Origin: Prevotella melaninogenica | GTDB lineage: Bacteria > Bacteroidota > Bacteroidia > Bacteroidales > Bacteroidaceae | DNA: 64,000 nt | Reading direction: 5' to 3' | Assembly (NCBI RefSeq): GCF_018127925.1 | Contig: NZ_CP072348.1 | Location: 1,408,001-1,472,000, forward strand | In this document: positions 1 to 64,000 of the stretch, piece after piece | How positions within the stretch are numbered: position 1 is the first letter of the stretch | Layout of the letters: every line of letters begins with the position of its first letter | The notes under the pieces: generated by a model | The model's database searches: none | Seen by the model: only the letters and a program-made list of their open reading frames with translations | What the model was told of the DNA's origin: nothing | Position numbers and translations under genes: made by a program

Positions 1-270
1 GGTCGCTCATCTAATGGTCGTTCATCTGGTGGCAATGGTCGCTCTGCAAGCGGTCGTGGTGGTTACGGCAGCCGTGGCGAAGGTCGTCAGGACACTCGTG
101 AGCGCAAGGGCCGTGGTCGTCGCCAGTATGATGACAATCCTTTCGGAGGACAGCATAAGTTCAAGAAAGATGATTGGAAGGAACTAATGAAGGGTGGTCC
201 TGCTAAGTTGAAGGGCGAAGAGCCTGACTTTTCTGAGGAAGGTTGGGCAAGACGTAGACCAAAGAAGTAA
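1..270 (+). CDS. C-terminal tail of a Gly/Arg-rich basic protein (possibly DEAD-box RNA helicase), 5' end outside window
   Basis: The frame is open from the first base to a TAA at 268-270, giving the last 89 residues of a protein that begins upstream. The first half is low complexity, made of Gly, Arg, Ser and Asn with RGG-like pieces (GRGGYGSRGEGR), followed by a basic ERKGRGRR stretch and the end EEGWARRRPKK. Such tails are typical of Bacteroidetes DEAD-box RNA helicases and other RNA-binding proteins and would contact RNA non-specifically. No catalytic motif is inside the window, so the helicase assignment is inference from tail composition. A G/C-rich hairpin repeat starts just after the stop codon. 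Confidence 0.5.
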   Translation, partial: GRSSNGRSSGGNGRSASGRGGYGSRGEGRQDTRERKGRGRRQYDDNPFGGQHKFKKDDWKELMKGGPAKLKGEEPDFSEEGWARRRPKK

Positions 271-310
271 AAGACCCCACCCCGACCCTCCCCAAAGGGG
301 AGGGAGACTT
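271..310. repeat. G/C-rich hairpin repeat (REP-like)
   Basis: CCCTCCCC (286-293) and GGGGAGGG (297-304) form a perfect stem immediately after the stop codon of the first gene. It belongs to a family also seen at 11299, 36875, 37094, 41968, 50199, 57542 and 57741. It may end transcription here, though no T-tract follows. Confidence 0.6.
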
Positions 311-385
311 AGCGTATAACATTGGAGAGGCTTTCGATAAATTGGCTATACATCAATCATATATTGTATAGCGCATTGCTATCTT

Positions 386-462
386 CATGAGTGGTGTTAA
401 GCCTCCGCACCATTGGTGCAGAGCATCAGCACGAGTAGTGCGGAGCCTCAACACGATGGCTA
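386..462. repeat. Tandem palindromes at 22-bp spacing, GCACCA/TGGTGC type
   Basis: GCACCA-t-TGGTGC is centred on 413 and GCAC-N5-GTGC on 435, exactly 22 bp apart, with degenerate half-units on each side (TGGTG near 392, CACGATGG near 453). The array fills the gap before the small membrane protein gene. The same core occurs at 39961-40065. Confidence 0.6.
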
Positions 463-519
463 AAAAGGGGAGAAAACGACTATTGTTAGCATTATATTAC
501 ACCTTTTCCAGTAATAACT

Positions 520-879
520 ATGTACAAAATCATAGCCAGTTTATACCGTTTTAATATGAGAGGGGCTAACAGAAGCATTCCTTATTTTGCTACCTTGACA
601 AACCTTCTCGCACTGTTTACACTTTGTTTCTTTATAATAATTGGTTTATTAAATATGCAGAGTGTATTAAATTTTTGGCATACAGGCTCAAAATCAGGGG
701 ATTACCTAATAGGTGCGATTGTTGCTATTCCTTTATACCTCTTAATGTTTCTGCTATTTCCCGAACGAAAGATGAAAGAACAAGAGGCATTACTGACAAA
801 GAAAGAATATAAACTGGGACTATTCTGTTATGTTTTGTTGCTAATAATATTAATGATTATCCTTTTCTCTATTATCTAA
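520..879 (+). CDS. Small hypothetical integral membrane protein
   Basis: A 119-residue protein I do not recognise. Three hydrophobic segments are visible, at about residues 24-45, 62-80 and 100-119, separated by short polar loops including a basic/acidic loop (PERKMKEQEALLTKKE, about 81-96). It has no signal peptide of lipoprotein type and no enzymatic motif. It stands alone, 250 bases after the preceding gene and facing the S46 peptidase gene across a strong bidirectional terminator. The AT-rich coding sequence and lack of family resemblance suggest a fast-evolving or strain-specific gene. Confidence 0.6.
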   Translation: MYKIIASLYRFNMRGANRSIPYFATLTNLLALFTLCFFIIIGLLNMQSVLNFWHTGSKSGDYLIGAIVAIPLYLLMFLLFPERKMKEQEALLTKKEYKLGLFCYVLLLIILMIILFSII

Positions 880-942
880 AAAGATATTAGATGCTTGTTG
901 TAAAAGTCAATAAATACACTTATAGATACACCTTCACAAAAT

Positions 943-978
943 AAAAGAGGTACGTTCATTCTTGAACATACCTCTTTT
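943..978. terminator. Bidirectional intrinsic terminator
   Basis: AAAAGAGGTA (943-952) pairs with TACCTCTTTT (969-978), with an inner GTTCA/TGAAC stem and a 4-base loop. It lies between converging genes; the A/T ends supply T-tracts on both strands. Confidence 0.85.
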
Positions 979-997
979 AATATATTAAGAGTAACCC

Positions 998-3121
998 TTA
1001 CTGTGGGTTAATTTCCTTCAAAAGGCGGTCAGCGTGACCCCACTTATCCATCAAGTAGAGGACGAAGCGGATGTCAACACCAATACAACGTGCGAGCTTA
1101 CGATCGAAGTTGATGTCGCTTGAAAGGCTATCCCAGTTGCCGTCGAAAGCAAGACCAATCAGGCGACCCTTACCATCGAACATTGGAGAACCTGAGTTAC
1201 CACCAGTGATATCATTGTTAGTAAGGAAGCAAAGCTGCATCTTACCAGTTCTCTTATCAGTATAACGACCGAAGTCCTTAGCACTCATAAGGTCCATCAT
1301 GATAGGCTCAACCTTGTAGTCCTCAAGTTTCTTGCCCTTCTTCATCTTCTCAACAATACTCTCAGCTGTGGTGTAGTAGTTGCTATCGAAGCCACCAATC
1401 ATATAGCCACCCACCTGTCCATAAGACATACGCATGGTGAAGTTGGCATCACTATAATGTGGCATATCCATCTCCATCTGTACCTTTGCCTCGCAGAGTT
1501 TCTTCTCTTCCTGCTCGATAGCAGCAAGTTTTTCTGCATAGCTGGTCATAACTTCCTGATAAACCATTACGAGCTGTATACCAAGTTGGATACCCGGGTC
1601 CTCAAAAGTCTTCTCATTATTAAAGAACTTGTAGTCCTTAGTGAGCAGATTACTCTTTGAATAGAGCCAGTCAGTGTACTTCTTATAGTTGTTACCGAAC
1701 TTTGTCTTGATGAGTTTGAACTCCTCTGGCAGATATTGAGCAGGTACGTGTGCGGCATAATTCTTCAACATAGCGGCTGTCATCTCCTTATCAAGCGCAA
1801 TATTCCAGTCGCTACTATTGTCCTTAAACTGCATATATTGCTTTGCTGAATCATCCTTATCTCCCTGTGGTTCGATTGCACCACGAGTGATATCAATAGC
1901 TCTCTGAACAAACTCTGACACCTTCCAGAATGACTCGTTCCAGTAAGCCTGAGCCAAAGCAACGTCATTGCTCTCTTTATAAAGGTTGGCCAACTTAGCA
2001 AAGTCAACATTTACAGTTGGGTCCTTCACTGTCTTCTCATCCAACCATCTTTGTATCTTAGCCTCATATTCAGCCTTCTGACGAATCAAACCGATGGAAT
2101 CGATACATTTATTCATACCAATAGAGTTCTTCCAGTAGTTAGCTGATGTAACATACTTGTTCTCATATTGGAGGCGAGTCTTGCCGTTCTTGTCCATATA
2201 CTTCTTCATAAGAGCGAGCTTGATGTCGCGAGCCTGCACACGTACAGTGTTCTCTATATCTCTACGCTGCTGTATACCGTATGACGACAAGTAACGACTT
2301 GTAGAACCCGGATAGCCAATTGTCATCGCAAAATCCTTATCCTTATAACCCTCAAGACTTACAGGAGCCCAGTTTTCTGGCTGATAAGGCACATTATCCT
2401 TTGAATAAGCAGCTGGTCCGTTGGTCTTAGGATCGGCATAAATACGGAACACAGAGAAGTCACTTGTCTGTCGTGGCCACATCCAGTTGTCTGTTTCACC
2501 ACCAAACTTACCCATACTCTTTGGAACAGTAAATACCAAACGAACATCTTGGAAGTCCTGATATGTAGTGGCATAATACTTATTTCCCTCATAGAAAGCA
2601 TCTACACTGATATGCAAAGTCTTATCAATTGTCTTGATAGAGTCGGTCAAATGATTTGTAAGAGAATCGATAATCGCCTCTGTCTGTTCAGCATTCTTAC
2701 CTGCAATAAGCTTATTAACACGAGGAGTAATATCCTCCTGCTTCTTCATGAAGGAAACAAAAAGGTCTTTGCTTGGGAGTTCTTCTGCATAGCTTTTTGC
2801 ATAGAAACCATCCTTCATATAGTCATGTTCAACGGTTGAAAGGGCATTAATTGCACCGAATCCACAGTGGTGGTTGGTGAAAACAAGACCTTTCGGTGAC
2901 ACAACAACACCTGAGCAGAAGCCAGAAAAGTTGATAACAGAATTGCTAATAGCGTTAGGTGCACCGTAAAGCATGTTACGTGGCAACTGGAATCCTTCGG
3001 CTACCATTTGTTCATAGACGGCATCTGGCAAGTTGTAGAGCGTCCACATACCCTCGTCAGCATGCATGGATGTACTACCCAATGCAAGAAGTCCGGCAAT
3101 AAGTAAAGTCGATTTCTTCAT
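998..3121 (-). CDS. S46 family dipeptidyl-peptidase, DPP7-like
   Basis: A 707-residue exported serine exopeptidase that removes dipeptides from peptide N-termini, probably in the periplasm, as in asaccharolytic oral Bacteroidetes. A signal peptide ends near residue 21. The chymotrypsin-like triad is His85 (TNHHCGFG), Asp221 (RQTSDFSV) and Ser643 (TGGNSGSP). Eighteen residues after the serine is Gly661 (FDGN); in characterised S46 enzymes Gly here goes with DPP7-type preference for hydrophobic P1 residues, whereas Arg gives the DPP11 Asp/Glu preference. That specificity call is inferred from one position. Length matches the family (about 700-720). The gene lies 29 bases downstream of the flippase gene on the same strand and may be co-transcribed with it. 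Confidence 0.93.
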   Translation of the reverse strand: MKKSTLLIAGLLALGSTSMHADEGMWTLYNLPDAVYEQMVAEGFQLPRNMLYGAPNAISNSVINFSGFCSGVVVSPKGLVFTNHHCGFGAINALSTVEHDYMKDGFYAKSYAEELPSKDLFVSFMKKQEDITPRVNKLIAGKNAEQTEAIIDSLTNHLTDSIKTIDKTLHISVDAFYEGNKYYATTYQDFQDVRLVFTVPKSMGKFGGETDNWMWPRQTSDFSVFRIYADPKTNGPAAYSKDNVPYQPENWAPVSLEGYKDKDFAMTIGYPGSTSRYLSSYGIQQRRDIENTVRVQARDIKLALMKKYMDKNGKTRLQYENKYVTSANYWKNSIGMNKCIDSIGLIRQKAEYEAKIQRWLDEKTVKDPTVNVDFAKLANLYKESNDVALAQAYWNESFWKVSEFVQRAIDITRGAIEPQGDKDDSAKQYMQFKDNSSDWNIALDKEMTAAMLKNYAAHVPAQYLPEEFKLIKTKFGNNYKKYTDWLYSKSNLLTKDYKFFNNEKTFEDPGIQLGIQLVMVYQEVMTSYAEKLAAIEQEEKKLCEAKVQMEMDMPHYSDANFTMRMSYGQVGGYMIGGFDSNYYTTAESIVEKMKKGKKLEDYKVEPIMMDLMSAKDFGRYTDKRTGKMQLCFLTNNDITGGNSGSPMFDGKGRLIGLAFDGNWDSLSSDINFDRKLARCIGVDIRFVLYLMDKWGHADRLLKEINPQ

Positions 3122-3150
3122 AATGATATTATTGATTAAATGATACTTGT

Positions 3151-4602
3151 TTATTTCTTTGCAAACCGACTGCGTAATTTTTGCAGCGGAAAGTCATGAT
3201 AAAGCACGTGAGCTATAAAGAGAATAATCACCAATGTATTGATTCCCAAGGCTGCAGGAACGGGCAGATTAGCGTTAGTATAGGTGATAATGGCAAAGAA
3301 GAGACCACCTATCAGCAGATAGACAAAGATACTCTTCAATGGATAGTCTATCGGGTACTTACGCTGACCAACAATATATGACAGCACCATTGCCGTAGCA
3401 TTGCCCAAGAAACCTGCCCAAGCACAAGCGATATAACCATATCTTGGTACGAAAATCACGTTGATTCCGATGATTACAGCACATCCAATGCCTGAGAAGT
3501 AGGCGCCCCAAATCGTTTTATCAATGAGTTTATACCAGAAACTAAGGTTGAAGTAAACACCTGTCATGATACCTCCTGCCATCACGATAGGTACCACCTT
3601 CAAGCCTACCCAGTAGTCACGACCGATGATATGGCGCAGAATATCCATATACCCCATTACCACCAAGAAGGCAAGGAGCGTAAAGATAATAAAAAACTTC
3701 ATAGCTCTCGCATAGGTTTCCTTATTGTCTTTGTCGCGTGCCTTACCAAAGACGAATGGCTCATAGGCATAGCGAAAAGCCTGCGTAATCATCGACATAA
3801 TCATTGCAATCTTACTTGCAGCACCAAAGATACCCAATTGTGTATGCGCATCATTGTCCTTGTAGACGTATGGGAAGATGATATAACCTGCCGTCTGATT
3901 AAGAATACCAGCTATACCAAGGAAAAGTATTGGCCAAGTATAGGACAACATCTTCTTTGCCAAAGGCATATCAAGCAACTTACCGCCTGCGAAGAAGCCA
4001 TCTTTTAGCTCTTTCCAGAAACAGAAGGTGATAGTCGTTGTACATACAAGGTTGATATAGAAGGCATAACCCACCTCATGTCCGTCAAGGATAAGATAGT
4101 AAACAAGATTCAAAATGATGTTCAAAGCAATGAATAACAGTTTGAAAGTAGCGAACTTAATCGGACGTTTCTTGTATCTTAGATAGGCAAAAGGAATAGC
4201 CTGAAAGGCATCAATTGCTACCGTGACAGCCATAACCCACACATATGAAGGATGTTCCGAGTAACCCATAAAGTCGCAGATAGGCTGTAGGAAGACGAAG
4301 ACCATTGCTATGAATAGCAGTGAAGAAAGCCCTACCAAAGACAAAGTAGTAGAGTAAACTTTCTTCGGATCTTGGTCAGTCTTATTGGCATAACGGAAGA
4401 AAGTCGTCTCCATTCCATAAGTCAAAACGACCAACAGCAACGCAGTATAGGCATAGATGTTTGTGATAACACCATAGCCACCGCTCGCCGCACTAATTTT
4501 CGCTGTATAGAGGGGTACAAGAAGGTAGTTTAAGAACCTTCCGATGATACTGCTCATTCCGTAGATAGCAGTGTCTTTTGCAAGTGATTTTAAATTTGCC
4601 AT
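3151..4602 (-). CDS. Polysaccharide flippase (Wzx/MATE-like lipopolysaccharide biosynthesis protein)
   Basis: A 483-residue inner-membrane protein with about 14 hydrophobic segments across its whole length and the N-terminal pattern of the polysaccharide-synthesis/MOP exporter family (LKSLAKDTAIYGMSSIIGRF, then LLVPLYTAKISA). Members move undecaprenyl-linked sugars across the inner membrane. No glycosyltransferases or other polysaccharide genes surround it, so it is an isolated flippase, which is common in Bacteroidetes; its substrate cannot be inferred. It precedes the S46 peptidase gene by 29 bases and follows the SpmA-SpmB fusion gene by 90 bases containing an AGGCTAAT repeat. Confidence 0.9.
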   Translation of the reverse strand: MANLKSLAKDTAIYGMSSIIGRFLNYLLVPLYTAKISAASGGYGVITNIYAYTALLLVVLTYGMETTFFRYANKTDQDPKKVYSTTLSLVGLSSLLFIAMVFVFLQPICDFMGYSEHPSYVWVMAVTVAIDAFQAIPFAYLRYKKRPIKFATFKLLFIALNIILNLVYYLILDGHEVGYAFYINLVCTTTITFCFWKELKDGFFAGGKLLDMPLAKKMLSYTWPILFLGIAGILNQTAGYIIFPYVYKDNDAHTQLGIFGAASKIAMIMSMITQAFRYAYEPFVFGKARDKDNKETYARAMKFFIIFTLLAFLVVMGYMDILRHIIGRDYWVGLKVVPIVMAGGIMTGVYFNLSFWYKLIDKTIWGAYFSGIGCAVIIGINVIFVPRYGYIACAWAGFLGNATAMVLSYIVGQRKYPIDYPLKSIFVYLLIGGLFFAIITYTNANLPVPAALGINTLVIILFIAHVLYHDFPLQKLRSRFAKK

Positions 4603-4611
4603 TGTTGTATT

Positions 4612-4682
4612 GTAGTTTAGCTTATTTGCCTTATTAGGCTAATAAGGCTTATAGGGCTAATAGCCCAATAGCTTAATAGATT
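4612..4682. repeat. AGGCTAAT-type intergenic repeat, copy 1
   Basis: Alternating TTAGGCTAATAAGG, AGGGCTAATAGCCC and AATAGCTTAAT pieces fill the 90-base gap between two minus-strand genes. The same words recur at 19645-19692, 23518-23578 and 41462-41517. Several pieces are mutually inverted and can fold. Confidence 0.6.
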
Positions 4683-4692
4683 CAATGATCTC

Positions 4693-5919
4693 CTAAAAGA
4701 ATATATAGCAGATTGCGATTGCGGCAATTACACCAACCAAATCGGCTAATAGTCCACAAGCTAATGCATGACGTGTATACCTTATGCCGATGCTTCCGAA
4801 GTAAACCGCCAGGATATAGAAAGTAGTATCTGTTGAACCTTGGAAGATACAACTCAATCTGCCAACGAATGAGTCAACACCAAAAGTTTTCATTGATTCC
4901 AACATAAGACCACGTGCGCCACTACCAGAAAGCGGCTTCATAAAAGCAGTTGGGAGTGCATCTACGAATCTTGTGTCAAGTCCGCACTGCTCCACACACC
5001 ACTTAATTCCCTGTATCAAAAGGTCCATTGCACCCGAAGCACGGAACACTCCAACAGCCACAAGGATAGCTACCAAATAAGGAATGATACGTACTGCGGT
5101 TTGGAATCCATCCTTCGCTCCTTCGATGAAAGCGTCATAAACGTTCACTTTCCGTAACAACGCCACAACGATGAAAAGCATGATTATCGACATGACAATC
5201 AAGTTAGAGGCAACAGATGACACCGTATTCGTCATCTGCTTATCCATCTGTCCGAATCCCCAAATTAACAATCCAACAAAGCCTATAATACCAACAAGCC
5301 CCAAAAACAATGTCGGGTGGAAAATATTGATACGCTGCCAAGTTGCCGTAATGAGGATACCAGCAATCGTAGCTACCGTTGTTGCCAACAGAATTGGGAT
5401 AAACACATCCATAGGTTGTGCTGCACCGTTCATGCTTCGATAGCCAAGAATAGTCGTAGGGATGAGCGTCAGACCCGAAGTATTCAATACTAAGAACATT
5501 ATCATCGGGTTAGTTGCCGTGTCTTTCTTTGTGTTCAGCTCTTGCATCTGCGCCATCGCCTTCAGTCCTGTAGGCGTAGCTGCATTGTCAAGTCCTAACA
5601 TGTTCGAAGCTATATTCATAAAGATAGAACCCATAACAGGGTGATTCTTAGGAATATCAGGGAAGAGTTTTGAGAAGAAAGGGCTAAGCATACGTGCAAG
5701 AACATTGACAACACCAGCCTTTTCGCCAATCTTCATGATTCCTAACCACAGTGTCAAGACTCCTGTCAAGCCTATTGATGTTTCAAAGGCATTCTTAGAT
5801 GAATCAAAGGTAGAGTTCATCATCTTCTCGAATATCGTTGTATCACCCATCAACAGAGAGATAATTCCGAAGACAAATGCTATTATGAAGAAACCTATCC
5901 AAATATAGTTCAGTGCCAT
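4693..5919 (-). CDS. SpmA-SpmB fusion (nucleoside recognition domain membrane protein)
   Basis: A 408-residue polytopic membrane protein. Residues about 1-190 correspond to SpmA (GLTGVLTLWLGIMKIGEKAG, then NMLGLDNAATPTGLKAM) and about 245-408 to SpmB (SGSGARGLMLESM, then GSTDTTFYILAVYFG), both carrying the Gate/nucleoside-recognition fold. In spore-formers the two halves are separate spore maturation proteins; the fused form is usual in non-sporulating Bacteroidetes, where its role is unknown and may be transport. The gene starts a minus-strand group followed by the flippase and peptidase genes. A TATCTTTG element at 6007-6014 suggests a leader of about 80 bases. Confidence 0.88.
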   Translation of the reverse strand: MALNYIWIGFFIIAFVFGIISLLMGDTTIFEKMMNSTFDSSKNAFETSIGLTGVLTLWLGIMKIGEKAGVVNVLARMLSPFFSKLFPDIPKNHPVMGSIFMNIASNMLGLDNAATPTGLKAMAQMQELNTKKDTATNPMIMFLVLNTSGLTLIPTTILGYRSMNGAAQPMDVFIPILLATTVATIAGILITATWQRINIFHPTLFLGLVGIIGFVGLLIWGFGQMDKQMTNTVSSVASNLIVMSIIMLFIVVALLRKVNVYDAFIEGAKDGFQTAVRIIPYLVAILVAVGVFRASGAMDLLIQGIKWCVEQCGLDTRFVDALPTAFMKPLSGSGARGLMLESMKTFGVDSFVGRLSCIFQGSTDTTFYILAVYFGSIGIRYTRHALACGLLADLVGVIAAIAICYIFF

Positions 5920-6240
5920 TTATCGCTTTAAAACTGTTTTAATATGTCTGTTATGAATCAGAAGTGGGGACAGAAAGCCCCACAATGGCACCATTCTTTC
6001 CCAATGCAAAGATAAACATTTCTGTGTGAACCTACAGCATAATAAACTAAAAAGATGTTGTTAGCCTCCGTGTTTCTAACTGTTTTGCCGATAACAAGCT
6101 GTAGATTATTTTCGAAAGCGCTACCAAAACAACATTTATTAAGCCCTGTCTTTAGATGTTTTATCGATGATTAAACCGATTTGCATGTACAGTTTAGTCT
6201 TTTTAACATACGTAATTGTGTTTATGTTGTACGAAGTCTT
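5920..6240. other. Divergent intergenic region, no gene seen
   Basis: About 320 AT-rich bases separate the divergent SpmA-SpmB gene and the 144-residue hypothetical gene. Apart from the two -7 elements at its ends and a small GGGG/CCCC hairpin near 5967-5982, I see no gene or repeat here. Confidence 0.5.
6007..6014 (-). promoter_or_regulatory. Probable -7 element for the SpmA-SpmB gene
   Basis: Read on the minus strand the bases are TATCTTTG, matching the Bacteroidetes -7 consensus TAnnTTTG. No good TTTG box lies 19-21 bases upstream, so only the -7 element is supported. Confidence 0.45.
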
Positions 6241-6248
6241 TATCTTTG
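6241..6248 (+). promoter_or_regulatory. Probable -7 element for the 144-residue hypothetical gene
   Basis: TATCTTTG is followed by CA, the usual Bacteroidetes -7 box context. A TTG at 6216-6218 gives a slightly long 22-base spacer. The start codon is about 95 bases downstream. Confidence 0.5.
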
Positions 6249-6343
6249 CAAACGTCTTTTTGGGATAGAATTTTATCTATTTCCGATTACTTTTATTACA
6301 TAATTAGTCACTTTGCGAATAAAGATAGTAACAGCAAGACTAT

Positions 6344-6778
6344 ATGGGTATATTCGATTTCTTTAACAAGAATAAGCGTAAGGCGCAGCAAAATGAACAA
6401 TGTCTCTTAGATGAAGAAGGGACAGGGGAGGCTGACCTATGGTCGAAGGCTTATGTGGCAGAGCCACAATGTTATGAAAAAGAGGGAAAAGAAAAGCTTT
6501 TGAATTTTGTTATAACAGAGGGAGTGAATACCATTCTACCAATGTATCCCAATGAGTTATATAAAAGCGAAGAAGAAAACTTCTCTGACATTCGTCTTAC
6601 ATTTGTAAGTACGACAAAGAAAGGTGAGGTGGTTGACTTACCTTTCTTTCATTGTGTACCCGCTTTATCCAACTACGCTGTGGAGTATAGAGAGCCTAAC
6701 GTCCTGATTAGAGGACTGAATGCTGCGGAAATGGGCTTACTTATCTCTGGCGTAAAACAGTCGTTAAAACGTATCTAA
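6344..6778 (+). CDS. Hypothetical cytosolic protein, 144 residues
   Basis: I do not recognise a family. The protein starts with an amphipathic basic segment (MGIFDFFNKNKRKAQQ), followed by an acidic stretch and a globular alpha/beta-looking body ending LLISGVKQSLKRI. There is no signal peptide or membrane segment. The ATG at 6344 is preferred because a TATCTTTG promoter element lies about 95 bases upstream and a purine-rich AGCAAGA sits just before the ATG. The gene stands alone; downstream is a copy of the long dispersed repeat. Confidence 0.6.
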   Translation: MGIFDFFNKNKRKAQQNEQCLLDEEGTGEADLWSKAYVAEPQCYEKEGKEKLLNFVITEGVNTILPMYPNELYKSEEENFSDIRLTFVSTTKKGEVVDLPFFHCVPALSNYAVEYREPNVLIRGLNAAEMGLLISGVKQSLKRI

Positions 6779-6874
6779 ACGTCTGGAATAGGATTCACAA
6801 TATCAATCCAAATAAATTCCGGTTATGGTTGCAAGAGTTTCTTCCCATAATCGGATTCATCTTTTCACGACCGC

Positions 6875-7010
6875 TTTTTGTAAACTATTTTCGCACACTT
6901 CAATTCCTATACATGCTCTTTTGGCTTCTTAAAGACGCCCAATTGGCTTGCAAAAGGTGCCCTTTAGCAACGTTACTAACGCCCTTTTGAAGTCCAATTA
7001 TTATCTTTAG
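6875..7010 (+). repeat. Dispersed ~130-270 bp repeat, copy 1
   Basis: The stretch contains TTTGTAAACTATTTTCG, ACATGCTCTTTTGGCTTCT, AAAGACGCC, TTGCAAAAGGTGCC and CTAACGCCCTTTTGAAGTCC in order. The same ordered words occur at 22057-22325 and 60476-60745 on the plus strand and at 31440-31630 on the minus strand. No gene is present here. Confidence 0.7.
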
Positions 7011-7097
7011 GCCAAATCAAAAGATTGAGTCTAAAGAGCCGTTGTACTAAACCAAACAGAAGAGTGGTATGATACTTATCCCGAGTTCAGGTTAATA

Positions 7098-7134
7098 CAA
7101 AAAGAGGATGTGCCTTCATTATTGACACACCCTC
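7098..7134 (-). terminator. Terminator downstream of HU-like gene A
   Basis: On the minus strand GAGGGTGTGTC pairs imperfectly with GGCACATCCTC and is followed by TTTTTG. It lies about 60 bases past the HU-like gene stop. A related GAGGGTGTGTC stretch also follows HU-like gene B (around 47046). Confidence 0.6.
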
Positions 7135-7193
7135 GCCTATGCTCTTTTCTGTAATCTGACACTTCTTCTTTACAAGAGATGATCGAAGAGAGC

Positions 7194-7658
7194 TTATTCA
7201 GGGACTGGACCGACACTTTCCTCTTTCTTTTTCTTCTCTTTCTTTTCCTCCTTCTCTTTCTCATCCTTCCACTCCTCCCAGTAGATAGTTTCAGACACCA
7301 GCGAACGAGTGGCAACCTTATTGCTTTGTGTGCGTGAGGTTTCAGGAATGAAGCGGACACGGATGCCTTTTATCTGCTTTGCCGTCACTTCTTCTGGCTT
7401 CGCAATTCCCTTGTCGGCATTGATAGTGTAGTAAAACGTGCCGACACCCTCCAACTTCACCGTGCGACCCTCTGCCATAAAGGACGCCAGCACACCGCCT
7501 AAATCTTTCAGTACAGCATACGTGTCACCACGACTCACCGTTGAAATCAATGCCAATCGGTCAGCCACTTGGTCTGTCGTTACGGGCTTCCCTACGGTTA
7601 TCGCTTCTGGATACCATAGTCCTGTTAGCTTTTTCTTTACTTTCTTAAAAAATGCCAT
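7194..7658 (-). CDS. HU/IHF-like DNA-binding protein (HU-HIG type), cassette A
   Basis: A 154-residue protein of the Bacteroidetes HU-related DNA-binding family. The HU-like fold spans about residues 18-125: a helical dimerisation part (TTDQVADRLALISTVSRGDT, YAVLKDLGGVLASFM), the strand pair VKLEGVGTFYYT and the arm region ending VRFIPET. The C-terminus is an extreme Lys/Glu run (about residues 132-148) ending GPVPE, an ending also found in its paralogue at 47072-47536. It is the last gene of cassette A, 274 bases downstream of the variable lipoprotein gene on the same strand, with a palindrome array between. Linkage to a surface lipoprotein gene in both cassettes suggests a local regulatory or DNA-structuring role; this is inference. 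Confidence 0.85.
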   Translation of the reverse strand: MAFFKKVKKKLTGLWYPEAITVGKPVTTDQVADRLALISTVSRGDTYAVLKDLGGVLASFMAEGRTVKLEGVGTFYYTINADKGIAKPEEVTAKQIKGIRVRFIPETSRTQSNKVATRSLVSETIYWEEWKDEKEKEEKKEKKKKEESVGPVPE

Positions 7659-7711
7659 AATATTAATGTTTTAAAGTTGGTAAATATAATATGTAAATTA
7701 TTTTCTTATTC

Positions 7712-7808
7712 GAGCCACCCTCGGTATGGGACTGAGGGTACCTAAGTATCATACTTAGGGTACCTGAGTATGATACTTAGACCCCCTAAGTATCATACTT
7801 TGGCACCC
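7712..7808. repeat. Tandem palindromes at 22-bp spacing, CTAAGTAT/ATACTTAG type
   Basis: Four palindromes are centred on 7728, 7750, 7772 and 7794, each exactly 22 bp apart. The first is CCCTC/GAGGG; the other three are variants of CTAAGTAT-c-ATACTTAG. The array lies between the variable lipoprotein gene and the HU-like gene of cassette A, the same position as a different palindrome array in cassette B (47608-47746). Confidence 0.85.
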
Positions 7809-7932
7809 TGTTTATAAACCCTTGATTATCAGTCACTTACAAAGAGCCTATTTTTATTCTCTTTTGTCATGTTTTTTCGCATTAATTCTTGCCTTTTAGA
7901 GGACGATACCAGTAAAGGGGCAATCGCAAGAA

Positions 7933-9534
7933 CTACTCGACTGCAGGCTCGACCCTGAACCCGCGGTCGCGGAGGCTGTACTCCACGTTGACTCTACCAC
8001 TGTTGAAGTACAGCATGTACGCTTGCCGGCTCTCCCACGGGTGAGCACTTGACGACCAATAGTAGCCGTTGTCGCCAACGCGTTGCAGCTGCCCATTGAC
8101 GTAGTAACCCAAGGCGGGCAGGTAGAAGTAATTGGTTGCGTCAGCGGCGGAAGGGACACCAGAATTGATACTAATGTTGTTGTTGACGTACTCCTTGTAT
8201 GTTGTACGTAGGTCGGTTGAACCATCAGCGGGTTTCTCGGTGTCATAATGATTCTCTGCTTGTAATACAGACTTCTTCTTAAACCACATGCCGCCTTTAT
8301 ATAAGTGACCCATAGTAGTCCATAGTTCATCTGCATCCCAACGTGGATCGCCAAACATTACATACCAAGACAGCTCGTTGGCGTTTGGAAGGTCTTTGCA
8401 AGATGTGTGAGTAGCGGGGTTGCTTACGCCGTAACCTGGGTAACTTTCGTTGTAGTAACGAGGGTCAGTATTGCTCTTAGCAAAGACGTTGTTGTTATAG
8501 GCCGAGTTCAACACTGGCTGGTCTTTATTGGCTGACCACCATTCGTGCCCCTTCCAGTATTGATCCTGTGCATCCCACATGTAGTAATGGTCGCCGTCGT
8601 AATTCTTTATTTGCAAATCAGCTTCCATGTTGACATATTCATTCTTTGCAAAGGTATGAGAAGGAATAATCTTGGTAATTGTTCCCTCTATTTGTGTCGC
8701 AACATCCTTTACCCAGTAACGAATTCTTAATGTGTGTGTACCGGGCTTGATAACCATATAAGCACCATTGGTTGTTAAGCTGGCAGAAGTGTTTGTCAAA
8801 GGGAAACCATTTTGGTATGTACTTCCTGAGTTTCCTTTTGTTATAAGCTCTATCTTTTTACCAGAACCTGTACCTGTCAATGCACCAGTGCCAGTTGCTG
8901 CCGTTGGATCAAGGGTATAGGTAGATGTGATGTCGTTATCTGATGTTACCTCTATCTTCGTGAGATAGCAATACTTTAGTACATCATCGCTTGTGTAAGG
9001 CTTAAAGACGAGGTAAGCAGCCTTGTGGTCGAGTGCAAACTCAAACTCGTGGCTTGTAGCGTTGCGTGTTGCCTTGGCTATACCGCAATCGCCTGATGTG
9101 CCAAAGTGAGCGGTGGTGTTGGGCTCTGTTTGCGTTTGATTCGCAGAGATGGTTACTTGATCTTGATTACCATTCTTGCCAGGGTAATAAACCTCGTATG
9201 AAGACTTAGCAGTGTACTTACCAGGCATTAAGAATTTGAAAGATGCTGTCTTGCCTGTTGGCGAGTTGCTACTTTGCTTCCAATTACCGCTATCATCCTT
9301 TACCCAAATCTTATCGCCTGCTTCCCAATAGAATTTACCATCTGCCTCCATGGTTGTGCGTGTTGCAGGTTCGCCTGTGCTGAATGCAGTTAAACCTTTG
9401 TCGTCAGTTGTAGTTTTGCCGTTCTGTGCTAAATCATCATTTGCACAAGAGGCAAAAGCTAGTGTTAAACCACACACGACAGCCAAAGACGCTAGTCGTG
9501 TGATGAATGAATGTCGTTTCATTGTCTTCTTCAT
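7933..9534 (-). CDS. Variable surface lipoprotein A: fimbrillin-like N-terminus with C-type-lectin-like variable C-terminus
   Basis: A 533-residue lipoprotein with lipobox LAFASC and Cys30, followed by acidic ANDD, compatible with Bacteroidetes outer-surface export. About residues 45-320 resemble Mfa/fimbrillin-like pilins (GDKIWVKDDSGNW). The last ~200 residues end in the pattern YYWSSSA, AYxLxF, VxV, RDxGxRVE seen in FGE/C-type-lectin-like domains used as variable proteins by diversity-generating retroelements. The first ~320 residues are almost identical to lipoprotein B at 47771-49354; residues 477-526 (7957-8106) are the candidate variable region. A 33-base gap separates it from the upstream 70-residue gene, so the two are probably co-transcribed. 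The ligand is unknown. Confidence 0.85.
   Translation of the reverse strand: MKKTMKRHSFITRLASLAVVCGLTLAFASCANDDLAQNGKTTTDDKGLTAFSTGEPATRTTMEADGKFYWEAGDKIWVKDDSGNWKQSSNSPTGKTASFKFLMPGKYTAKSSYEVYYPGKNGNQDQVTISANQTQTEPNTTAHFGTSGDCGIAKATRNATSHEFEFALDHKAAYLVFKPYTSDDVLKYCYLTKIEVTSDNDITSTYTLDPTAATGTGALTGTGSGKKIELITKGNSGSTYQNGFPLTNTSASLTTNGAYMVIKPGTHTLRIRYWVKDVATQIEGTITKIIPSHTFAKNEYVNMEADLQIKNYDGDHYYMWDAQDQYWKGHEWWSANKDQPVLNSAYNNNVFAKSNTDPRYYNESYPGYGVSNPATHTSCKDLPNANELSWYVMFGDPRWDADELWTTMGHLYKGGMWFKKKSVLQAENHYDTEKPADGSTDLRTTYKEYVNNNISINSGVPSAADATNYFYLPALGYYVNGQLQRVGDNGYYWSSSAHPWESRQAYMLYFNSGRVNVEYSLRDRGFRVEPAVE
7957..8106 (-). other. Candidate hypervariable region (VR) of lipoprotein A
   Basis: This stretch is 50 codons, compared with 47795-47944 of lipoprotein B. 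Thirteen codons differ only at bases 1 and/or 2; in ten of these the third base is C in both (CAC/GTC, TAC/CTC, AAC/TCC, CTC/ACC, TAC/GGC, CGC/GTC and others). Twelve more differ including base 3. Framework blocks are identical, including 24 bases covering GYYWSSSA and GTCAACGTG; AGGGTCGAGCC follows the region. NNC codons on a fixed framework are expected when template AAC codons undergo adenine-specific mutagenesis. Confidence 0.6.
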
Positions 9535-9567
9535 TTTTACTTAGTTCTCTTTGTTAATAACTTTCTG

Positions 9568-9780
9568 TTAGTCTTCCCAAGCGGAAAATTCTCCTTCGTT
9601 TTTATCGCCTACTTCCTGCCATGCTGGTGCTTGCTTAGCACTACTAATGGTTCCTCCAGGAGTTGCTGGATTATGCTGACCATTAAACGGAGACCCTACC
9701 ATTAAATTTGTGGTTTCATTTACTTGAATTATCATGCAACGTGGTGCAGAATAATCCTTCTTTTCTTGTTTCTTTCTCAT
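9568..9780 (-). CDS. Conserved 70-residue peptide, cassette A
   Basis: A 70-residue protein with a basic N-terminus (MRKKQEKKDYSAP), a central SPFNGQHNP motif, GGTISSAKQAPAWQ and an acidic, aromatic end (EFSAWED). It has no signal peptide or membrane segment. The paralogue at 49388-49600 has the same length and is about 85% identical, differing mostly in the last 15 residues. Conservation in two loci, its own start after the long leader, and a 33-base gap to the lipoprotein gene support a real gene. The function is unknown; a secreted peptide, a partner of the lipoprotein or a regulatory leader peptide are all possible. Confidence 0.75.
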   Translation of the reverse strand: MRKKQEKKDYSAPRCMIIQVNETTNLMVGSPFNGQHNPATPGGTISSAKQAPAWQEVGDKNEGEFSAWED

Positions 9781-10308
<528 letters not shown>

Positions 10309-10314
10309 CGACCG

Positions 10315-10346
10315 CAAAGGTAAGACATCTTTTTAGAATTAGCAAG
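10315..10346 (-). promoter_or_regulatory. Promoter of cassette A
   Basis: On the minus strand: CTTG (10343-10346), 20 bases, TACCTTTG (10315-10322). It matches the Bacteroidetes consensus except the first base of the -33 box. Cassette B has the same -7 box with a perfect TTTG box at the same spacing. Confidence 0.75.
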
Positions 10347-10478
10347 GAAATCTTAAAGAAATTCACGATACCAAATAAGAGAAGGACCAGCTACTTAAAG
10401 GATACTATTCCGTCAGGAAAATATACTATTGAGATTGCTATTGCAAAGACTAAGCATTTCGGATTACGTATAGCAGGC

Positions 10479-10910
10479 ATGAAGTTACGCTTATCCAATC
10501 AAGAAGCTATACGATATAAACTCGTTGAGGATTATATGCCTTATGCAGAAGAGCCTGAGAATAATCTGAGAGGATTTGAAGTAGAGGCAGGTTTAGCTAC
10601 ATTTTGCGATGCTAATGCTGTTTCAGCTTATGAGATTTTCAGTGATAAATGGTATGGAAATGACATAGAGAAGAATATATATGATGAATACTTTTCTACC
10701 TTATTCACTGAAAGTTATAAAAAATACCCTTCACTTCAAAGAAAAGATGGAGATTTCATTCGATGGTCTGTCCCCAACTCAAAGGAAGAAATAGTTATGG
10801 TTGCTTCAGGCTTAGGAAATGATTGGTACAATGCCTTTTGGGGCTATGACACACTCGGAGCAAGATGTGAATTAGTTACAATATTCAGGGTCTTCCGGAA
10901 TTTGGAGTGA
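10479..10910 (+). CDS. DUF4241-domain protein remnant, altered at both ends
   Basis: The 143 residues resemble the C-terminal two thirds of DUF4241 proteins (RGFEVEAGLATFCDA, then GLGNDWYNAFWGYD). In-frame codons upstream of this ATG still encode recognisable DUF4241 sequence (DTIPSGKYTIEIA, about 10416-10454), and the frame is open back to 10286 without an ATG, where it runs into the divergent cassette A promoter. The N-terminal part is therefore missing. At the other end the last residues (RVFRNLE) are read from a MITE inserted at 10888. Removing the element and one target copy restores LVTIFISPELF and a stop at 11168-11170. The gene is probably non-functional. Confidence 0.7.
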   Translation: MKLRLSNQEAIRYKLVEDYMPYAEEPENNLRGFEVEAGLATFCDANAVSAYEIFSDKWYGNDIEKNIYDEYFSTLFTESYKKYPSLQRKDGDFIRWSVPNSKEEIVMVASGLGNDWYNAFWGYDTLGARCELVTIFRVFRNLE

Positions 10911-11142
10911 TATCGTTAATATCTGATTCTCAATACCTTTTTTGGATTTCTATTCTTTTACATCCCTTTATTTACCGAATAGTAAAGAATGTAAAGTGCT
11001 AAAATAAAGACTACAAAATCTATACTTAGCTAATATGGGACATCCACACTACAAAGAGCTTATATTTAAGAGTTTACAATACTTATTTATCATCAAGAAA
11101 CCTGAAAAACATAAAACCATCACTCCAAATTCCGGAAGAACC
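10888..11142. mobile_element. 255-bp MITE with 24-bp terminal inverted repeats and 8-bp target duplication
   Basis: The left end GGGTCTTCCGGAATTTGG and the complement of the right end GGTTCTTCCGGAATTTGG match over 24 bases with one mismatch. Flanks are AATATTCA (10880-10887) and AATATTTA (11143-11150), an 8-bp duplication with one later change. There is no transposase inside. The GG start and 8-bp duplication are reminiscent of the ISL3 family; that assignment is inference. Confidence 0.88.
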
Positions 11143-11298
11143 AATATTTATATCTCCAGAGTTGTTCTGATAGTATTATCCTGTTCTGTTTATCATGTGT
11201 TAAAGGTAACTTCTCCTCTTTTATCATAAGAAAAACGCCTTTTTAGGCTAAGTAACTTACATCTAATACCCTTTATCATCCACAAAGGTAATTACTTG

Positions 11299-11324
11299 CC
11301 CCTCTCTCCTCTTAGAGAGAGGGG
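11299..11324. repeat. G/C-rich hairpin repeat (REP-like)
   Basis: CCCCTCTCT and AGAGAGGGG with a short spacer, about 20 bases downstream of the glutaminyl cyclase stop on the minus strand; it may end that transcript. Confidence 0.55.
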
Positions 11325-11343
11325 TAAGGTAAGGTTTTATATT

Positions 11344-12360
11344 TTACAGCGTATACAACACCTGTATGACGGTCTGACCAACTGCTTGCAACGTATTCTT
11401 GTCGATATGTTCCATAGTGTCATTGACTGTATGCCATGTTGGACCGAAAGAGCTTTGCTGACAATCAGGATAGTAAGGAATGATATCAATAGTAGGAATA
11501 CCTGCAAACTGGTTCACTGGAACATGATCGTCGGTAACCATGCCACCAACAGCATCAGGGAAGTAAGAGCCGAAACCAGCTCCCTTTGCAGCCTCCCACA
11601 CACGGTTTACGACATCAGAAGCAAACTGAACAGACATTCCTTCACGATAGAACTGGGCACCTTCGCCCCCTACCATATCGAGAAGAATACCGAACTCAGG
11701 CTTAACAGGCGTTGGGAAGTTCTTTGCGTAGTATTGTGCACCTAATGCCCAAGAGTCACCATCGTCTTGATATCGAGTCTCCCAACGTGGTATTCCCCAG
11801 TCTTCAGCATCAAAGCATACGAAGTCAACACCTACTTTTAACTTCTTATCAGCCTGCAACTGACGTGCTAACTCAAGCATTACAGCCACTCCACTGGCAC
11901 CATCATTCGCAGCCATAACAGGCTTCTTGTGGTTAGTAGAGTCTGGATCATTGTCTGCCCAAGGACGACTATCCCAGTGCGCACAGATTAAGATACGCTT
12001 CTTTGCTTCTGGATTAAAACGTGCAATGATATTAGTTGACTTCAAGACCGTACCGTCATAGGCTTTTAGATTGGCTTTCTGCTCCTGCACTTCACAGCCA
12101 TACTCCTTGAATTTCTCTACTATCCACTTGCCACACTTATCATGTGCTGCAGAGTTCATCACACGTGGTCCGAAGTCACACTGTGCTGCTGTAAAGGCAT
12201 ATGCAGAGTCGGCATTAAACGTAGGACCGACTGGTTTTGCGGTAGCCACAGTGTCAGTAGCATTATCAGTGTTGCTTGCTTTCCCCTTACATCCATAGGC
12301 TACGGTTGCGAGGGACACTGCCAAGAGGCAGCCGAAAAAGATTTTTATATTCGTTTTCAT
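11344..12360 (-). CDS. Lipoprotein glutaminyl-peptide cyclotransferase (M28 fold, animal type)
   Basis: A 338-residue lipoprotein (lipobox ending at Cys24) with an M28 zinc-peptidase fold. It carries the animal-type glutaminyl cyclase signatures AHWDSRPWADNDPD, NDGASG (first zinc ligand Asp), FDAEDWG (acid), LLDMVGG, DDHVPVNQ and FGPTWHTVNDTMEHID (His ligand). Such enzymes, described in oral Bacteroidetes including Prevotella, turn N-terminal Gln into pyroglutamate on exported proteins, which often begin with Gln after signal cleavage. A plain M28 aminopeptidase is the main alternative, but PTWHT-N-D and DDHxP favour the cyclase. It lies 65 bases after the amidotransferase-dipeptidase fusion gene on the same strand. 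Confidence 0.85.
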   Translation of the reverse strand: MKTNIKIFFGCLLAVSLATVAYGCKGKASNTDNATDTVATAKPVGPTFNADSAYAFTAAQCDFGPRVMNSAAHDKCGKWIVEKFKEYGCEVQEQKANLKAYDGTVLKSTNIIARFNPEAKKRILICAHWDSRPWADNDPDSTNHKKPVMAANDGASGVAVMLELARQLQADKKLKVGVDFVCFDAEDWGIPRWETRYQDDGDSWALGAQYYAKNFPTPVKPEFGILLDMVGGEGAQFYREGMSVQFASDVVNRVWEAAKGAGFGSYFPDAVGGMVTDDHVPVNQFAGIPTIDIIPYYPDCQQSSFGPTWHTVNDTMEHIDKNTLQAVGQTVIQVLYTL

Positions 12361-12425
12361 TATTGATTGTTTTCTTATTCTCTCCCACTCTATCCCAAAG
12401 AGAGGGTGGAGAACCTTCTTTCTAC

Positions 12426-14288
12426 TTATTTTCTAACGCTCTGTACCTGCGCCATTACACGCAGCCAGTTGCCTCCCCATATCTTTTCAATATCTCTTTC
12501 GCTATACTTACGACGCAAAAGATGAAGGGTGAAGTTGATCATTTCGCTCGCATCAGCCATACCTCGTACGGTGCCGTCACCATCAAAGTCGGTTCCAATA
12601 CCAACATGGTCGATGCCCATAATGCTGATAGCATGCTCAAGATGGGCTATCGCATCCATCACTGTTGCCTCACTACCCTTCTTCAAGAAGCCTTGGTACA
12701 TTGTGATATGAGCCACACCGCCCTTCTTTGCCAACGCTCGCATCTGGTCGTCGGTAAGGTTGCGAGGAACGTCACAGAGTGCTTTGCTATTAGAATGACT
12801 ACATACGATTGGCATCGTACTAATCTCCAACGCATCGTAAAAACTCTTCTCTCCGCCGTGGCTTAAGTCGACCATAATACCGTTACGATTCATCTCCTTG
12901 ATGACCTCTTCACCAAACTTACTTACTCCTCCATGGGTGTTGCAACCTCGTGCAGAGTCGCAGATGTCGTTATCACCATTGTGACAAAGGGTTATATAGG
13001 TCACACCACGCTGTGCAAAGTGCTTTACATTCTCAAGCTTATGCTCCAAAGCAAGACCGTTCTCAATAGCAAACATAATGCTCTTACGTCCCTTGCGCTT
13101 ATCCTCGTAAAGGTCGGAAGGTGTACGAGCAATACAGATATAGCGTTGGTTTTGCTTAACAATTTCCTCTATTTTGTCGAAGATAAGGTTGGCATAGACA
13201 GCTGGTGAGAGCTGATTCAATGTCTCAATGAGATGAGGATTAAAGCGTTTCAAACCTTCAACATCAATCTTTGACGAAAAAGACTCGCCTATCTTCGGTT
13301 GTGGAAGGTAAGCAGCCATCGTCACAGCATCCTGTCTTCCTTCCGTCATCTTATGGAGATCGTAGAGAATACGTGAGTCACGTTGATCGAAGTTGACACC
13401 TTGTGGGAAGAACATAGGCGTATCGCAATGTGTATCAAGCGTCAAGATGCGCTGATGAAGTTGCTTAGCAAGGTAGAAGTTATTAGACTGTCCGACCAGC
13501 CACTGGAAGAGTTTACCTCCCTCTTCACCCATCCATTCGGGATGCCATTGCACTCCCATGATAGGCTTGAACTCGCTACTCTCAATGGCTTCTATCACTC
13601 CATCGGGCGAAAGTGCTGTCACACGGAAGTGCTTTCCAGCATCTTTCACTGCCTGATGGTGGAAACTATTGACCATAAGACGCTCTTCCTTATAGAGCGC
13701 ATAGAGGACAGATGACTTGTTAAGGGTCACGCTATGCGTAGCTTCACAGCGTTCAGCGTCCTGTGAATGCTTTAATGTAGCAGCACGATAGGTTATTACC
13801 GTTTTGTCTTTGCTCAGTTTCTTTTCAACCGTTTCCTCCTCTCTTATATATTCATCATAGATATCTTGCTGTATCTTTCCACCTAAAGCGACAGCAAGGG
13901 CTTGCGCTCCACGGCAGATACCAAGGATAGGCAACTGACGATTAAACGCCAAACGGATAAGCATCAGTTCGGGTAAATCACGCTCAGCATTGATATTATG
14001 AAGTTTAGGAGAAGGCTCCTCGCCAAGCCACAGAGGATTGATATCAGCACCACCTGTAAGGAGAAGACCGTCAAGATGGTCAAGGGTGTTAATAAGCACA
14101 TCCTTATCAGCCACAGGAGGAATAAGCATTGGGACTCCGCCCGCAGCTACCACCTGCTTATAATAGACATTCCTTAACGCTGCATCACCATTCATATAAT
14201 TGGTAGTGATACCAATTATAGGCTTACGCTTTGCTTCAGGGAAAGTTGAATACACCTTATCGAGATGTGACTGAAGATCGTATTGCAT
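12426..14288 (-). CDS. Fusion of class I glutamine amidotransferase-like (C26) hydrolase and M19 membrane dipeptidase
   Basis: A 620-residue two-domain protein without a signal peptide. Residues about 22-268 form a PuuD/gamma-glutamyl hydrolase domain with nucleophile Cys125 (GICRGAQ) and His249/Glu251 (GVQWHPEW). Residues about 278-615 form an M19 renal-dipeptidase-like domain with the HxD metal pair His287/Asp289 (THCDTP), DLSHGG, CSHSNSKAL and GIGTDFDGDG. Both active sites look intact, so one chain could hydrolyse a gamma-glutamyl bond and then the dipeptide released. Glutathione or other gamma-glutamyl peptides are plausible substrates, but this is inference. The gene sits between an Lrp regulator (40 bases upstream) and the glutaminyl cyclase gene. 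Confidence 0.9.
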   Translation of the reverse strand: MQYDLQSHLDKVYSTFPEAKRKPIIGITTNYMNGDAALRNVYYKQVVAAGGVPMLIPPVADKDVLINTLDHLDGLLLTGGADINPLWLGEEPSPKLHNINAERDLPELMLIRLAFNRQLPILGICRGAQALAVALGGKIQQDIYDEYIREEETVEKKLSKDKTVITYRAATLKHSQDAERCEATHSVTLNKSSVLYALYKEERLMVNSFHHQAVKDAGKHFRVTALSPDGVIEAIESSEFKPIMGVQWHPEWMGEEGGKLFQWLVGQSNNFYLAKQLHQRILTLDTHCDTPMFFPQGVNFDQRDSRILYDLHKMTEGRQDAVTMAAYLPQPKIGESFSSKIDVEGLKRFNPHLIETLNQLSPAVYANLIFDKIEEIVKQNQRYICIARTPSDLYEDKRKGRKSIMFAIENGLALEHKLENVKHFAQRGVTYITLCHNGDNDICDSARGCNTHGGVSKFGEEVIKEMNRNGIMVDLSHGGEKSFYDALEISTMPIVCSHSNSKALCDVPRNLTDDQMRALAKKGGVAHITMYQGFLKKGSEATVMDAIAHLEHAISIMGIDHVGIGTDFDGDGTVRGMADASEMINFTLHLLRRKYSERDIEKIWGGNWLRVMAQVQSVRK

Positions 14289-14328
14289 TCTTATTCTTTT
14301 TTAAAAGATTGGTTTGTCGTTGACTTCT

Positions 14329-14796
14329 TTAGAGCAATTCTTCTGCTATAGGTATCTCACGTTTGATACTTTGCTCAAGAGAAATAAGTGTTTCGGTTGA
14401 TACGACACCTGAGATACCTTGCAACTGATTGTTAAGAAGGTCCATCAACTGCTCGTTGTCTTTTGCATAAAGCTTCACAAGCATTGTATAAGGACCCGTT
14501 GTAAAATGACATTCAACCACCTCTGGAATAGCACTGATACGTTCAACAACCTTCTTATACATAGAGCCACGCTCGAGGTTTAGTCCCACATAGGTGCAGG
14601 TTGTATAGCCTAAACTCTTAGGATTAACGTCGAAACCACTACCTGTTATGACTCCATTCTCTATGAGATGTTGTACGCGCTGGTGAATAGCAGCACGTGA
14701 AACGCCACACTGGGCAGCAACATCTTTAAAAGGCATACGAGCATTCTGCGAGAGGATACCCAATATTTTCTTGTCCAAACGATCTACTTTTTCCAT
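14329..14796 (-). CDS. Lrp/AsnC family transcriptional regulator
   Basis: A 155-residue regulator. An N-terminal winged helix-turn-helix occupies about residues 4-55 (LDKKILGILSQNARMPFKDV, then CGVSRAAIHQRVQHLIENGV); a RAM/ligand-binding domain follows at about 65-150 (VECHFTTGPYTMLVKLYAKD). Family members sense amino acids and control amino acid or peptide metabolism. It is the first gene of a minus-strand group with the amidotransferase-dipeptidase fusion and glutaminyl cyclase genes, 40 bases upstream of the former, so it may regulate them. TACTTTTG at 14856-14863 is a likely -7 element. Confidence 0.93.
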   Translation of the reverse strand: MEKVDRLDKKILGILSQNARMPFKDVAAQCGVSRAAIHQRVQHLIENGVITGSGFDVNPKSLGYTTCTYVGLNLERGSMYKKVVERISAIPEVVECHFTTGPYTMLVKLYAKDNEQLMDLLNNQLQGISGVVSTETLISLEQSIKREIPIAEELL

Positions 14797-14855
14797 GTTC
14801 TACGGTTGATATTATTTCTTAATTCTATGTTTCTAAAGCTTTAATTGATGACGAG

Positions 14856-14887
14856 CAAAAGTAGGGAATAATTATGGAACAGACAAC
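14856..14887 (-). promoter_or_regulatory. Probable promoter of the Lrp gene
   Basis: On the minus strand TACTTTTG (14856-14863) is preceded at 20 bases by GTTG (14884-14887), a near match to the -33 TTTG box. Confidence 0.5.
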
Positions 14888-14897
14888 AAAATGACAT

Positions 14898-14930
14898 AAA
14901 AAATGCGCCACTTAGGCGCATTTTGTTTTT
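14898..14930 (-). terminator. Intrinsic terminator of the FKBP gene group
   Basis: AAAATGCGCC (14900-14909) and GGCGCATTTT (14915-14924) form a perfect 10-bp stem with a 5-base loop. On the minus strand it is followed by T-rich sequence, 44 bases after the stop of the 333-residue FKBP gene. Confidence 0.85.
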
Positions 14931-14967
14931 ATTTTAAGCAAGAGAACAGTATTTCACTGCTTTTATC

Positions 14968-15969
14968 TTACTTTTTTACATTCTTCTTTGCCTTCTGAGC
15001 AGGAATCTTTTTAGCAGGTACGAGCTTTGCAGCATCAATCGTCTTTGACTCCTTTTCAGGTGCTGCCTCAATGCCTTTCAACTCAAGGGTGAAGATAAGT
15101 GTTGAGAAAGGAGCGATATCACGACCTGCACCACGCTCACCATAGGCAAGGTTTTGTGGGATAACAATCTCCCACTTTGAGCCTACAGGCATCATCTGCA
15201 ACGCCTCAGTCCAACCCTTGATGAGTCCACCAACATTGAAGGTATCGAACTCTACGCCATGACGTGAAGTTGCATCGAATACCTTTCCATCAATGGTCTT
15301 GCCCTCATAGATAACCTGGACACGGTCAGCTGCTGTTGGTATAGGTCCATCACCCTTCTTAATGATACGATACTGAAGACCGTCAGCCATTGTTACAACA
15401 CCCTCCTTCTTCTTGTTCTCTTCCAAGTAAGCCTCATTCTTTGCTTTTATCTCAGCATCTTTCTGTGCTTTCAACTCTACTTCTTTCTTCTCGAAGATTT
15501 GCTCAGCAGTAGCCTGCTTGAGGACAGTAGAATCCTTTGCCAAAGCTGCAATAAAGCCCTTATAAAGCAAATCTGGGTTAATTGGAGCCGATGTGCCTTC
15601 GAACTTAGATGCAATATTAGGCAACATGGTCTTGTCTACCTGTGAACTGATGAGCAATCCGGCTACATAAGCAGCAAAAGCAGAGTCTTTGCGATTAGCA
15701 ATACCTTGACGCAAGCCACGCAGGAAGTCTGGCATCTGTGCTGGAGTAACACCAAACTGATTTGCAAGATAGTCGTCCAAGCCACGCGTCATAGACATAC
15801 CTGCAGCATAGCTCAATGTATCAGAAGGTGAAGTCAGTACTACTGCGCCTTCTTTACATTCTACAGAACACTTCGCATTCTGCTTTCCTTTCTTCTTACT
15901 CTGTGCACTTGCAGTATTGAAGACTGAACCTGCTGCAACGAGCAGAGCCAGCATTATAAGTTTCTTCAT
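14968..15969 (-). CDS. FKBP-type peptidyl-prolyl isomerase, periplasmic, 333 residues
   Basis: Exported isomerase with a signal peptide ending near residue 22 (NTASAQ). An FKBP_N-type helical dimerisation part covers about residues 48-180 (DTLSYAAGMSMTRGLDDYL), and the C-terminal FKBP domain about 190-305 (GLQYRIIKKGDGP, VQVIYEGKTIDGKVFDAT, GWTEALQMMPVGSKWEIVIP, LAYGERGAG, FTLELKGIE). It helps fold periplasmic proteins, as FkpA does. A Lys/Ala/Pro-rich tail follows. It is the last of three same-strand FKBP genes, separated from the second by 318 bases carrying a palindrome array. Confidence 0.92.
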   Translation of the reverse strand: MKKLIMLALLVAAGSVFNTASAQSKKKGKQNAKCSVECKEGAVVLTSPSDTLSYAAGMSMTRGLDDYLANQFGVTPAQMPDFLRGLRQGIANRKDSAFAAYVAGLLISSQVDKTMLPNIASKFEGTSAPINPDLLYKGFIAALAKDSTVLKQATAEQIFEKKEVELKAQKDAEIKAKNEAYLEENKKKEGVVTMADGLQYRIIKKGDGPIPTAADRVQVIYEGKTIDGKVFDATSRHGVEFDTFNVGGLIKGWTEALQMMPVGSKWEIVIPQNLAYGERGAGRDIAPFSTLIFTLELKGIEAAPEKESKTIDAAKLVPAKKIPAQKAKKNVKK

Positions 15970-16111
15970 TGTTTTGTCGTTTTTAAAGAAAAGGTTTTTC
16001 TATATTAAAAAGGATGTAGATTCGATGATTACTAAGCTTCAAGAAGTATATTACTAATCTTTAAGAAGTATGTATGTGTCTTCCTTTCCTATAAGACAAG
16101 AGTATCATTAC

Positions 16112-16220
16112 TGAATTATTCTCATGAAAATAAAGAATTACTTTCATGAGAATAAATATTTATTTTCACGACAATAAAGATTTTCTTTCATGAAAATAAT
16201 TCGTCATCATCGTGAAAATG
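16112..16220. repeat. Tandem palindromes at 22-bp spacing, TTTCATGAAAATAA type
   Basis: Five cores start at 16123 (CATG), 16145 (CATG), 16167 (CACG), 16189 (CATG) and 16211 (CGTG), each exactly 22 bp apart, in TTTCATGAAAATAAATATTT-like context. The array at 36095-36187 has the same family, spacing and order CATG, CATG, CACG, CATG. It lies in the 318-base gap between two FKBP genes. Confidence 0.88.
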
Positions 16221-16287
16221 GATTACAGCTGATGCTCTTCCATATAAGAAAGGAAGACTCATCGAACCATTATCAAGCTTTAGTTGA

Positions 16288-17214
16288 TTACATACCTGGC
16301 TTACCCTGTGGCATACCTGACATACCCTGAGGCATACCTGGCTGACCTTCTGGAGCCTTCTCAATACCGAGTAACTCAACAGTAAAGATAAGTGTTGAGA
16401 ATGGCTTGAGGTCTGGACTTGGCTGTTCAGCACCGTAACCAGCTGTATAAGGAATAGTAATCTCCCACTTAGCGCCAACAGGCATCTTAGTCAAAGCCTC
16501 TGTAAAACCTGGGATAACACCACCTACAGGCATTGTTGCACCATCACGCTGGTCGAAAACCTTACCATCAATAGTCTTACCAACATAGTTAATCTTAACA
16601 ACATCAGAAGCCTTTGGTGTAGCACCAGAGCCTGCCTTGAGTTCCTTAACCTGTACACCCTGACCGATAGTCTTCACACCTTCCTTCTTAGCATTGGCAG
16701 CCATGTAAGCGTCACTCTTCTTCTTATTAGCACCATAAGTCTTCTCAGCGGCCTTCATCTGAATAGCCTTTGAAGTCTTCTGCTCAACTTCACGAGCCTG
16801 CTCTACAGTCATCTTCTGACCATGACCCTTTGCACTTGCTGCGAAACCAGCGAGGAAGTTAGCCAAAGAAACAGACTTTGTAGAGTCCTCACCAAAGATC
16901 TGGCGGTTGATCTGATTCTTGATAATCATGTTCATCTGCATACCTACGCCGATACCAGCATTGTAAGCAGCACGCTTCTTATCATCAGCATTCTGCGCAC
17001 CATCGTTCATACCCTTGATAAACTCATCGATGTAAGCTGTATCAATCTGCATCTGCTGGAGATACTGCTTAACACTCTGACCCTGATCAATACCAAAAGC
17101 ATAGCTCAAAGAGTCAACATCAGACTTCAAATCCTCCTTTGGAGCTGAATTACCACAAGCTGTGAAGCCTGCAGCTGCGATAGCCATAGCGGCTAAAAAA
17201 TAAATTTTCTTCAT
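16288..17214 (-). CDS. FKBP-type peptidyl-prolyl isomerase, lipoprotein, 308 residues
   Basis: Second FKBP paralogue. A lipobox ends at Cys20 (AAAGFTAC), so it is membrane anchored in the envelope. The helical N-terminal part runs to about residue 175 and the FKBP domain covers about 180-285 (GVQVKELKAGSGA, VKINYVGKTIDGKVFDQRDG, GFTEALTKMPVGAKWEITIP, FTVELLGIE). The usual AYGERG segment is AGYGAEQPSPD, a change in the active-site flap. The protein ends in a short Met/Gly/Pro/Gln repeat (PGMPQGMSGMPQGKPGM), unlike its neighbours. It starts 89 bases downstream of the third FKBP gene and is probably co-transcribed. Confidence 0.92.
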   Translation of the reverse strand: MKKIYFLAAMAIAAAGFTACGNSAPKEDLKSDVDSLSYAFGIDQGQSVKQYLQQMQIDTAYIDEFIKGMNDGAQNADDKKRAAYNAGIGVGMQMNMIIKNQINRQIFGEDSTKSVSLANFLAGFAASAKGHGQKMTVEQAREVEQKTSKAIQMKAAEKTYGANKKKSDAYMAANAKKEGVKTIGQGVQVKELKAGSGATPKASDVVKINYVGKTIDGKVFDQRDGATMPVGGVIPGFTEALTKMPVGAKWEITIPYTAGYGAEQPSPDLKPFSTLIFTVELLGIEKAPEGQPGMPQGMSGMPQGKPGM

Positions 17215-17303
17215 TATTTTAATTGTTTAGTTTCTTAAGCAATATTATTAGCGTAGGCGATAGAGGACGTATATTGCAGTCTATTATCGCCTATACACCT
17301 TTC

Positions 17304-17909
17304 TTACTTTACCTCAATCAACTCTACGTCGAAGACAAGAGCAGCAAATGGAGGTATCTGTGCACCAGCACCACGCTCACCATATGCAAGGTTATAAGGG
17401 ATGAAGAAGCGATACTTAGCACCTTCCTGCATAAGCTGCACACCCTCTGTCCAACCTGCGATAACCTGATTCAAGCCGAAAGTAGCTGGCTGATTGCGCT
17501 TATAAGAACTGTCAAAAACAGTACCATCAATCAGTGTTCCCTCATAATGACATACTACCTGATCTGTAGCTGAAGGCTTCTTACCGTCGCCCTCTTTCAA
17601 TACCTGATACTGTAAACCTGAAGGTAAGGTTACAACACCATCCTTCTTACCGTTCTCAGCAAGGAAAGCCTCACCAGCAGCCTTTGCTACCTTACCAGCC
17701 TCAGCGGCTGCAGCCTGCTGCTTAGCCTCCTGCTCTTGGAAGAAGTTTTGTACGAGAGTCTGTGCTTCTGCATTGTCCACTTTCAGTTCTGAACCTGAAA
17801 TAACATCCTTGATAGCCTGTGCGAAGTCGTCAATATTCAGTTCCTTTGCGCCCATTCCTGCGAGCTGTGAACCGATACCGATTCCCAGTGCATAGCTTAA
17901 TTTGTCCAT
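17304..17909 (-). CDS. FKBP-type peptidyl-prolyl isomerase, no signal peptide, 201 residues
   Basis: Third FKBP paralogue and first in transcription order. It starts MDKLSYALGIGIGSQLAGMG with no signal sequence, so it is probably cytoplasmic, like FklB. A dimerisation helix region is followed by an Ala/Glu-rich linker (about 68-85) and a complete FKBP domain (about 90-201: GLQYQVLKEGDGKKP, VVCHYEGTLIDGTVFDSSY, NLAYGERGAGAQIPPFAALVFDVELIEV). A TATCTTTG -7 element on the minus strand lies at 17942-17949. The tandem trio therefore contains a likely cytoplasmic, a lipid-anchored and a soluble exported isomerase. Confidence 0.93.
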   Translation of the reverse strand: MDKLSYALGIGIGSQLAGMGAKELNIDDFAQAIKDVISGSELKVDNAEAQTLVQNFFQEQEAKQQAAAAEAGKVAKAAGEAFLAENGKKDGVVTLPSGLQYQVLKEGDGKKPSATDQVVCHYEGTLIDGTVFDSSYKRNQPATFGLNQVIAGWTEGVQLMQEGAKYRFFIPYNLAYGERGAGAQIPPFAALVFDVELIEVK

Positions 17910-17941
17910 TATCGTTCTTAATATTATTAATAATTAATGTG

Positions 17942-17949
17942 CAAAGATA
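17942..17949 (-). promoter_or_regulatory. Probable -7 element for the FKBP gene group
   Basis: TATCTTTGC on the minus strand, about 33 bases upstream of the first FKBP start codon. No clear TTTG box at the usual distance. Confidence 0.45.
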
Positions 17950-18165
17950 CTATTTTTAAGGTATAGTTTTGCATTAATCGGATTAAAATTACTAAATTTG
18001 TCAAAGAGAATGGAGGATTACTGCGCAAGTTAAAGGTATCGACAAAAAACAAGAAGTAGATTATAAGAACTTCTTTTGTCCGAAACTCTATTTGCAAGTG
18101 TTTTAGAATTAATGCCTACAACTTTGTCCACCTCCTTCAAGCCTCAACTCATAAAAGACAGACAT

Positions 18166-18858
18166 ATGAAGAAAATCGTATTCTTAACAGGTGCTGGAAT
18201 GTCCGTAGAAAGTGGCTTCAAGACCTTTCGCGGCAATGATGGATTATGGGAGGATTACCCTGTTGAACAGGTAGCTACGCACGAAGGCTGGGTAGCCAAC
18301 CCCACACTCGTCAACAACTTCTACAACAATCTACGCAAAAAGCTCTATGCTGCCAAGCCTAACGAGGGTCATCGCCTTATCAAGGAACTTGAGAAAGACT
18401 ATGATGTGACGGTGATTACGCAGAATGTTGACGACCTTCACGAGAAAGCTGGCTCTTTAAAGGTTATCCATCTACATGGAGAACTGACAAAGGTATGCTC
18501 AAGCAAGGCTCCTTACGACAGCCGTTACATAAAGAAACTACCTGAAGATAACTGCGAAGTAGCCCCTGGAGCATTGGCTGAAGATGGTAGTCTATTGCGT
18601 CCTTTCATTGTCTTTTTCGGTGAATCAGTCCCAATGATTGAACCCGCTGCAGAGGTTGTGGCACAGGCAGACATCCTTATTATCATCGGAACATCGCTGG
18701 TTGTTTACCCTGCTGCAGGTCTTGTGCAATACACCCGACCTGGAACTCCTATCTATCTGATTGACCCTGACGATACGCCTGCACATGCTTCTGGACGATT
18801 AACACATATCAAAAAGGGTGCAAGCGAAGGTATGAAAGAGTTGATTAAGCTATTGTAA
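18166..18858 (+). CDS. Sir2-family NAD-dependent protein deacylase
   Basis: A 230-residue sirtuin starting at the ATG at 18166 (MKKIVFLTGAGMSVESGF), which fits the family length; an upstream TTG would add 30 unrelated residues. Motifs: GAGMS and FRGNDGLW (NAD binding), TQNVDDLHEKAGS, catalytic His104 (IHLHGEL) and GTSLVVYPAA. It removes acyl groups from lysines using NAD. Only two cysteines lie in the zinc-ribbon region (VCSS and DNCE), so the usual four-cysteine site is incomplete. The Tyr-x-x-Arg desuccinylase motif of CobB/SIRT5 appears as Tyr53 with Leu56. Zinc-independence and altered acyl preference are inferences. Confidence 0.9.
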   Translation: MKKIVFLTGAGMSVESGFKTFRGNDGLWEDYPVEQVATHEGWVANPTLVNNFYNNLRKKLYAAKPNEGHRLIKELEKDYDVTVITQNVDDLHEKAGSLKVIHLHGELTKVCSSKAPYDSRYIKKLPEDNCEVAPGALAEDGSLLRPFIVFFGESVPMIEPAAEVVAQADILIIIGTSLVVYPAAGLVQYTRPGTPIYLIDPDDTPAHASGRLTHIKKGASEGMKELIKLL

Positions 18859-19016
18859 GAAGTTGATTATAGCATCATAAGGAACTGATTACATCACATT
18901 CCCACACAGGAACAAATTCCTATTCATAATAAAAAGAGAACATATAAACTACCAAAATTCCATTCCCTATATTTTCATAGGGACAAAAACAAAAGCATAT
19001 ATCAATAAAGAAACAA

Positions 19017-19631
19017 ATGAAGAAACTATTTTCACTCCTCTTCTTAGCCCTCATGACACTACCAATCATGGCTCAGAAGAATGTTTACAAGTTTAGTGTA
19101 AAGGACGGAAACGAGCATACCGTCAAATTGAAGGACTATAAGGGTAAGGTTCTGCTCATCGTTAACACAGCGACAAAATGTGGATTTACACCACAGTATG
19201 AGGCATTACAAAAGCTCTATGAAACCTATAAGAACCAAGGACTTGTCATCCTTGACTTCCCTTGTAATCAGTTTGGCGCACAGGCTCCGGGCTCTTTCCA
19301 TGATATTCACGCTTTCTGTACAGGCAACTACGGAACAACTTTCCCACAGTTTGCAAAGATTAATGTCAATGGTCGTAACGAATCTCCGCTTTACACTTAC
19401 CTAAAGGCTCAACAGCCATTCAAGGGCTTTGACATGAATAACAACATCGGTAAGTTCCTCGATGAGAAGTTCCGTGCAGAGAATCCGGACTACGCCAAAG
19501 ACCCAAGTATCAAATGGAACTTCACAAAGTTCCTCATTGACAGACAGGGACACGTCATTGACCGCTTTGAGCCAACAGCTGATATGAAAGACGTTGAGGC
19601 TGGTATCAAGGCGGCATTAAAGATGAAGTAA
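19017..19631 (+). CDS. Exported glutathione peroxidase-family thiol peroxidase
   Basis: A 204-residue peroxidase with a signal peptide ending near residue 19 (PIMAQ), so it acts in the periplasm. Peroxidatic Cys55 lies in NTATKCGFTPQ, Gln85 in FPCNQFG and the active-site Trp/Asn in KWNFTKF. Cys101 (HAFC) lies 46 residues after Cys55, the spacing of the resolving cysteine in yeast Gpx3, which suggests a thioredoxin-type rather than glutathione reductant. It follows the sirtuin gene by 158 bases. An AGGCTAAT repeat and a bidirectional terminator lie downstream. Confidence 0.93.
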   Translation: MKKLFSLLFLALMTLPIMAQKNVYKFSVKDGNEHTVKLKDYKGKVLLIVNTATKCGFTPQYEALQKLYETYKNQGLVILDFPCNQFGAQAPGSFHDIHAFCTGNYGTTFPQFAKINVNGRNESPLYTYLKAQQPFKGFDMNNNIGKFLDEKFRAENPDYAKDPSIKWNFTKFLIDRQGHVIDRFEPTADMKDVEAGIKAALKMK

Positions 19632-19644
19632 AAGCTAAGAGAGC

Positions 19645-19692
19645 AATTAGCCTTATTGGGCTAATGAGCCTTATAAGGCTAATAAGCCCAAT
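19645..19692. repeat. AGGCTAAT-type intergenic repeat, copy 2
   Basis: Contains TTAGCCTTATTGGGCTAAT and TTATAAGGCTAATAAGCCC, the same words as at 4612, 23518 and 41462. It lies between the peroxidase stop and the terminator. Confidence 0.6.
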
Positions 19693-19703
19693 CCCCACAA
19701 ACC

Positions 19704-19741
19704 AAAGCCGGCTAACACACAACCACGTGTCAGCCGGCTTT
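19704..19741. terminator. Bidirectional terminator between peroxidase and YitT genes
   Basis: AAAGCCGGCT (19704-19713) and AGCCGGCTTT (19732-19741) form a perfect 10-bp stem with an inner ACAC/GTGT pairing. It lies between converging genes, with a T-rich run on the plus side. Confidence 0.85.
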
Positions 19742-19748
19742 GTTCGTT

Positions 19749-20684
19749 TTATTGCTTAGGCAGATTAGTAGCCTTCGGCTTATTCTTATTAGATGACTTC
19801 TTCTTCACCTTAAACTTATCGAATCCCTTACCAAAGACCCCCATTACCTGACTCTGAGTTACGAAGGCATCTGGGTCGATATCATCAATCATACGATAAA
19901 CATATGACGCTTCACGCTGGCGAGTTACTACGATAACAATCTTTATATCGCTACCCGTATAATAGCCCTTAGCATCGATTATCGTACTGGTACGATGGGG
20001 TTGGTCTTGCGATATCATATCACAAATCTCCTTATAACGCTCCGAAATGATAAGGAACTGCACCGAACGACGACTGGAGTTGATAACTTGATCAAGTACA
20101 AAAGAGGTGATAATCAAGTTTACATAACCATAGATAACCTGCTCCCAACTACGGAGAACAAGGTAACTTCCCGTTACGATGGTCATATCCACTAATAAGA
20201 TAACACGTCCAAGAGAAATATCACGATATTTGTTGACTATCGCTGCGACGATATCCGAGCCACCAGAGCTACCATTATAGGAGAGTCCAAAAGCTAAACC
20301 AACACCACAAAACGACGCACCAATAATAGCTGCCATAAAAGGTTGCCCATGTAAGAGTCCCGGATGGGGAAAGACAGTACCCATAACCTTTGTGATAACT
20401 GTCAGCATCACAACGCCATAGATAGTGCGGATACAGAACTTTAAGCCTAAAACCTTCAGTGCAATGGCTAATAGAATTGCGTTTAGGACGAAATAAGTGT
20501 TAGCAACAGGGATTCCTTGACCCCAATTCAAAATGGAAGCAAGACCTGCTACGCCACCATTACCGATGTGATTAGGTAGTAGAAAAACCATCCAGCCGAT
20601 AGCATAGGACAGCATACCTACGGCTATCATTACATAGTCTAAGATTTCCCGATAAAGGACTTTCTTATTAATCTTGTTAATCAT
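19749..20684 (-). CDS. YitT family membrane protein (DUF161/DUF2179)
   Basis: A 311-residue protein. Five or six hydrophobic segments fill about residues 14-200 (FLLPNHIGNGGVAGLASIL, then FGLSYNGSSGGSDIVAAIV, typical of the family), followed by a cytosolic DUF2179 domain (about 215-290: SERYKEICDMI, GYYTGSDIKIVIVVTRQREA). The tail is Lys/Asn-rich. The function of the family is unsettled. It is a single gene, converging on the peroxidase gene and divergent from ruvB. Confidence 0.9.
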   Translation of the reverse strand: MINKINKKVLYREILDYVMIAVGMLSYAIGWMVFLLPNHIGNGGVAGLASILNWGQGIPVANTYFVLNAILLAIALKVLGLKFCIRTIYGVVMLTVITKVMGTVFPHPGLLHGQPFMAAIIGASFCGVGLAFGLSYNGSSGGSDIVAAIVNKYRDISLGRVILLVDMTIVTGSYLVLRSWEQVIYGYVNLIITSFVLDQVINSSRRSVQFLIISERYKEICDMISQDQPHRTSTIIDAKGYYTGSDIKIVIVVTRQREASYVYRMIDDIDPDAFVTQSQVMGVFGKGFDKFKVKKKSSNKNKPKATNLPKQ

Positions 20685-20767
20685 ACATTTAAGGATATGA
20701 GTGAAATGACGCTACAAATTTAGATAAAATTTCCGAAACAAAGCACTTGCACAGAAAAAATAGAGTA

Positions 20768-20784
20768 CCTTTGCAGAAAATAAT
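20768..20784 (+). promoter_or_regulatory. Extended -7 element TACCTTTGCAGAAAATAA-like
   Basis: TACCTTTG is followed directly by CAGAAAATAA. The same continuation follows TAnnTTTG-like boxes at 20921, 35300, 45822 and 45889. It may start the ruvB transcript about 170 bases upstream of its ATG. Confidence 0.45.
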
Positions 20785-20945
20785 ATATACCTTGAGGGTG
20801 TAGAAGAAGAGTCGTATACGGCAATTCATAGGGAAGCACAACACATATATCCATAAAAGACTGTATTTGACGGATATATTAACCATGTGCAAAGATATTA
20901 TCTACACACTCTTCCACTTGCATCTTTTTGCAGAAAATTAGCAAT

Positions 20946-21980
20946 ATGCCAGAAGATTTTGACATACATGAAGAAAGGCTGAACTCGGTTGAGAAGGATT
21001 TCGAAAATGCTCTGCGCCCTCTGAAATTTAATGATTTCAGCGGACAGTCGAAGGTGGTCGAAAACCTCAGCGTCTTTGTTGAAGCCGCTAAGTTCCGTGG
21101 CGAACCGCTCGACCACACCCTCTTGCACGGTCCTCCGGGATTGGGTAAGACGACGTTGAGCAATATTATCGCTAACGAATTGGGCGTCGGTTTCAAGATT
21201 ACCTCTGGTCCGGTACTCGACAAGCCGGGCGACCTTGCGGGTATTCTCACCTCTTTAGAGCCTAACGACGTCTTGTTTATTGACGAGATACACCGCCTTT
21301 CTCCTGTCGTAGAGGAGTATCTTTACTCTGCGATGGAGGACTATCGTATTGACATTATGATTGATAAGGGACCGTCTGCACGTTCTATCCAGATTGATCT
21401 CAACCCATTCACACTCGTTGGTGCAACGACACGAAGCGGACTGCTCACAGCTCCTCTCCGCGCTCGCTTTGGTATTAATCTCCATTTGGAGTATTATGAT
21501 CCAGAGACTTTAAAGCGCATTATCAAGCGTTCGGCTGCCCTATTAAAAGTGCCTATCGTGGACGAAGCTGCGGATGAGATTGCGCGTCGCTCACGTGGTA
21601 CGCCACGTATCTGTAACGCCCTACTCCGCCGTGTACGCGACTTCGCACAGGTGAAGGGTAATGGTACTATCACACCCGAAATCGCTACGATGTCACTACA
21701 GTCGTTGAACATTGACAAATATGGTTTGGACGAGATAGATAACAAGATTCTACTCACCATTATCGATAAGTTCCGTGGCGGTCCTGTAGGTGTCTCAACC
21801 ATTGCCACTGCTATCGGTGAGGATTCTGGTACAGTAGAAGAGGTTTACGAACCTTTCCTTATTATGGAAGGTTTCATCAAACGAACCCCTCGTGGACGTG
21901 TGGCAACACAGCTTGCCTACGACCATCTCGGACGAAACTCATATCAAGATAATCCTCTACAACCGGGATTATTCGATTAA
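20946..21980 (+). CDS. ruvB: Holliday junction branch migration DNA helicase RuvB
   Basis: A 344-residue AAA+ motor of RuvABC, which drives branch migration of Holliday junctions. Walker A is [11 protein letters not shown], Walker [10 protein letters not shown], sensor 1 GATTRSG and the arginine-finger region APLRARFG; the C-terminal winged helix ends [17 protein letters not shown]. The ATG at 20946 is chosen over a TTG at 20928 because it gives [14 protein letters not shown], the usual RuvB beginning, and the TTG lies inside a promoter-like TTTGCAGAAAAT element. It is transcribed alone and ends at a strong terminator. Confidence 0.97.
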
Positions 21981-21985
21981 AAGAG

Positions 21986-22030
21986 ACTCCATTGCAAACG
22001 TTCACTATGAACAATGCAATGGAGTTTTTC
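21986..22030 (+). terminator. Terminator of ruvB
   Basis: ACTCCATTGC (21986-21995) pairs with GCAATGGAGT (22016-22025), with an inner GTTCA/TGAAC stem, followed by TTTTTCTTTT. It starts six bases after the stop codon. Confidence 0.9.
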
Positions 22031-22056
22031 TTTTAATCGTTCCCACAAGCGCTGAT

Positions 22057-22325
22057 ATTTGTAAACTATTTTCGTATGGTTCAAAACCAACACATGCTCT
22101 TTTAGCTTCTAAAAGACGCCTTATTGACTTGCAAAAGACGCCCTTTAAGACCCTTACTAACGCCCTTCTGAAGTCCAATTAAGCACCTTTTCTTACGCAG
22201 TTTTATAACCAACTGATTCCCTGACTGTTACAAACTCGCTTTTAAAACGTGTTTTTATCATTATTTGTAGAAGTTTTACTCGGATTTATGTAATAAATTT
22301 TCAAACCTTTATCTACAGATTTTCG
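22057..22325 (+). repeat. Dispersed repeat, copy 2 (long form)
   Basis: Contains the same ordered blocks as 6875-7010 and continues through AAGCACCTTTT, AACTGATTCCCTG, TACAAACTCG, TTTTTATCATTATTTGTAG, GTTTTACTCG and ATCTACAGATT. It matches 60476-60745 along its length with point differences. It holds no gene. Confidence 0.75.
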
Positions 22326-22432
22326 AAGTATTAAATGAAAAAGTTTTCTTTGTCAGAGGATGATAATAAATTGCTAACACCTATCAAATCTCGAAATTTA
22401 AGAGGCTAATTATTCTTTTACAACTACATCTT

Positions 22433-22463
22433 TTTGAAGTGTCCTACTAATTTCCTAACTTTG
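22433..22463 (+). promoter_or_regulatory. Promoter of the acyltransferase gene
   Basis: TTTG (22433-22436), 19 bases, TAACTTTG (22456-22463): a consensus Bacteroidetes promoter. The inferred start is near 22470, which places the first ATG (22469) at the transcript edge and favours the ATG at 22481 or 22502. Confidence 0.8.
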
Positions 22464-22468
22464 TCGCC

Positions 22469-23494
22469 ATGATTATTCAAATGCATAAACCAAAGGCAAG
22501 GATGGAAGAACTGGACTTTCTCAAGTTCGTCTTCATCACGTTGATGATTGCCTTCCACCTTACCTATATCGGCGACACCTACCCTGTTGCTAAACAGTTG
22601 GTCTATACTTTCCACATGCCGGGCTTCCTGTTAGTGTCGGGTTATCTGTTTAATGTGAATAAGTCGTGGGCTGCTTTGGGGAAAACAATGCTTTGGATTT
22701 TCATCCCTTACGCAGTGATGGAAAGCGGATATACCGTAATGGCTTCGCTACTCCCTATCCGTGAACACATTGATCATCTAACCGCAGGAGTACTGATTGA
22801 CCATATCTTCCTTCATCCGATGGGCCCTTATTGGTACTTACATACCTTGATGATTTGCGGTATCTTCTATTATATCGCATTCAGAAAACCTGAAGGACGT
22901 TTTTCATCGGTATTGAAACAAGAGAAACCACTGCTGCCTATCAAAATGATGAGTTTGGAAAATCAAGTGCTATTAGGTAGATTTACACTTCTTGCTCTGT
23001 TCCTTTGGTTAATCTCTTACGGCTGCGAATTACTCTCAATAGCCAATGCAGCCTACTTCCTTGTAGGTGCTATCATACGTCAAGCAGTGGGCAATTTCCG
23101 TCTGGCTTTCCCTGCACGTTGGTGGACAATAGGACTTTTAGTAGTATGGTGCATCGACCCAACCCATTACGATAAAGCATCTTTTGCAGGTGCATGTTTG
23201 GTGTTTTTAGTTATCGGTTCGCTGTTGTGGATTTATCAATTAGGAATTCCTCAACCTCTGCGCGACCTCTTTCTCTTTATCGGGCGTAACACTTTACCCC
23301 TCTTACTCTTCTCCCCTATCTTCACGATTCTTGCCAAATTCTATCAGCCGTTGCTGCTTCGTGTGGAGCCGACGGGAATGTTCTTCCTTGTGGTCAGTGT
23401 GGTATTTGCCATTGCAGGCTCGTTTGGCATAACATGGTTGATGGATGTCACGGGCATCTCAAAGCTATTCTTTGGAAAGAAAGGGCTGATATAA
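22469..23494 (+). CDS. Acyltransferase family 3 membrane protein
   Basis: Up to 341 residues with about ten hydrophobic segments. The family signature is near the N-terminus: ELDFLKFVFITLMIAFHLTY with the conserved His, then FHMPGFLLVSGYLF. Such integral membrane enzymes O-acylate sugars of envelope polysaccharides or lipids; the substrate is unknown. Because a consensus promoter ends at 22463, translation more likely begins at 22481 (MHKPKARMEELDF) or 22502 (MEELDFLKF) than at 22469. The gene is monocistronic, ending in an AGGCTAAT repeat shared with the convergent yfcE gene. Confidence 0.9.
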   Translation: MIIQMHKPKARMEELDFLKFVFITLMIAFHLTYIGDTYPVAKQLVYTFHMPGFLLVSGYLFNVNKSWAALGKTMLWIFIPYAVMESGYTVMASLLPIREHIDHLTAGVLIDHIFLHPMGPYWYLHTLMICGIFYYIAFRKPEGRFSSVLKQEKPLLPIKMMSLENQVLLGRFTLLALFLWLISYGCELLSIANAAYFLVGAIIRQAVGNFRLAFPARWWTIGLLVVWCIDPTHYDKASFAGACLVFLVIGSLLWIYQLGIPQPLRDLFLFIGRNTLPLLLFSPIFTILAKFYQPLLLRVEPTGMFFLVVSVVFAIAGSFGITWLMDVTGISKLFFGKKGLI

Positions 23495-23517
23495 AGAGGG
23501 AATTAAATTGTTATTGT

Positions 23518-23578
23518 TTATTAGGCTAATTGGCCCTATTAGCCTAATTAGCCCAATAAGGCTAATAAGGCTAATAAG
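23518..23578. repeat. AGGCTAAT-type intergenic repeat, copy 3
   Basis: TTAGGCTAAT and ATTAGCCTAA form an inverted pair at its left, followed by CCCAATAAGGCTAATAAGG and another GCTAATAAG. It lies between two converging genes, where it can form several alternative hairpins. Confidence 0.65.
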
Positions 23579-23584
23579 TTTTCC

Positions 23585-24124
23585 CTAAATTCTTTCCTGC
23601 TTTAGTGGTTTTCCATCAAGCGTATAAGCTGTGAAGACACCATGCTCATAGGTCATAAAGGTAGCCACATTCCCACCTTTGGGGAAAGTGATAGAGCCGA
23701 GATTGCAAACAAGCGTACCCTCCTGCTGGGTGAGTTCCCAAAGATGTGTATGCCCATAGACAATCGCATCGAAATGACCTTTTGGCATTGTGGATTTGTT
23801 ATAGATATGTCCATGTGTTAGGAAAATCTTTCGTCCCTCATCAACTAACATCAAATAGTCGGACATCATTGGGAAATCAAGTAGCATCTGATCAACTTCT
23901 GCATCACAGTTTCCACGTACTGCCACGATGTTATTTGCACGTTTATTTAGTGCTTCCACTATCCCCTTAGCATCTATTCCCTCTGGGATAGAGTTACGTG
24001 GACCATAATTAAGTATGTCTCCAAGTATGCAAAGCATGTCACAATGCTCGCGATCATAGAATTGTAGCACCTTCTCCAGTGCTGGCAGACATCCGTGGAT
24101 ATCTGATACCAATAGATATTTCAT
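23585..24124 (-). CDS. yfcE: YfcE family metallophosphodiesterase
   Basis: A 179-residue calcineurin-fold phosphoesterase. Metal-binding motifs appear in order: SDIHG (about 7-11), LGDILNYGPRN (34-44), VRGNCDAEVDQ (75-85), LTHGH (about 111-115) and YGHTH (about 132-136). The GDxLNxGPRN block and the end (NLGSITFPKGGN) match E. coli YfcE closely, an enzyme active on phosphodiester model substrates whose natural substrate is unknown. Minus-strand TACCTTTG at 24151-24158 is a plausible -7 element. Confidence 0.9.
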   Translation of the reverse strand: MKYLLVSDIHGCLPALEKVLQFYDREHCDMLCILGDILNYGPRNSIPEGIDAKGIVEALNKRANNIVAVRGNCDAEVDQMLLDFPMMSDYLMLVDEGRKIFLTHGHIYNKSTMPKGHFDAIVYGHTHLWELTQQEGTLVCNLGSITFPKGGNVATFMTYEHGVFTAYTLDGKPLKQERI

Positions 24125-24186
24125 ATCACCTTGATTGTTTGTTTCTATGGCAAAGGTAATGTTATTTTCTCATATAACCTTTAATT

Positions 24187-24246
24187 TAACCCAAATCGCT
24201 CATTAGAGCCTCAACATATTTTGTTTTATTATCGAACAGATTAGCC
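24187..24246. repeat. Partial copy of the AACCCAAATCG inverted-repeat element
   Basis: AACCCAAATCG-CTCATTAGAGCCTCAACATA-TTTTGTTTTATTATCGA matches 39675-39725 almost base for base. Only this left end is present; the rest of the gap before susC (24247-24395) holds no recognisable gene. Confidence 0.6.
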
Positions 24247-24395
24247 TAAAAAAGAAAATATATTTCAATGGAAACAAACTCCTATTAACCATGTAAAAAG
24301 ATGACATCCGCTCTTAATAGTTTCCTTGTAAGAATAACACTTACAAGCCTAAAAGACATCAAATGTTATTTTTCTTAATTATTTCCACGATTTTA

Positions 24396-24426
24396 TTTGA
24401 TTGTTTGAAACTTTTAGTTATATTTG
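24396..24426 (+). promoter_or_regulatory. Promoter of the susC-like gene
   Basis: TTTG (24396-24399), 19 bases, TATATTTG (24419-24426): a perfect Bacteroidetes promoter. It overlaps a TTG codon at 24424, so translation must start downstream, at the ATG at 24484. Confidence 0.88.
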
Positions 24427-24483
24427 CGACATAATTATCTATTACATACAACCTTACTTGAAAATAACATAAAGACCTGCCTT

Positions 24484-27400
24484 ATGAATACGAAAAGACT
24501 CTTATTTTCTACCTTATTTATGCTGTCGGCAATCGTCAGCTTTGCCCAACAAGTATTCACTGCTTCGGGTGTTGTTGTCGACGAAACAGGTGAAACGATT
24601 ATCGGTGCAACGGTTCAGGTAGTCGGTGACAGCAAACTGATTACAGCAACAGACATGGACGGTAAGTTTACACTCGCCAATATTAAGCCTGGTGCTAAGT
24701 TGGAAGTATCTTATGTCGGTATGAAAACCTTCACTGGTCCTGCCAAACCGACAATGAAGATTACGATGATTAACGACAACTCTGCGTTGGACGAGGTGGT
24801 TGTAACTGCCTTCGGTGAACAAAAGCGTTCGGCTTTTACAGGCTCTGCTGCCATTGTTGACTCTAAAAAGATTGAACATAAGCAGGTCAATAACGTAATG
24901 AGTAGTTTGAAAGGTGAGGCTGCTGGTGTTCAGATTATAGACAACAGCGGAGAACCTGGTTCAACCCCTTCTATCCGTGTACGTGGTTTTAGTAGTATTA
25001 GCGCAGGACAAAGCCCTCTGATTATAGTAGATGGTGCGCCTTACGATGGCGGTTGGAACAATCTTAATCCTGCCGATGTGGCATCTGTAACCGTATTGAA
25101 AGATGCGTCTTCTACCGCACTCTATGGAGCACGAGGAGCCAATGGTGTTATCATGGTGACAACAAAACATGCACAAGTTGGTAATGCGCATATTTCTGTT
25201 GATATGAGATGGGGTACGAATAGTCGTATTAAACGCTACTATGAAACTATCGATGATCCTGTTAAATACTATGAGGTTTACTATAATGCATTGTATAATT
25301 ATCAACTGAAAGGACTCGGATTGACCCCTGCTCAAGCTACTATTGAGGCTAACAAACAACTCGTTGCACCTGGTGCAGCGGGTGGATTGGGATATCCAAT
25401 ATTTACTGTTCCAAACGGAGAACAGCTCATTGGGGAAGATGGTCGTATGAATCCACATGCCACTTTAGGACGTGTTATTGAGCATAATGGTAAACGTTAT
25501 ACTATCTTACCAGACGATTGGAAAAGTCTTGCCTTTCGTAACGGATTACGCAAAGAGTATGATGTAAACCTGACTGGAGGTAGCGATAAGATGCAATACT
25601 ACCTTTCTTTGGGTTACTTAAACAATGAAGGTGTGGCATATCATTCGGACTTTGAACGTATTACCGTTCGTGCCAAAGCGGACTATGAAGCACGCAAATG
25701 GTTGAAAGTGGGTACGAACATGAACTTCTCTCGGGCTAAATACCATGTTATACCATCGGATGATAATGGTCTTTTCTATCAGTTAAATAATGTCGCACCT
25801 ATCTATCCTGCCTTCATTCGTGATGAGCAAGGGAACATCATGACAGATGAGAATGGACAGATGTATGACTATGGTAATGGTGCAGTTATTGGACTAAGAC
25901 GTCCTACGTTACCTAACATCAACCCATTACAAGAGAATGCATTGAATACGAATAGTTCGAAAGTTAATATGTATTCGCTCTATGGCTATGCGAATATCAT
26001 GCCTCTTGAGGGATTAAAGATTACCCTTAATGGTACGGTGACCGTTAACAACTCACGTGCAACTGAGACGAAACAACCTTTCTATGGATACAGTCATACG
26101 GCTTATCCAACGGGTGTTGTGACCAGAACAAGTGATCAAACCTTCTCTTATAACTTCCAACAACTCGTGAATTACAATCATGACTTTGATCATCATCACA
26201 TGGAATTGCTCCTTGGTCATGAGTTCTATCGCTACAACTACGAAAGCTTGTGGGGTACAAAACTTGGTATGGCATCCTACTTTACCAACCAAACGCTTGC
26301 TGGAGCAATAAAGATGGATAATACTGGAGAGTCTGGTAATAGCAAATATGAGTCTGAAGGCTTCTTCTTCCGTGGGCAATACGACTACGATCAGAAGTAC
26401 TTTGGAAGTCTTTCTTTCCGTCGTGACGCCTCCAGTCGCTTTGATCCTCATCATCGTTGGGGTAACTTCTACTCCTTTGGTGGTGCTTGGACTATTACGA
26501 AAGAGCCTTTCATGAAGCCTTTCAAATGGTTGAATATGTTGAAACTAAAGGCTTCTTTCGGTCAGCAAGGTAATGATAATATTGGTGATTTCCACTATCT
26601 TGATACGTATAGTATCGTAAACACGAACAATAAGGTTGGATTAGTTCTCTCTGAAAAGGGTAACCCTAATATTACTTGGGAGACCAATAACAACTTCAAT
26701 GCAGGCTTCGATTTTGAATTGTTCAATAGCCGTTTGCGTGGTAGTATTGAGTATTTCTATAAGAAAACAACTGATATGCTCTGCTTTGTCTTTGCTCCTT
26801 ACTCTGCTGGTTACAAAGGAACGTATGACAATATTGGTGATATGACGAACAAAGGTGTGGAGGTTGACCTCGCTGCTACCGTCTTAAAGACTAAAAATAT
26901 CTCATGGGATGTCAACGTGAATGCAACTACTTACAAGAATGAAATCATCAAACTCGCTGACGTCCTCAAAGCTGATCTCGTTGTAGATGGGCACCCTGGC
27001 TATAGTAGTGGCGAACGAATCTATGCCGAGGGACTTCCTATTTACGAGTGGTATATGCCTCGTTATGCTGGTGTCTCTAATGAAGGAAAGGCTATGTGGT
27101 ACTACACGGATACTGATGGAACACTTAAGAAGACAGATGTCTATGGTAATGCGAGTTATTACTCATGTGGAAGTCCACACCCAGACCTCTATGGTGGCTT
27201 TGGAACGACGCTGAATGCGTATGGTTTCGACTTCTCAATCTCCTTCGCTTATTCATTAGGAGGACTCTCATACGACTATGGTTATGCAGGTTATATGGGT
27301 CCACCAAGTGGCACCTTAGGAGGAACAACTATCCATAAAGACGTTCTCAACGCATGGTCAGTAGACAATCCAAACAGTAATATCCCACGTTGGCAATACG

Positions 27401-27672
27401 ACGACCCAAGCGTTAGTTCTCTCTGCGACCGTTTCCTCATCAGCGGTAGCTATCTAAGCTTACAGAATATCAACCTTGGCTACACCCTACCTAAGCTATG
27501 GGTAAGCAAGATTGGATTGGAGAATGTACGCATATATGTGGCTGCTGACAACGTATACTTTTGGAGTAAGCGTAAGGGATTCGACCCACGTGGTTCCTTC
27601 TCAGGAGGTAGTAGTACATCCATCTATAGCCCAACGAGAACCATCTCTGGTGGTATTAAACTAACATTCTAA
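24484..27672 (+). CDS. SusC/RagA family TonB-dependent outer membrane receptor
   Basis: A 1062-residue receptor from the ATG at 24484. A signal peptide ends at about residue 20 (VSFAQQ); a carboxypeptidase-regulatory-like domain covers about 24-95 (VVDETGETIIGATVQVVG). A TonB-box-like stretch (LDEVVVTAFG) and plug domain follow (about 100-235, with SIRVRGFSSISAGQSPLIIV and GARGANGVIMVTTK), then a 22-strand barrel. With its SusD partner it would import oligosaccharides or peptides. No glycoside hydrolase, sigma/anti-sigma pair or hybrid two-component regulator adjoins, so the substrate is unknown. The partner susD gene is broken by a MITE, so the transporter may lack its lid. Confidence 0.95.
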   Translation: MNTKRLLFSTLFMLSAIVSFAQQVFTASGVVVDETGETIIGATVQVVGDSKLITATDMDGKFTLANIKPGAKLEVSYVGMKTFTGPAKPTMKITMINDNSALDEVVVTAFGEQKRSAFTGSAAIVDSKKIEHKQVNNVMSSLKGEAAGVQIIDNSGEPGSTPSIRVRGFSSISAGQSPLIIVDGAPYDGGWNNLNPADVASVTVLKDASSTALYGARGANGVIMVTTKHAQVGNAHISVDMRWGTNSRIKRYYETIDDPVKYYEVYYNALYNYQLKGLGLTPAQATIEANKQLVAPGAAGGLGYPIFTVPNGEQLIGEDGRMNPHATLGRVIEHNGKRYTILPDDWKSLAFRNGLRKEYDVNLTGGSDKMQYYLSLGYLNNEGVAYHSDFERITVRAKADYEARKWLKVGTNMNFSRAKYHVIPSDDNGLFYQLNNVAPIYPAFIRDEQGNIMTDENGQMYDYGNGAVIGLRRPTLPNINPLQENALNTNSSKVNMYSLYGYANIMPLEGLKITLNGTVTVNNSRATETKQPFYGYSHTAYPTGVVTRTSDQTFSYNFQQLVNYNHDFDHHHMELLLGHEFYRYNYESLWGTKLGMASYFTNQTLAGAIKMDNTGESGNSKYESEGFFFRGQYDYDQKYFGSLSFRRDASSRFDPHHRWGNFYSFGGAWTITKEPFMKPFKWLNMLKLKASFGQQGNDNIGDFHYLDTYSIVNTNNKVGLVLSEKGNPNITWETNNNFNAGFDFELFNSRLRGSIEYFYKKTTDMLCFVFAPYSAGYKGTYDNIGDMTNKGVEVDLAATVLKTKNISWDVNVNATTYKNEIIKLADVLKADLVVDGHPGYSSGERIYAEGLPIYEWYMPRYAGVSNEGKAMWYYTDTDGTLKKTDVYGNASYYSCGSPHPDLYGGFGTTLNAYGFDFSISFAYSLGGLSYDYGYAGYMGPPSGTLGGTTIHKDVLNAWSVDNPNSNIPRWQYDDPSVSSLCDRFLISGSYLSLQNINLGYTLPKLWVSKIGLENVRIYVAADNVYFWSKRKGFDPRGSFSGGSSTSIYSPTRTISGGIKLTF

Positions 27673-27701
27673 CCATCTTCTTACATTAATAGTACGTCAT
27701 T

Positions 27702-27764
27702 ATGAAACGCTTAATATCAAATTATTGGTGTCCGATAAAACTTTTTTGGAGTTATCTGTGTTAG
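27702..27764 (+). pseudogene. Detached 5' end of the susD-like gene
   Basis: The ATG at 27702, 30 bases after susC, begins MKRLISN, the expected SusD signal-peptide start. After seven codons the frame enters the MITE and stops at 27762-27764. Joining codons 1-7 to the sequence after the right target copy gives MKRLISNHIITLAIVAI followed by TFGFTSC, an intact lipoprotein signal peptide. Confidence 0.85.
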
Positions 27765-27954
27765 ATAAAATAGGCTTAAACTTATGATTTCATTAATTTA
27801 TTTGGTTATTATAGGGCTTTCCTTGTCAAAATAAGCGCATTTTATAATGCTTACAGTTTAAAACTAAGAACCAAGCCCCTAGATAAGTAAAACGGCTGCA
27901 ACACCGATGAATAAAGAGATACAGAACTTTCAGTTTATTTTTACCGGACAGCAA
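27725..27954. mobile_element. 230-bp MITE inside the susD signal-peptide codons
   Basis: Terminal inverted repeats are TTGGTGTCCGATAAAA on the left and, complemented, TTGCTGTCCGGTAAAA on the right. Flanks are TAATATCAAATTA (27712-27724) and TAATATCAAATCA (27955-27967), a 13-bp target duplication with one mismatch. There is no transposase. A duplication of 10-13 bp fits the IS4 family; this assignment is inference. Confidence 0.88.
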
Positions 27955-27977
27955 TAATATCAAATCACATCATAACG

Positions 27978-29705
27978 TTGGCTATCGTTGCTATTACCTT
28001 TGGCTTTACTTCTTGTATCGATAGCATTGAACCGTCGGAAGTATTAACTTCTGACCAAGTAAGAAAGATGCCTTCTTCACAAGAAGGACTCATCAATGGT
28101 ATCCTTTCTTATATGATAACCTTTGACTCTTGGGGCTCTGGTGACCCTCTCAACGACTGGGGTTATCCTTGTCAGATGCAATATAGGGAAGTATTAGGAA
28201 GTGATTTCCCTGTTTATAGTAGTAACTATAGCTATTGGACAACAGTGGAAAGCGGTGTCAACACTCGCTTCAAGGCTTATTACACCTATCGTTTCTACTA
28301 CGATTTCATTGCTACCTGTAACAACGTAACAAGTGTAGTAGATCCTGCCACAGCCTCACCAACCTCTAAAAACTACTTAGGTATAGCTCTGGCTTATCGT
28401 GCAATGGCTTATCTTGACATAGCTCGTCAGTTCGAATTCAAGAAGACTGGCATTACAAGTTTGGATGATAAGGCGACAAAAAATGGGATATGGGGGCTCA
28501 CAGTTCCTATCGTTACCGAAAAGACAACGAAAGAAATGCAACGTCACAATCCACGTGCTCCGTTCTATAAGATGTATCGCTTCATCCTTACTGACCTCAA
28601 CCATGCCGAGGAGTATCTGGCTAATTATACACGTCCCGACAAGAACTTGCCTAACCTTAGTGTAGTCTATGGACTCAAGGCACGCCTTTGGATGGAAATG
28701 GCAAGTCGTTTTGATCAAAGCAGCGCAGACCTTAATGCAGCCATAGCAGCAGAAGATTCTGCAAGCATTGAGTATGATAAGTTAGGTATAACCACAGCTC
28801 GTGAGTGCTATGAGAAGGCACGCACCTATGCTCGTAAGGCTGCCAGCGGCTACAGTCCTGTTACCGAAGCACAGTGGCATAGCACACAAGACGGCTTTAA
28901 CAAGGAAAACCAAGCATGGATATGGAAGTTAGGCTATACCACACGTGAGCAAATCAGCTATCTCTACTATACCTTCACCAGCACCATGTCATCAGAGACT
29001 ACTTGGGGACTTGCTGGCGCATACGGTGCTACTCGTATGATTGGTAGTGCGCTCTATGATAAGATGCCGGAAGGTGACTGGCGCCATTATTCATGGATTG
29101 ATCCGACCGCTGCAGGTACACATGAGGGTTACGAGAAATATAATTCTATCACCATTGGTACTAAGAAGGAGAGACTCTCCCTCTTAGATGAGGAGGCTTG
29201 GAAACAACTACCAGCCTATGCTAACATCAAGTTCCGTCCTGCCAAGGGTAATATCACTGATACCTACGAGGGACAATTCATCAGTCTTCCTTTGATGCGC
29301 ATGGAGGAAATGGTATTTATCGACATTGAAGCTACAGCCCACCTTGATGGTGTTGCAGCAGGTGTTACGGCACTGAAAGACTTTATGAACACCTATCGTT
29401 ACACCGACAACTCCTATCAGGCAAATAATGTCACCACAATGGAGGACTTCATAAAAGAACTGATGGTACAGAAACGCATAGAGTTCTGGGGCGAGGGAAT
29501 CACTTACTTCGACTATAAACGACTTGCGCTTCAGATTCGCAGAAAGGACAACACCAATTATGAACCATCTGCACGAATCAATTCTAAGGAAGGTTATGTA
29601 TGCCCATGGATGAACTTCTTCATCCTTGAATACGAGACACACAACAATGTGGCATGTAAACCAAACCCTGATACATCCGGAAGTTTGACGGTCACAAATC
29701 AGTAA
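27978..29705 (+). CDS. SusD/RagB family nutrient-binding lipoprotein, 5' end interrupted by MITE
   Basis: Body of a SusD-like surface lipoprotein that caps the SusC barrel and binds nutrient. A lipobox ends FGFTSC, and SusD features follow: TPR-like helices (LGIALAYRAMAYLDIARQFE), LNHAEEYLANYTRP, YGLKARLWMEMA and the C-terminal VQKRIEFWGEGITYFDYKRL. The only in-frame start after the inserted element is TTG 27978, leaving just 12 residues before the lipid-modified Cys and no basic n-region, so export is probably impaired. Full coding potential remains downstream, so the insertion looks recent. Alternatives are read-through initiation from within the element or revertible excision. Confidence 0.88.
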   Translation: MAIVAITFGFTSCIDSIEPSEVLTSDQVRKMPSSQEGLINGILSYMITFDSWGSGDPLNDWGYPCQMQYREVLGSDFPVYSSNYSYWTTVESGVNTRFKAYYTYRFYYDFIATCNNVTSVVDPATASPTSKNYLGIALAYRAMAYLDIARQFEFKKTGITSLDDKATKNGIWGLTVPIVTEKTTKEMQRHNPRAPFYKMYRFILTDLNHAEEYLANYTRPDKNLPNLSVVYGLKARLWMEMASRFDQSSADLNAAIAAEDSASIEYDKLGITTARECYEKARTYARKAASGYSPVTEAQWHSTQDGFNKENQAWIWKLGYTTREQISYLYYTFTSTMSSETTWGLAGAYGATRMIGSALYDKMPEGDWRHYSWIDPTAAGTHEGYEKYNSITIGTKKERLSLLDEEAWKQLPAYANIKFRPAKGNITDTYEGQFISLPLMRMEEMVFIDIEATAHLDGVAAGVTALKDFMNTYRYTDNSYQANNVTTMEDFIKELMVQKRIEFWGEGITYFDYKRLALQIRRKDNTNYEPSARINSKEGYVCPWMNFFILEYETHNNVACKPNPDTSGSLTVTNQ

Positions 29706-29738
29706 TAACTGAGGTTGAAAAGGAAAATTATTAAATAA

Positions 29739-29790
29739 AAAGCAGACGCTAAAAGATGAACCTATTGTTTCGGCTTTGGCGTCTGCTTTC
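29739..29790 (+). terminator. Terminator of the susCD locus
   Basis: AAAGCAGACGC (29739-29749) pairs with GCGTCTGCTTT (29779-29789) over 11 bp with a structured loop, followed by a T-rich run. It begins 34 bases after the SusD stop. Confidence 0.8.
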
Positions 29791-29805
29791 TTTAATTTTG
29801 GAAAG

Positions 29806-30735
29806 ATGGAGATAAGAGACATCTTTATGTTGCGCAAGCAGGGACGTACGGAGGAGGCATACGCTGCCATTCTACCGATGTATGCTGTGCACAAGGGACA
29901 CTACACTACCATAGCTATGTTCTGGGTAGGTGTAGACATGATGAAGCTTCGCTATCAACAACGCCAGTTAGAAGAGGCATATAAGATATTCAAGAGTTTG
30001 CTAAGACTCTATCCGACGATGGACGACAAGGACCTTAAGGGACAGAGCGCCTTAATGCGTGCCTCATTATTGGTATTCGACCATCATCCAGGATTCTCTA
30101 TGCTCGACTTTATCTCACAATGGGGTATCACCCGACTGACAGATGAAGACTGGACAATGGAGCAAGGCAATGGACACCCTATTCCCTCAATAGGAATGCG
30201 TATCGTTGGAAAAGTCTTTAAGGAAGTGGAAAGTAAGCCTACGGTTGACATGGCTTTAAAGGCTGCACCGATATTAGCTGAAGCCCTGAAGCATAGTCCT
30301 TACAATATGCACAACCAACGTTACAAAGCGATGGTCTATCGAATTATGGGCAAAAAAGATAAGGCAATCAATATTTATACCCATCTTATCAAGAACCACC
30401 GACAATCCTATCTCTTTCATGAACTATCAGAACTCATTGATGACGAGCGTTACAAGATTGCACTTCTCTGTAAAGCTATCTCCGCACAACGAGAGGAAAA
30501 GTTCCGCCAACGTATGCGTTTCACCCTCGCAGGCTTACTCTTTAGAAAGGATAAAAGCCGTGCCCGCTACGAATTAGATAAATGTATTGCCATGCGTAAG
30601 CAGTTAGGCTATTCCATTACATGGGAGATGCAGAACCTTGCAGCAAGCTTAGAAGAGATTAAACCTGTATCAGAAGCCGATGAAAAGAGCTTTTATAGAG
30701 AACAAGAAGTGGTATTAAAAGAACTTGTTAGGTAG
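29806..30735 (+). CDS. TPR-like repeat protein, unknown function
   Basis: About 309 residues from the ATG at 29806 (MEIRDIFMLRKQGRTEEAY). The protein is almost all helical with TPR-like units: LRKQGRTEEAYAAILPMYAV, LRYQQRQLEEAYKIFKSLLR, YRIMGKKDKAINIYTHLIK and an Arg/Lys-rich helix pair near 235-270. No signal peptide or catalytic motif is seen. The N-terminal AYAAILPMYAVHKGHYTTIA region is reminiscent of Bacteroidetes TPR proteins annotated as DUF7017; I am unsure of that. TAATTTTG (29793-29800) just before the start is a possible -7 element but lies very close. Confidence 0.65.
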   Translation: MEIRDIFMLRKQGRTEEAYAAILPMYAVHKGHYTTIAMFWVGVDMMKLRYQQRQLEEAYKIFKSLLRLYPTMDDKDLKGQSALMRASLLVFDHHPGFSMLDFISQWGITRLTDEDWTMEQGNGHPIPSIGMRIVGKVFKEVESKPTVDMALKAAPILAEALKHSPYNMHNQRYKAMVYRIMGKKDKAINIYTHLIKNHRQSYLFHELSELIDDERYKIALLCKAISAQREEKFRQRMRFTLAGLLFRKDKSRARYELDKCIAMRKQLGYSITWEMQNLAASLEEIKPVSEADEKSFYREQEVVLKELVR

Positions 30736-30763
30736 GTTTTCTGCATATCTAACTATTTTTCTT

Positions 30764-30771
30764 TATCTTTG
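30764..30771 (+). promoter_or_regulatory. Probable -7 element for the 177-residue lipoprotein gene
   Basis: TATCTTTG lies 35 bases before the ATG at 30807. No strong TTTG box at the right distance. Confidence 0.5.
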
Positions 30772-30806
30772 TAGCACATTTTATTGAATAATTAAATATC
30801 TACCTT

Positions 30807-31340
30807 ATGAAACATTTATTTCTATCAGCTTTAATACTCTTGGGACTCTCATCATGCCAAATTGCAGGCTTAACCTCTGGCTATTCCCATCTATCAGATG
30901 CACAAAAGGAGAGAGTTATAACGCTTGAAGAAAACATTGATGACATTCATGACTTCTCAAAAGTATACAAAGTCAGCCTTAATCAGGTAAAACAATATAT
31001 CGAAACGCACGATAAAGTATTGCTATATAATTATACTCCTTTCTGTCATTCTACCTATTGTGTGTCGCCTGCAGCCTTAGTATCTCAATGCAAAGACAAG
31101 GGAATTAACGTCCTTGTCATATCGAATATATATGATGACATATTCAAACAAAAGCATACTACGTTCCCTATGCTAATGATTGATACAAAGCAGTTCCCGA
31201 CTAAATGGAGGGCAAAATACCTTGATCTTTTCTATTCACCCTTGACCGGACATACAGACAAGGAACTGAACTACGCAAATTTCCATTACTTTGAGAAAGG
31301 GAAGTATGTCAAGAGTTACAAGAACTCAAATGATATTTGA
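30807..31340 (+). CDS. Hypothetical lipoprotein, possibly thioredoxin-fold
   Basis: A 177-residue lipoprotein with a signal peptide and lipobox ending GLSSC (Cys17). A central segment reads KVLLYNYTPFCHSTYC, a beta strand followed by a Cys-x4-Cys pair, then VLVISNIYDDI and a FPMLMID strand, which resembles a thioredoxin-like fold with a non-standard cysteine spacing. A redox role is therefore possible but not established. It stands alone with its own promoter element, followed by about 600 bases without a gene. Confidence 0.65.
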   Translation: MKHLFLSALILLGLSSCQIAGLTSGYSHLSDAQKERVITLEENIDDIHDFSKVYKVSLNQVKQYIETHDKVLLYNYTPFCHSTYCVSPAALVSQCKDKGINVLVISNIYDDIFKQKHTTFPMLMIDTKQFPTKWRAKYLDLFYSPLTGHTDKELNYANFHYFEKGKYVKSYKNSNDI

Positions 31341-31439
31341 TGTTCCTATCATGGTAGAATAAAACCTCCGTAATCTCTGGCTCCGTGTGGAATTCACACA
31401 AAAAGGCAAAGAAATATATTGACAAAACATTCAAAAAAA

Positions 31440-31630
31440 AGGTAGGAAAATGGCTTAAAAGCAAGTCATTTAAACCCTTTTGCAAGTCGTTTATTATCAA
31501 ATAGTTGCAAAGGTGGATTTTAAAAGGTGCTTAATAAGGGTTCAAAAGGGCGTTAGTTAGACCTCTAAAGGGCATCTTTTGCAAGCCAAAAGGGCGTTAT
31601 TTGCAAGCCATTTAGTGGTCTTTTAAAATT
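31440..31630 (-). repeat. Dispersed repeat, copy 3 (minus orientation)
   Basis: Read on the minus strand: AAAAGACCACTAAATGG, GGCTTGCAAAAGATGCCC, CTAACTAACGCCCTTTTGAA and TTAAGCACCTTTT, the same order as at 6875, 22057 and 60476. This copy carries an extra TTGCAAATAACGCCC unit. The rest of the 31341-31840 gap shows no gene. Confidence 0.65.
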
Positions 31631-31851
31631 CGATATGTGAAAAATTAGGACAAACAGAACGATACAAAACTCTACAAGATAAAGCAACGAAAAGGGGGAT
31701 TCTCCACATCTAATTCAATTCTTTTCCATCATGAAAAACGTCAAAGCATATCTATAAGGAGAAAAGGGAGAATAGAACACAGTGGTTTTAAGTTGTAGAG
31801 AACATCTTATCAGTGGGATATTAGACTACTTCCACAGCCACCATAAAAAGA

Positions 31852-31886
31852 AAGATGCCATATCCAACGTGTGGATACAGCATCTT
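31852..31886 (-). terminator. Terminator of the aspartase gene
   Basis: AAGATGC (31852-31858) pairs with GCATCTT (31880-31886) and an inner TATCC/GGATA stem; on the minus strand TTTCTTTTTAT-like sequence follows. It lies about 65 bases past the stop. Confidence 0.75.
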
Positions 31887-31950
31887 CATTATAGTTAGTA
31901 TGCGAAAAGCAGCTTTTTACTGCTAATCAACACGAACATAAAAAGCTTTT

Positions 31951-33363
31951 TTACTTTACTCTTTCCTCTGGTGCAAGCATGTGCTCTGGTGACAAGATAG
32001 CATCAAGTTTCTCCTTAGAGAGCAACTTATGTTCAAGTACAAGGTCATAAACAGAGCCACCTGTTGCAAGAGCTTCCTTAGCAATCTTCGTACTATTCTT
32101 ATATCCGATGTATGGGTTGAGTGCTGTTACGATACCGATAGAGTGTTTCACCATCTCAAGACAGCGGTCCTTATTCACCGTAATACCGTCAATACACTTC
32201 TCACGCAGCGTGTCCATAGCATTTGGCAACCAAGTAAGGTCCTCAATAAGACACTCTGTAATGATTGGCTCCATTACGTTTAGCTGTAACTGTCCAGCCT
32301 CAGCAGCAATCATAACAGTTGTATCATTACCGATAACCTTGAAACAAGTCTGGTTCGTTACCTCTGGGATAACAGGGTTCACCTTACCAGGCATGATACT
32401 TGAACCTGGTGCCATCGGTGGAAGATTGATTTCATTCAAACCGCAACGAGGACCAGAAGCCAACAGACGAAGGTCGTTACAAATCTTAGAAAGTTTAACA
32501 GCTAAGCGCTTCAAAGCACTTGAATAGCTTACATAAGCACCTGTATCAGGTGTAGCCTCAACAAGGTCGGCACCTGCAATAAACTCCATACCAGTCAATT
32601 CGCTTAACTTTTCAGCACAAATCTTTGGGAAGCCAGGAGCAGCGTTCAGACCTGTTCCGATAGCAGTACCACCCATATTGATTTCGTGAAGGAGTGCAGC
32701 ATTACGATTAAGGTTGGCAATCTCTTCTTCCAATGTATTGGCAAAGGCATTAAACTCCTGACCACTTGTCATAGGGACAGCATCTTGAAGCTGTGTACGA
32801 CCCATCTTTATAACGTGCTTAAACTCCTCACCCTTTCTACGGAAAGCAGCAATGAGTTCGCTCAAAGAAGCCACAAGTTTCTTATTCAGTAGGATAAGTG
32901 TCAGACGAATGGTAGTTGGATAAACATCATTCGTTGACTGACCGCAGTTAGCATGATCGTTAGGAGAACAGTACTGGAACTCACCTTTCTTGTGACCCAT
33001 AATCTCACAAGCACGGTTGGCAATCACCTCATTGGCATTCATGTTCACAGATGTGCCCGCACCTCCTTGTACCATATCGGTCACAAAGTTCTCGTGCATC
33101 TTCCCATCAATAAGCTCACGGCATGCTTGTGCCATCGCATCAGCCACTTCATCACTGATTTCACCGAGCTGACGGTTGGTTTCTACAGCAGCCAATTTGA
33201 CGTAAGCAATCGCAACAACATAGTCTGGATAATCACACATACGCTTGCGTGAAATGTGATAGTTGTTGATGGCACGCTGTGTCTGCACACCATAATAAGC
33301 CTCTTCTGGAACTTGAAGCTCACCTAAGAGGTCGCTTTCTACACGAAATTTCTTTTCTTCCAT
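31951..33363 (-). CDS. aspA: Aspartate ammonia-lyase (aspartase)
   Basis: A 470-residue enzyme of the fumarase/aspartase superfamily that converts aspartate to fumarate and ammonia. Family signatures: GAGTSVNMNANEVIANRA (about 101-118), SPNDHANCGQSTNDVYPT (133-150), GTAIGTGLNA (232-241) and the flexible catalytic loop GSSIMPGKVNP (320-330) with the active serine. Length and sequence fit aspartase better than fumarase C. The fumarate made would feed the fumarate reductase encoded at the right end of this window, the usual anaerobic electron sink in Prevotella. It is a single gene with its own terminator. Confidence 0.95.
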   Translation of the reverse strand: MEEKKFRVESDLLGELQVPEEAYYGVQTQRAINNYHISRKRMCDYPDYVVAIAYVKLAAVETNRQLGEISDEVADAMAQACRELIDGKMHENFVTDMVQGGAGTSVNMNANEVIANRACEIMGHKKGEFQYCSPNDHANCGQSTNDVYPTTIRLTLILLNKKLVASLSELIAAFRRKGEEFKHVIKMGRTQLQDAVPMTSGQEFNAFANTLEEEIANLNRNAALLHEINMGGTAIGTGLNAAPGFPKICAEKLSELTGMEFIAGADLVEATPDTGAYVSYSSALKRLAVKLSKICNDLRLLASGPRCGLNEINLPPMAPGSSIMPGKVNPVIPEVTNQTCFKVIGNDTTVMIAAEAGQLQLNVMEPIITECLIEDLTWLPNAMDTLREKCIDGITVNKDRCLEMVKHSIGIVTALNPYIGYKNSTKIAKEALATGGSVYDLVLEHKLLSKEKLDAILSPEHMLAPEERVK

Positions 33364-33591
33364 GATTCTATTTTGATAAAGTTAGCGTTGATCTCTTTCA
33401 CTAACGAGAAGAGAATAATTTATTTTCTTTATTTATTTGGATGTTTCAAAACACTGATTCAAGAGATTTCTACGATAACTATTTGGCTTTTCTAACCAAC
33501 TTATAGCGCGTAATACTTACTTCTTTTCGCGAAGAGTTCCAACCCCTCCTACACCTCTCAGCATCTTTCCTATCCTTTTCTTTTCCTACTT

Positions 33592-34800
33592 TTAATAAGC
33601 TTTGATTCTGTACTTAAAGCCCAACTCGATGCGATTGGTATTATACTTATCCAAGCCAACACCCTCCTTATAAGTAACTTTCTTACCTACATAGGCTAAG
33701 AAGATACGCAGATCTTGCCCCTTAATAGGATAATACTCCACACTGCCTACATAGCCATAGCTCTTACGGAAGTCCTTAAAACGGTCAATCTTTGTGACAC
33801 TTGCCGTCTCATACATACCCTTCAACATCAGATTCCAACGTGTAACAAACTGCCAATTGAGCTTTGTTATAAATGAATTATAGTGTATATCACTCATCCA
33901 CACATCATTTCCACTACTTGGGAAAAAGCCCCTCAACTCGTCTGATGCTAAGCCTAAGCGGTCGATGCCATCGTTCTGCGACATATAATCGAAGTACCAT
34001 TGCAGTCGTTCTAAGTTCAGTTTCTGCCCAAGAATGAGCATACGACTATGCTTATGCCGTGCTTCAGACTCTATTCCCCACGACCATCGGGTGAGGATTT
34101 TATCGTTTAAGAAACTACCATTCCAAGCCAAACTATAACCAAGTGGAATGCGCGACTTCTCTAACCTCCTACTATGTGCACCATCACCTTCGATTGATAT
34201 GGAATTATCACCATACACATCAGCAAACTTATCATTATGCGCATTCGTCACACCGACAACAAACTCTTGAGTCGGAATAGGTTTATAAGCTACTACAGCG
34301 CCCCCTAAATAGCACTCCATACCGCCTGTTATGTCAGAGAACTCATAGATATAGACAGGATTTTCATCCACTTCAAAACCGCCAAAAGGCTGAAAGATCT
34401 TACCTGCTTCAACCGAAAGCTTATCAGAGAACTTATAACCCATCATCATAACATCAGTTGATCGGGCAAAGTTATCTTCACTACTTGCCACGTTCGACTT
34501 GTTCAAACGATAGCAAAAACGGTAGTAGAGCTTATCTGTTAGATTACCCTTGACTTCAAGACGAAGGTGTTTATTCTTAAAGCCTGCACTCCATTCATGT
34601 CCTTCATCCGATACAGCCTGTACACTGGCAGCATAGTTGATATAGACATTAAACATATCGTTGCTTTTCTTTAAGTGTGCCACCTCTTCAGCAAGTGACT
34701 TAAACTGACTGTCGTCTGCCCCGTACCCATGGTTGTCTTGCGCCTGTGCACCCAAAGAAAGTGCAAATAGGTAGCTACATAGTAGTGTCTTCTTTATCAT
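33592..34800 (-). CDS. Outer membrane porin (phosphate-selective porin O/P-like)
   Basis: A 402-residue barrel from the ATG whose first base is 34800 (MIKKTLLCSYLFALSLGAQA). A signal peptide ends near Gln22 and a short coiled-coil-like segment follows (SLAEEVAHLKKSND), as in trimeric porins. The rest alternates aromatic-rich beta strands (YYRFCYRLN, GFEVDENPVYIYEFSD) and ends in aromatic residues (IELGFKYRIKAY), typical of outer membrane insertion. An upstream start at 34890 would put 30 non-signal residues in front and is rejected. The gene is monocistronic; the solute is unknown. Confidence 0.85.
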   Translation of the reverse strand: MIKKTLLCSYLFALSLGAQAQDNHGYGADDSQFKSLAEEVAHLKKSNDMFNVYINYAASVQAVSDEGHEWSAGFKNKHLRLEVKGNLTDKLYYRFCYRLNKSNVASSEDNFARSTDVMMMGYKFSDKLSVEAGKIFQPFGGFEVDENPVYIYEFSDITGGMECYLGGAVVAYKPIPTQEFVVGVTNAHNDKFADVYGDNSISIEGDGAHSRRLEKSRIPLGYSLAWNGSFLNDKILTRWSWGIESEARHKHSRMLILGQKLNLERLQWYFDYMSQNDGIDRLGLASDELRGFFPSSGNDVWMSDIHYNSFITKLNWQFVTRWNLMLKGMYETASVTKIDRFKDFRKSYGYVGSVEYYPIKGQDLRIFLAYVGKKVTYKEGVGLDKYNTNRIELGFKYRIKAY

Positions 34801-34978
34801 GATATATGTTTTATTTTGTTCTTTTTTAAGGATAAACTCTGACGATAAAATAAACTGACACAGAATGTAGTCACACTCCAGAAACTTCACGTTACAGGTT
34901 AAACCGAAGTAAGCCAGCTACAACGAGCGTAATAAACCGCTTCCGAAAGTGTTATGTTCTGCGCTATGGTTTGTTTCA

Positions 34979-35012
34979 CAAAAGTAGAAAAAATATTGAT
35001 AGCTTTTACAAA
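34979..35012 (-). promoter_or_regulatory. Possible promoter of the porin gene
   Basis: Minus-strand TACTTTTG (34979-34986) with TTTG at 35009-35012, spacer 22 bases, slightly longer than usual. It would give a leader of about 170 bases. Confidence 0.4.
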
Positions 35013-35039
35013 TACCCTACATAAATATAAGGCGTTTAA

Positions 35040-35073
35040 CTTTCTTTAGCGTCATAAAGCAAGCTAAAGAAAG
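35040..35073. repeat. Perfect 11-bp inverted repeat in a divergent intergenic region
   Basis: CTTTCTTTAGC (35040-35050) and GCTAAAGAAAG (35063-35073) flank a 12-base loop. It lies upstream of the porin promoter and far from the DUF4294 gene; an operator or old terminator is possible. The remaining 34801-35299 region shows no gene. Confidence 0.55.
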
Positions 35074-35299
35074 GGGTATATGAAATCAAGATGATATAAA
35101 GCTGACATATTGATATATAAAAGAACAGGATAAGTCCTATAAATACGACAAAAAGTATAGTTTTCTATCCTATCTCATAACCCAAAGATAGTCTTGGAGT
35201 AGTTGCCGGTATCGGGACTAAAATCAATATATAAAGACAATTAATGAAGGCAAATGACAAATTATTATTAAATTCCTAACACACTTCAGAAATAATCGC

Positions 35300-35320
35300 T
35301 ACTTTTGCAGAAAATAAACT
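35300..35320 (+). promoter_or_regulatory. Extended -7 element for the DUF4294 gene
   Basis: TACTTTTG followed by CAGAAAATAAACTG. The continuation CAGAAAATAARCTG also follows the coaD -7 box at 45822. No TTTG box is present 19-21 bases upstream. Confidence 0.5.
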
Positions 35321-35353
35321 GTACCCAACAGAAAGTTGGCTGATGATTCAGTT

Positions 35354-35989
35354 ATGAGTAAACGATTGCTTTTCACACTTGGAACGCTACTATTGCTTTC
35401 TACAGCTGCAACAGCGCAAGACCATATCAACCCCGAGGATCGTGTGGTAGATAGGGACTCTCCGACGTTTGTGCCTATGGTTCACATTGGTAAGGCAAAG
35501 GTAGGTGCCGACAGCATTCAATATGTCAGAACGAGCAAGGTTTACGTCTTTCCACCGCTTGAATTCAAGAATAAATCGCAGGAAACAGCCTACTATCGAT
35601 TGGTTTATAACATCAAAAAGGTACTACCAATCGCCAAGGAGTGTCACCAGATTATTCTGGAGACAGGTGCTTATCTTGAGACAATTCCTACTAAGAAAGA
35701 GCGTGACGAACACATGAAGAAGGTGGAGAAAGAGATTTGGAACACCTATAAGCCACGTATGAAGAAACTGACATTCACCCAAGGTAAGTTACTTATCAAG
35801 CTGATCGACCGAGAGTGTAATTCGACTTCCTACGAACTTGTACAGGCTTTCCTCGGTCCTGTGCGAGCAGGTTTCTATCAAGCCTTTGCCTGGGCTTTCG
35901 GTAGTAGTTTGAAGAAACGCTATGAGCCAAATGGAGCTGACAGACTTGTAGAGCGCATTGTCTTGCAGGTTGAGGCTGGACAGTTATAA
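35354..35989 (+). CDS. DUF4294 family exported protein
   Basis: A 211-residue protein from the ATG at 35354 (MSKRLLFTLGTLLLLSTAAT), which gives a proper signal peptide; a TTG at 35336 is rejected. The mature part has the family blocks VYVFPPLEFKNKSQETAYYR, LVYNIKKVLPIAKECHQII, KRMKKLTFTQGKLLIKLIDR-like wording, and a C-terminal amphipathic region (AFAWAFGSSLKKRYEP). DUF4294 proteins are Bacteroidetes-specific envelope proteins of unknown function. It is a single gene, ending before a hairpin and a palindrome array. Confidence 0.88.
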   Translation: MSKRLLFTLGTLLLLSTAATAQDHINPEDRVVDRDSPTFVPMVHIGKAKVGADSIQYVRTSKVYVFPPLEFKNKSQETAYYRLVYNIKKVLPIAKECHQIILETGAYLETIPTKKERDEHMKKVEKEIWNTYKPRMKKLTFTQGKLLIKLIDRECNSTSYELVQAFLGPVRAGFYQAFAWAFGSSLKKRYEPNGADRLVERIVLQVEAGQL

Positions 35990-36053
35990 TCCAATCTCCC
36001 CTCTATTTTATTTTAAGTAGGTACAAAATAAAACGCTGAAAAGGCTAAAAACA

Positions 36054-36094
36054 AAAGGCGTAGAGCTGTTCTAAGACAACAACTCTACGCCTTT
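36054..36094. terminator. Terminator between DUF4294 and WbqC genes
   Basis: AAAGGCGTAGAG (36054-36065) pairs with CTCTACGCCTTT (36083-36094), 12 bp perfect, with inner TGTT/AACA pairing. The genes converge here; T-rich sequence is clearest on the minus strand. Confidence 0.8.
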
Positions 36095-36187
36095 ATCGAA
36101 TTATTTTCATGAAAATAAATATTTTTCTTCATGAAAATAAATATTTCTTTTCACGTAAATAATTTCTTTTTTTCATGGAAATAATTC
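36095..36187. repeat. Tandem palindromes at 22-bp spacing, TTTCATGAAAATAA type, second locus
   Basis: Cores start at 36108 (CATG), 36130 (CATG), 36152 (CACG) and 36174 (CATG), each exactly 22 bp apart, in TTTCATGAAAATAAATATTT context. Family, order and spacing match the array at 16112-16220. Confidence 0.88.
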
Positions 36188-36268
36188 GCAAAACATACCT
36201 TTTAAAGAATTGAGAAGAGAGATAAAAAGGGATTATTACAGCCTAAGAAACACTGCATTTACGGCCTC

Positions 36269-36940
36269 TTATAAGTATAGCACACTCTCATTACCCTCGT
36301 TGAACAGCAAATCAAGAATACTAAGGTTAGGTAGGAAACCAAACTTCTGTTGATAGACTTGATAATAACGACGAGGAAAAAAGTCGGTATCAACGCCCGG
36401 TCGTTTCGGACGAATTATCTCTCTGAAATCAACGGTTCCATCGGGAATATCCATCAGATAGGTATCTGTGCGACGCATACAAGGCATAATGTCGATGAGT
36501 TCGCACATTTTCAGCGTTATCTCCCAGTTGAAATCATAGAGAAACGTCCATTTTCGCTCGAAGAATGGACGTATATCGTCTTCATAATATTCAAAGAACG
36601 GACTCTCACCATAAGACGACAGCAGTGCATTCCAGTGCTGGTGACGCCAGTTATCGTGGTCGCTGATACGCACATCCTTCATCGGACACTTCAGACTCTC
36701 AAACTTCTCGACAGGAATAGAGAGGGTTTGTGGACCATTCGCAGAAGCGATTACACAACGATTACGATAGGTCTGCTTAACAAAGTTATCGTGTTGCTCT
36801 ATCAAACAGCTGTCATAGCGATTCAGTTTCTGATACCATTGAATGGGCGCAAAGTAAGCAGAGGAGAGCAAGACTTCCCCAAGCCCCTCCGAAGGAGGGG
36901 GTGTTAAGTTACCGATGTTACTATTATCAAGATATGCCAT
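36269..36940 (-). CDS. WbqC-like family protein with an in-frame repeat insertion
   Basis: About 223 residues from the ATG at 36940. The WbqC-like body begins VLLSSAYFAPIQWYQKLN and continues IEQHDNFVKQTYRNRC, LSIPVEK, HWNALLSSYGESPFFEYYED and FPRRYYQVYQQKFGFLPNLSILDLLFN, all family features. The function is unknown; relatives occur in O-antigen clusters. Residues about 11-21 (NLTPPPSEGLGEV) are encoded by a copy of the G/C-rich hairpin repeat (36875-36916), the same sequence found intergenically at 37094-37110, so the repeat has been accommodated in frame at the N-terminus. It is the last gene of the dapB-lepB group. Confidence 0.85.
   Translation of the reverse strand: MAYLDNSNIGNLTPPPSEGLGEVLLSSAYFAPIQWYQKLNRYDSCLIEQHDNFVKQTYRNRCVIASANGPQTLSIPVEKFESLKCPMKDVRISDHDNWRHQHWNALLSSYGESPFFEYYEDDIRPFFERKWTFLYDFNWEITLKMCELIDIMPCMRRTDTYLMDIPDGTVDFREIIRPKRPGVDTDFFPRRYYQVYQQKFGFLPNLSILDLLFNEGNESVLYL
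36875..36916. repeat. G/C-rich hairpin repeat inside the WbqC-family gene
   Basis: CCCCTCC (36894-36900) and GGAGGGG (36904-36910) form the stem, with flanking CTTCCCCAAG and GTGTTAA. It reads through as TPPPSEGLGE without a stop. The same repeat lies outside the gene at 37087-37119. Confidence 0.8.
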
Positions 36941-37086
36941 AAACTTTGTTGATGACGATAAATATACGATTATAAGATAATAAAAAGGAGAGGATGTGGA
37001 ATACTTACCAGAGATTGGTAATGCGCACATCCCCTCCTTCAGAAAAATGAGATTTTTTCTCCCCTACCTCTCCCTACTTTACTAAT

Positions 37087-37119
37087 CTCACATCCCCTCC
37101 TTCGGAGGGGCTTGGGGAG
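37087..37119. repeat. G/C-rich hairpin repeat, intergenic copy
   Basis: CCCCTCC-ttc-GGAGGGG (37094-37110), followed by CTTGGGGAGG, just downstream of the signal peptidase stop on the minus strand. It is identical in core to the copy inside the next gene. Confidence 0.7.
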
Positions 37120-37133
37120 GTCCTTTGGGGAAC

Positions 37134-38663
37134 CTACTTTATATTGTCCACCCAGTTAAACAGTCTGTGCCAGCGGATTCCACCAAAGCCCTTACGGTCT
37201 GGATCACTTGACCACCAGATGAAGATTGGCTTACCAACAACATGATCCTCTGGTACAAAGCCCCAAAAACGACTATCAGCAGAGTTATGACGGTTATCAC
37301 CCATCATCCAGTAATAGTCCATCTTAAAGGTGTAACTATTAGCAGGCTTACCGTTGATATATATCTTTCCGTTCTTAACCTGTAGGTCGTTGTTCTCATA
37401 AACCTTGATACAACGCTCATAAACTGGGAGGTTCTCTAATGTCAACTTAATCGACTTGCCCTTTGCTGGAATCCAAATAGGACCATAGTTATCGCGTGTC
37501 CAGCCAGTAAAGCCATTGAGCGGATAGATAAGCCCAGAGTAGAGGTCCTTATCAGTTACAAGACGGATAGACTGTACAATACCCTGACGCTTCAGCTCAG
37601 CAACGGCTCGTTTAGTCAATGGCATATAACCATCATAAGACAGAATATCCTTATTAAGCACGTTACCGTGGCTCAAGTCATATCCTTTCAGACGACTGAG
37701 CGTCTGTACATCTTCATCACTGATTTCTAAATCCTTACGAAGTTCGTCGTAACGTTCTCCTATGAAATCAGAAACAGAACCATTTTTAAACTTAACAAAA
37801 TAGGTATATTCAACTTTCTCTGGCTCTTTATTTGCCTTTCCATCGACATAAACAATCTTGTTCTTAATCTGCAAGGTCTGTCCTGGAAGACCTACACAAC
37901 GCTTCACATAGTTCTCACGACGGTCAGTAGGACGCCAATCCAACGCTCCGTAGGTGCCTACATTTCTCACAATATAAGCCCTACCCGTAGCATATGCCTT
38001 ATCAAAGAATGCACGCTGTTGGAGTGTGTTCATCGCCGACAGATTGATATTAGGATTCTGTTGTGCGAGGAAGTTTGTACCCAATGTATAGACATCATAG
38101 TAGTAGTCATTGCCCTGATAAGCAGGCTCACTCATGATAGTATCACCTGCTGGGAAGTTGAAAACAACGATATCATTGAGCTGCACCTTACCCAAACCCT
38201 TCACACGACGATAGTCCCAATGTGGCCAAGAGATATAGCTCTTAGTATTGATAATTGGCAAGGTGTGCTGTGTCAGCGGCATTGTCAATGGTGTCTCAGG
38301 AATACGAGGTCCATAACTTACCTTCGAAACAAAGAGGTAATCGCCCGTAAGGAGTGACTTCTCAAGGGAAGAAGAAGGGATAACGTAGTTCTGGAAGAAG
38401 AACAGATTGATGAAATAGACTGCTACCAATGCAAACACCAGTGCGTCTACCCATCCCATAATGAAGCGAATAGGACCTTCAGAATCCTTCCACCACTGCC
38501 AGCGAATCTTCTTTGTGATATACACATCAAAGATAATTGGAACGACTAATAATCCCCACCAACTCTTTACCCAGAACAGGAAAAGGAGGTAGAGAACAAG
38601 AACACAAATAAACTTTGCCCATTGCTTCTTAGGATTCAGGGCTGCTTTCTCTTTGTCTATCAT
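37134..38663 (-). CDS. lepB: Signal peptidase I (long Bacteroidetes form)
   Basis: A 509-residue type I signal peptidase, much longer than the E. coli enzyme (324) but normal for Bacteroidetes. N-terminal membrane segments at about 17-47 and 72-90; the catalytic serine is Ser99 in VIPSSSLEKSL and the general base Lys254 in NYVKRCVGLPG. The last signature is MMGDNRHNSADSRFWGFVP (box E). The family box PSxSM has Leu in place of Met. Large insertions lie between the boxes (about 175-245 and 290-400). It removes signal peptides from exported proteins. It follows dapB by 181 bases and precedes the WbqC-family gene. Confidence 0.95.
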   Translation of the reverse strand: MIDKEKAALNPKKQWAKFICVLVLYLLFLFWVKSWWGLLVVPIIFDVYITKKIRWQWWKDSEGPIRFIMGWVDALVFALVAVYFINLFFFQNYVIPSSSLEKSLLTGDYLFVSKVSYGPRIPETPLTMPLTQHTLPIINTKSYISWPHWDYRRVKGLGKVQLNDIVVFNFPAGDTIMSEPAYQGNDYYYDVYTLGTNFLAQQNPNINLSAMNTLQQRAFFDKAYATGRAYIVRNVGTYGALDWRPTDRRENYVKRCVGLPGQTLQIKNKIVYVDGKANKEPEKVEYTYFVKFKNGSVSDFIGERYDELRKDLEISDEDVQTLSRLKGYDLSHGNVLNKDILSYDGYMPLTKRAVAELKRQGIVQSIRLVTDKDLYSGLIYPLNGFTGWTRDNYGPIWIPAKGKSIKLTLENLPVYERCIKVYENNDLQVKNGKIYINGKPANSYTFKMDYYWMMGDNRHNSADSRFWGFVPEDHVVGKPIFIWWSSDPDRKGFGGIRWHRLFNWVDNIK

Positions 38664-38807
38664 ACTATATATTGAGGTGATAAATGTTGAATAATGAGTT
38701 ATGTCGGTATGTTTGTTATTAAATATCAGTTGGTGAAAGGGTGTTACGAAGAATGGTCTCCTCTATTGTGCGTTACTTTCAGCTTTGTTATAAAGTATTA
38801 TTAGTAA

Positions 38808-38848
38808 CCATCAACACCCAACACCTACCACTTAACACCCAACATTAA
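38808..38848. repeat. CAACACCCA low-complexity repeat
   Basis: Variants of CAACACCCAACACCTACCA and TTAACACCCAACATT. Similar runs lie inside the ParE gene start (54540-54600) and after the acetyltransferase gene (54770-54800). Confidence 0.5.
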
Positions 38849-39600
38849 AACTTAAATAAATCGCTTGTAGTAAGCAAGCCGGTATGCTCTTTGGTATATT
38901 CAGCTGCTAAGACGGCACCCAAGGCAAAGCCTTTACGGCTGTGGGCATCGTGAGTAATGGTAATCTTATCAGCCTCAGAGTCATAACTGATGCTGTGAAT
39001 ACCAGGCACTTCATCACGTCGAATAGAGGCAATAGGAAGTTCGTTAGGAGCAACCTCATTACTACCTGACTCCGTACCATCGGCTGCATGCTGGAAGCCT
39101 TTAACCCACTTATCTTTGCGATCGAGGTCGTTGATAATCTCTTCTGCAAGGGTAATGGCTGTTCCTGAAGGTGCATCGAGTTTGTGAATATGATGCACCT
39201 CCTCCATCTCAACGTTATACTGTGGGAAACCATTCATTATCTTGGCTAAATAACGGTTGACAGCTGAGAAAATAGCAACGCCAATAGAGAAGTTACTTGC
39301 CCAAAACAAAGTCTGCCCACCTTCTGTACACATACGCTCAACCTCTGCCTTATGGTCCTGCATCCAACCCGTAGAGCCACTAACAACCTTCACATTGTGT
39401 GCAAAGGCACGCTGATAATTGGCAAAGGCAGCCGTAGGATTCGTAAATTCAATAGCTACATCAGCCGACGCAAATGCGGGAGAATCGAAGTCCTCTATAT
39501 TGTCAACATCAATAATACTTACGATTTCATGGCCACGCTCAAGGGCTATCTGTTCTATCATATGCCCCATCTTGCCATAGCCTATCAATGCTATTTTCAT
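38845..39600 (-). CDS. dapB: 4-hydroxy-tetrahydrodipicolinate reductase
   Basis: A 251-residue enzyme of lysine and diaminopimelate synthesis. The N-terminal Rossmann motif is ALIGYGKMGHMIEQIA (GxGxMG); GSTGW and the substrate-binding/catalytic block EEVHHIHKLDAPSGTA (about 129-144) follow, and the C-terminal dimer region ends GAVLAAEYTKEHTGLLTTSD. A consensus promoter on the minus strand lies at 39624-39654. It heads the dapB-lepB-WbqC group, an arrangement common in Bacteroidetes. Confidence 0.95.
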   Translation of the reverse strand: MKIALIGYGKMGHMIEQIALERGHEIVSIIDVDNIEDFDSPAFASADVAIEFTNPTAAFANYQRAFAHNVKVVSGSTGWMQDHKAEVERMCTEGGQTLFWASNFSIGVAIFSAVNRYLAKIMNGFPQYNVEMEEVHHIHKLDAPSGTAITLAEEIINDLDRKDKWVKGFQHAADGTESGSNEVAPNELPIASIRRDEVPGIHSISYDSEADKITITHDAHSRKGFALGAVLAAEYTKEHTGLLTTSDLFKF

Positions 39601-39623
39601 AATTAATCTGAATTAAAACATTG

Positions 39624-39654
39624 CAAAGGTAGCTGATTTGCGGCATAATACAAA
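39624..39654 (-). promoter_or_regulatory. Promoter of dapB
   Basis: On the minus strand TTTG (39651-39654), 19 bases, TACCTTTG (39624-39631): a perfect Bacteroidetes promoter about 25 bases before the ATG. Confidence 0.85.
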
Positions 39655-39673
39655 ATAAGTTCACGTATTTTTA

Positions 39674-39876
39674 AACCCAATTCAGTCATTAGAGCCTCAA
39701 CATATTTTGTTTTATTATCGAGCAGATTGTTTGGCTTTGGAACGCAGGCGTAGCGGGCTACGTCAAGTTACAAAGACTAACAAGATACCGATAAGAAAAT
39801 AAAAGATGTTAGGAAACAATACCATACTATCGTAAGAATGTACATCTTGTGGTCTAATGACCGATTTGGGTTAACA
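39674..39876. repeat. ~200-bp element with imperfect terminal inverted repeats
   Basis: The left end AACCCAATTCAGTCATTAGA and the complement of the right end AACCCAAATCGGTCATTAGA match with three mismatches, and internal blocks (ACATATTTTGTTTTATTATCG versus complement ACATCTTTTATTTTCTTATCG) continue the inversion. The centre has a GTAGC-gg-GCTAC hairpin. A partial copy is at 24187-24246. A MITE-like or large hairpin element is likely; no clear target duplication is seen. Confidence 0.6.
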
Positions 39877-39960
39877 AGGTATTGACAAGTCAAGGGATGA
39901 CCTTTCCATATAGAATAATTGGTAAGATTGAACCGTTCTTCTCATTTTCTATTGACGTAT

Positions 39961-40065
39961 TGACGTCCCGCACATCTGGTGCGGAGGCTTAGCACCAATG
40001 GTGCGGAGTACTAACACCACTGGTGCGAAGTACAAAGAAGAGAGAAACTATGGTGCGAAATAATA
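39961..40065. repeat. Tandem palindromes at 22-bp spacing, GCACCA/TGGTGC type, second locus
   Basis: CGCAC/GTGCG centred on 39976, GCACCA-a-TGGTGC on 39998 and CACCA-c-TGGTG on 40020, each exactly 22 bp apart, with a degenerate half-unit (TATGGTGCG) further right. The same core is found at 386-462. Confidence 0.85.
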
Positions 40066-40086
40066 AGAAAAATACACAGATAATCC

Positions 40087-40117
40087 TATTGGTTTTATCA
40101 TTTTCTTTGTATATTTG
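40087..40117 (+). promoter_or_regulatory. Probable promoter of the DUF2851 gene
   Basis: TATATTTG at 40110-40117 with ATTG at 40088-40091, spacer 18. It overlaps a TTG codon at 40115, so the ATG at 40145 is the real start. Confidence 0.6.
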
Positions 40118-40144
40118 CGTACTGTTACAAACCAAGAATCTTAT

Positions 40145-41455
40145 ATGGAACAACTCATCCACTACGTATGGAAACACAAGCTGTTTCCGTTGACAGGGCT
40201 TAAAACCACTGACGGACAAGAGGTGGAGGTCATTGACACTGGACTACATAATCACAACGCTGGACCAGACTTCTTCAATGCAAAGGTGAAGATAGGCGGT
40301 ACGCTGTGGGTGGGGAATGTGGAGATACACGACCGTGCCTCCGATTGGTTTCTACACAGACACGACCGCGACCCGAATTATAACAATGTTATCCTGCACG
40401 TGGCTGAGTCTATCGACGTTGATGTTAAGACACGAAGGGGCGATTATCCGCCACAGATGCGACTGCAAGTGCCGATGGCTGTGCGAGAACATTACGAAGA
40501 ACTACTCACAACAGACGAATATCCGGCTTGTTATCGTATCATTCCGAGTCTTTCAAAACTAATGGTTCATTCGTGGATGAGTGCCTTACAGACTGAAAGG
40601 TTGGAACAGAAGACAGAGGCGATAGCCCAACGAGTGAAGGACTGTGACGGCTCTTGGGAAGCAGCCTACTTCGTAACACTTGCCCGCAACTATGGTTTCG
40701 GCATCAATGGAGACGCTTTCGAGACATGGGCTAAGCTAATTCCTTTGCAGAGTGTGGCACATCATCGGGACAATCTCATGCAGATTGAAGCTTTCTTCTT
40801 GGGGCAAGCTGGATTGTTAGATACAGCAGCTATCCCCGAAAGATATCAACAGCAGGCACTGAATGACAGCTATTTCACTAAGCTGAAAAGCGAATATCAG
40901 TACTTAGCACATAAGTTTGGACTACAAGCGATGGATGCCAATCAATGGCGATTCCTCCGCCTACGGCCACAGAACTTTCCGCATATTCGCATCGCACAAC
41001 TCGCTCACCTCTACTATGAACAGAGGGCTGGATTGTCTCAGTTGTTGGAGTGTGAGAGTGTTAAGCAGGTCAGAGAACTGTTGGCAACACAGGTGACACA
41101 CTACTGGGAGACACATTATGTCTTTGGTGAAGAGAGTGCAAAGAGCGAGAAGAAACTATCAGCAGCATCGTTGAATCTACAGATTATCAACACCGTTGCA
41201 CCTATCCTCTTCGCATACGGCAAACATAAGAACGCGGAGAAGTACTGTGAACGTGCCTTCGACTTCCTCGAAACCTTGAAAGCAGAGGAGAATCACATCG
41301 TTAGAATGTGGAAGGAAGTGGGGCTAATGGTAGAGACTGCGGGTGATTCGCAAGCACTTATACAACTAAAGAAGGAGTATTGCGACCGAAAAGACTGCCT
41401 CCGCTGTAGGATAGGTTATGAGTATCTGAAGGGGAATTCATCAATAAAGGGTTAG
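40145..41455 (+). CDS. DUF2851 family protein
   Basis: A 436-residue protein from the ATG at 40145 (MEQLIHYVWKHKLFPLTGL). Family blocks: DTGLHNHNAGPDFFNAKVKI, LWVGNVEIHDRASDWFLHRH, YNNVILHVAES, then a helical middle (FVTLARNYGFGINGDAFETW) and a C-terminal cysteine pair in CDRKDCLRCRIGYEYL. The first ~130 residues have an endonuclease-like look (Asp, Glu-x-His), but no activity is established for the family. It is widespread in Bacteroidetes. It starts a plus-strand run with a thioesterase gene and dprA. Confidence 0.88.
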   Translation: MEQLIHYVWKHKLFPLTGLKTTDGQEVEVIDTGLHNHNAGPDFFNAKVKIGGTLWVGNVEIHDRASDWFLHRHDRDPNYNNVILHVAESIDVDVKTRRGDYPPQMRLQVPMAVREHYEELLTTDEYPACYRIIPSLSKLMVHSWMSALQTERLEQKTEAIAQRVKDCDGSWEAAYFVTLARNYGFGINGDAFETWAKLIPLQSVAHHRDNLMQIEAFFLGQAGLLDTAAIPERYQQQALNDSYFTKLKSEYQYLAHKFGLQAMDANQWRFLRLRPQNFPHIRIAQLAHLYYEQRAGLSQLLECESVKQVRELLATQVTHYWETHYVFGEESAKSEKKLSAASLNLQIINTVAPILFAYGKHKNAEKYCERAFDFLETLKAEENHIVRMWKEVGLMVETAGDSQALIQLKKEYCDRKDCLRCRIGYEYLKGNSSIKG

Positions 41456-41461
41456 GAGAAT

Positions 41462-41517
41462 TGGGATAATTAGGCTAATGGGGCATATAAGGCTAATAGG
41501 CCTAATAAGCCCAATAA
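41462..41517. repeat. AGGCTAAT-type intergenic repeat, copy 4
   Basis: TAATTAGGCTAATGGGGC, ATAAGGCTAATAGGCC and TAATAAGCCCAATAA, the same words as at 4612, 19645 and 23518. It lies between the DUF2851 and thioesterase genes. Confidence 0.65.
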
Positions 41518-41539
41518 ACTCCTAAAAACAACATAGATT

Positions 41540-41947
41540 ATGGAAAAAAAGAAATACATCTTTGAGACAAGACTGGATGTTCGCGACTACGAGTGCGACA
41601 TCCAAGGTATCGTTAACAATGCAAACTACCTGCATTACACCGAGCATACACGCCATAGATTCCTCAAATCATTGGGCGTTAGCTTCTCTGAACTTCACGA
41701 GAAAGGCGTTGATGCCGTTGTAGCACGTATGCAACTCACTTATAAAGTGCCGTTTACTTGCGACGACGAGATTATCTCACGCATGTCATTAAAGAAGAAC
41801 GGACTACGCTGGGTGTTCTCTCACGACCTCTTCCGTGCCAGTGACGAACGCCTTTGCTTCCATGCAGATGTAGACCTTGTGACGCTCATCAATGGTAGAT
41901 TGGGCAGTAGCAAGGAATACGACGAAGCGTTTGCACGAGTATTGTAA
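41540..41947 (+). CDS. Acyl-CoA thioesterase (4HBT hot-dog fold)
   Basis: A 135-residue single-domain hot-dog thioesterase of the 4-hydroxybenzoyl-CoA thioesterase type. The active-site region is VRDYECDIQGIVNNANYLHY, with Asp-x5-Asn and a following HTRHRFL helix; VARMQLTYKVPFTCDDEI and RWVFSHDLFR form the sheet. It hydrolyses acyl-CoA, substrate unknown. It lies 84 bases after the DUF2851 gene and 73 bases before dprA and is probably in one transcript with them. Confidence 0.9.
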   Translation: MEKKKYIFETRLDVRDYECDIQGIVNNANYLHYTEHTRHRFLKSLGVSFSELHEKGVDAVVARMQLTYKVPFTCDDEIISRMSLKKNGLRWVFSHDLFRASDERLCFHADVDLVTLINGRLGSSKEYDEAFARVL

Positions 41948-41967
41948 AAGTCTATCTACTCCCTTAG

Positions 41968-41989
41968 CCTTCCCCTCTTTCGGGGAAGG
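41968..41989. repeat. G/C-rich hairpin repeat between thioesterase and dprA
   Basis: CCTTCCCC (41968-41975) pairs with GGGGAAGG (41982-41989). Same family as the copies at 271 and 50199. Confidence 0.6.
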
Positions 41990-42020
41990 TGGGGAGCTAC
42001 TACTGATCATTACCTACACC

Positions 42021-43139
42021 ATGGAATCCTTAAACTCAATCTTACTAACCCGACTTACTCGCTTTAACCTCAGTGAACTAACTGAACTTTATAAGCGAGC
42101 AGGCTCTGCTACGGCTGTCATAGAACATAAAAGAGACATCAGAGAGATTCTTCCTGAAGCCTCAACGCATCTCATACAAGCTTTGAAAGACATTGATAGC
42201 CTGAGAGAATGGGCTGAACAAGAATTAGAATACGACCGTCTGCATAACATTGAGCCTATCTGTATGAATGATGAACACTATCCACAGCGGCTCAAGGAGT
42301 GCCCAGATGCACCTATCCTACTCTATTATCTCGGTAATGCTGACCTCAACAATCGACACGTTATCAATATTATCGGTACACGACACTGCACCACTTATGG
42401 GCAGGACATTCTCCATTCGTTTGTCAGAGAACTAAAAGCACTTTGTCCAGATGTACTCATCCTCAGTGGACTGGCTTATGGAGTAGATATCCATGCACAT
42501 CGTGCTGCCTTGGAGAATGGCTTTGAAACTGTAGGAGTATTGGCTCATGGACTCGATGATATTTACCCTCGTGGACACAGAGATACAGCTTTAAAGATGA
42601 TTAAACAAGGTGGATTGCTGACGGAATATACCACGCATACACAGCCCGTTGCCCGCAACTTCGTACAACGTAACCGTATCGTAGCAGGTTGTGCAGATGC
42701 AACTATCCTCATAGAATCGGCTGCGAAGGGTGGAGGACTTATCACCTGCAGTATCGCTCGTAGCTATGGACGGGAAGTATTTGCCTTTCCTGGCGCTGTT
42801 CATTCTGATTATAGCGAGGGCTGTAATAATCTTATTCGTGACAATGGTGCGGCTCTCATCACATCAGCAACAGACTTTGTGAAGGCGATGGGATGGGATG
42901 ATGATATCAAATTGGAGCAGGCACAACAACGAGGTATTGAACGAACGCTTTTCCCTAATTTGTCTTCAGAAGAGGAAGCTATCGTTCGCGTGCTCGCTAA
43001 AAACAATGACTTGCAGATTAATCTCTTGTCGATTCAGGCGAATATTCCTATCTCAAGGCTCACTGGAATCCTCTTTACACTGGAAATGAAAGGGGTTATT
43101 AGGGCTATGGCTGGCGGTTGTTATCATCTTCTTGCATAG
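42021..43139 (+). CDS. dprA: DNA-processing protein DprA
   Basis: A 372-residue protein from the ATG at 42021 (MESLNSILLTRLTRFNLSEL); an earlier start would overlap the thioesterase gene. The N-terminal SAM/HhH-like part is followed by the Rossmann-type DprA domain (about 105-310): INIIGTRHCTTYGQDI, LILSGLAYGVDIHAHRAALE, VLAHGLDDIYPRGH and the RNRIVAG motif; a C-terminal winged helix follows (about 315-372). DprA loads RecA onto incoming single-stranded DNA during natural transformation. No other competence gene is in the window. Confidence 0.95.
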   Translation: MESLNSILLTRLTRFNLSELTELYKRAGSATAVIEHKRDIREILPEASTHLIQALKDIDSLREWAEQELEYDRLHNIEPICMNDEHYPQRLKECPDAPILLYYLGNADLNNRHVINIIGTRHCTTYGQDILHSFVRELKALCPDVLILSGLAYGVDIHAHRAALENGFETVGVLAHGLDDIYPRGHRDTALKMIKQGGLLTEYTTHTQPVARNFVQRNRIVAGCADATILIESAAKGGGLITCSIARSYGREVFAFPGAVHSDYSEGCNNLIRDNGAALITSATDFVKAMGWDDDIKLEQAQQRGIERTLFPNLSSEEEAIVRVLAKNNDLQINLLSIQANIPISRLTGILFTLEMKGVIRAMAGGCYHLLA

Positions 43140-43267
43140 GATCTTAATACTATAAAAGTAGCTAATACTGAAAAAAAAGACATTTCTTTGCCACAAATCT
43201 GCTTCATCTTCCGTCTCTATAAATGTGAACGAAAACTGAATCACCAACCTAATTAATTATCAAGACA

Positions 43268-43780
43268 ATGAGAACAACCATCTTTACTATCGCATTTGCT
43301 GCAGCTATTCTATGCTCAAGCTGCACCGTAAAAGCCAACCCAACGACGCTCATCACACAACCGATGAATGATGAGGTAGAGTCTATTATCAAAGAGTTTA
43401 AGAGTGGAGACAACGTCACTTACGTCAACTTGCCAAAGACACTCATAAAGCTTGGATTGAAGGCTGCCGACGACGAGACCGCTAATGCACTCGCTGAGCA
43501 AATCGACGGACTGCAAATTTTAACTTTCGAGAAGGCTAATCAAAAGATTAAAGACGGCTTATACAACCGTATCAGTAAGTTGGAAGCACAGGGATACGAA
43601 CCTATGGTGAAGGCAAATGAGGACGGCGAAAAGGTCAGAATCTTCATTAAAGGCAACGAGAAGGAAGTGCAGAGCCTTGTTGTCTTCGCTATGGACAAAG
43701 AAGACTGCTCACTCATCAATATCGTAGGACATATCAATCCTGCTAATATTGATGATGTCGTAAAGTCACAAACCAAGTAA
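43268..43780 (+). CDS. DUF4252 lipoprotein (first of three paralogues)
   Basis: A 170-residue lipoprotein; lipobox LCSSC with Cys19. The DUF4252 domain covers about residues 38-165 (VTYVNLPKTLIKLGLKAADD, LQILTFEKANQ, VRIFIKGNEKEVQSLVVFAM, LINIVGHINPANID). Function is unknown; the family is confined mainly to Bacteroidetes and often sits beside ECF sigma genes. It starts a run of five plus-strand genes with short gaps: two DUF4252 genes, sigma factor, anti-sigma-like protein, third DUF4252 gene. Confidence 0.88.
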   Translation: MRTTIFTIAFAAAILCSSCTVKANPTTLITQPMNDEVESIIKEFKSGDNVTYVNLPKTLIKLGLKAADDETANALAEQIDGLQILTFEKANQKIKDGLYNRISKLEAQGYEPMVKANEDGEKVRIFIKGNEKEVQSLVVFAMDKEDCSLINIVGHINPANIDDVVKSQTK

Positions 43781-43793
43781 ACAAAGACACGCT

Positions 43794-44291
43794 ATGAAAC
43801 GGTTTATCATCATAGGCATCCTTGCTCTCAGTACATTATCAGCCTCAGCGCAGAGCGTAAAAGGGCTGATTGAGCAATATAGGCACGAGAAAAACGTTAT
43901 TCACCTTCATATAACACCTGCCTTAATGTCATTCTTGAAGGTGCTTGCTAAAAGCCATTCGGACGATTCCAAGGCTCTGAAAGCGGTGTCTTCCTTTCGT
44001 ATACTTGTCTTTGACGACTGTGATTCGATTGTAAAAAGTCGTTTTAGAAACACGGTTCAGACCTTCCATCCTAAGGGATATACGCCAATCATCTACAATA
44101 AGCAGGCAGATGAGACTAATTATGTTTACCTCAAAGAAAAGAAAGGGTGCATTCGTGAACTGCTCATTCTCGCTATTGACAAACAAGATGGCGCCATTGT
44201 GCGGATTAAGGGTAAGATAAGTCCTAACGATGTCGACTCTGTTGTGAAAGAAAGTACCAACAAGAAGAATCTGAAAAGCTATAAGTTATAG
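43794..44291 (+). CDS. DUF4252 exported protein (second paralogue)
   Basis: A 165-residue protein with a cleavable signal peptide (ALSTLSASAQS, about 1-20) and no lipobox, so probably periplasmic. The DUF4252 core is VIHLHITPALMSFLKVLAKS, FRILVFDDCDS, NYVYLKEKKGCIRELLILAI and IVRIKGKISPNDVDSVV. It starts 13 bases after the previous gene, a clear co-transcription arrangement. The C-terminus is lysine-rich. Confidence 0.85.
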   Translation: MKRFIIIGILALSTLSASAQSVKGLIEQYRHEKNVIHLHITPALMSFLKVLAKSHSDDSKALKAVSSFRILVFDDCDSIVKSRFRNTVQTFHPKGYTPIIYNKQADETNYVYLKEKKGCIRELLILAIDKQDGAIVRIKGKISPNDVDSVVKESTNKKNLKSYKL

Positions 44292-44343
44292 GGCGGACAA
44301 CCTTACATCATAGCCGATTATTGTCTAAAGCGCACATCTGCCT

Positions 44344-44853
44344 ATGCAAGCAAGCGATTTTAAACAGCTATTCCTACCCTGCCATCGGAAACTCTTTTCG
44401 GTGGCATATAGGCTGATGAGCAACGCTCAAGCTGCTGAGGATATGGTGCAAGAAACCTTCTTAAAACTCTGGATGCAGCGTGATAAGATGGAAAAGGTTG
44501 ACAATCCAGAGGCTTATAGCATAACAGTACTACGCCGACTCTTCTATGACAAGATGAGAGCAGGACACCTTCAAGAAGTCGACAAAGATGTGGGAAGTCT
44601 GCAAATAAGCTCCTCACAGAACATAAGTAAGCAATTAGAGGAAGCTGACGAATACCAACGCGTAAGGCAGTTGATTACCCACCTGCCCGAACCACAGGCA
44701 AAAATCATGCTGATGCGTGATGTTGAAGACTGCAGTTTTGAGGAAATCAGCACCGAAACAGGGCTTTCGGAGGTGAATGTAAGAAGTATTCTCAGCCGTG
44801 CCCGAAAGAAGATTAGAGAACAGATAAAAGCAATGAGATATGATAAAGACTGA
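44344..44853 (+). CDS. ECF-type RNA polymerase sigma factor
   Basis: A 169-residue sigma-70 family factor with region 2 at about 8-78 (LSVAYRLMSNAQAAEDMVQE-like wording, TFLKLWMQRDKM) and region 4 at about 105-160 (LPEPQAKIMLMRDVEDCSFE, EISTETGLSEVNVRSILSRA, RKKIRE). It would redirect RNA polymerase to envelope-related promoters. Its last 14 bases overlap the next gene, an anti-sigma-like membrane protein, a typical sigma/anti-sigma pair. Flanking DUF4252 genes are likely part of the regulon or of the signal input. Confidence 0.93.
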   Translation: MQASDFKQLFLPCHRKLFSVAYRLMSNAQAAEDMVQETFLKLWMQRDKMEKVDNPEAYSITVLRRLFYDKMRAGHLQEVDKDVGSLQISSSQNISKQLEEADEYQRVRQLITHLPEPQAKIMLMRDVEDCSFEEISTETGLSEVNVRSILSRARKKIREQIKAMRYDKD

Positions 44854-45322
44854 AGAAATAAAGCGTTTACTTGACCGATACTACGATGGAATGACCACCG
44901 AAGAGGAGGAGAAGGCGCTGCGCACCTACTTCAACGGCAGTGATATCAATGCCAGTTTGAAGGAGGAGCGCATCTTCTTCACGGCTCTTCAGTCATCAGA
45001 ATGCCCTACACCAGCAGGGATGGAAGAACGGCTCAGTCGACAGATTAGCCAGTGGAACACCTTAGAAGTCACTAATCGTCGTGCGATAAGGCATATCAAC
45101 CTACGCTGGGTAGTAGGAATAGCAGCCAGTTTGTTGCTTCTCTTTGCTGCAGGAGCTATCGTTTACCAAAACGAGAATAAGTCTCCACAAACTGAACAGG
45201 ATACCTATACTAACGCTAAAGACGCTTACGCCGAAACGTCAAAAGCACTGATGAAATTCTCAAAGACGCTCAATAAGGGTATTGACGCTACCGAGAACAT
45301 CACTAATAAAACAAGGGATTAG
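44840..45322 (+). CDS. Anti-sigma-factor-like single-pass membrane protein
   Basis: A 160-residue protein that overlaps the sigma gene by 14 bases. A cytosolic N-terminal part of about 90 residues (EEIKRLLDRYYDGMTTEEEE, LSRQISQW) resembles anti-sigma or adaptor domains. One membrane helix follows at about 92-112 (WVVGIAASLLLLFAAGAIVY) and then a short polar periplasmic tail. It lacks a recognisable zinc motif. By position it probably holds the sigma factor inactive until an envelope signal; that role is inference from context. Confidence 0.75.
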   Translation: MIKTEEIKRLLDRYYDGMTTEEEEKALRTYFNGSDINASLKEERIFFTALQSSECPTPAGMEERLSRQISQWNTLEVTNRRAIRHINLRWVVGIAASLLLLFAAGAIVYQNENKSPQTEQDTYTNAKDAYAETSKALMKFSKTLNKGIDATENITNKTRD

Positions 45323-45325
45323 ATT

Positions 45326-45784
45326 ATGAAGAGAATTATTTTAACGCTTTGTATGACTATGATAGCTTGTATAACGGCATTCGCCCAAAAGGCATTGTTC
45401 GAAAAATACAGCGAAACAGATGGTGTCTCCACTGTCTACATATCACGTAATATGATGCGAATGATGGGCAATGTGAAAGCAGGTAACAAGGATATCAGCA
45501 AGATTGCCAGCCGACTCGACTATCTGCAGATACTCTCCTGCGAACGTCCTTCACTGATTCCTTCTATCAAGAAGTCTGCCCAAAACATCTTCAATCAACA
45601 AAAGTATTCGATTGTAATGCAAGTCAATGAGGGGGGCGAACATACTACTATCTACGAGCGGCATTACCCAAATGGAAAGAAAGAGTTTGCCCTGCTTGCC
45701 ATAGAACGCAACGAGATAACAATTATCAACCTACTTGGTAATATCTCTCTACAGGATATTCAAGGAATAGCTGGTGGGAAATAA
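45326..45784 (+). CDS. DUF4252 exported protein (third paralogue)
   Basis: A 152-residue protein with a signal peptide (IACITAFAQ, about 1-20). DUF4252 core: VSTVYISRNMMRMMGNVKAG, LDYLQILSCERPSL, EFALLAIERNEITIINLLGN. It starts three bases after the anti-sigma-like gene. Its stop codon lies in the loop of the terminator hairpin at 45770-45793. Confidence 0.87.
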   Translation: MKRIILTLCMTMIACITAFAQKALFEKYSETDGVSTVYISRNMMRMMGNVKAGNKDISKIASRLDYLQILSCERPSLIPSIKKSAQNIFNQQKYSIVMQVNEGGEHTTIYERHYPNGKKEFALLAIERNEITIINLLGNISLQDIQGIAGGK

Positions 45785-45800
45785 TCCACCAGCTTTTTTT
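45770..45800 (+). terminator. Terminator overlapping the stop codon of the third DUF4252 gene
   Basis: GCTGGTGG (45770-45777) and CCACCAGC (45786-45793) are followed by seven T residues. The TAA stop (45782-45784) is in the loop, and the T-tract runs directly into the TTTG box of the coaD promoter. Confidence 0.9.
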
Positions 45801-45829
45801 GGATATATAATAGAAATGAAGTACTTTTG
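45798..45829 (+). promoter_or_regulatory. Promoter of coaD-ybeY
   Basis: TTTG (45798-45801), 20 bases, TACTTTTG (45822-45829), followed by CAGAAAATAAGCTG. The -33 box is made from the end of the preceding terminator T-tract. A second TATTTTTG-CAGAAAATAA element lies at 45889-45906, very close to the coaD start. Confidence 0.75.
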
Positions 45830-45910
45830 CAGAAAATAAGCTGCATTCGGCAAAGTTAAAGCAAGCTTTACTTTGTGCTCATTGGCAATATTTTTGCAGA
45901 AAATAATCAA

Positions 45911-46357
45911 ATGAAAATAGGTATATTCGTTGGAAGCTTTGATCCATTTACAATAGGACATGACGCTATTGTACGCCGCTCCTTGCCCCTCTTTGACAAG
46001 GTTGTGATTGGTGTTGGTATCAATGAGCGGAAGAAGTGCATGCTCAGTGCAGAGGAACGGACCGAGCGTATAGCACGACTCTATGCTGACGAGCCAAAGA
46101 TTGAAGTAAAGGCATACAGCGACCTTACCATCGACTTTGCACGAAGAGAGGGAGCCGAATATATCATTAAGGGTGTACGTAGCATAAAAGACTTTGAATA
46201 TGAACGCGAACAAGCTGATATCAACCGACGCTTGAGTTCTATTGAAACCATCTTTTTCTACGCTGAACCACAATTTGAAAGTATCAGTTCAAGCGTTGTA
46301 AGAGAGCTGAAAAACTTTGGAAGAGACATCACTGAGTTCTTGCCAAAGGGATATTAA
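45911..46357 (+). CDS. coaD: Phosphopantetheine adenylyltransferase
   Basis: A 148-residue nucleotidyltransferase for the fourth step of coenzyme A synthesis, transferring AMP from ATP to 4'-phosphopantetheine. The N-terminal phosphate-binding block is IFVGSFDPFTIGHDAIV (TxGH); IKGVRSIKDFEYE and SSSVVREL complete the active site. The ATG at 45911 is chosen because an upstream GTG at 45875 would add residues read from the promoter-like repeat TTTTGCAGAAAAT. It is followed by ybeY after 46 bases. Confidence 0.95.
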   Translation: MKIGIFVGSFDPFTIGHDAIVRRSLPLFDKVVIGVGINERKKCMLSAEERTERIARLYADEPKIEVKAYSDLTIDFARREGAEYIIKGVRSIKDFEYEREQADINRRLSSIETIFFYAEPQFESISSSVVRELKNFGRDITEFLPKGY

Positions 46358-46403
46358 CGATTAGACAGAGGCGCACAAGCCTCATCGATAAAACATAGAC
46401 ACG

Positions 46404-46835
46404 ATGATAACATATAGTGCTGAAGGCGTTAAGATGCCTAAAATCAAGAAACGAGAGATTTCTCGTTGGATTAAAGCTGTTGCTGCAACACATGGACGAA
46501 AGGTTGGAGAAATTGGTTATATGTTCGTAGATGATGAAAAGATTCTCGAAGTAAACAACGAGTATCTTGGACATGATTACTACACGGACATCATTACTTT
46601 CGACTATGATGAGAATGATGTGCTCAATGGCGACCTTGTTATCTCACTTGATACAGTCCGCTCTAATGCCGAACTTTTCAAGAAGTCATATGAGGACGAG
46701 CTTCACCGAGTTATCATTCATGGTATCCTTCACCTCTGTGGTATCAATGACAAGGGTCCTGGAGAGCGTGAGATTATGGAAGAAAACGAGAACAAAGCAC
46801 TCGCACTTCTCAAGAGAATGCAGACTGAGAAATAA
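46404..46835 (+). CDS. ybeY: Endoribonuclease YbeY (rRNA maturation factor)
   Basis: A 143-residue zinc-dependent endoribonuclease for 16S rRNA maturation and ribosome quality control. The zinc motif is HGILHLCGINDKGPGER; the two histidines are present while the third ligand position holds Asp in place of the His of E. coli, as is common in Bacteroidetes. EYLGHDYYTDIITFDYDEND and GDLVISLDTVRSNAE are further family blocks. It is probably co-transcribed with coaD and ends at a strong terminator. Confidence 0.93.
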   Translation: MITYSAEGVKMPKIKKREISRWIKAVAATHGRKVGEIGYMFVDDEKILEVNNEYLGHDYYTDIITFDYDENDVLNGDLVISLDTVRSNAELFKKSYEDELHRVIIHGILHLCGINDKGPGEREIMEENENKALALLKRMQTEK

Positions 46836-46954
46836 TAGGTAGAATCCATAATAATACCTTCCACACAGAAGAAAGTAGAGGGTGTGGCAAAATGCGAATT
46901 AATAACCTGACAACTTTCAATCTATAAGTAGGATTCTTTTAAAGGCAAAGAAAA

Positions 46955-46998
46955 GACCATTTCTTTACTCAAAATCGAGTACAGAAATGGTCATTTTT
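46955..46998. terminator. Bidirectional terminator between ybeY and cassette B
   Basis: GACCATTTCT-TTACTC (46955-46970) pairs with GAGTAC-AGAAATGGTC (46977-46992), followed by ATTTTT on the plus strand and TTTTC on the minus strand. It separates the coaD-ybeY transcript from cassette B. Confidence 0.85.
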
Positions 46999-47071
46999 AT
47001 TGGATTGTTTCAAACTGTTATATTTAGGAATGGGTATTTTAGTTTTGACACACCCTCTTGGGGATGAGGCC

Positions 47072-47536
47072 TTACCCTGCCTCTGGTCCTCCCTCTTCTT
47101 TATTCTCCTTTTCTTTCGGCTCGGGGACAGGGCCTTTTGCCTTCTTCCTCGCAGGATTATCCACATCCACCTGCAATTCCTTCAATGCCTTGCGCACCGA
47201 CTCTTTCCAAGTCAATGTCAATTTCGGAGCTTTGAGGCTCTTGGCGCATACGTCCTTCTCGTTTTCCTCCATCTTTGAGGGAACGTTCACACGCAAAGAG
47301 AAAATATCACCGAGGTCTAAGCCTGTTCCCATGCGGGCACATTCAAGGATAAGGTTACGCAAGGTGATAATCACATTACGAGCATCACCCTCCGTCAATG
47401 AGGTTTCACGAACAATACGTTCCAACACCATTTCGGGTGAGATCTTTTGTTGACCTTTTGGTACGGCGATATACACCGTTTTACCCTTCATTTTTCCCAT
47501 TGTCGCCTTACGAGGCGCAACTTTGAATTCAATCAT
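47072..47536 (-). CDS. HU/IHF-like DNA-binding protein (HU-HIG type), cassette B
   Basis: A 154-residue HU-related protein, the same length as its cassette A counterpart but strongly diverged. The HU-like region spans about residues 2-120: MIEFKVAPRKATMGKMKGKT, the helices ISPEMVLERIVRETSLTEGD and ARNVIITLRNLILECARM, and the strand LDLGDIFSLRVNVP. The tail is Lys/Glu/Pro-rich with GPVPE followed by KEKENKEEGGPEAG. It lies 234 bases downstream of lipoprotein B with a palindrome array between, the same architecture as cassette A. A DNA-bending or regulatory role in the cassette is inference. Confidence 0.82.
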   Translation of the reverse strand: MIEFKVAPRKATMGKMKGKTVYIAVPKGQQKISPEMVLERIVRETSLTEGDARNVIITLRNLILECARMGTGLDLGDIFSLRVNVPSKMEENEKDVCAKSLKAPKLTLTWKESVRKALKELQVDVDNPARKKAKGPVPEPKEKENKEEGGPEAG

Positions 47537-47607
47537 TTTGATTTGGTTTTTAATTAAACATTAGATGAATATATCAACATCATTTTGATGTCCTTTTTCA
47601 TGTATTT

Positions 47608-47746
47608 TATACCCAGCGGTTGGGTCGTCTTGTACCCAGCTGCTGGGTAGCATCGTACCCTGCCCGTTGGGTAGACTCCTACCCATTCGCTGGGTACGAT
47701 CGTACTTCTTCGCTGGGTACAACTCTACCCATTCGTTGGGTACAAA
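47608..47746. repeat. Tandem palindromes at ~23-bp spacing, TACCCAGC/GCTGGGTA type
   Basis: Six palindromes of the form TACCCA-N-TGGGTA, centred near 47618, 47641, 47664, 47688, 47711 and 47734, spacing 23-23.5 bp. The best is TACCCAGC-t-GCTGGGTA at 47633-47649. It occupies the gap between lipoprotein B and HU-like gene B, where cassette A has a different palindrome array. Confidence 0.88.
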
Positions 47747-47770
47747 ATAGACCACGAACAATCGCAAGGA

Positions 47771-49354
47771 TTACTCAAACGATGGCTCGACCCTGATCCC
47801 GCCGTCGCGGGTACCGTTGCGCACGTTGACGTCGCTACTGGAGAAGAGCAAGTTGTACGCGCGGTAGCTGTTCCCCGGGACAGCACTTGACGACCAATAG
47901 TAGCCGTTAATACCAACGACGTTCAGCTGACCAAAGGCGTAGCCACCCAAGGCGGGCAGGTAGAAGTATTTGTTTGCATCAGCTGCGGAAGGAAGAGTCC
48001 GAGAAACGGACCAGCTGTCTCCATTGCTATTTATACGCCAATCAGTACCGTCGACAGCGGTGTTACTGTTGTAACCGCTTATGTATGCATTCTTCTTAAA
48101 CCACATACCACCTTTATATAAATGACCCATAGTAGTCCATAATTCATCTGCGTCCCAACGAGGATCGCCGTACTTTGCGTACCACGTCATCTCGTTTACG
48201 TTGGGGAGAGTTGAGCAACTCTGAGTAGCATCGAAGCGACCTGAACCGCTACTCTCGTGATAGTAACGATGCTTAGGGTCGCTACTACTCTGGGGGAAGT
48301 TTGATGAACTGTTACCAATAAGGGTTGGCTGGCCTGTGTTTCCTGGTAAGTGCTTTGTCCATTCATAACCTTTCCAGTATTGTTCCTGTGCATCCCACAT
48401 GTAGTAATGGTCGCCGTCGTAATTTTTAACTTGTAGGTCTGCTTCCATGTTGACGTATTCATTCTTTGCAAAAGTATGGGAAGGTATGATCTTAGTAATA
48501 GTTCCCTCTACGTGTGTTGCAACATCCTTTACCCAGTAGCGGATTCTTAAAGTGTGTGTACCTGGCTTGATAACCATGTAAGCACCATTGGTTGTTAAGC
48601 TAGCAGAAGTGTTTGTCAAAGGGAAACCATTTGCATAAGCACCACTACCAATGGTTTCAAGCACAATCTGCTTTCCGTTACCTGTACCTGTTAATGCGCC
48701 TGCACCAGTATCTGCAGTTGGATCAAGTGTATAGGTAGATGTAGATGCGATATCATTATCTGATGTTACCTCTATCTTAGTGAGATAGCAATACTTTAGT
48801 ACATCATTGCTTGTATAAGGCTTAAAAACAAGGTAAGCAGCCTTGTGGTCGAGTGCGAACTCAAATTCGTGGCTTGTAGCATTGCGTGTTGCCTTGGCTA
48901 TACCGCAATCGCCTGATGCGCCAAAGTGAGCGGTGGTGTTAGGCTCTGTTTGTTTCTGCTTATTGGAGATAGTTACTTTATCTTGACTACCATTCTTGCC
49001 TGGATAATAAACATCGTATGAAGATTTGGCGGTGTACTTACCAGGCATTAAGAACTTGAAAGAGGCAGTCTTGCCCGTTGGCGAGTTGCTACTTTGCTTC
49101 CAATTGCCGCTATCATCCTTTACCCAAATCTTATCGCCTGCTTCCCAATAGAATGTACCATCTGCCTCCATGGTTGTGCGTGTTGCAGGTTCGCCAGTGC
49201 TGAATGCGGTTAACCCTTTATCGTCAGTTGTAGTTTTGCCGTTCTGTGCTAAATCATCATTTGCACAAGAGGCAAGGGCTAATGTTAAACCACACACGAC
49301 AGCAAAAGATGCTAGTCGTGTGATGAATGAATGTCGTTTCATTGTTTTCTTCAT
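47771..49354 (-). CDS. Variable surface lipoprotein B: fimbrillin-like N-terminus with C-type-lectin-like variable C-terminus
   Basis: A 527-residue paralogue of lipoprotein A. Lipobox LALASC with Cys30, then ANDD. The fimbrillin-like part (about 45-315) is nearly identical to A; the middle (about 330-455) is diverged apart from the shared block DPRWDADELWTTMGHLYKGG; the C-type-lectin-like end is GYYWSSSAVPGNSYRAYNLL, FSSSDVNVRNGTRDGG and IRVEPSFE. Residues 471-520 (47795-47944) form the candidate variable region. The pattern fits a diversity-generating retroelement target acting as an exposed adhesin; a plain duplicated fimbrillin-family lectin is the alternative. Confidence 0.85.
   Translation of the reverse strand: MKKTMKRHSFITRLASFAVVCGLTLALASCANDDLAQNGKTTTDDKGLTAFSTGEPATRTTMEADGTFYWEAGDKIWVKDDSGNWKQSSNSPTGKTASFKFLMPGKYTAKSSYDVYYPGKNGSQDKVTISNKQKQTEPNTTAHFGASGDCGIAKATRNATSHEFEFALDHKAAYLVFKPYTSNDVLKYCYLTKIEVTSDNDIASTSTYTLDPTADTGAGALTGTGNGKQIVLETIGSGAYANGFPLTNTSASLTTNGAYMVIKPGTHTLRIRYWVKDVATHVEGTITKIIPSHTFAKNEYVNMEADLQVKNYDGDHYYMWDAQEQYWKGYEWTKHLPGNTGQPTLIGNSSSNFPQSSSDPKHRYYHESSGSGRFDATQSCSTLPNVNEMTWYAKYGDPRWDADELWTTMGHLYKGGMWFKKNAYISGYNSNTAVDGTDWRINSNGDSWSVSRTLPSAADANKYFYLPALGGYAFGQLNVVGINGYYWSSSAVPGNSYRAYNLLFSSSDVNVRNGTRDGGIRVEPSFE
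47795..47944 (-). other. Candidate hypervariable region (VR) of lipoprotein B
   Basis: The 150 bases align without gaps to 7957-8106. Framework codons (NGYYWSSSA, AY, F-S, VNV, RD, G-RVE) are the same in both; about 25 of 50 codons differ, 13 of them only at bases 1 and 2. Both copies are G/C-rich relative to the rest of the window and are followed by AGGGTCGAGCC and, after the stop codon, a shared TTGCGATTG. Confidence 0.6.
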
Positions 49355-49387
49355 TTTTACTTTTTTCTCTTTGTTAATAACTCTCTG

Positions 49388-49600
49388 TTAGTTTTCCCAA
49401 GCGGAAAAATCGTCTTCGTTCTCATTGTCAGCTCCCTGCCATGCTGGTGCTTGCTTAGCACTGCTGATGGTTCCGCCTGGGTTTGCCGGGTTATGCTGAC
49501 CATTAAATGGAGACCCCGCCATTAAATTTGTGGTTTCGTTTACTTGAATTATCATGCAACTTGGTGCAGAATAATCCTTCTTTTCTTGTTTCTTTCTCAT
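49388..49600 (-). CDS. Conserved 70-residue peptide, cassette B
   Basis: Paralogue of the peptide at 9568-9780, same length. MRKKQEKKDYSAPSC, TTNLMAGSPFNGQHNPANPG and SSAKQAPAWQ are conserved; the tail ENEDDFSAWEN is the least conserved part. There is no signal peptide. It lies 33 bases upstream of lipoprotein B, as in cassette A. The function is unknown. Confidence 0.75.
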   Translation of the reverse strand: MRKKQEKKDYSAPSCMIIQVNETTNLMAGSPFNGQHNPANPGGTISSAKQAPAWQGADNENEDDFSAWEN

Positions 49601-50130
<530 letters not shown>

Positions 50131-50136
50131 CGGCGG

Positions 50137-50168
50137 CAAAGGTAAGAAGAATAAATTAACTAGCCAAA
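50137..50168 (-). promoter_or_regulatory. Promoter of cassette B
   Basis: On the minus strand TTTG (50165-50168), 20 bases, TACCTTTG (50137-50144): a perfect Bacteroidetes promoter. Sequence similarity to cassette A ends just upstream of the -7 box, marking the cassette edge. Confidence 0.88.
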
Positions 50169-50187
50169 TAAAAACAAAAGAAAAAGC

Positions 50188-50222
50188 CTCACCCCCAACC
50201 CCTCTCCGAATGGAGAGGGGAG
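50188..50222. repeat. G/C-rich hairpin repeat between cassette B and the S41 protease gene
   Basis: CCCCTCTCC (50199-50207) and GGAGAGGGG (50212-50220) form a perfect 9-bp stem, preceded by GCCTCACCCCCAA. It follows the protease stop on the minus strand and may end that transcript. Confidence 0.75.
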
Positions 50223-50258
50223 TGAATAGTACTGTTTGCTAGGAGGATAAAACATCAA

Positions 50259-51860
50259 TTACAGACTCCTGTCCGTATCAGGTACTGTACACAGGTTAAT
50301 GGCCTTATTCACAATGTCACTCTGGGTATTCCACACTCGGAAATACTCGTTCATATCCCATATATCACGGGCTGTAAGCGCCTTTATCTGTAGCGCAATA
50401 TTAGGAAGAGTAGCCTTTAATTCTGCAGCATCCTTTGGCTCAATCTTTTCTTTCTTACCCTCTGCAACGATTTCATCGAGCAACGACTGTGGTACCACAT
50501 ACCCCTTATTGAACGCGTCAAATGAGCTGTATTGCGCCTTTAAAGCCTGACGATTCGCATCAGCATACTTCAAATAAGCATTGATAATAATACTCTTTGC
50601 GGCTAACATACGGTGATAGCGAGTGAACTTTGTTGTATCAAGTGGGACGAAGTAATCAGGCATAATACCACCGCCACCATAGACAACTCGATGCTTGCGG
50701 ATGGTGTAATACTTCAAAGAATCTGAGAATTGAATACTGTCTGGATTGGTCAACTCGCCATGCTTAAATCGTTTCTCGATATCCATTTCATAATCCTTTA
50801 GGTCGCCCTTTGTATAAGGTTTCTGAATACAACGACCGCTTGGCGTATAGTAATGGGCTATTGTCAGACGAATCATACTACCATCAGGGAGGTCGAATGG
50901 ACGCTGTACGAGTCCCTTACCAAAGGTTCTACGGCCCACAACTGTTCCACGATCATTATCTTGAATAGCACCAGTAACAATCTCTGCAGCCGAAGCCGAG
51001 AGTTCGTTTACCAATACATAAACCTTCGCATCCTGCAGTCGTCCGTTGCCAATTGCCTTAAAATTCTGGCGACGAGCGCGTCGTCCTTCGGTATAAACAA
51101 TCATGTCATTGTTCTTGAGGAACTCATTTGATATCTGAACAGCCGACTGAAGATAACCGCCACCATTGTCTTGTAGGTCGAGAAGGAGGGTCTTCATACC
51201 TTTCTTTTTCAGTGAGTCAACAGCCGACATGAACTCATCATGGGTCTTCATACCGAAGCTCTCGATTCGGATATAGCCCACATTAGGACGAATCATATAA
51301 GAGGCATTGATGGTATGAACTGGTATCTTAGCACGTGTAACGACAAAGGTAAGCACCCCTTTCACGCCACGGCGTACAACACCTAACTTCACTTTCGTAC
51401 CCTTCTTACCACGTAGCATCTTCATGATGTCGATACGTGCCATCTTCACACCAGCGATAGTAGAGTCGTTCACACTGATGATACGGTCGCCAGCAAGGAT
51501 TCCCACCTTCTGAGATGGTCCGTTGACAACAGGCTGGATAACGACAAGTGTATCTTCAATCATATTGAACTGCACACCAATACCCTCAAAGTCGCCTTGC
51601 AGCGGTTCGTTCATCGCTTTGGTTTCCTTTGCATCGGTGTACGTAGAATGTGGATCGAGCTTCTCAAGCATACCCCTAATACCATCCTCAACTAACTTCT
51701 GCTCGTTCACAGAGTCCACATAGAAGTTCTTAATTGCCATCTCTGCCAACTGCAGTTTGCGTAAAGGAGAGTCGGAGCCCATATTACCTTTAACCTGCGC
51801 CTTACCAATAACTGGCAGCAAAGCCATCATCAATAATATTATAATTGCTTTTTTCATCAT
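50259..51860 (-). CDS. S41 family C-terminal processing peptidase
   Basis: A 533-residue exported protease. A signal peptide ends near residue 22 (GKAQ); a PDZ domain covers about 88-175 (GIGVQFNM, VGILAGDRIISVND) and the S41 domain about 180-370. The Ser/Lys dyad is Ser290 (NELSASAAEI) and Lys315 (RRTFGKGLVQ). Such enzymes cut proteins from the C-terminus in the periplasm. A C-terminal helical region (about 400-533) follows. It is a minus-strand gene; the GxxExxY gene lies about 170 bases upstream and parE beyond it. Confidence 0.95.
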   Translation of the reverse strand: MMKKAIIILLMMALLPVIGKAQVKGNMGSDSPLRKLQLAEMAIKNFYVDSVNEQKLVEDGIRGMLEKLDPHSTYTDAKETKAMNEPLQGDFEGIGVQFNMIEDTLVVIQPVVNGPSQKVGILAGDRIISVNDSTIAGVKMARIDIMKMLRGKKGTKVKLGVVRRGVKGVLTFVVTRAKIPVHTINASYMIRPNVGYIRIESFGMKTHDEFMSAVDSLKKKGMKTLLLDLQDNGGGYLQSAVQISNEFLKNNDMIVYTEGRRARRQNFKAIGNGRLQDAKVYVLVNELSASAAEIVTGAIQDNDRGTVVGRRTFGKGLVQRPFDLPDGSMIRLTIAHYYTPSGRCIQKPYTKGDLKDYEMDIEKRFKHGELTNPDSIQFSDSLKYYTIRKHRVVYGGGGIMPDYFVPLDTTKFTRYHRMLAAKSIIINAYLKYADANRQALKAQYSSFDAFNKGYVVPQSLLDEIVAEGKKEKIEPKDAAELKATLPNIALQIKALTARDIWDMNEYFRVWNTQSDIVNKAINLCTVPDTDRSL

Positions 51861-52027
51861 TTAGAACTTATAAATTATTTTGTTTCTTCTTATCCTTATC
51901 TTTTCTTATCAATATGATTTCACACAGAGAAACGGAGAGCACTGAGTGAAAAAGAATATACTCTTTAGGAGAGTTTTTAAACATTCACGGAGGTGCTAAA
52001 GCACTAAGAGAGTTTTAGGAGTAATTA

Positions 52028-52411
52028 TTAATAACCATTAAGGACGCTATGAATACCGTCCTTAAGCATAGTAACATCAAAGTTTATAAGATAACCATAT
52101 CTTAGATTCTGTAACTTTAAATAAGTCATTAATTGCTTAAAATGTACTGGTGATAACTCTCCCACCGACTTAATTTCTATAATAACCTTTCCATCAACCA
52201 GCAAATCTATTCGATAGACCTCTCCAAGTTCTATACCTTTATACAGTACTTTTATGGGCACCTGTCTTTCTACCTTAAAGCCTTTCTGTGTCAATTCATA
52301 CATCAAAGCCTTCTCATAGACACTCTCTAAGAGCCCTGGTCCCAATAATGAGTGAACTGTGTAAGCACAGGCTAAAAGCCTATGTGTGTATTCATCTGAT
52401 ATTATTTCCAT
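52028..52411 (-). CDS. GxxExxY family protein (PD-(D/E)xK nuclease-like)
   Basis: A 127-residue protein with the namesake motif GLLESVYEKAL (about 26-36) and a nuclease-like core: YRIDLLVDGKVIIEIKSV carries the Asp and Glu-x-Lys residues of a PD-(D/E)xK active site. The family is common in Bacteroidetes and its function is unknown. It stands between the S41 protease and parE genes with its own spacing on both sides, which suggests an independent insertion. Confidence 0.88.
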   Translation of the reverse strand: MEIISDEYTHRLLACAYTVHSLLGPGLLESVYEKALMYELTQKGFKVERQVPIKVLYKGIELGEVYRIDLLVDGKVIIEIKSVGELSPVHFKQLMTYLKLQNLRYGYLINFDVTMLKDGIHSVLNGY

Positions 52412-52628
52412 GATTCTTTAAGGTTATAGTTCTACTATCTATAATAGATTACGTTCAAGGATTACAATTCTCCTTATTCTCATTCCTCCTCGTTTTCAAG
52501 CTAAAAAAAGTCTTCCAACACCTCTTTGTGCCAAAGGCACCTCTCTACTCCGTGCTCTCCTTGACTCTGTGTGAACCTTATTTGGGAGTAAGAGTTAGCC
52601 TCTATAGCACCCTTTCAAATAAAACCCT

Positions 52629-54611
52629 TTACTCTTTCTCCACGTCAGGAAGGTCCTCTTCTATAACGAGGTTGTCAATAATAAAGTTCTGACGTTCCAT
52701 CGTGTTCTTACCCATATAATACTCCAAGAGCTTAGCTACCTGGTCATTCTTATGTAAAGTAACCTGTTCTAAACGCATATCTGGACCGATGAAATGGGCA
52801 AATTCGTCAGGAGAGATCTCACCAAGACCTTTGAATCGAGTGATTTCTGGGTCTGGACCAAGCTCGTTGATAGCTGCTACACGCTCCTCCTCAGAGTAAC
52901 AATAACGTGTAATAAAGTCGTTCTTTTTCTCTCCTTTCACACGACGAGCGTCCGCTTCGGCAATTACCTCTTTGTTCTTTATCTTTGTTCGACGGTTACG
53001 AACACGGAAAAGCGGTGTCTGAAGGACATATACGTGTCCTTTCTTTATCAGCTCTGGGAAGAACTGAAGGAAGAAAGTTATTATCAACAAACGGATGTGC
53101 ATACCGTCAACATCGGCATCCGTTGCGACAATTACCTTGTTATATCTAAGCGAATCGAGTCCGTCTTCAATGTCGAGCGCAGCCTGAAGGAGATTGAACT
53201 CCTCATTCTCATACACTACCTTCTTCGTCAGACCAAAGCAGTTAAGCGGCTTTCCACGCAATGAGAAGACCGCTTGTGTGTTGACATCACGACTCTTAGT
53301 AATACTTCCGCTGGCTGAATCTCCCTCTGTTATAAAGATAGAACTCTCCTCCTTTCGATCGTTCTTCACGTCACAATAGTGTACACGACAGTCACGCAAC
53401 TTACGGTTATGGAGGTTGGCTTTCTTCGCTCTCTCACGTGCTAACTTCGTTACACCAGCCATTGCCTTACGCTCTCGCTCGGTCTCCTTGATTTTATTCT
53501 CAAGTATATCGGTGAAGTCTTCTTTATGAATATGAAGGTAGTTGTCAACGTTTGTCTTGATAAAGTCGCCCACATACTTATTGATAGACTCACCATCAGG
53601 CGACATCTGTGTGGAACCTAACTTAATCTTTGTTTGTGACTCAAATACTGGTTCTTCAACGTTTACAGCGATAGCAGCCACCAATCCGTTACGAATGTCA
53701 CCATACTCATACTTGCCGAAGAACTCTTTTATTGTCTTGGCAATATGCTCCTTGAAGGCTGTCTGGTGTGTACCGCCCTGCGTTGTATGCTGACCATTCA
53801 CGAAAGAGTAATACTCCTCGCCATATTGATTGGTGTGTGTAAAAGCAATCTCAATATCCTCTCCCTTCATGTGAACAATCGGATACAATGGATCAACAGT
53901 CATATTATCAGTCAAAAGGTCCTTCAAACCATGTCGACTAAGTATACGACGACCATTGTACATAATCGTCAATCCGGTGTTTAGATAGGTATAGTTACGG
54001 AGCATCTCCTCTACTATATCATCATGGAAGCTATAATTCTTGAAGAGCGTTGCGTCTGGTTCAAAGTAGATATAGGTACCATTCTCGTCCGCAGACTTCT
54101 TTGTTTTGTCGCTTTGTAGGTTTCCTTTCTCAAACGATAGTTCACGTACCTTACCATCACGGAAGCTCTTTACCTCAAAATGTGAGCTTAGTGCATTAAC
54201 GGCTTTCACACCGACACCATTCAAACCAACACTTTTCTTGAACGCTTTAGAGTCGTATTTACCACCCGTATTCAGCACTGACACAGCCTCAACAAGCTTT
54301 CCTTGTGGAATACCACGACCATAGTCGCGCACACTAACACGCAGATTATCCTCCACATCAACCTCGATACGGTCGCCAGCATTCATCTTAAACTCGTCAA
54401 TAGAGTTATCAATGACCTCCTTCAAGAGTACATAAATACCATCTTCTGGCAACTTGCCATCGCCCAAACGACCAATATACATACCCGGACGGGTACGCAC
54501 GTGCTCCATATCCGATAGGTGTCGGATATTATCGTCGGTGTAAGAAACGGGTGTTGGGGGTTGAGTGTTGGGTGTTGGGGGCTGAAGGTTGGGGGTTGAT
54601 GATTTATCCAT
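52629..54611 (-). CDS. parE: DNA topoisomerase IV subunit B
   Basis: A 660-residue type IIA topoisomerase ATPase subunit. GHKL ATPase domain at about 25-240 ([37 protein letters not shown]); transducer domain to about 400; TOPRIM at about 430-550 ([27 protein letters not shown]). It decatenates replicated chromosomes together with ParC, which is not in the window. The first ~22 residues ([18 protein letters not shown]) come from the CAACACCCA low-complexity repeat and precede the normal start YTDDNIRH; they are probably a repeat-derived extension. Confidence 0.93.
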
Positions 54612-54797
54612 GTGCTGGGTTGTTGGCTGTGAATTATTGGTTATTGAGGGTTAATTATTAGGTGATAAGGGCTTAACTATTTTATTATATTGAGTGTTCA
54701 TTAATGAGCAATTAGGTGTTAATATAGAAGAAACACGTGAAATTATAGAAAGAACACATGTTAAAGCTGTCCATCAACACCCATCATTCATCACCCA

Positions 54798-55946
54798 TCA
54801 CCCAATAGCTTTTCTATAGCATCTACGCTTCTTGTGCATAGTTGGGTCTAATGGGCCCCACTGACTCTGTACGCTTTCGTTGGTTTCCATCTCGACATGC
54901 GTCTCACCCCACTTGAAGCCGTACTTCACATAACGTGGAATGAGGTCAGCAAAGACAAGGGAATTAGCCCCCTTTGAGCGATACTCTGGTAGGACACCAA
55001 TAAGGAGAAGGTCTACAACCTCCGTCTTATGGAACTTTATTGCACGTAGTAAATGCCACCATCCGAATGGGAAAAGACGTCCACGGTGGCACTTCTGCAA
55101 GGCACGTGTTAGTGATGGGATTGTGATTGCAAGACCAACTAACTGGTTATCCTTATTGCCATCCTCAATAACTGTAATGAGATCGAGGTCGGCAAGTGGG
55201 AAGTACATCTTTACATACTGGTCGATCTGGCGATCAGTTAACTCAGAGAAGCCATACAAATTAGCATAAGTCACATTGATTAAGTCAAAGAGTTTCTTGC
55301 CATAACCACCCTCGAAGATTTCCTTCTTAGTCAGTTTACGCACATGGAGATTATATCGTTTCTCCACCATCTCTGCAATCTTTGTATATTTCTCTGGAGC
55401 TGTCTCTGGGACATCAAGACGATATTCTACATAGTCATTATCCTTTTCCCAGCCACCAAGTTTCTCCATGTGCTTTGGATAATAATCGTAGTTATAGATA
55501 GTTGCCATTGTTCCGAGCTGATCAAAGCCCCATGTCAACATACCTTCTGGGTCCATATCTGTGAAACCAAGTGGACCAACAACAGAGGTCATGCCCTTCT
55601 CTCTACCGTAGTCTTCAACAGCTTTCAACAGAGCTTTTGATACTTCTATATCGTCAATGAAGTCTATCCAGCCGAAGCGAACATCCTGCTTGTCCCACTT
55701 TTCGTTTGCTTTATTATTGATGATAGCAGCTACACGCCCCACCACTTTTCCCTCCTTCAAGGCGAGAAAATACTCAGCTTCGCAGAAGTCAAAAGCAGCA
55801 TTCTTGTCTTTTGACAACGTATTAAACTCATCACTATAGAGGTTTGGGGCATCATACTGATTACCCTCGTAGAGGTCATAATGACACTCGATGAAAGCCT
55901 TAAGGTCTTTCTTCGTCTCTACTCTCTTTATCTGAACTGATGACAT
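54798..55946 (-). CDS. GNAT-like N-acetyltransferase family protein, 382 residues
   Basis: A large GNAT-type protein found in many Bacteroidetes. The N-terminal half has an acetyl-CoA fold (YFLALKEGKVVGRVAAIINN, FGWIDFIDDIEVSKALLKAV), followed by SVVGPLGFTDMDPEGML; the C-terminal half repeats the topology (LVGLAITIPSLTRALQKCHR, VDLLLIGVLPEYRSKGANSL). The PEYRSKGANSL segment is the CoA-binding loop of the second half. The substrate is unknown. It is a single minus-strand gene. Confidence 0.88.
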   Translation of the reverse strand: MSSVQIKRVETKKDLKAFIECHYDLYEGNQYDAPNLYSDEFNTLSKDKNAAFDFCEAEYFLALKEGKVVGRVAAIINNKANEKWDKQDVRFGWIDFIDDIEVSKALLKAVEDYGREKGMTSVVGPLGFTDMDPEGMLTWGFDQLGTMATIYNYDYYPKHMEKLGGWEKDNDYVEYRLDVPETAPEKYTKIAEMVEKRYNLHVRKLTKKEIFEGGYGKKLFDLINVTYANLYGFSELTDRQIDQYVKMYFPLADLDLITVIEDGNKDNQLVGLAITIPSLTRALQKCHRGRLFPFGWWHLLRAIKFHKTEVVDLLLIGVLPEYRSKGANSLVFADLIPRYVKYGFKWGETHVEMETNESVQSQWGPLDPTMHKKRRCYRKAIG

Positions 55947-56061
55947 TTAGAATCTTTTAATTTCGTTATTTTCCTAATCTTAAACGTGCAAAAGTACTAA
56001 AAAAAAGGTAGATTGGCAAATTTACGCTCCTTTTTATTGACTATCACTACCCTACTACTCA

Positions 56062-56132
56062 GTCATAAGGACTCGTGTTAGGCGTCCGCACCACACGTGC
56101 TAACCATGCGCACCACACGTGTTTGACGTCAA
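56062..56132. repeat. Tandem palindromes at 22-bp spacing, GCACCACACGTGC type
   Basis: GCAC-N5-GTGC centred on 56094 and GCAC-N5-GTGT on 56116, with a half-unit CGTGT in phase at 56074-56078; spacing is exactly 22 bp. It lies in the 306-base gap between the acetyltransferase and methyltransferase genes, which otherwise holds nothing recognisable. Confidence 0.75.
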
Positions 56133-56252
56133 TACAACTCCAGCTTATGCTTAACATACTTGCAAAACATCATTTATAGAATAGTTCCTAAGCATTCACT
56201 GAAACCACAATAACCATTTATTATAATGATAGATAACACTTCATGGCACCTT

Positions 56253-57662
56253 CTACTTTTTTGTTAACATCGCTGTTTTCTTACAAACGAAGAGGAGATG
56301 ATTACTTTCTGCATCCGTGGTTGCAAAGAGATAGACATCTCCTCCCTCTTTTATCTTCAGCCGTTTGCGTAGTTCAGCAACACTCATAGGGAAGTTGCGC
56401 ACAGCAAGATTGGCTTTGTCTATCCCCGATAAATGACGTCGTAGCTCCTTCTTATTGAACGATGAAACCGCTGTTATCTCAAACTGACGACCAGGGAAAT
56501 CATTGATAGCCTCCTCAGAGACAAAAAGATGAGAATTAAGACTGAGTACTGAAAGTGGATAACGGGCAGTAAGCAAAGCAAAACAGCCTGCTTTCATCAA
56601 TGAAGCATTAGGTTCATAGAGATACTGCCCAGCCTCTGGAACAGCCGTAAGAAGTCGCTGCGATACGCTTAAAGCCTCATCAAGAGAATAAGATACAATG
56701 TTATTATCATTCACACAGAATACCTGTAAGACTTTTTTCGTAGCCGTCTTGTCATCTGTTTCACCTTTCGTTCTCTGCAATACCAGCAGCAATTCCTTAC
56801 ATTCATTGCATACAGAGACGATATGTACCTCACGAACAACACTGCCCAAACGATTGAGTTCGTCCACAGCACGATGCCAATCGAGCATTGGCGACAGCTT
56901 GATTACAACTGTATCTGCCTTCTCTAAAAGTTCTTCTTCCAATGCCAAGACATCGGGTGTACAATCACTTATCAGCACAGTCTTACCTCCTTGTTCATTA
57001 CGACGTGCTGGATCGAGGAATAACACAGACACATGGTCGAGCTGCTGGAGGTAGGCTGTACCATCTGTATTCACCACTTCAGCTTGTGTTAAGCCTAAAG
57101 CATGGAAATTATGACGTGCCAATTCGCACAACTTCGCTTGTTGTTCGACATAAATAGCACATTTGAAGCTGCGTGCTATAAAGGAAAAATCAACGCCAAA
57201 GCCGCCTGTTAGGTCGCAGAACGACCCTTCATAACTATTCTGAACATGATTTTCTTGCTGCGTAGGAGTAGTTTCTTTTCCTACAGAAGGTCTGCAACAA
57301 TCGTTATTTAGGTCAGAAGAAGCGAAGTTCTCTGCCCCTACAAGGCGTGCAACCAATCGTGCCTTATATTCCGCAGTATGCTCACTTGAACACTGTTCCA
57401 TCGATAGATGCGATGGGTAAATGATATCCTCCTTCGCTGCCCACGACGGCAGTTTCGTGCGTGCTGTCTGCCATCCTGCCAACTGGTCGAGCAGGAAGGG
57501 CATGTCAATATCGGGGTAGCGGTGGGATTGGAGGGCAAGAAGCCTCACCCCCGCCCCCTCTCCGAGTGGAGAGGGGAGTGAAATGTTATGTTTGCTTAGA
57601 ACGTCCCGCACATATTTTGGCAGTGGTAGTTCTGAATGACTTATATCGTTTTTTTGCTTCAT
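56253..57662 (-). CDS. Class I SAM-dependent methyltransferase with THUMP-like domain and an in-frame repeat insertion
   Basis: A 469-residue protein. A helical N-terminus is followed by a Rossmann methyltransferase core (CDLTGGFGVDFSFIARSFKC, the SAM-binding loop, then VLFLDPARRN and a VIKLSPMLD strand) and a C-terminal THUMP-like part (about 390-465, FEITAVSSFNKKELRRHLSG). It probably methylates RNA; the target is unknown. Residues about 31-43 (SLPSPLGEGAGVR) are read from a G/C-rich hairpin repeat (57542-57580). A second odd insert (DCCRPSVGKETTPTQQENHV, about 123-142) just before the SAM loop may also be foreign. Confidence 0.85.
   Translation of the reverse strand: MKQKNDISHSELPLPKYVRDVLSKHNISLPSPLGEGAGVRLLALQSHRYPDIDMPFLLDQLAGWQTARTKLPSWAAKEDIIYPSHLSMEQCSSEHTAEYKARLVARLVGAENFASSDLNNDCCRPSVGKETTPTQQENHVQNSYEGSFCDLTGGFGVDFSFIARSFKCAIYVEQQAKLCELARHNFHALGLTQAEVVNTDGTAYLQQLDHVSVLFLDPARRNEQGGKTVLISDCTPDVLALEEELLEKADTVVIKLSPMLDWHRAVDELNRLGSVVREVHIVSVCNECKELLLVLQRTKGETDDKTATKKVLQVFCVNDNNIVSYSLDEALSVSQRLLTAVPEAGQYLYEPNASLMKAGCFALLTARYPLSVLSLNSHLFVSEEAINDFPGRQFEITAVSSFNKKELRRHLSGIDKANLAVRNFPMSVAELRKRLKIKEGGDVYLFATTDAESNHLLFVCKKTAMLTKK
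57542..57580. repeat. G/C-rich hairpin repeat inside the methyltransferase gene
   Basis: CCCCTCTCC (57555-57563) and GGAGAGGGG (57568-57576) with flanking GCCTCACCCCC and AGTGAAATG. It encodes SLPSPLGEGAGVR without a stop. A second copy lies 120 bases downstream of the gene (57741-57779) in opposite orientation. Confidence 0.88.
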
Positions 57663-57740
57663 CTAATCCTATAGTTGTATTGCCTTAATAGTCCTTAGAA
57701 TTTTATTCTTACCATCTATCACAGTAGCAAAGTCGGTAAT

Positions 57741-57779
57741 CACTCCCCTCTCCATTCGGAGAGGGGCGGGGGTGAGGCA
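57741..57779. repeat. G/C-rich hairpin repeat between methyltransferase and M15 peptidase genes
   Basis: CCCCTCTCC (57745-57753) and GGAGAGGGG (57758-57766), followed by CGGGGGTGAGGC. It is the inverse of the copy inside the methyltransferase gene and lies just downstream of the M15 gene stop. Confidence 0.8.
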
Positions 57780-57786
57780 TCTTTTT

Positions 57787-58518
57787 TTACCTCACCACCC
57801 TCAAATTCTGCTTTGCCCAAACCCTTGTACAAAGGTTGAAGTGCCACCACTCTGTACGTAAAGGCATGAAGCCGGCAGCACTCATCACCTCACGAAGGAG
57901 TCTGCGGTTGGCTAATGCCTCACGAGAGATAAGACGACGAGCAACGAGGTCATTCTCTTTATCAATATGACTGGCTATCCCCATGTGGTCTACCTTCACA
58001 CCCATTGGAATCGTATCTATCAAGCAACGTGTGGCGCCATCACGCCATGTAGCATCATTCCATGAGGCCTTGCAGATACTGATGTCTACAGCCATTCCAT
58101 AGTTATGCATACCTCCTCCGTGCGCAGGATTAGACACATAGAAATACTTTGGGGTATCTTTCACTGCGTCCCACATCGTCTGCTGCACGCTCATCGGTCG
58201 CGTGGCATCGAAGATACAAAGGCTCAAATCAGGACGACGACGCTTCAATTCTGTCTGCGCTTTACGCAATGCTTCTGCACAAGCGGGTAATACATAGGCA
58301 TCACGAAGCTCATGATAGAGTACACGATTACAGAAGTTATCCGTACGAGCATACATCAAAGCCACCTTGATAGAAGGTACTACATGCTTTATATTTACCA
58401 ACCCCTGCTGCTCCATTGACCGACCAGCAGCCTGCCGACGACTCATCGTTGGTGTCTGTGCGTGTACACTGCTAACAAAGAATATGGCTGCAAATAGCAG
58501 ATAAAAGACTCGTTTCAT
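57787..58518 (-). CDS. M15 family D-Ala-D-Ala dipeptidase (VanX/DdpX-like)
   Basis: A 243-residue exported zinc dipeptidase. A signal peptide ends near residue 20 (SSVHAQ). The M15D zinc motifs are present: GGGMHNYGMAVDIS (His and Asp ligands, about 134-147) and TEWWHFN (catalytic Glu and His ligand, about 225-231). CIFDATRPMSVQQTMWDAVK is the substrate-binding Arg region. It probably recycles D-Ala-D-Ala from peptidoglycan; a resistance role is not implied by this context, since VanA/H-type genes are absent. Confidence 0.92.
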   Translation of the reverse strand: MKRVFYLLFAAIFFVSSVHAQTPTMSRRQAAGRSMEQQGLVNIKHVVPSIKVALMYARTDNFCNRVLYHELRDAYVLPACAEALRKAQTELKRRRPDLSLCIFDATRPMSVQQTMWDAVKDTPKYFYVSNPAHGGGMHNYGMAVDISICKASWNDATWRDGATRCLIDTIPMGVKVDHMGIASHIDKENDLVARRLISREALANRRLLREVMSAAGFMPLRTEWWHFNLCTRVWAKQNLRVVR

Positions 58519-58772
58519 TCTTTATATTTATTATATATCCTACAGCTAAATACAAATAGCAGCTGCAGGAATTATCAATCATTCGTTAATTAAAACACTT
58601 AAACCGACCAACGAAAGCTAACAAGGGCAGACACTGTCTTCCTCTCACGCCCTCTCAAGGTTCGGAAAGAAAGCACAGCCTCTGCCCCTGCCTTCTGTAA
58701 ACACTATCACTGAGTAAGTCAAACATCATATCTACATGACTTAGTCCTTACCTCTATAGTGTTTGTATCTTA

Positions 58773-59969
58773 TTAGTTTAATGCAGCCTTCTTCTGCTTT
58801 ACATAATCGCCAAATACGCGATCTACCTCAGCACGCTGCTCATTGTCGAGTGTATCGTTAGCTTGAATCAATCCACGATAATAGGTTTTGATAGCCTTTG
58901 ACAACTTTGCTTTATCTGCAGAGTTCTTCTCAAAGATATTGTCAAGGTCCTTGTAAAGGGCTGGCTTCATCCTGTTCATAAAGGCAAGCTTACCTGTTGC
59001 AGGAGCCTCAGCTTCAGTAGAGAGACTATCAGATTGCTCTGCTGTATTCACCTTCACCGTATCTTCTGGAGCCGTTTCAGCATCAGAGCTAAAGACAGAT
59101 GACACATCAATCTTACCTACTTGGTCAATCAATGCACCGCCATAGTTATAAAGCAACGCACCGACTCCAATAACAACAGCAATTATCAAGCCTAAGACAA
59201 CAGTACCTTTACCAATCTTTGGCATACTGAACGAAGAGCCTTCATTGTTCAAATCTGCAAAGAGCTCATCAATATTGCTATAACGATCGCTTCGCTTGAA
59301 AGCACAACAACGCTTGATTACCTCACTATAAGCTAACGTCAAACCCATCACTTTCATAATAGTACCGAGCGAATAGATGTCGGCTGTAGCGTCTGCAGGC
59401 AACGTCTCGTCCTTCATCTCAGGTGCCATAAAGCGCGTTGTTTCAGCTGTTGGCTTAACATCTTCAGGTGAAAGAACACTGAAATCAATGAGTTTTACAT
59501 AATCACCCTGTGTTGTAACAAGCACATTTGAGGGCTTCAAATTACGATGAATAACCCCTTGCTGATGTGCATAACGCAGTGCATCAGCAATCTGATTGAT
59601 GATAGCAATCTTCTCCTCGTCAGTATGATTTTCCTTGAGATAAGCCTGTAAAGTACGTCCTTCAACATACTCTTCCTCTATACAAAGTCCGTAACCATCA
59701 ACCTCAACCAACCCTTGATAGCGTACAATACCAGAGTGATTGAGTCGTTGGCACTGTTTAAACTCACGCTTCAATGCATTACGAAGCAACACACGCTCAC
59801 GGTATTCTTCCTTTAGAGTCTTCAATACGACTGTCTGGTCGCCCTTGCGACACTTCACAATCATACAATATCCCTGTGATGGAATAACTTTATATTCAGT
59901 ATAACTGGCCTTTACTGGAGCATCGGCAGTCTGTGCCTGTTCGTTAGTGGAAAGTTTGTTCTCGCTCAT
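58773..59969 (-). CDS. Ser/Thr protein kinase-like membrane protein, probable pseudokinase
   Basis: A 398-residue protein: kinase-like domain at about 25-245, one membrane helix at about 255-275 (VVLGLIIAVVIGVGALLYNY) and an acidic/helical extracytoplasmic part. The VAIK lysine is Lys50 (VVLKTL). The catalytic loop reads HRNLKPSN, so the HRD aspartate is Asn143, and DFG is Asp162-Phe-Ser. There is no clear Gly-rich loop (SQGYCMIVK). Asn in place of the catalytic Asp normally abolishes phosphotransfer, so a scaffold or sensing role is more likely; this is inference. It stands alone, with a TACTTTTG -7-like element at 60011-60018. Confidence 0.88.
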   Translation of the reverse strand: MSENKLSTNEQAQTADAPVKASYTEYKVIPSQGYCMIVKCRKGDQTVVLKTLKEEYRERVLLRNALKREFKQCQRLNHSGIVRYQGLVEVDGYGLCIEEEYVEGRTLQAYLKENHTDEEKIAIINQIADALRYAHQQGVIHRNLKPSNVLVTTQGDYVKLIDFSVLSPEDVKPTAETTRFMAPEMKDETLPADATADIYSLGTIMKVMGLTLAYSEVIKRCCAFKRSDRYSNIDELFADLNNEGSSFSMPKIGKGTVVLGLIIAVVIGVGALLYNYGGALIDQVGKIDVSSVFSSDAETAPEDTVKVNTAEQSDSLSTEAEAPATGKLAFMNRMKPALYKDLDNIFEKNSADKAKLSKAIKTYYRGLIQANDTLDNEQRAEVDRVFGDYVKQKKAALN

Positions 59970-60000
59970 TGATATTCGTAGGTTTTAATTGTCTTTACGT

Positions 60001-60475
60001 CTTTTGTGTACAAAAGTAGTAAAAAAAAACGAGATAAGACAGATATTCAAGGGTAAAAGAGTAAAAAGGTAAAATGCTGAAGCATAGCTTTGAAAGGGAA
60101 AAAGAGTAAAAGAAGAATAAGAGGAAAAGCATTAACCCTATTACTTTCGATACTTTATTCTCGTGTCACGATGGCTACAAGCCGTTCTACCCCACTTCAA
60201 AATGTCTTCTTTATAGGCAACAAAGCATGTCTTATTATATGCTTAACATTTTTCTTACAGCGACAAAACATGTACTTTCAGAACTACTTTCACAAAGAAA
60301 ATAGGTTCCTACGTTAAATAAATAGATTGAAATAGAATAAAGACTTATATACTTGTATGGGATGATTATCCTAAATTAGATGGTCTTACAAAGAGGGATA
60401 AAATACAAAAAAAGATGCGAATTGATATGATTTCTATCCGCCTTCTACAAACAGCATACTTCCACACTGCCGACA
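60001..60475. other. Intergenic region upstream of the pseudokinase gene
   Basis: Contains a CTTTTGT-gt-ACAAAAG palindrome (60001-60016), whose right half forms the minus-strand -7 element TACTTTTG, and long A-rich runs. Short open frames on the plus strand have no family resemblance or ribosome binding site; I see no gene. Confidence 0.45.
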
Positions 60476-60745
60476 CTTGTAAATAATTTTCCGACAATTC
60501 AAAATCAAGACATGCTCTTTTAGCTTCTAAAAGACGCCTAATTAACTTGCAAAAGGTGCCTTTTTGAAGGCTAACTAACGCCCTTTTGAAGTCCATTTAA
60601 GCACCTTTTATTTTACTACTTGGTAACTAATTGATTCTCTGTTGATTGCAAACTTTATTTTTATATGTGTTTTTTTCGTTATTTATAGAGGTTTTACTCG
60701 ACACAATGTAATTATTTTTCAAATCATTATCTATTAAATTAGCTG
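60476..60745 (+). repeat. Dispersed repeat, copy 4 (long form)
   Basis: Matches 22057-22325 in order: CTTGTAAATAATTTTCCG, ACATGCTCTTTTAGCTTCT, AAAAGACGCC, TTGCAAAAGGTGCC, CTAACGCCCTTTTGAAGTCC, AAGCACCTTTT, AACTAATTGATTCTCTG, TTATAGAGGTTTTACTCG. No gene is present. Confidence 0.75.
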
Positions 60746-60980
60746 TTATTTATCGCTACAAATAACAAGTCTACTCATCAACTTCTAAACTCGTAAACTA
60801 TCGATCTGTGACTACTGATTAAACGAATTACGTTGCAATAAGGATTCGAGTAATTAGCGTAATTCGTAGTCAGTGAAAGTAAAATCATAAAGTTCAAAGG
60901 TCAAACCTCAAAGGTCAAAGGATATAAAAGAGGTTCAAATCATAAAGTATCGCATACTAACTTAACTGGGGCATATAAAC
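60746..60980. other. Non-coding stretch with a 10-bp inverted repeat and CAAAGGTCAAA repeats
   Basis: ACGAATTACG (60823-60832) and CGTAATTCGT (60858-60867) are perfect inverted arms; CAAAGGTCAAA occurs twice near 60897-60920. No gene or promoter is recognisable. Confidence 0.5.
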
Positions 60981-61020
60981 AAAAATCCCATAACTCATAT
61001 ATCAGAGCTATGGGATTTCC
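60981..61020 (-). terminator. Terminator of the fumarate reductase operon
   Basis: AAATCCCATAACTC (60983-60996) pairs with GAGCTATGGGATTT (61005-61018) with one mismatch. On the minus strand TTTTTGTTT follows. It lies about 55 bases after the frdB stop. Confidence 0.85.
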
Positions 61021-61073
61021 TATTCTAAATAAGCTTGGTAGTATTCTATCGGACCACTACCAGTTGCTTATGA

Positions 61074-61832
61074 TTAATCAGCAAACTTTGCCTTGATGAA
61101 CTCACGGTTCAAACGAGCGATGTTAGCAATCTTCTCGTTCTTAGGACAAACAGCCTCGCAAGCACGTGTGTTAGTACAGTTACCGAAGCCAACCTCATCC
61201 ATCTTAGCAACCATTGCCTTAGCACGCTTAGCAGCCTCAGGCTTACCCTGTGGCAAGAGAGCCAACTGGCTAACCTTAGATGAAACGAAGAGCATTGCAG
61301 AACCATTCTTACATGCAGCTACACAAGCACCACAACCGATACATGTTGCACAGTCCATAGCCTCATCAGCATTGTCCTTAGAGATAAGAATAGCGTTAGC
61401 ATCTTGTGCCTGACCGGTACGGATTGTTGTGTAACCACCAGCCTGAATAATCTTATCGAATGCTGTACGATCCACCATACAGTCCTTGATTACTGGGAAA
61501 CCAGCTGAACGCCATGGCTCAACAGTGATAACATCACCATCGTTGAAACGGCGCATATAAAGCTGACAGGTTGTTGCACCACGCTCAGTCTTACCATGTG
61601 GAGTACCGTTAATATAGAGTGAACACATACCGCAAATACCCTCGCGGCAGTCATGGTCGAAGACGAATGGTTCATCACCAGCAGCAATCAACTCCTCATT
61701 AAGGATGTCAAGCATCTCAAGGAATGAGGTGTCATCTGGGATATTCTTCATCTCATGTGTATCGAAATGACCCTGATCCTGTGGACCGTTCTGCTTCCAA
61801 TACTTAATTGTGAATGATATATTCTTTGCCAT
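61074..61832 (-). CDS. frdB: Fumarate reductase/succinate dehydrogenase iron-sulfur subunit
   Basis: A 252-residue subunit from the ATG whose first base is 61832 ([14 protein letters not shown]). The N-terminal 2Fe-2S ferredoxin domain has [19 protein letters not shown] with a further Cys (TTCQLYM); the C-terminal part has the 4Fe-4S and 3Fe-4S motifs [16 protein letters not shown] and [13 protein letters not shown]. It passes electrons to the flavoprotein in anaerobic fumarate reduction. The cytochrome b subunit gene is expected upstream of frdA, outside the window. A foreign-looking four-helix-bundle gene separates it from frdA. Confidence 0.95.
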
Positions 61833-61843
61833 TGTGTTATGTT

Positions 61844-61882
61844 TTAGTTGACAAGTAAACAAGTTGTGAAGTAAACAAGTTA
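61844..61882. repeat. GTTGACAAGT-type repeat, left flank of the four-helix-bundle gene
   Basis: AGTTGACAAGTAAACAAGTT followed by GTGAAGTAAACAAGTT: two tandem AAGTAAACAAGTT units. The complement of the right flank begins CTAGTTGACGAGTTGACG and contains GTTGACAAGTTG. Confidence 0.6.
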
Positions 61883-62233
61883 TTTGTTCAGAGTCTTAAT
61901 CAAAGACGTTAGCATCCTAATTATGCCTTGGGTCTTATCGCATAGTTGCTGTGCAAGTTCTGTCGAGATATACCCTAAGTCTTTCGATAGAATCAATTGA
62001 GTTTCTAACTCACACGCAGAACCTAATGATATACTGAGAAATCTCTCAGTCTCACGAGTGTGGATTCTGCCATAGCCTTCTGCTATGTTCGAGGGAATTG
62101 ATACAACGGCTCTACGCATTTGGGAAGCTAATCCAAATAGTTCTTCCCGTGGATATGTCTTTGTAGCTTTGTATACTTCTAGGACAAGTTCCATTGCTTT
62201 CTGCCATACAATCAAATCCTTGTGAGTATTCAT
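61880..62233 (-). CDS. Four-helix-bundle protein (23S rRNA intervening-sequence family) between frdB and frdA
   Basis: A 117-residue protein of the four-helix-bundle/S23-IVS family: [40 protein letters not shown] (the signature SIPSNIAEG), [20 protein letters not shown] and a final helix. Such genes occur in rRNA intervening sequences and as stray genes; the function is unknown, and a distant relative (Avd) serves in diversity-generating retroelements. Here it sits between frdA and frdB, normally adjacent, flanked by inverted GTTGAC repeats (61844-61882 and 62306-62347), which suggests an inserted module. Same orientation as the operon, so transcription is not blocked. Confidence 0.9.
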
Positions 62234-62305
62234 CGACCTTGTTTGTATTACATCTTGTATATTGTCTGTATTATACTAATAGAATATGTTTAAGGCAGAA
62301 CAAGC

Positions 62306-62347
62306 TAACAACTTGTCAACCTGTTCTCCCGTCAACTCGTCAACTAG
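62306..62347. repeat. GTTGAC-type repeat, right flank, overlapping the frdA stop
   Basis: Plus-strand AACAACTTGTCAACCTG then CCCGTCAACTCGTCAACTAG; inverted relative to the left flank. The CTA at 62344-62346 is the frdA stop codon. Confidence 0.6.
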
Positions 62348-64000
62348 TTTTTATAATTACGTGTTTGTACCTTGATTGCCTCATACTCGAGAGGTTCCTT
62401 GATAAGCTCTGGAGTCTTGGTGTCATCACCCTGATACTCCCAGCAGCCAACATAGAAGAAGTTCTCGTCGTCACGCTTAGCCTCACCTTCCTCAGTCTGG
62501 TGCTCCTCACGGAAGTGACCACCACAACTCTCCTCACGATGCAATGCATCATAAGCTACGAGCTCACCCATAAGGATGAAGTCACGGAGGTGAATTGCCT
62601 TGTCAAGCTCAACATTCAAGCCGTCCTGCTTACCAGGAATAAAGAGGTTAGAGTTGAACTCCTCACGAAGAGCCTTCAACTGCTTAAGACCTTCCTCAAG
62701 ACCTTCCTTGGTACGACCCATACCTACATACTCCCACATGATATGACCAAGCTCCTTGTGGAGAGAGTCAACAGAACGCTTACCCTGGATACCCATCAAA
62801 CGATCTGTCTCAGCCATAACAGCCTTCTCAGCCTCAACAAACTCAGGACGGTCAGTTGGAACCTTGCCCCAGAGTGCCTGATCAGCGAGATAGTTCTGGA
62901 TAGTATATGGCAATACGAAGTAACCATCAGCAAGACCCTGCATCAAAGCAGAAGCACCAAGACGGTTAGCACCATGGTCAGAGAAGTTACACTCACCAAT
63001 CGCAAACAGACCAGGAACGGTTGTCATCAGCTCATAGTCAACCCAGATACCACCCATTGTGTAGTGGATAGCAGGGAAGATCATCATTGGATTATAGTAC
63101 TTCACGCCGTTAATCTCATTAGCGAGTTCGCCTGGATTAACGTCTGTAATCTCCTCATACATATCGAAGAGGTTACCATAACGCTGAAGAATTGTATCGA
63201 TACCAAGGCGGTTGATAGACTCAGAGAAGTCGAGGAACACAGCAAGACCAGTGTTATTAACACCGAATCCGTGGTCGCAACGCTCCTTAGCAGCACGTGA
63301 AGCCACGTCACGAGGTACAAGGTTACCGAATGCTGGGTAACGACGCTCCAAGTAATAGTCACGATCTTCCTCTGGAATATCAGATCCCTTCTTCGTACCA
63401 GCCTGCAATGCCTTTGCATCTTCGAGCTTCTTAGGAACCCAGATACGGCCATCATTACGCAGAGATTCTGACATAAGCGTCAGCTTAGACTGCTTGTCAC
63501 CGTGTACAGGGATACAAGTTGGATGAATCTGAACGTAAGATGGGTTAGCCATATAAGCACCCTTACGGTAGCACTGGATAGCTGCTGTACAGTTACAACC
63601 CATAGCATTGGTTGAAAGGAAGTATGCGTTACCATAACCACCAGTAGCGATAACAACAGCATTAGCTGTGAAACGCTCCAGTTTACCAGTCACAAGGTTC
63701 TTAGCAATGATACCACGAGCGTGACCGTCAACGATAACTACGTCCTCCATCTCATAACGAGTATAGAGCTTTACCTTACCTGTAGCAACCTGTGCACTCA
63801 ATGAAGAGTAAGCACCAAGCAACAACTGCTGACCGGTCTGACCCTTTGCATAGAAAGTACGGCTTACCTGTGCACCACCGAAAGAACGGTTAGCAAGCAT
63901 ACCACCATACTCACGTGCGAATGGAACTCCTTGTGCAACGCACTGGTCGATGATGTCGTTTGACACCTCAGCAAGACGATAAACGTTAGCTTCACGAGCA
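62344..64000 (-). CDS. frdA: Fumarate reductase/succinate dehydrogenase flavoprotein subunit, 5' end outside window
   Basis: About 552 C-terminal residues; the frame is open to the window edge ([19 protein letters not shown], so the true start is upstream). Features: [20 protein letters not shown] (FAD domain), [12 protein letters not shown]-like substrate region ([15 protein letters not shown]), the capping domain with [11 protein letters not shown] and the GANRLGAS block. It is the catalytic subunit that reduces fumarate in anaerobic respiration. The C-terminal helical domain (about 430-552 of the visible part) is of the Bacteroidetes type. The stop codon lies in the GTTGAC repeat. Confidence 0.95.

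Follow-up and report, generated by a model that had tools for sequence, protein, structure and literature searches.

Diversity-generating retroelements (DGRs) are usually found through their reverse transcriptase (RT), and most of them have been described with one or a few targets. In Bacteroides, DGRs are prevalent and diversify type V tip pilins, as a review of these pili describes them [PMC12632263]. Strains of Treponema denticola without the RT and the template are reported to keep leftover targets, mostly lipoproteins, with adenine-derived variation, and Table 1 of that report gives two to six targets for each RT-less strain [PMC4891356]. Here we describe a far larger set of such targets. 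The gene sequences give good support to the view that two lipoproteins, A and B, are members of a family of about 48 outer-surface lipoproteins that resemble type V fimbrillins and carry a DGR variable region as their C-terminal tip.

The DNA analysed here (the window) is a stretch of 64 kb at positions 1408001-1472000 of contig C2 in a 3.36-Mb, two-contig Prevotella genome that is listed as 99.96% complete and in the same genus as P. vespertina. Lipoprotein A (533 residues) is encoded on the minus strand at window positions 7933-9534. It consists of an N-terminus that looks lipobox-like by eye, a type V fimbrillin-like domain (residues 45-310 on the model) and a variable C-terminal domain with hypervariable NNC codons at 7963-8106 (minus strand, residues 477-524). 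The N-terminal part of the lipoproteins matches the fimbrillin fold of the type V fimbrillin superfamily. On the 5' side of A and on the same strand are a small ORF of 70 residues at 9568-9780 with no NCBIfam or Pfam match, a terminator-like leader hairpin followed by a T run at 10067-10094, and an (AC)n tract at 10169-10201, which reads TG on the plus strand and comes immediately after a -7-like TATTTTGC motif. A gene for an HU-related DNA-binding protein (7194-7658, minus strand; TIGR01201, E 1.1e-25) lies 3' of A. Lipoprotein B (527 residues) is encoded at 47771-49354, also on the minus strand, and its variable region at 47801-47944 (residues 471-518) aligns with residues 477-524 of A. Its 5' side carries, again on the minus strand, a 70-residue ORF without an NCBIfam match (49388-49600), a leader hairpin with a T run (49885-49912) and an (AC)n tract (49987-50023), and an HU-HIG protein gene is located 3' of it (47072-47536, minus strand; PF18291, E 1.4e-10). 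The tracts of cassettes A and B are the two period-2 arrays listed for the window. The HU-type genes 3' of A and B are of differing subtypes, and arrays of 22-23-base repeats, part of them palindromic by eye, lie between each lipoprotein gene and its HU-type gene (7731-7809 and 47610-47745). The window also contains, at 43268-45784, an ECF sigma factor gene amid those for three DUF4252 proteins and one further ORF.

A sequence-only reading of the window had described A and B as nearly identical over about 320 residues with divergent ends, and the comparison bears this out. Over residues 1-320 of A (318 aligned codons), there are 25 amino-acid differences, and nucleotide differences, summed over three bins, number 16, 11 and 72 at codon bases 1, 2 and 3. 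Over the last 53 aligned codons, the corresponding numbers are 20, 11 and 15. The figures given earlier for the divergence of the tips hold for a stretch comprising the last ~57 codons. Thirteen codons within residues 477-526 of A differ only at base 1, base 2 or both, ten of which end in C in both genes, and the 24 bases coding for GYYWSSSA are identical in A and B.

A and B are not the only targets, as that reading had supposed: the genome carries 48 copies. Searching the genome at the protein level with A as the query gave 50 places: A itself, 47 paralogs and two short N-terminal matches. The paralogs are open frames on both contigs that cover most of the query at 40-79% identity, and the start positions of some family genes are approximate. 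Codon statistics were calculated from 42 of the 48 copies, g37, g39 and g44-g47 being dropped as divergent.

The tips of these 42 copies bear the codon signature of DGR mutagenesis. Amino-acid entropy peaks at residues 501-525. At 22 hypervariable C-terminal codons (A residues 477-524), which were picked by amino-acid entropy in the same data with the third base left out of the selection, bases 1 and 2 are near random and base 3 is C in 666 of 922 cells. The background over residues 1-320 is 3543 of 13124 (27%), and eight upstream codons that pass the same entropy cut and serve as an internal control have C at base 3 in 113 of 332 cells. When only codons with C or T at base 3 are counted, C is commoner than in the background for 15 of 15 amino acids, one of which is represented by a single cell. 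All 22 codons end in C in each of the four freshest copies. The variation of the family lies, with the exceptions given below, at template adenines, at bases 1 and 2 of NNC codons and at the 3' end of the gene, as in a DGR target. Synonymous conservation of the framework codons is highest at residues 483-497. Because it is also raised at residues 321-360 and 401-425 and is absent at 513-527, it is weak evidence for template copying and no clean marker of the tip.

An intact DGR with a target of this family is present in a congener, the uncultured Prevotellaceae RUG624, where the target, an accessory gene, Avd, the template and the RT lie in a row. The Avd matches bAvd at E 1.3e-9, just under the cut-off, and the RT matches RVT_1 at E 8.6e-14. 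The RUG624 target is 40% identical to B over residues 58-513, making the family homologous to the target of an intact DGR. The template differs from this target at 21 positions, and all 21 are adenines in the template. When the RUG624 template is mapped onto the family tips, its adenine positions are the more variable ones. The AUC is 0.88 over all 42 copies; it is 0.90 when the 15 fresh copies are taken by themselves and 0.74 in a set of seven old ones. In the 15 fresh tips, 38 of 46 variable positions coincide with a RUG624 template adenine. Against a full match, the other eight variable positions are not template adenines and six template adenines hardly vary, although the template is that of another species. 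Matches to B at E 1e-10 were found in 37 of 299 sampled genomes of the genus, and 27 of 398 genomes of the genus have an RT match to the RUG624 RT at E 1e-20. At one further locus (L190, on contig C49 of genome G318), a tip-like variable region lies beside an RT remnant that comprises only RT residues 190-398 and has one stop; this region is possibly a decay stage of a DGR of the RUG624 type.

The NNC signature, together with a RUG624 template and target that differ solely at template adenines, makes it well supported, as far as sequence comparison goes, that the family tips are DGR-type variable regions. The DGR-type interpretation of the sequence-only reading therefore stands on the NNC codons with their codon-usage control, the template adenines of the congener and the 21 of 21 adenine mismatches in RUG624. 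The C-type-lectin-like fold that it proposed for the variable domain is a putative one. That reading had also named two outcomes as telling against it: an absence of RT and A-rich template, which is what the genome shows, and a predominance of third-base or non-adenine-derived differences, which is not what the tips show. The family might instead have arisen with no retroelement at all, through ordinary duplication and recombination among paralogs, with the lectin loops under positive selection. The N-terminal and middle modules are indeed shuffled among the loci, and diversification is to be expected of surface lipoproteins. However, such processes do not account for a C bias in every amino-acid class with bases 1 and 2 random, nor for its absence from equally variable upstream codons; the tips do not show the excess sharing that gene conversion would produce, and a relative has a real template with A at the variable positions. 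We disfavour this explanation as very improbable.

Identity between tips averages 0.30 at base 1 and 0.38 at base 2 with no clear rise with N-terminal identity, and bases 1 and 2 of the hypervariable codons are near saturation in each bin of N-terminal identity. How alike two copies are at the N-terminus says almost nothing about their likeness in the middle, the framework or the hypervariable codons (r at most 0.08; 0.05 for the framework). Over all pairs of the 42 copies, the mean identity at bases 1 and 2 is 0.336, as against 0.336 in column shuffles, and the maximum lies inside the shuffle range, so that the copies behave as independent draws. Under a DGR mechanism, cDNA copied from an A-rich template would have overwritten each tip, its template adenines being randomised so that AAC became NNC. 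Because the adenines would be randomised anew at each overwriting, the copies would be independent draws.

The copies differ in the extent to which they retain the signature. The number of NNC codons per copy ranges from 22 of 22 down to 3 of 22, and because 14 of the 42 copies have 21 or 22, writing looks recent for those copies. The NNC fraction falls together with framework identity (Spearman 0.82, n = 42), which supports the drift at base 3 after writing that the sequence-only reading had allowed for. We infer that the gradient of NNC decay reflects the time since the last writing and that the library was written at different times. The gradient would then be an internal clock of the last writing of each copy, by which gain and loss of DGRs become directly testable.

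The window contains neither an RT nor a template repeat, as had been noted from its sequence: the three RT_1 matches of the genome all lie outside it, and A and B are the only matches to the variable-region profile inside it. That reading placed the element elsewhere in the genome, acting on two targets; there are about 48 targets, and neither contig shows a DGR RT or template. The three RTs (PF00078) match retron-associated RTs and DRT3a/b in PADLOC. The best PADLOC matches of the first are the retron-associated RT-Protease_XI and RT-TIR_XII, names that we take to denote a retron type; this RT (L004:7673-8998) has a C-terminus that appears hydrophobic by eye. The DRT3a/b pair (L005:8101-11198) lies, also by eye, near a transposase-like gene. 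Searches of both contigs with the BPP-1 RT gave no candidate and with the RUG624 RT no match at E 1e-20. A tip profile (R1) was built from 35 of the 42 copies, leaving out g13, g21, g28, g33, g34, g36 and g42. Applied to the whole genome, with 150 of 607 first-look candidates scored, it matched 47 places at E 1, of which 46 are in paralogs (not g39 or g46) and one is in a 909-residue lipoprotein, another target gene. Among these scored candidates, R1 thus matched target genes only and no A-rich template with the same framework, and base-by-base reading of the 42 tips revealed none with enough A for a template. Three proteins match PF05635, with scores like those of IVP proteins, and none is an evident Avd orthologue. 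The closest of them shares 26% identity with the Avd of P. jejuni, as compared with the 42% shared by two DGR Avds, and the model barely detects the RUG624 Avd (E 0.011). One four-helix 23S-IVP protein, encoded in the window at 61880-62233 (PF05635, E 1e-40), has weak similarity to bAvd (E 4e-6, below cut-off) and likewise 26% identity with the P. jejuni Avd. By these sequence searches, the genome holds neither the RT nor the template of an active DGR. A resident RT, of the retron type or the DRT3 pair, might write the tips from a cryptic template, seeing that these are the sole RVT_1 matches in the genome. However, they match retron-associated and DRT3 families, and no tip-like sequence was found near them or, among the scored candidates of the genome, outside the target genes, which makes this the least credible of the explanations considered, with hardly any probability.

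At least one DGR cassette is missing from a locus where a relative keeps it. A DGR locus of P. vespertina is syntenic with the gene for the 909-residue lipoprotein and the HU-type gene that follows it; where P. vespertina has about 3 kb with an Avd-like gene, a template and an RT, this genome has about 135 bases, the target remaining. The site of the absent block is at L199:5239-5372 (contig C2, about 125738-125871), where the 909-residue target and the HU-type gene are kept. P. jejuni has a DGR of the same kind as that of P. vespertina, and the mismatches between its template and the tip of the 909-residue lipoprotein number 26 at adenines and 3 at other bases. The missing cassette is of another template type (template scores of 47.6 bits in P. 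jejuni and 45.2 in P. vespertina) and so accounts for the 909-residue target but not for the 48-copy family.

The family gene g14 and its P. jejuni orthologue (L243) share their flanks by synteny. In the tip, the two genes have 26 differences at bases 1 and 2 and 4 at base 3; over the rest of the gene, the numbers are 43 and 65 (odds ratio 9.8, p = 7e-6). This is evidence, at the level of sequence, that the g14 tip was rewritten after the split from P. jejuni. None of 15 tips from relatives (six from P. jejuni, seven from P. vespertina and two from P. veroralis) exceeds an identity of 0.55 at bases 1-2 with any of the 42 tips of this genome. At other loci, the N-terminal module also differs from the relatives, and thus whole cassettes have probably been exchanged too. 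The tip-profile search was run on each of four relatives' genomes with 150 first-look candidates scored. Reading covered 7 of the 10 matches in P. jejuni and 10 of the 11 in P. vespertina, each set including the species' own template, together with 4 of the 5 in P. veroralis and 6 of the 27 in Hoylesella enoeca. An indel shifts the last five of the 22 columns out of register, so that the first 17 served to distinguish templates from targets. All the matches read that have the family framework are targets, with no template among them. A template with the family framework was found only in a more distant uncultured relative and in no close one, which weakens the case for loss in this genome alone. 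H. enoeca (JCM 12259) has 27 tip-profile matches at E 1e-6 and no match to an RT of the RUG624 type. RT-less tip repertoires may be common.

Taking these results together with the tracts described below, we consider it likely that some 48 tips were written by a DGR, that the writer is absent from this genome, and that a library ageing by drift is chosen from by tract slippage. Besides the RT and template that were looked for and not found, at least one cassette is missing from a locus where a relative keeps it, and the template type of the family is unseen in the close relatives examined. The leftover library of finished tips would age through ordinary drift, and its copies are probably picked stochastically by slippage of the dinucleotide tract that nearly all of them carry in the leader. 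The tips would presumably bind ligands. An alternative is that a mobile or strain-variable DGR, carried by a phage, a conjugative element, a plasmid or other strains, rewrites the tips in trans and is now lacking from the sequenced isolate; the writer could also sit on a plasmid or prophage that the assembly does not include. The rewriting that postdates the P. jejuni split, the unlikeness of all 15 relatives' tips to those of this genome, the finding of targets alone among the same-framework matches read in the four relatives, and the 14 copies that retain 21 or 22 NNC codons would all fit a visitor of this kind. However, the fresh tip g05 has no match in plasmid or phage collections, the tip profile does not match the two viral contigs in which an 18-base framework pattern occurs, seven viral relatives of the RT have no family template in the stretch examined, and one DGR is missing from a locus of this very genome. 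We regard such a visitor as unlikely, though far from negligible, and loss of the writer as the better account of its absence.

The control region is as widely shared as the tips. A dinucleotide tract of 13-77 nt lies upstream of 47 of the 48 copies, (AC)n in 36 and (CT)n in 11, placing a long repeat tract at the promoter or leader, as in genes that phase-vary through simple sequence repeats (SSRs), at 47 of 48 loci. The tract immediately follows a -7-like motif, which is TAnnTTTG exactly at 8 loci and one base short of it at 34; the consensus used, TANNTTTGY, is that given in the review of Bacteroides pili [PMC12632263]. A hairpin and T run are present at 46 of the 47 tract-bearing loci, about 75 nt after the tract in three loci inspected. 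A motif search finds the small upstream ORF at 34 of 48 loci; A and B are not among these, but there the ORF is seen by eye. An HU-type gene lies 3' of 25 of the 48 copies as judged from three queries only. In the whole genome, 413 of 561 overlapping matches to the pattern (WC)8 are no more than 1,300 bases upstream of family genes. Among 100 of these matches that were listed, there are nine tracts; seven precede family copies, and two precede a small ORF, another lipoprotein gene and an HU-like gene. Two lipoprotein genes on contig C1 that are outside the 48-copy list (L317:990-2705 and L318:1168-2955) have, by eye, a small ORF and a dinucleotide tract before them and an HU-like gene after them. 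The control region may serve a set wider than the 48 copies.

Tracts of this kind also occur at 18 of 26 loci checked in relatives, and tract length differs between g14 (31 nt) and its P. jejuni orthologue (25 nt). The tracts suggest phase variation of the family copies, which would be their natural reading. If the tract switches copies, targeted hypermutation and phase variation would be united in one antigen-like family. A broader scheme, which we put forward tentatively and hold rather less probable than the explanation above, is that an intermittent DGR writes dispersed tip-adhesins and then goes, leaving repeat slippage to draw variants from the archive, the two mechanisms acting at different times.

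The family resembles DGRs such as BPP-1 brt/mtd and the cellular ones in the A-directed rewriting of NNC codons in the 3'-terminal region of a surface protein. However, about 48 targets are found here, with no DGR RT or template. Because the genome is near-complete and 48 DGR-type targets come with no writer found, surveys based on the RT can miss whole repertoires. The T. denticola leftovers are the like case of lipoprotein targets with adenine-derived variation in an RT-less genome, as far as that report describes them [PMC4891356]. They number two to six per strain [PMC4891356], whereas there are 48 here, nearly all of which have a dinucleotide tract, and there is evidence that rewriting went on after a species split. 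Going by the review, the Bacteroides tip pilins are built on the same plan as this family, in which the DGR target is a lipoprotein of the type V fimbrillin-like kind that ends in an additional C-terminal domain [PMC12632263]. DGRs are prevalent in Bacteroides according to that source [PMC12632263], whereas this genome has no DGR RT and an expanded target family, whose role in a pilus is putative. The remote variable proteins of cyanobacterial DGRs are likewise targets far from a DGR, as their report presents them [PMC7517822]. Unlike the present family, they are tied to a DGR in the same genome and amount to 76 over a set of 21 genomes [PMC7517822]. Phase variation through SSRs, in the accounts consulted, likewise places a long repeat tract beside surface-protein genes; here, in contrast, the tract precedes DGR-written genes, and switching is what the tract would imply. 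Leftover targets without an RT are already known, and what goes beyond the literature compared is the size of the repertoire, its age gradient, the rewriting after the species split with no local writer, and the tract at nearly every copy.
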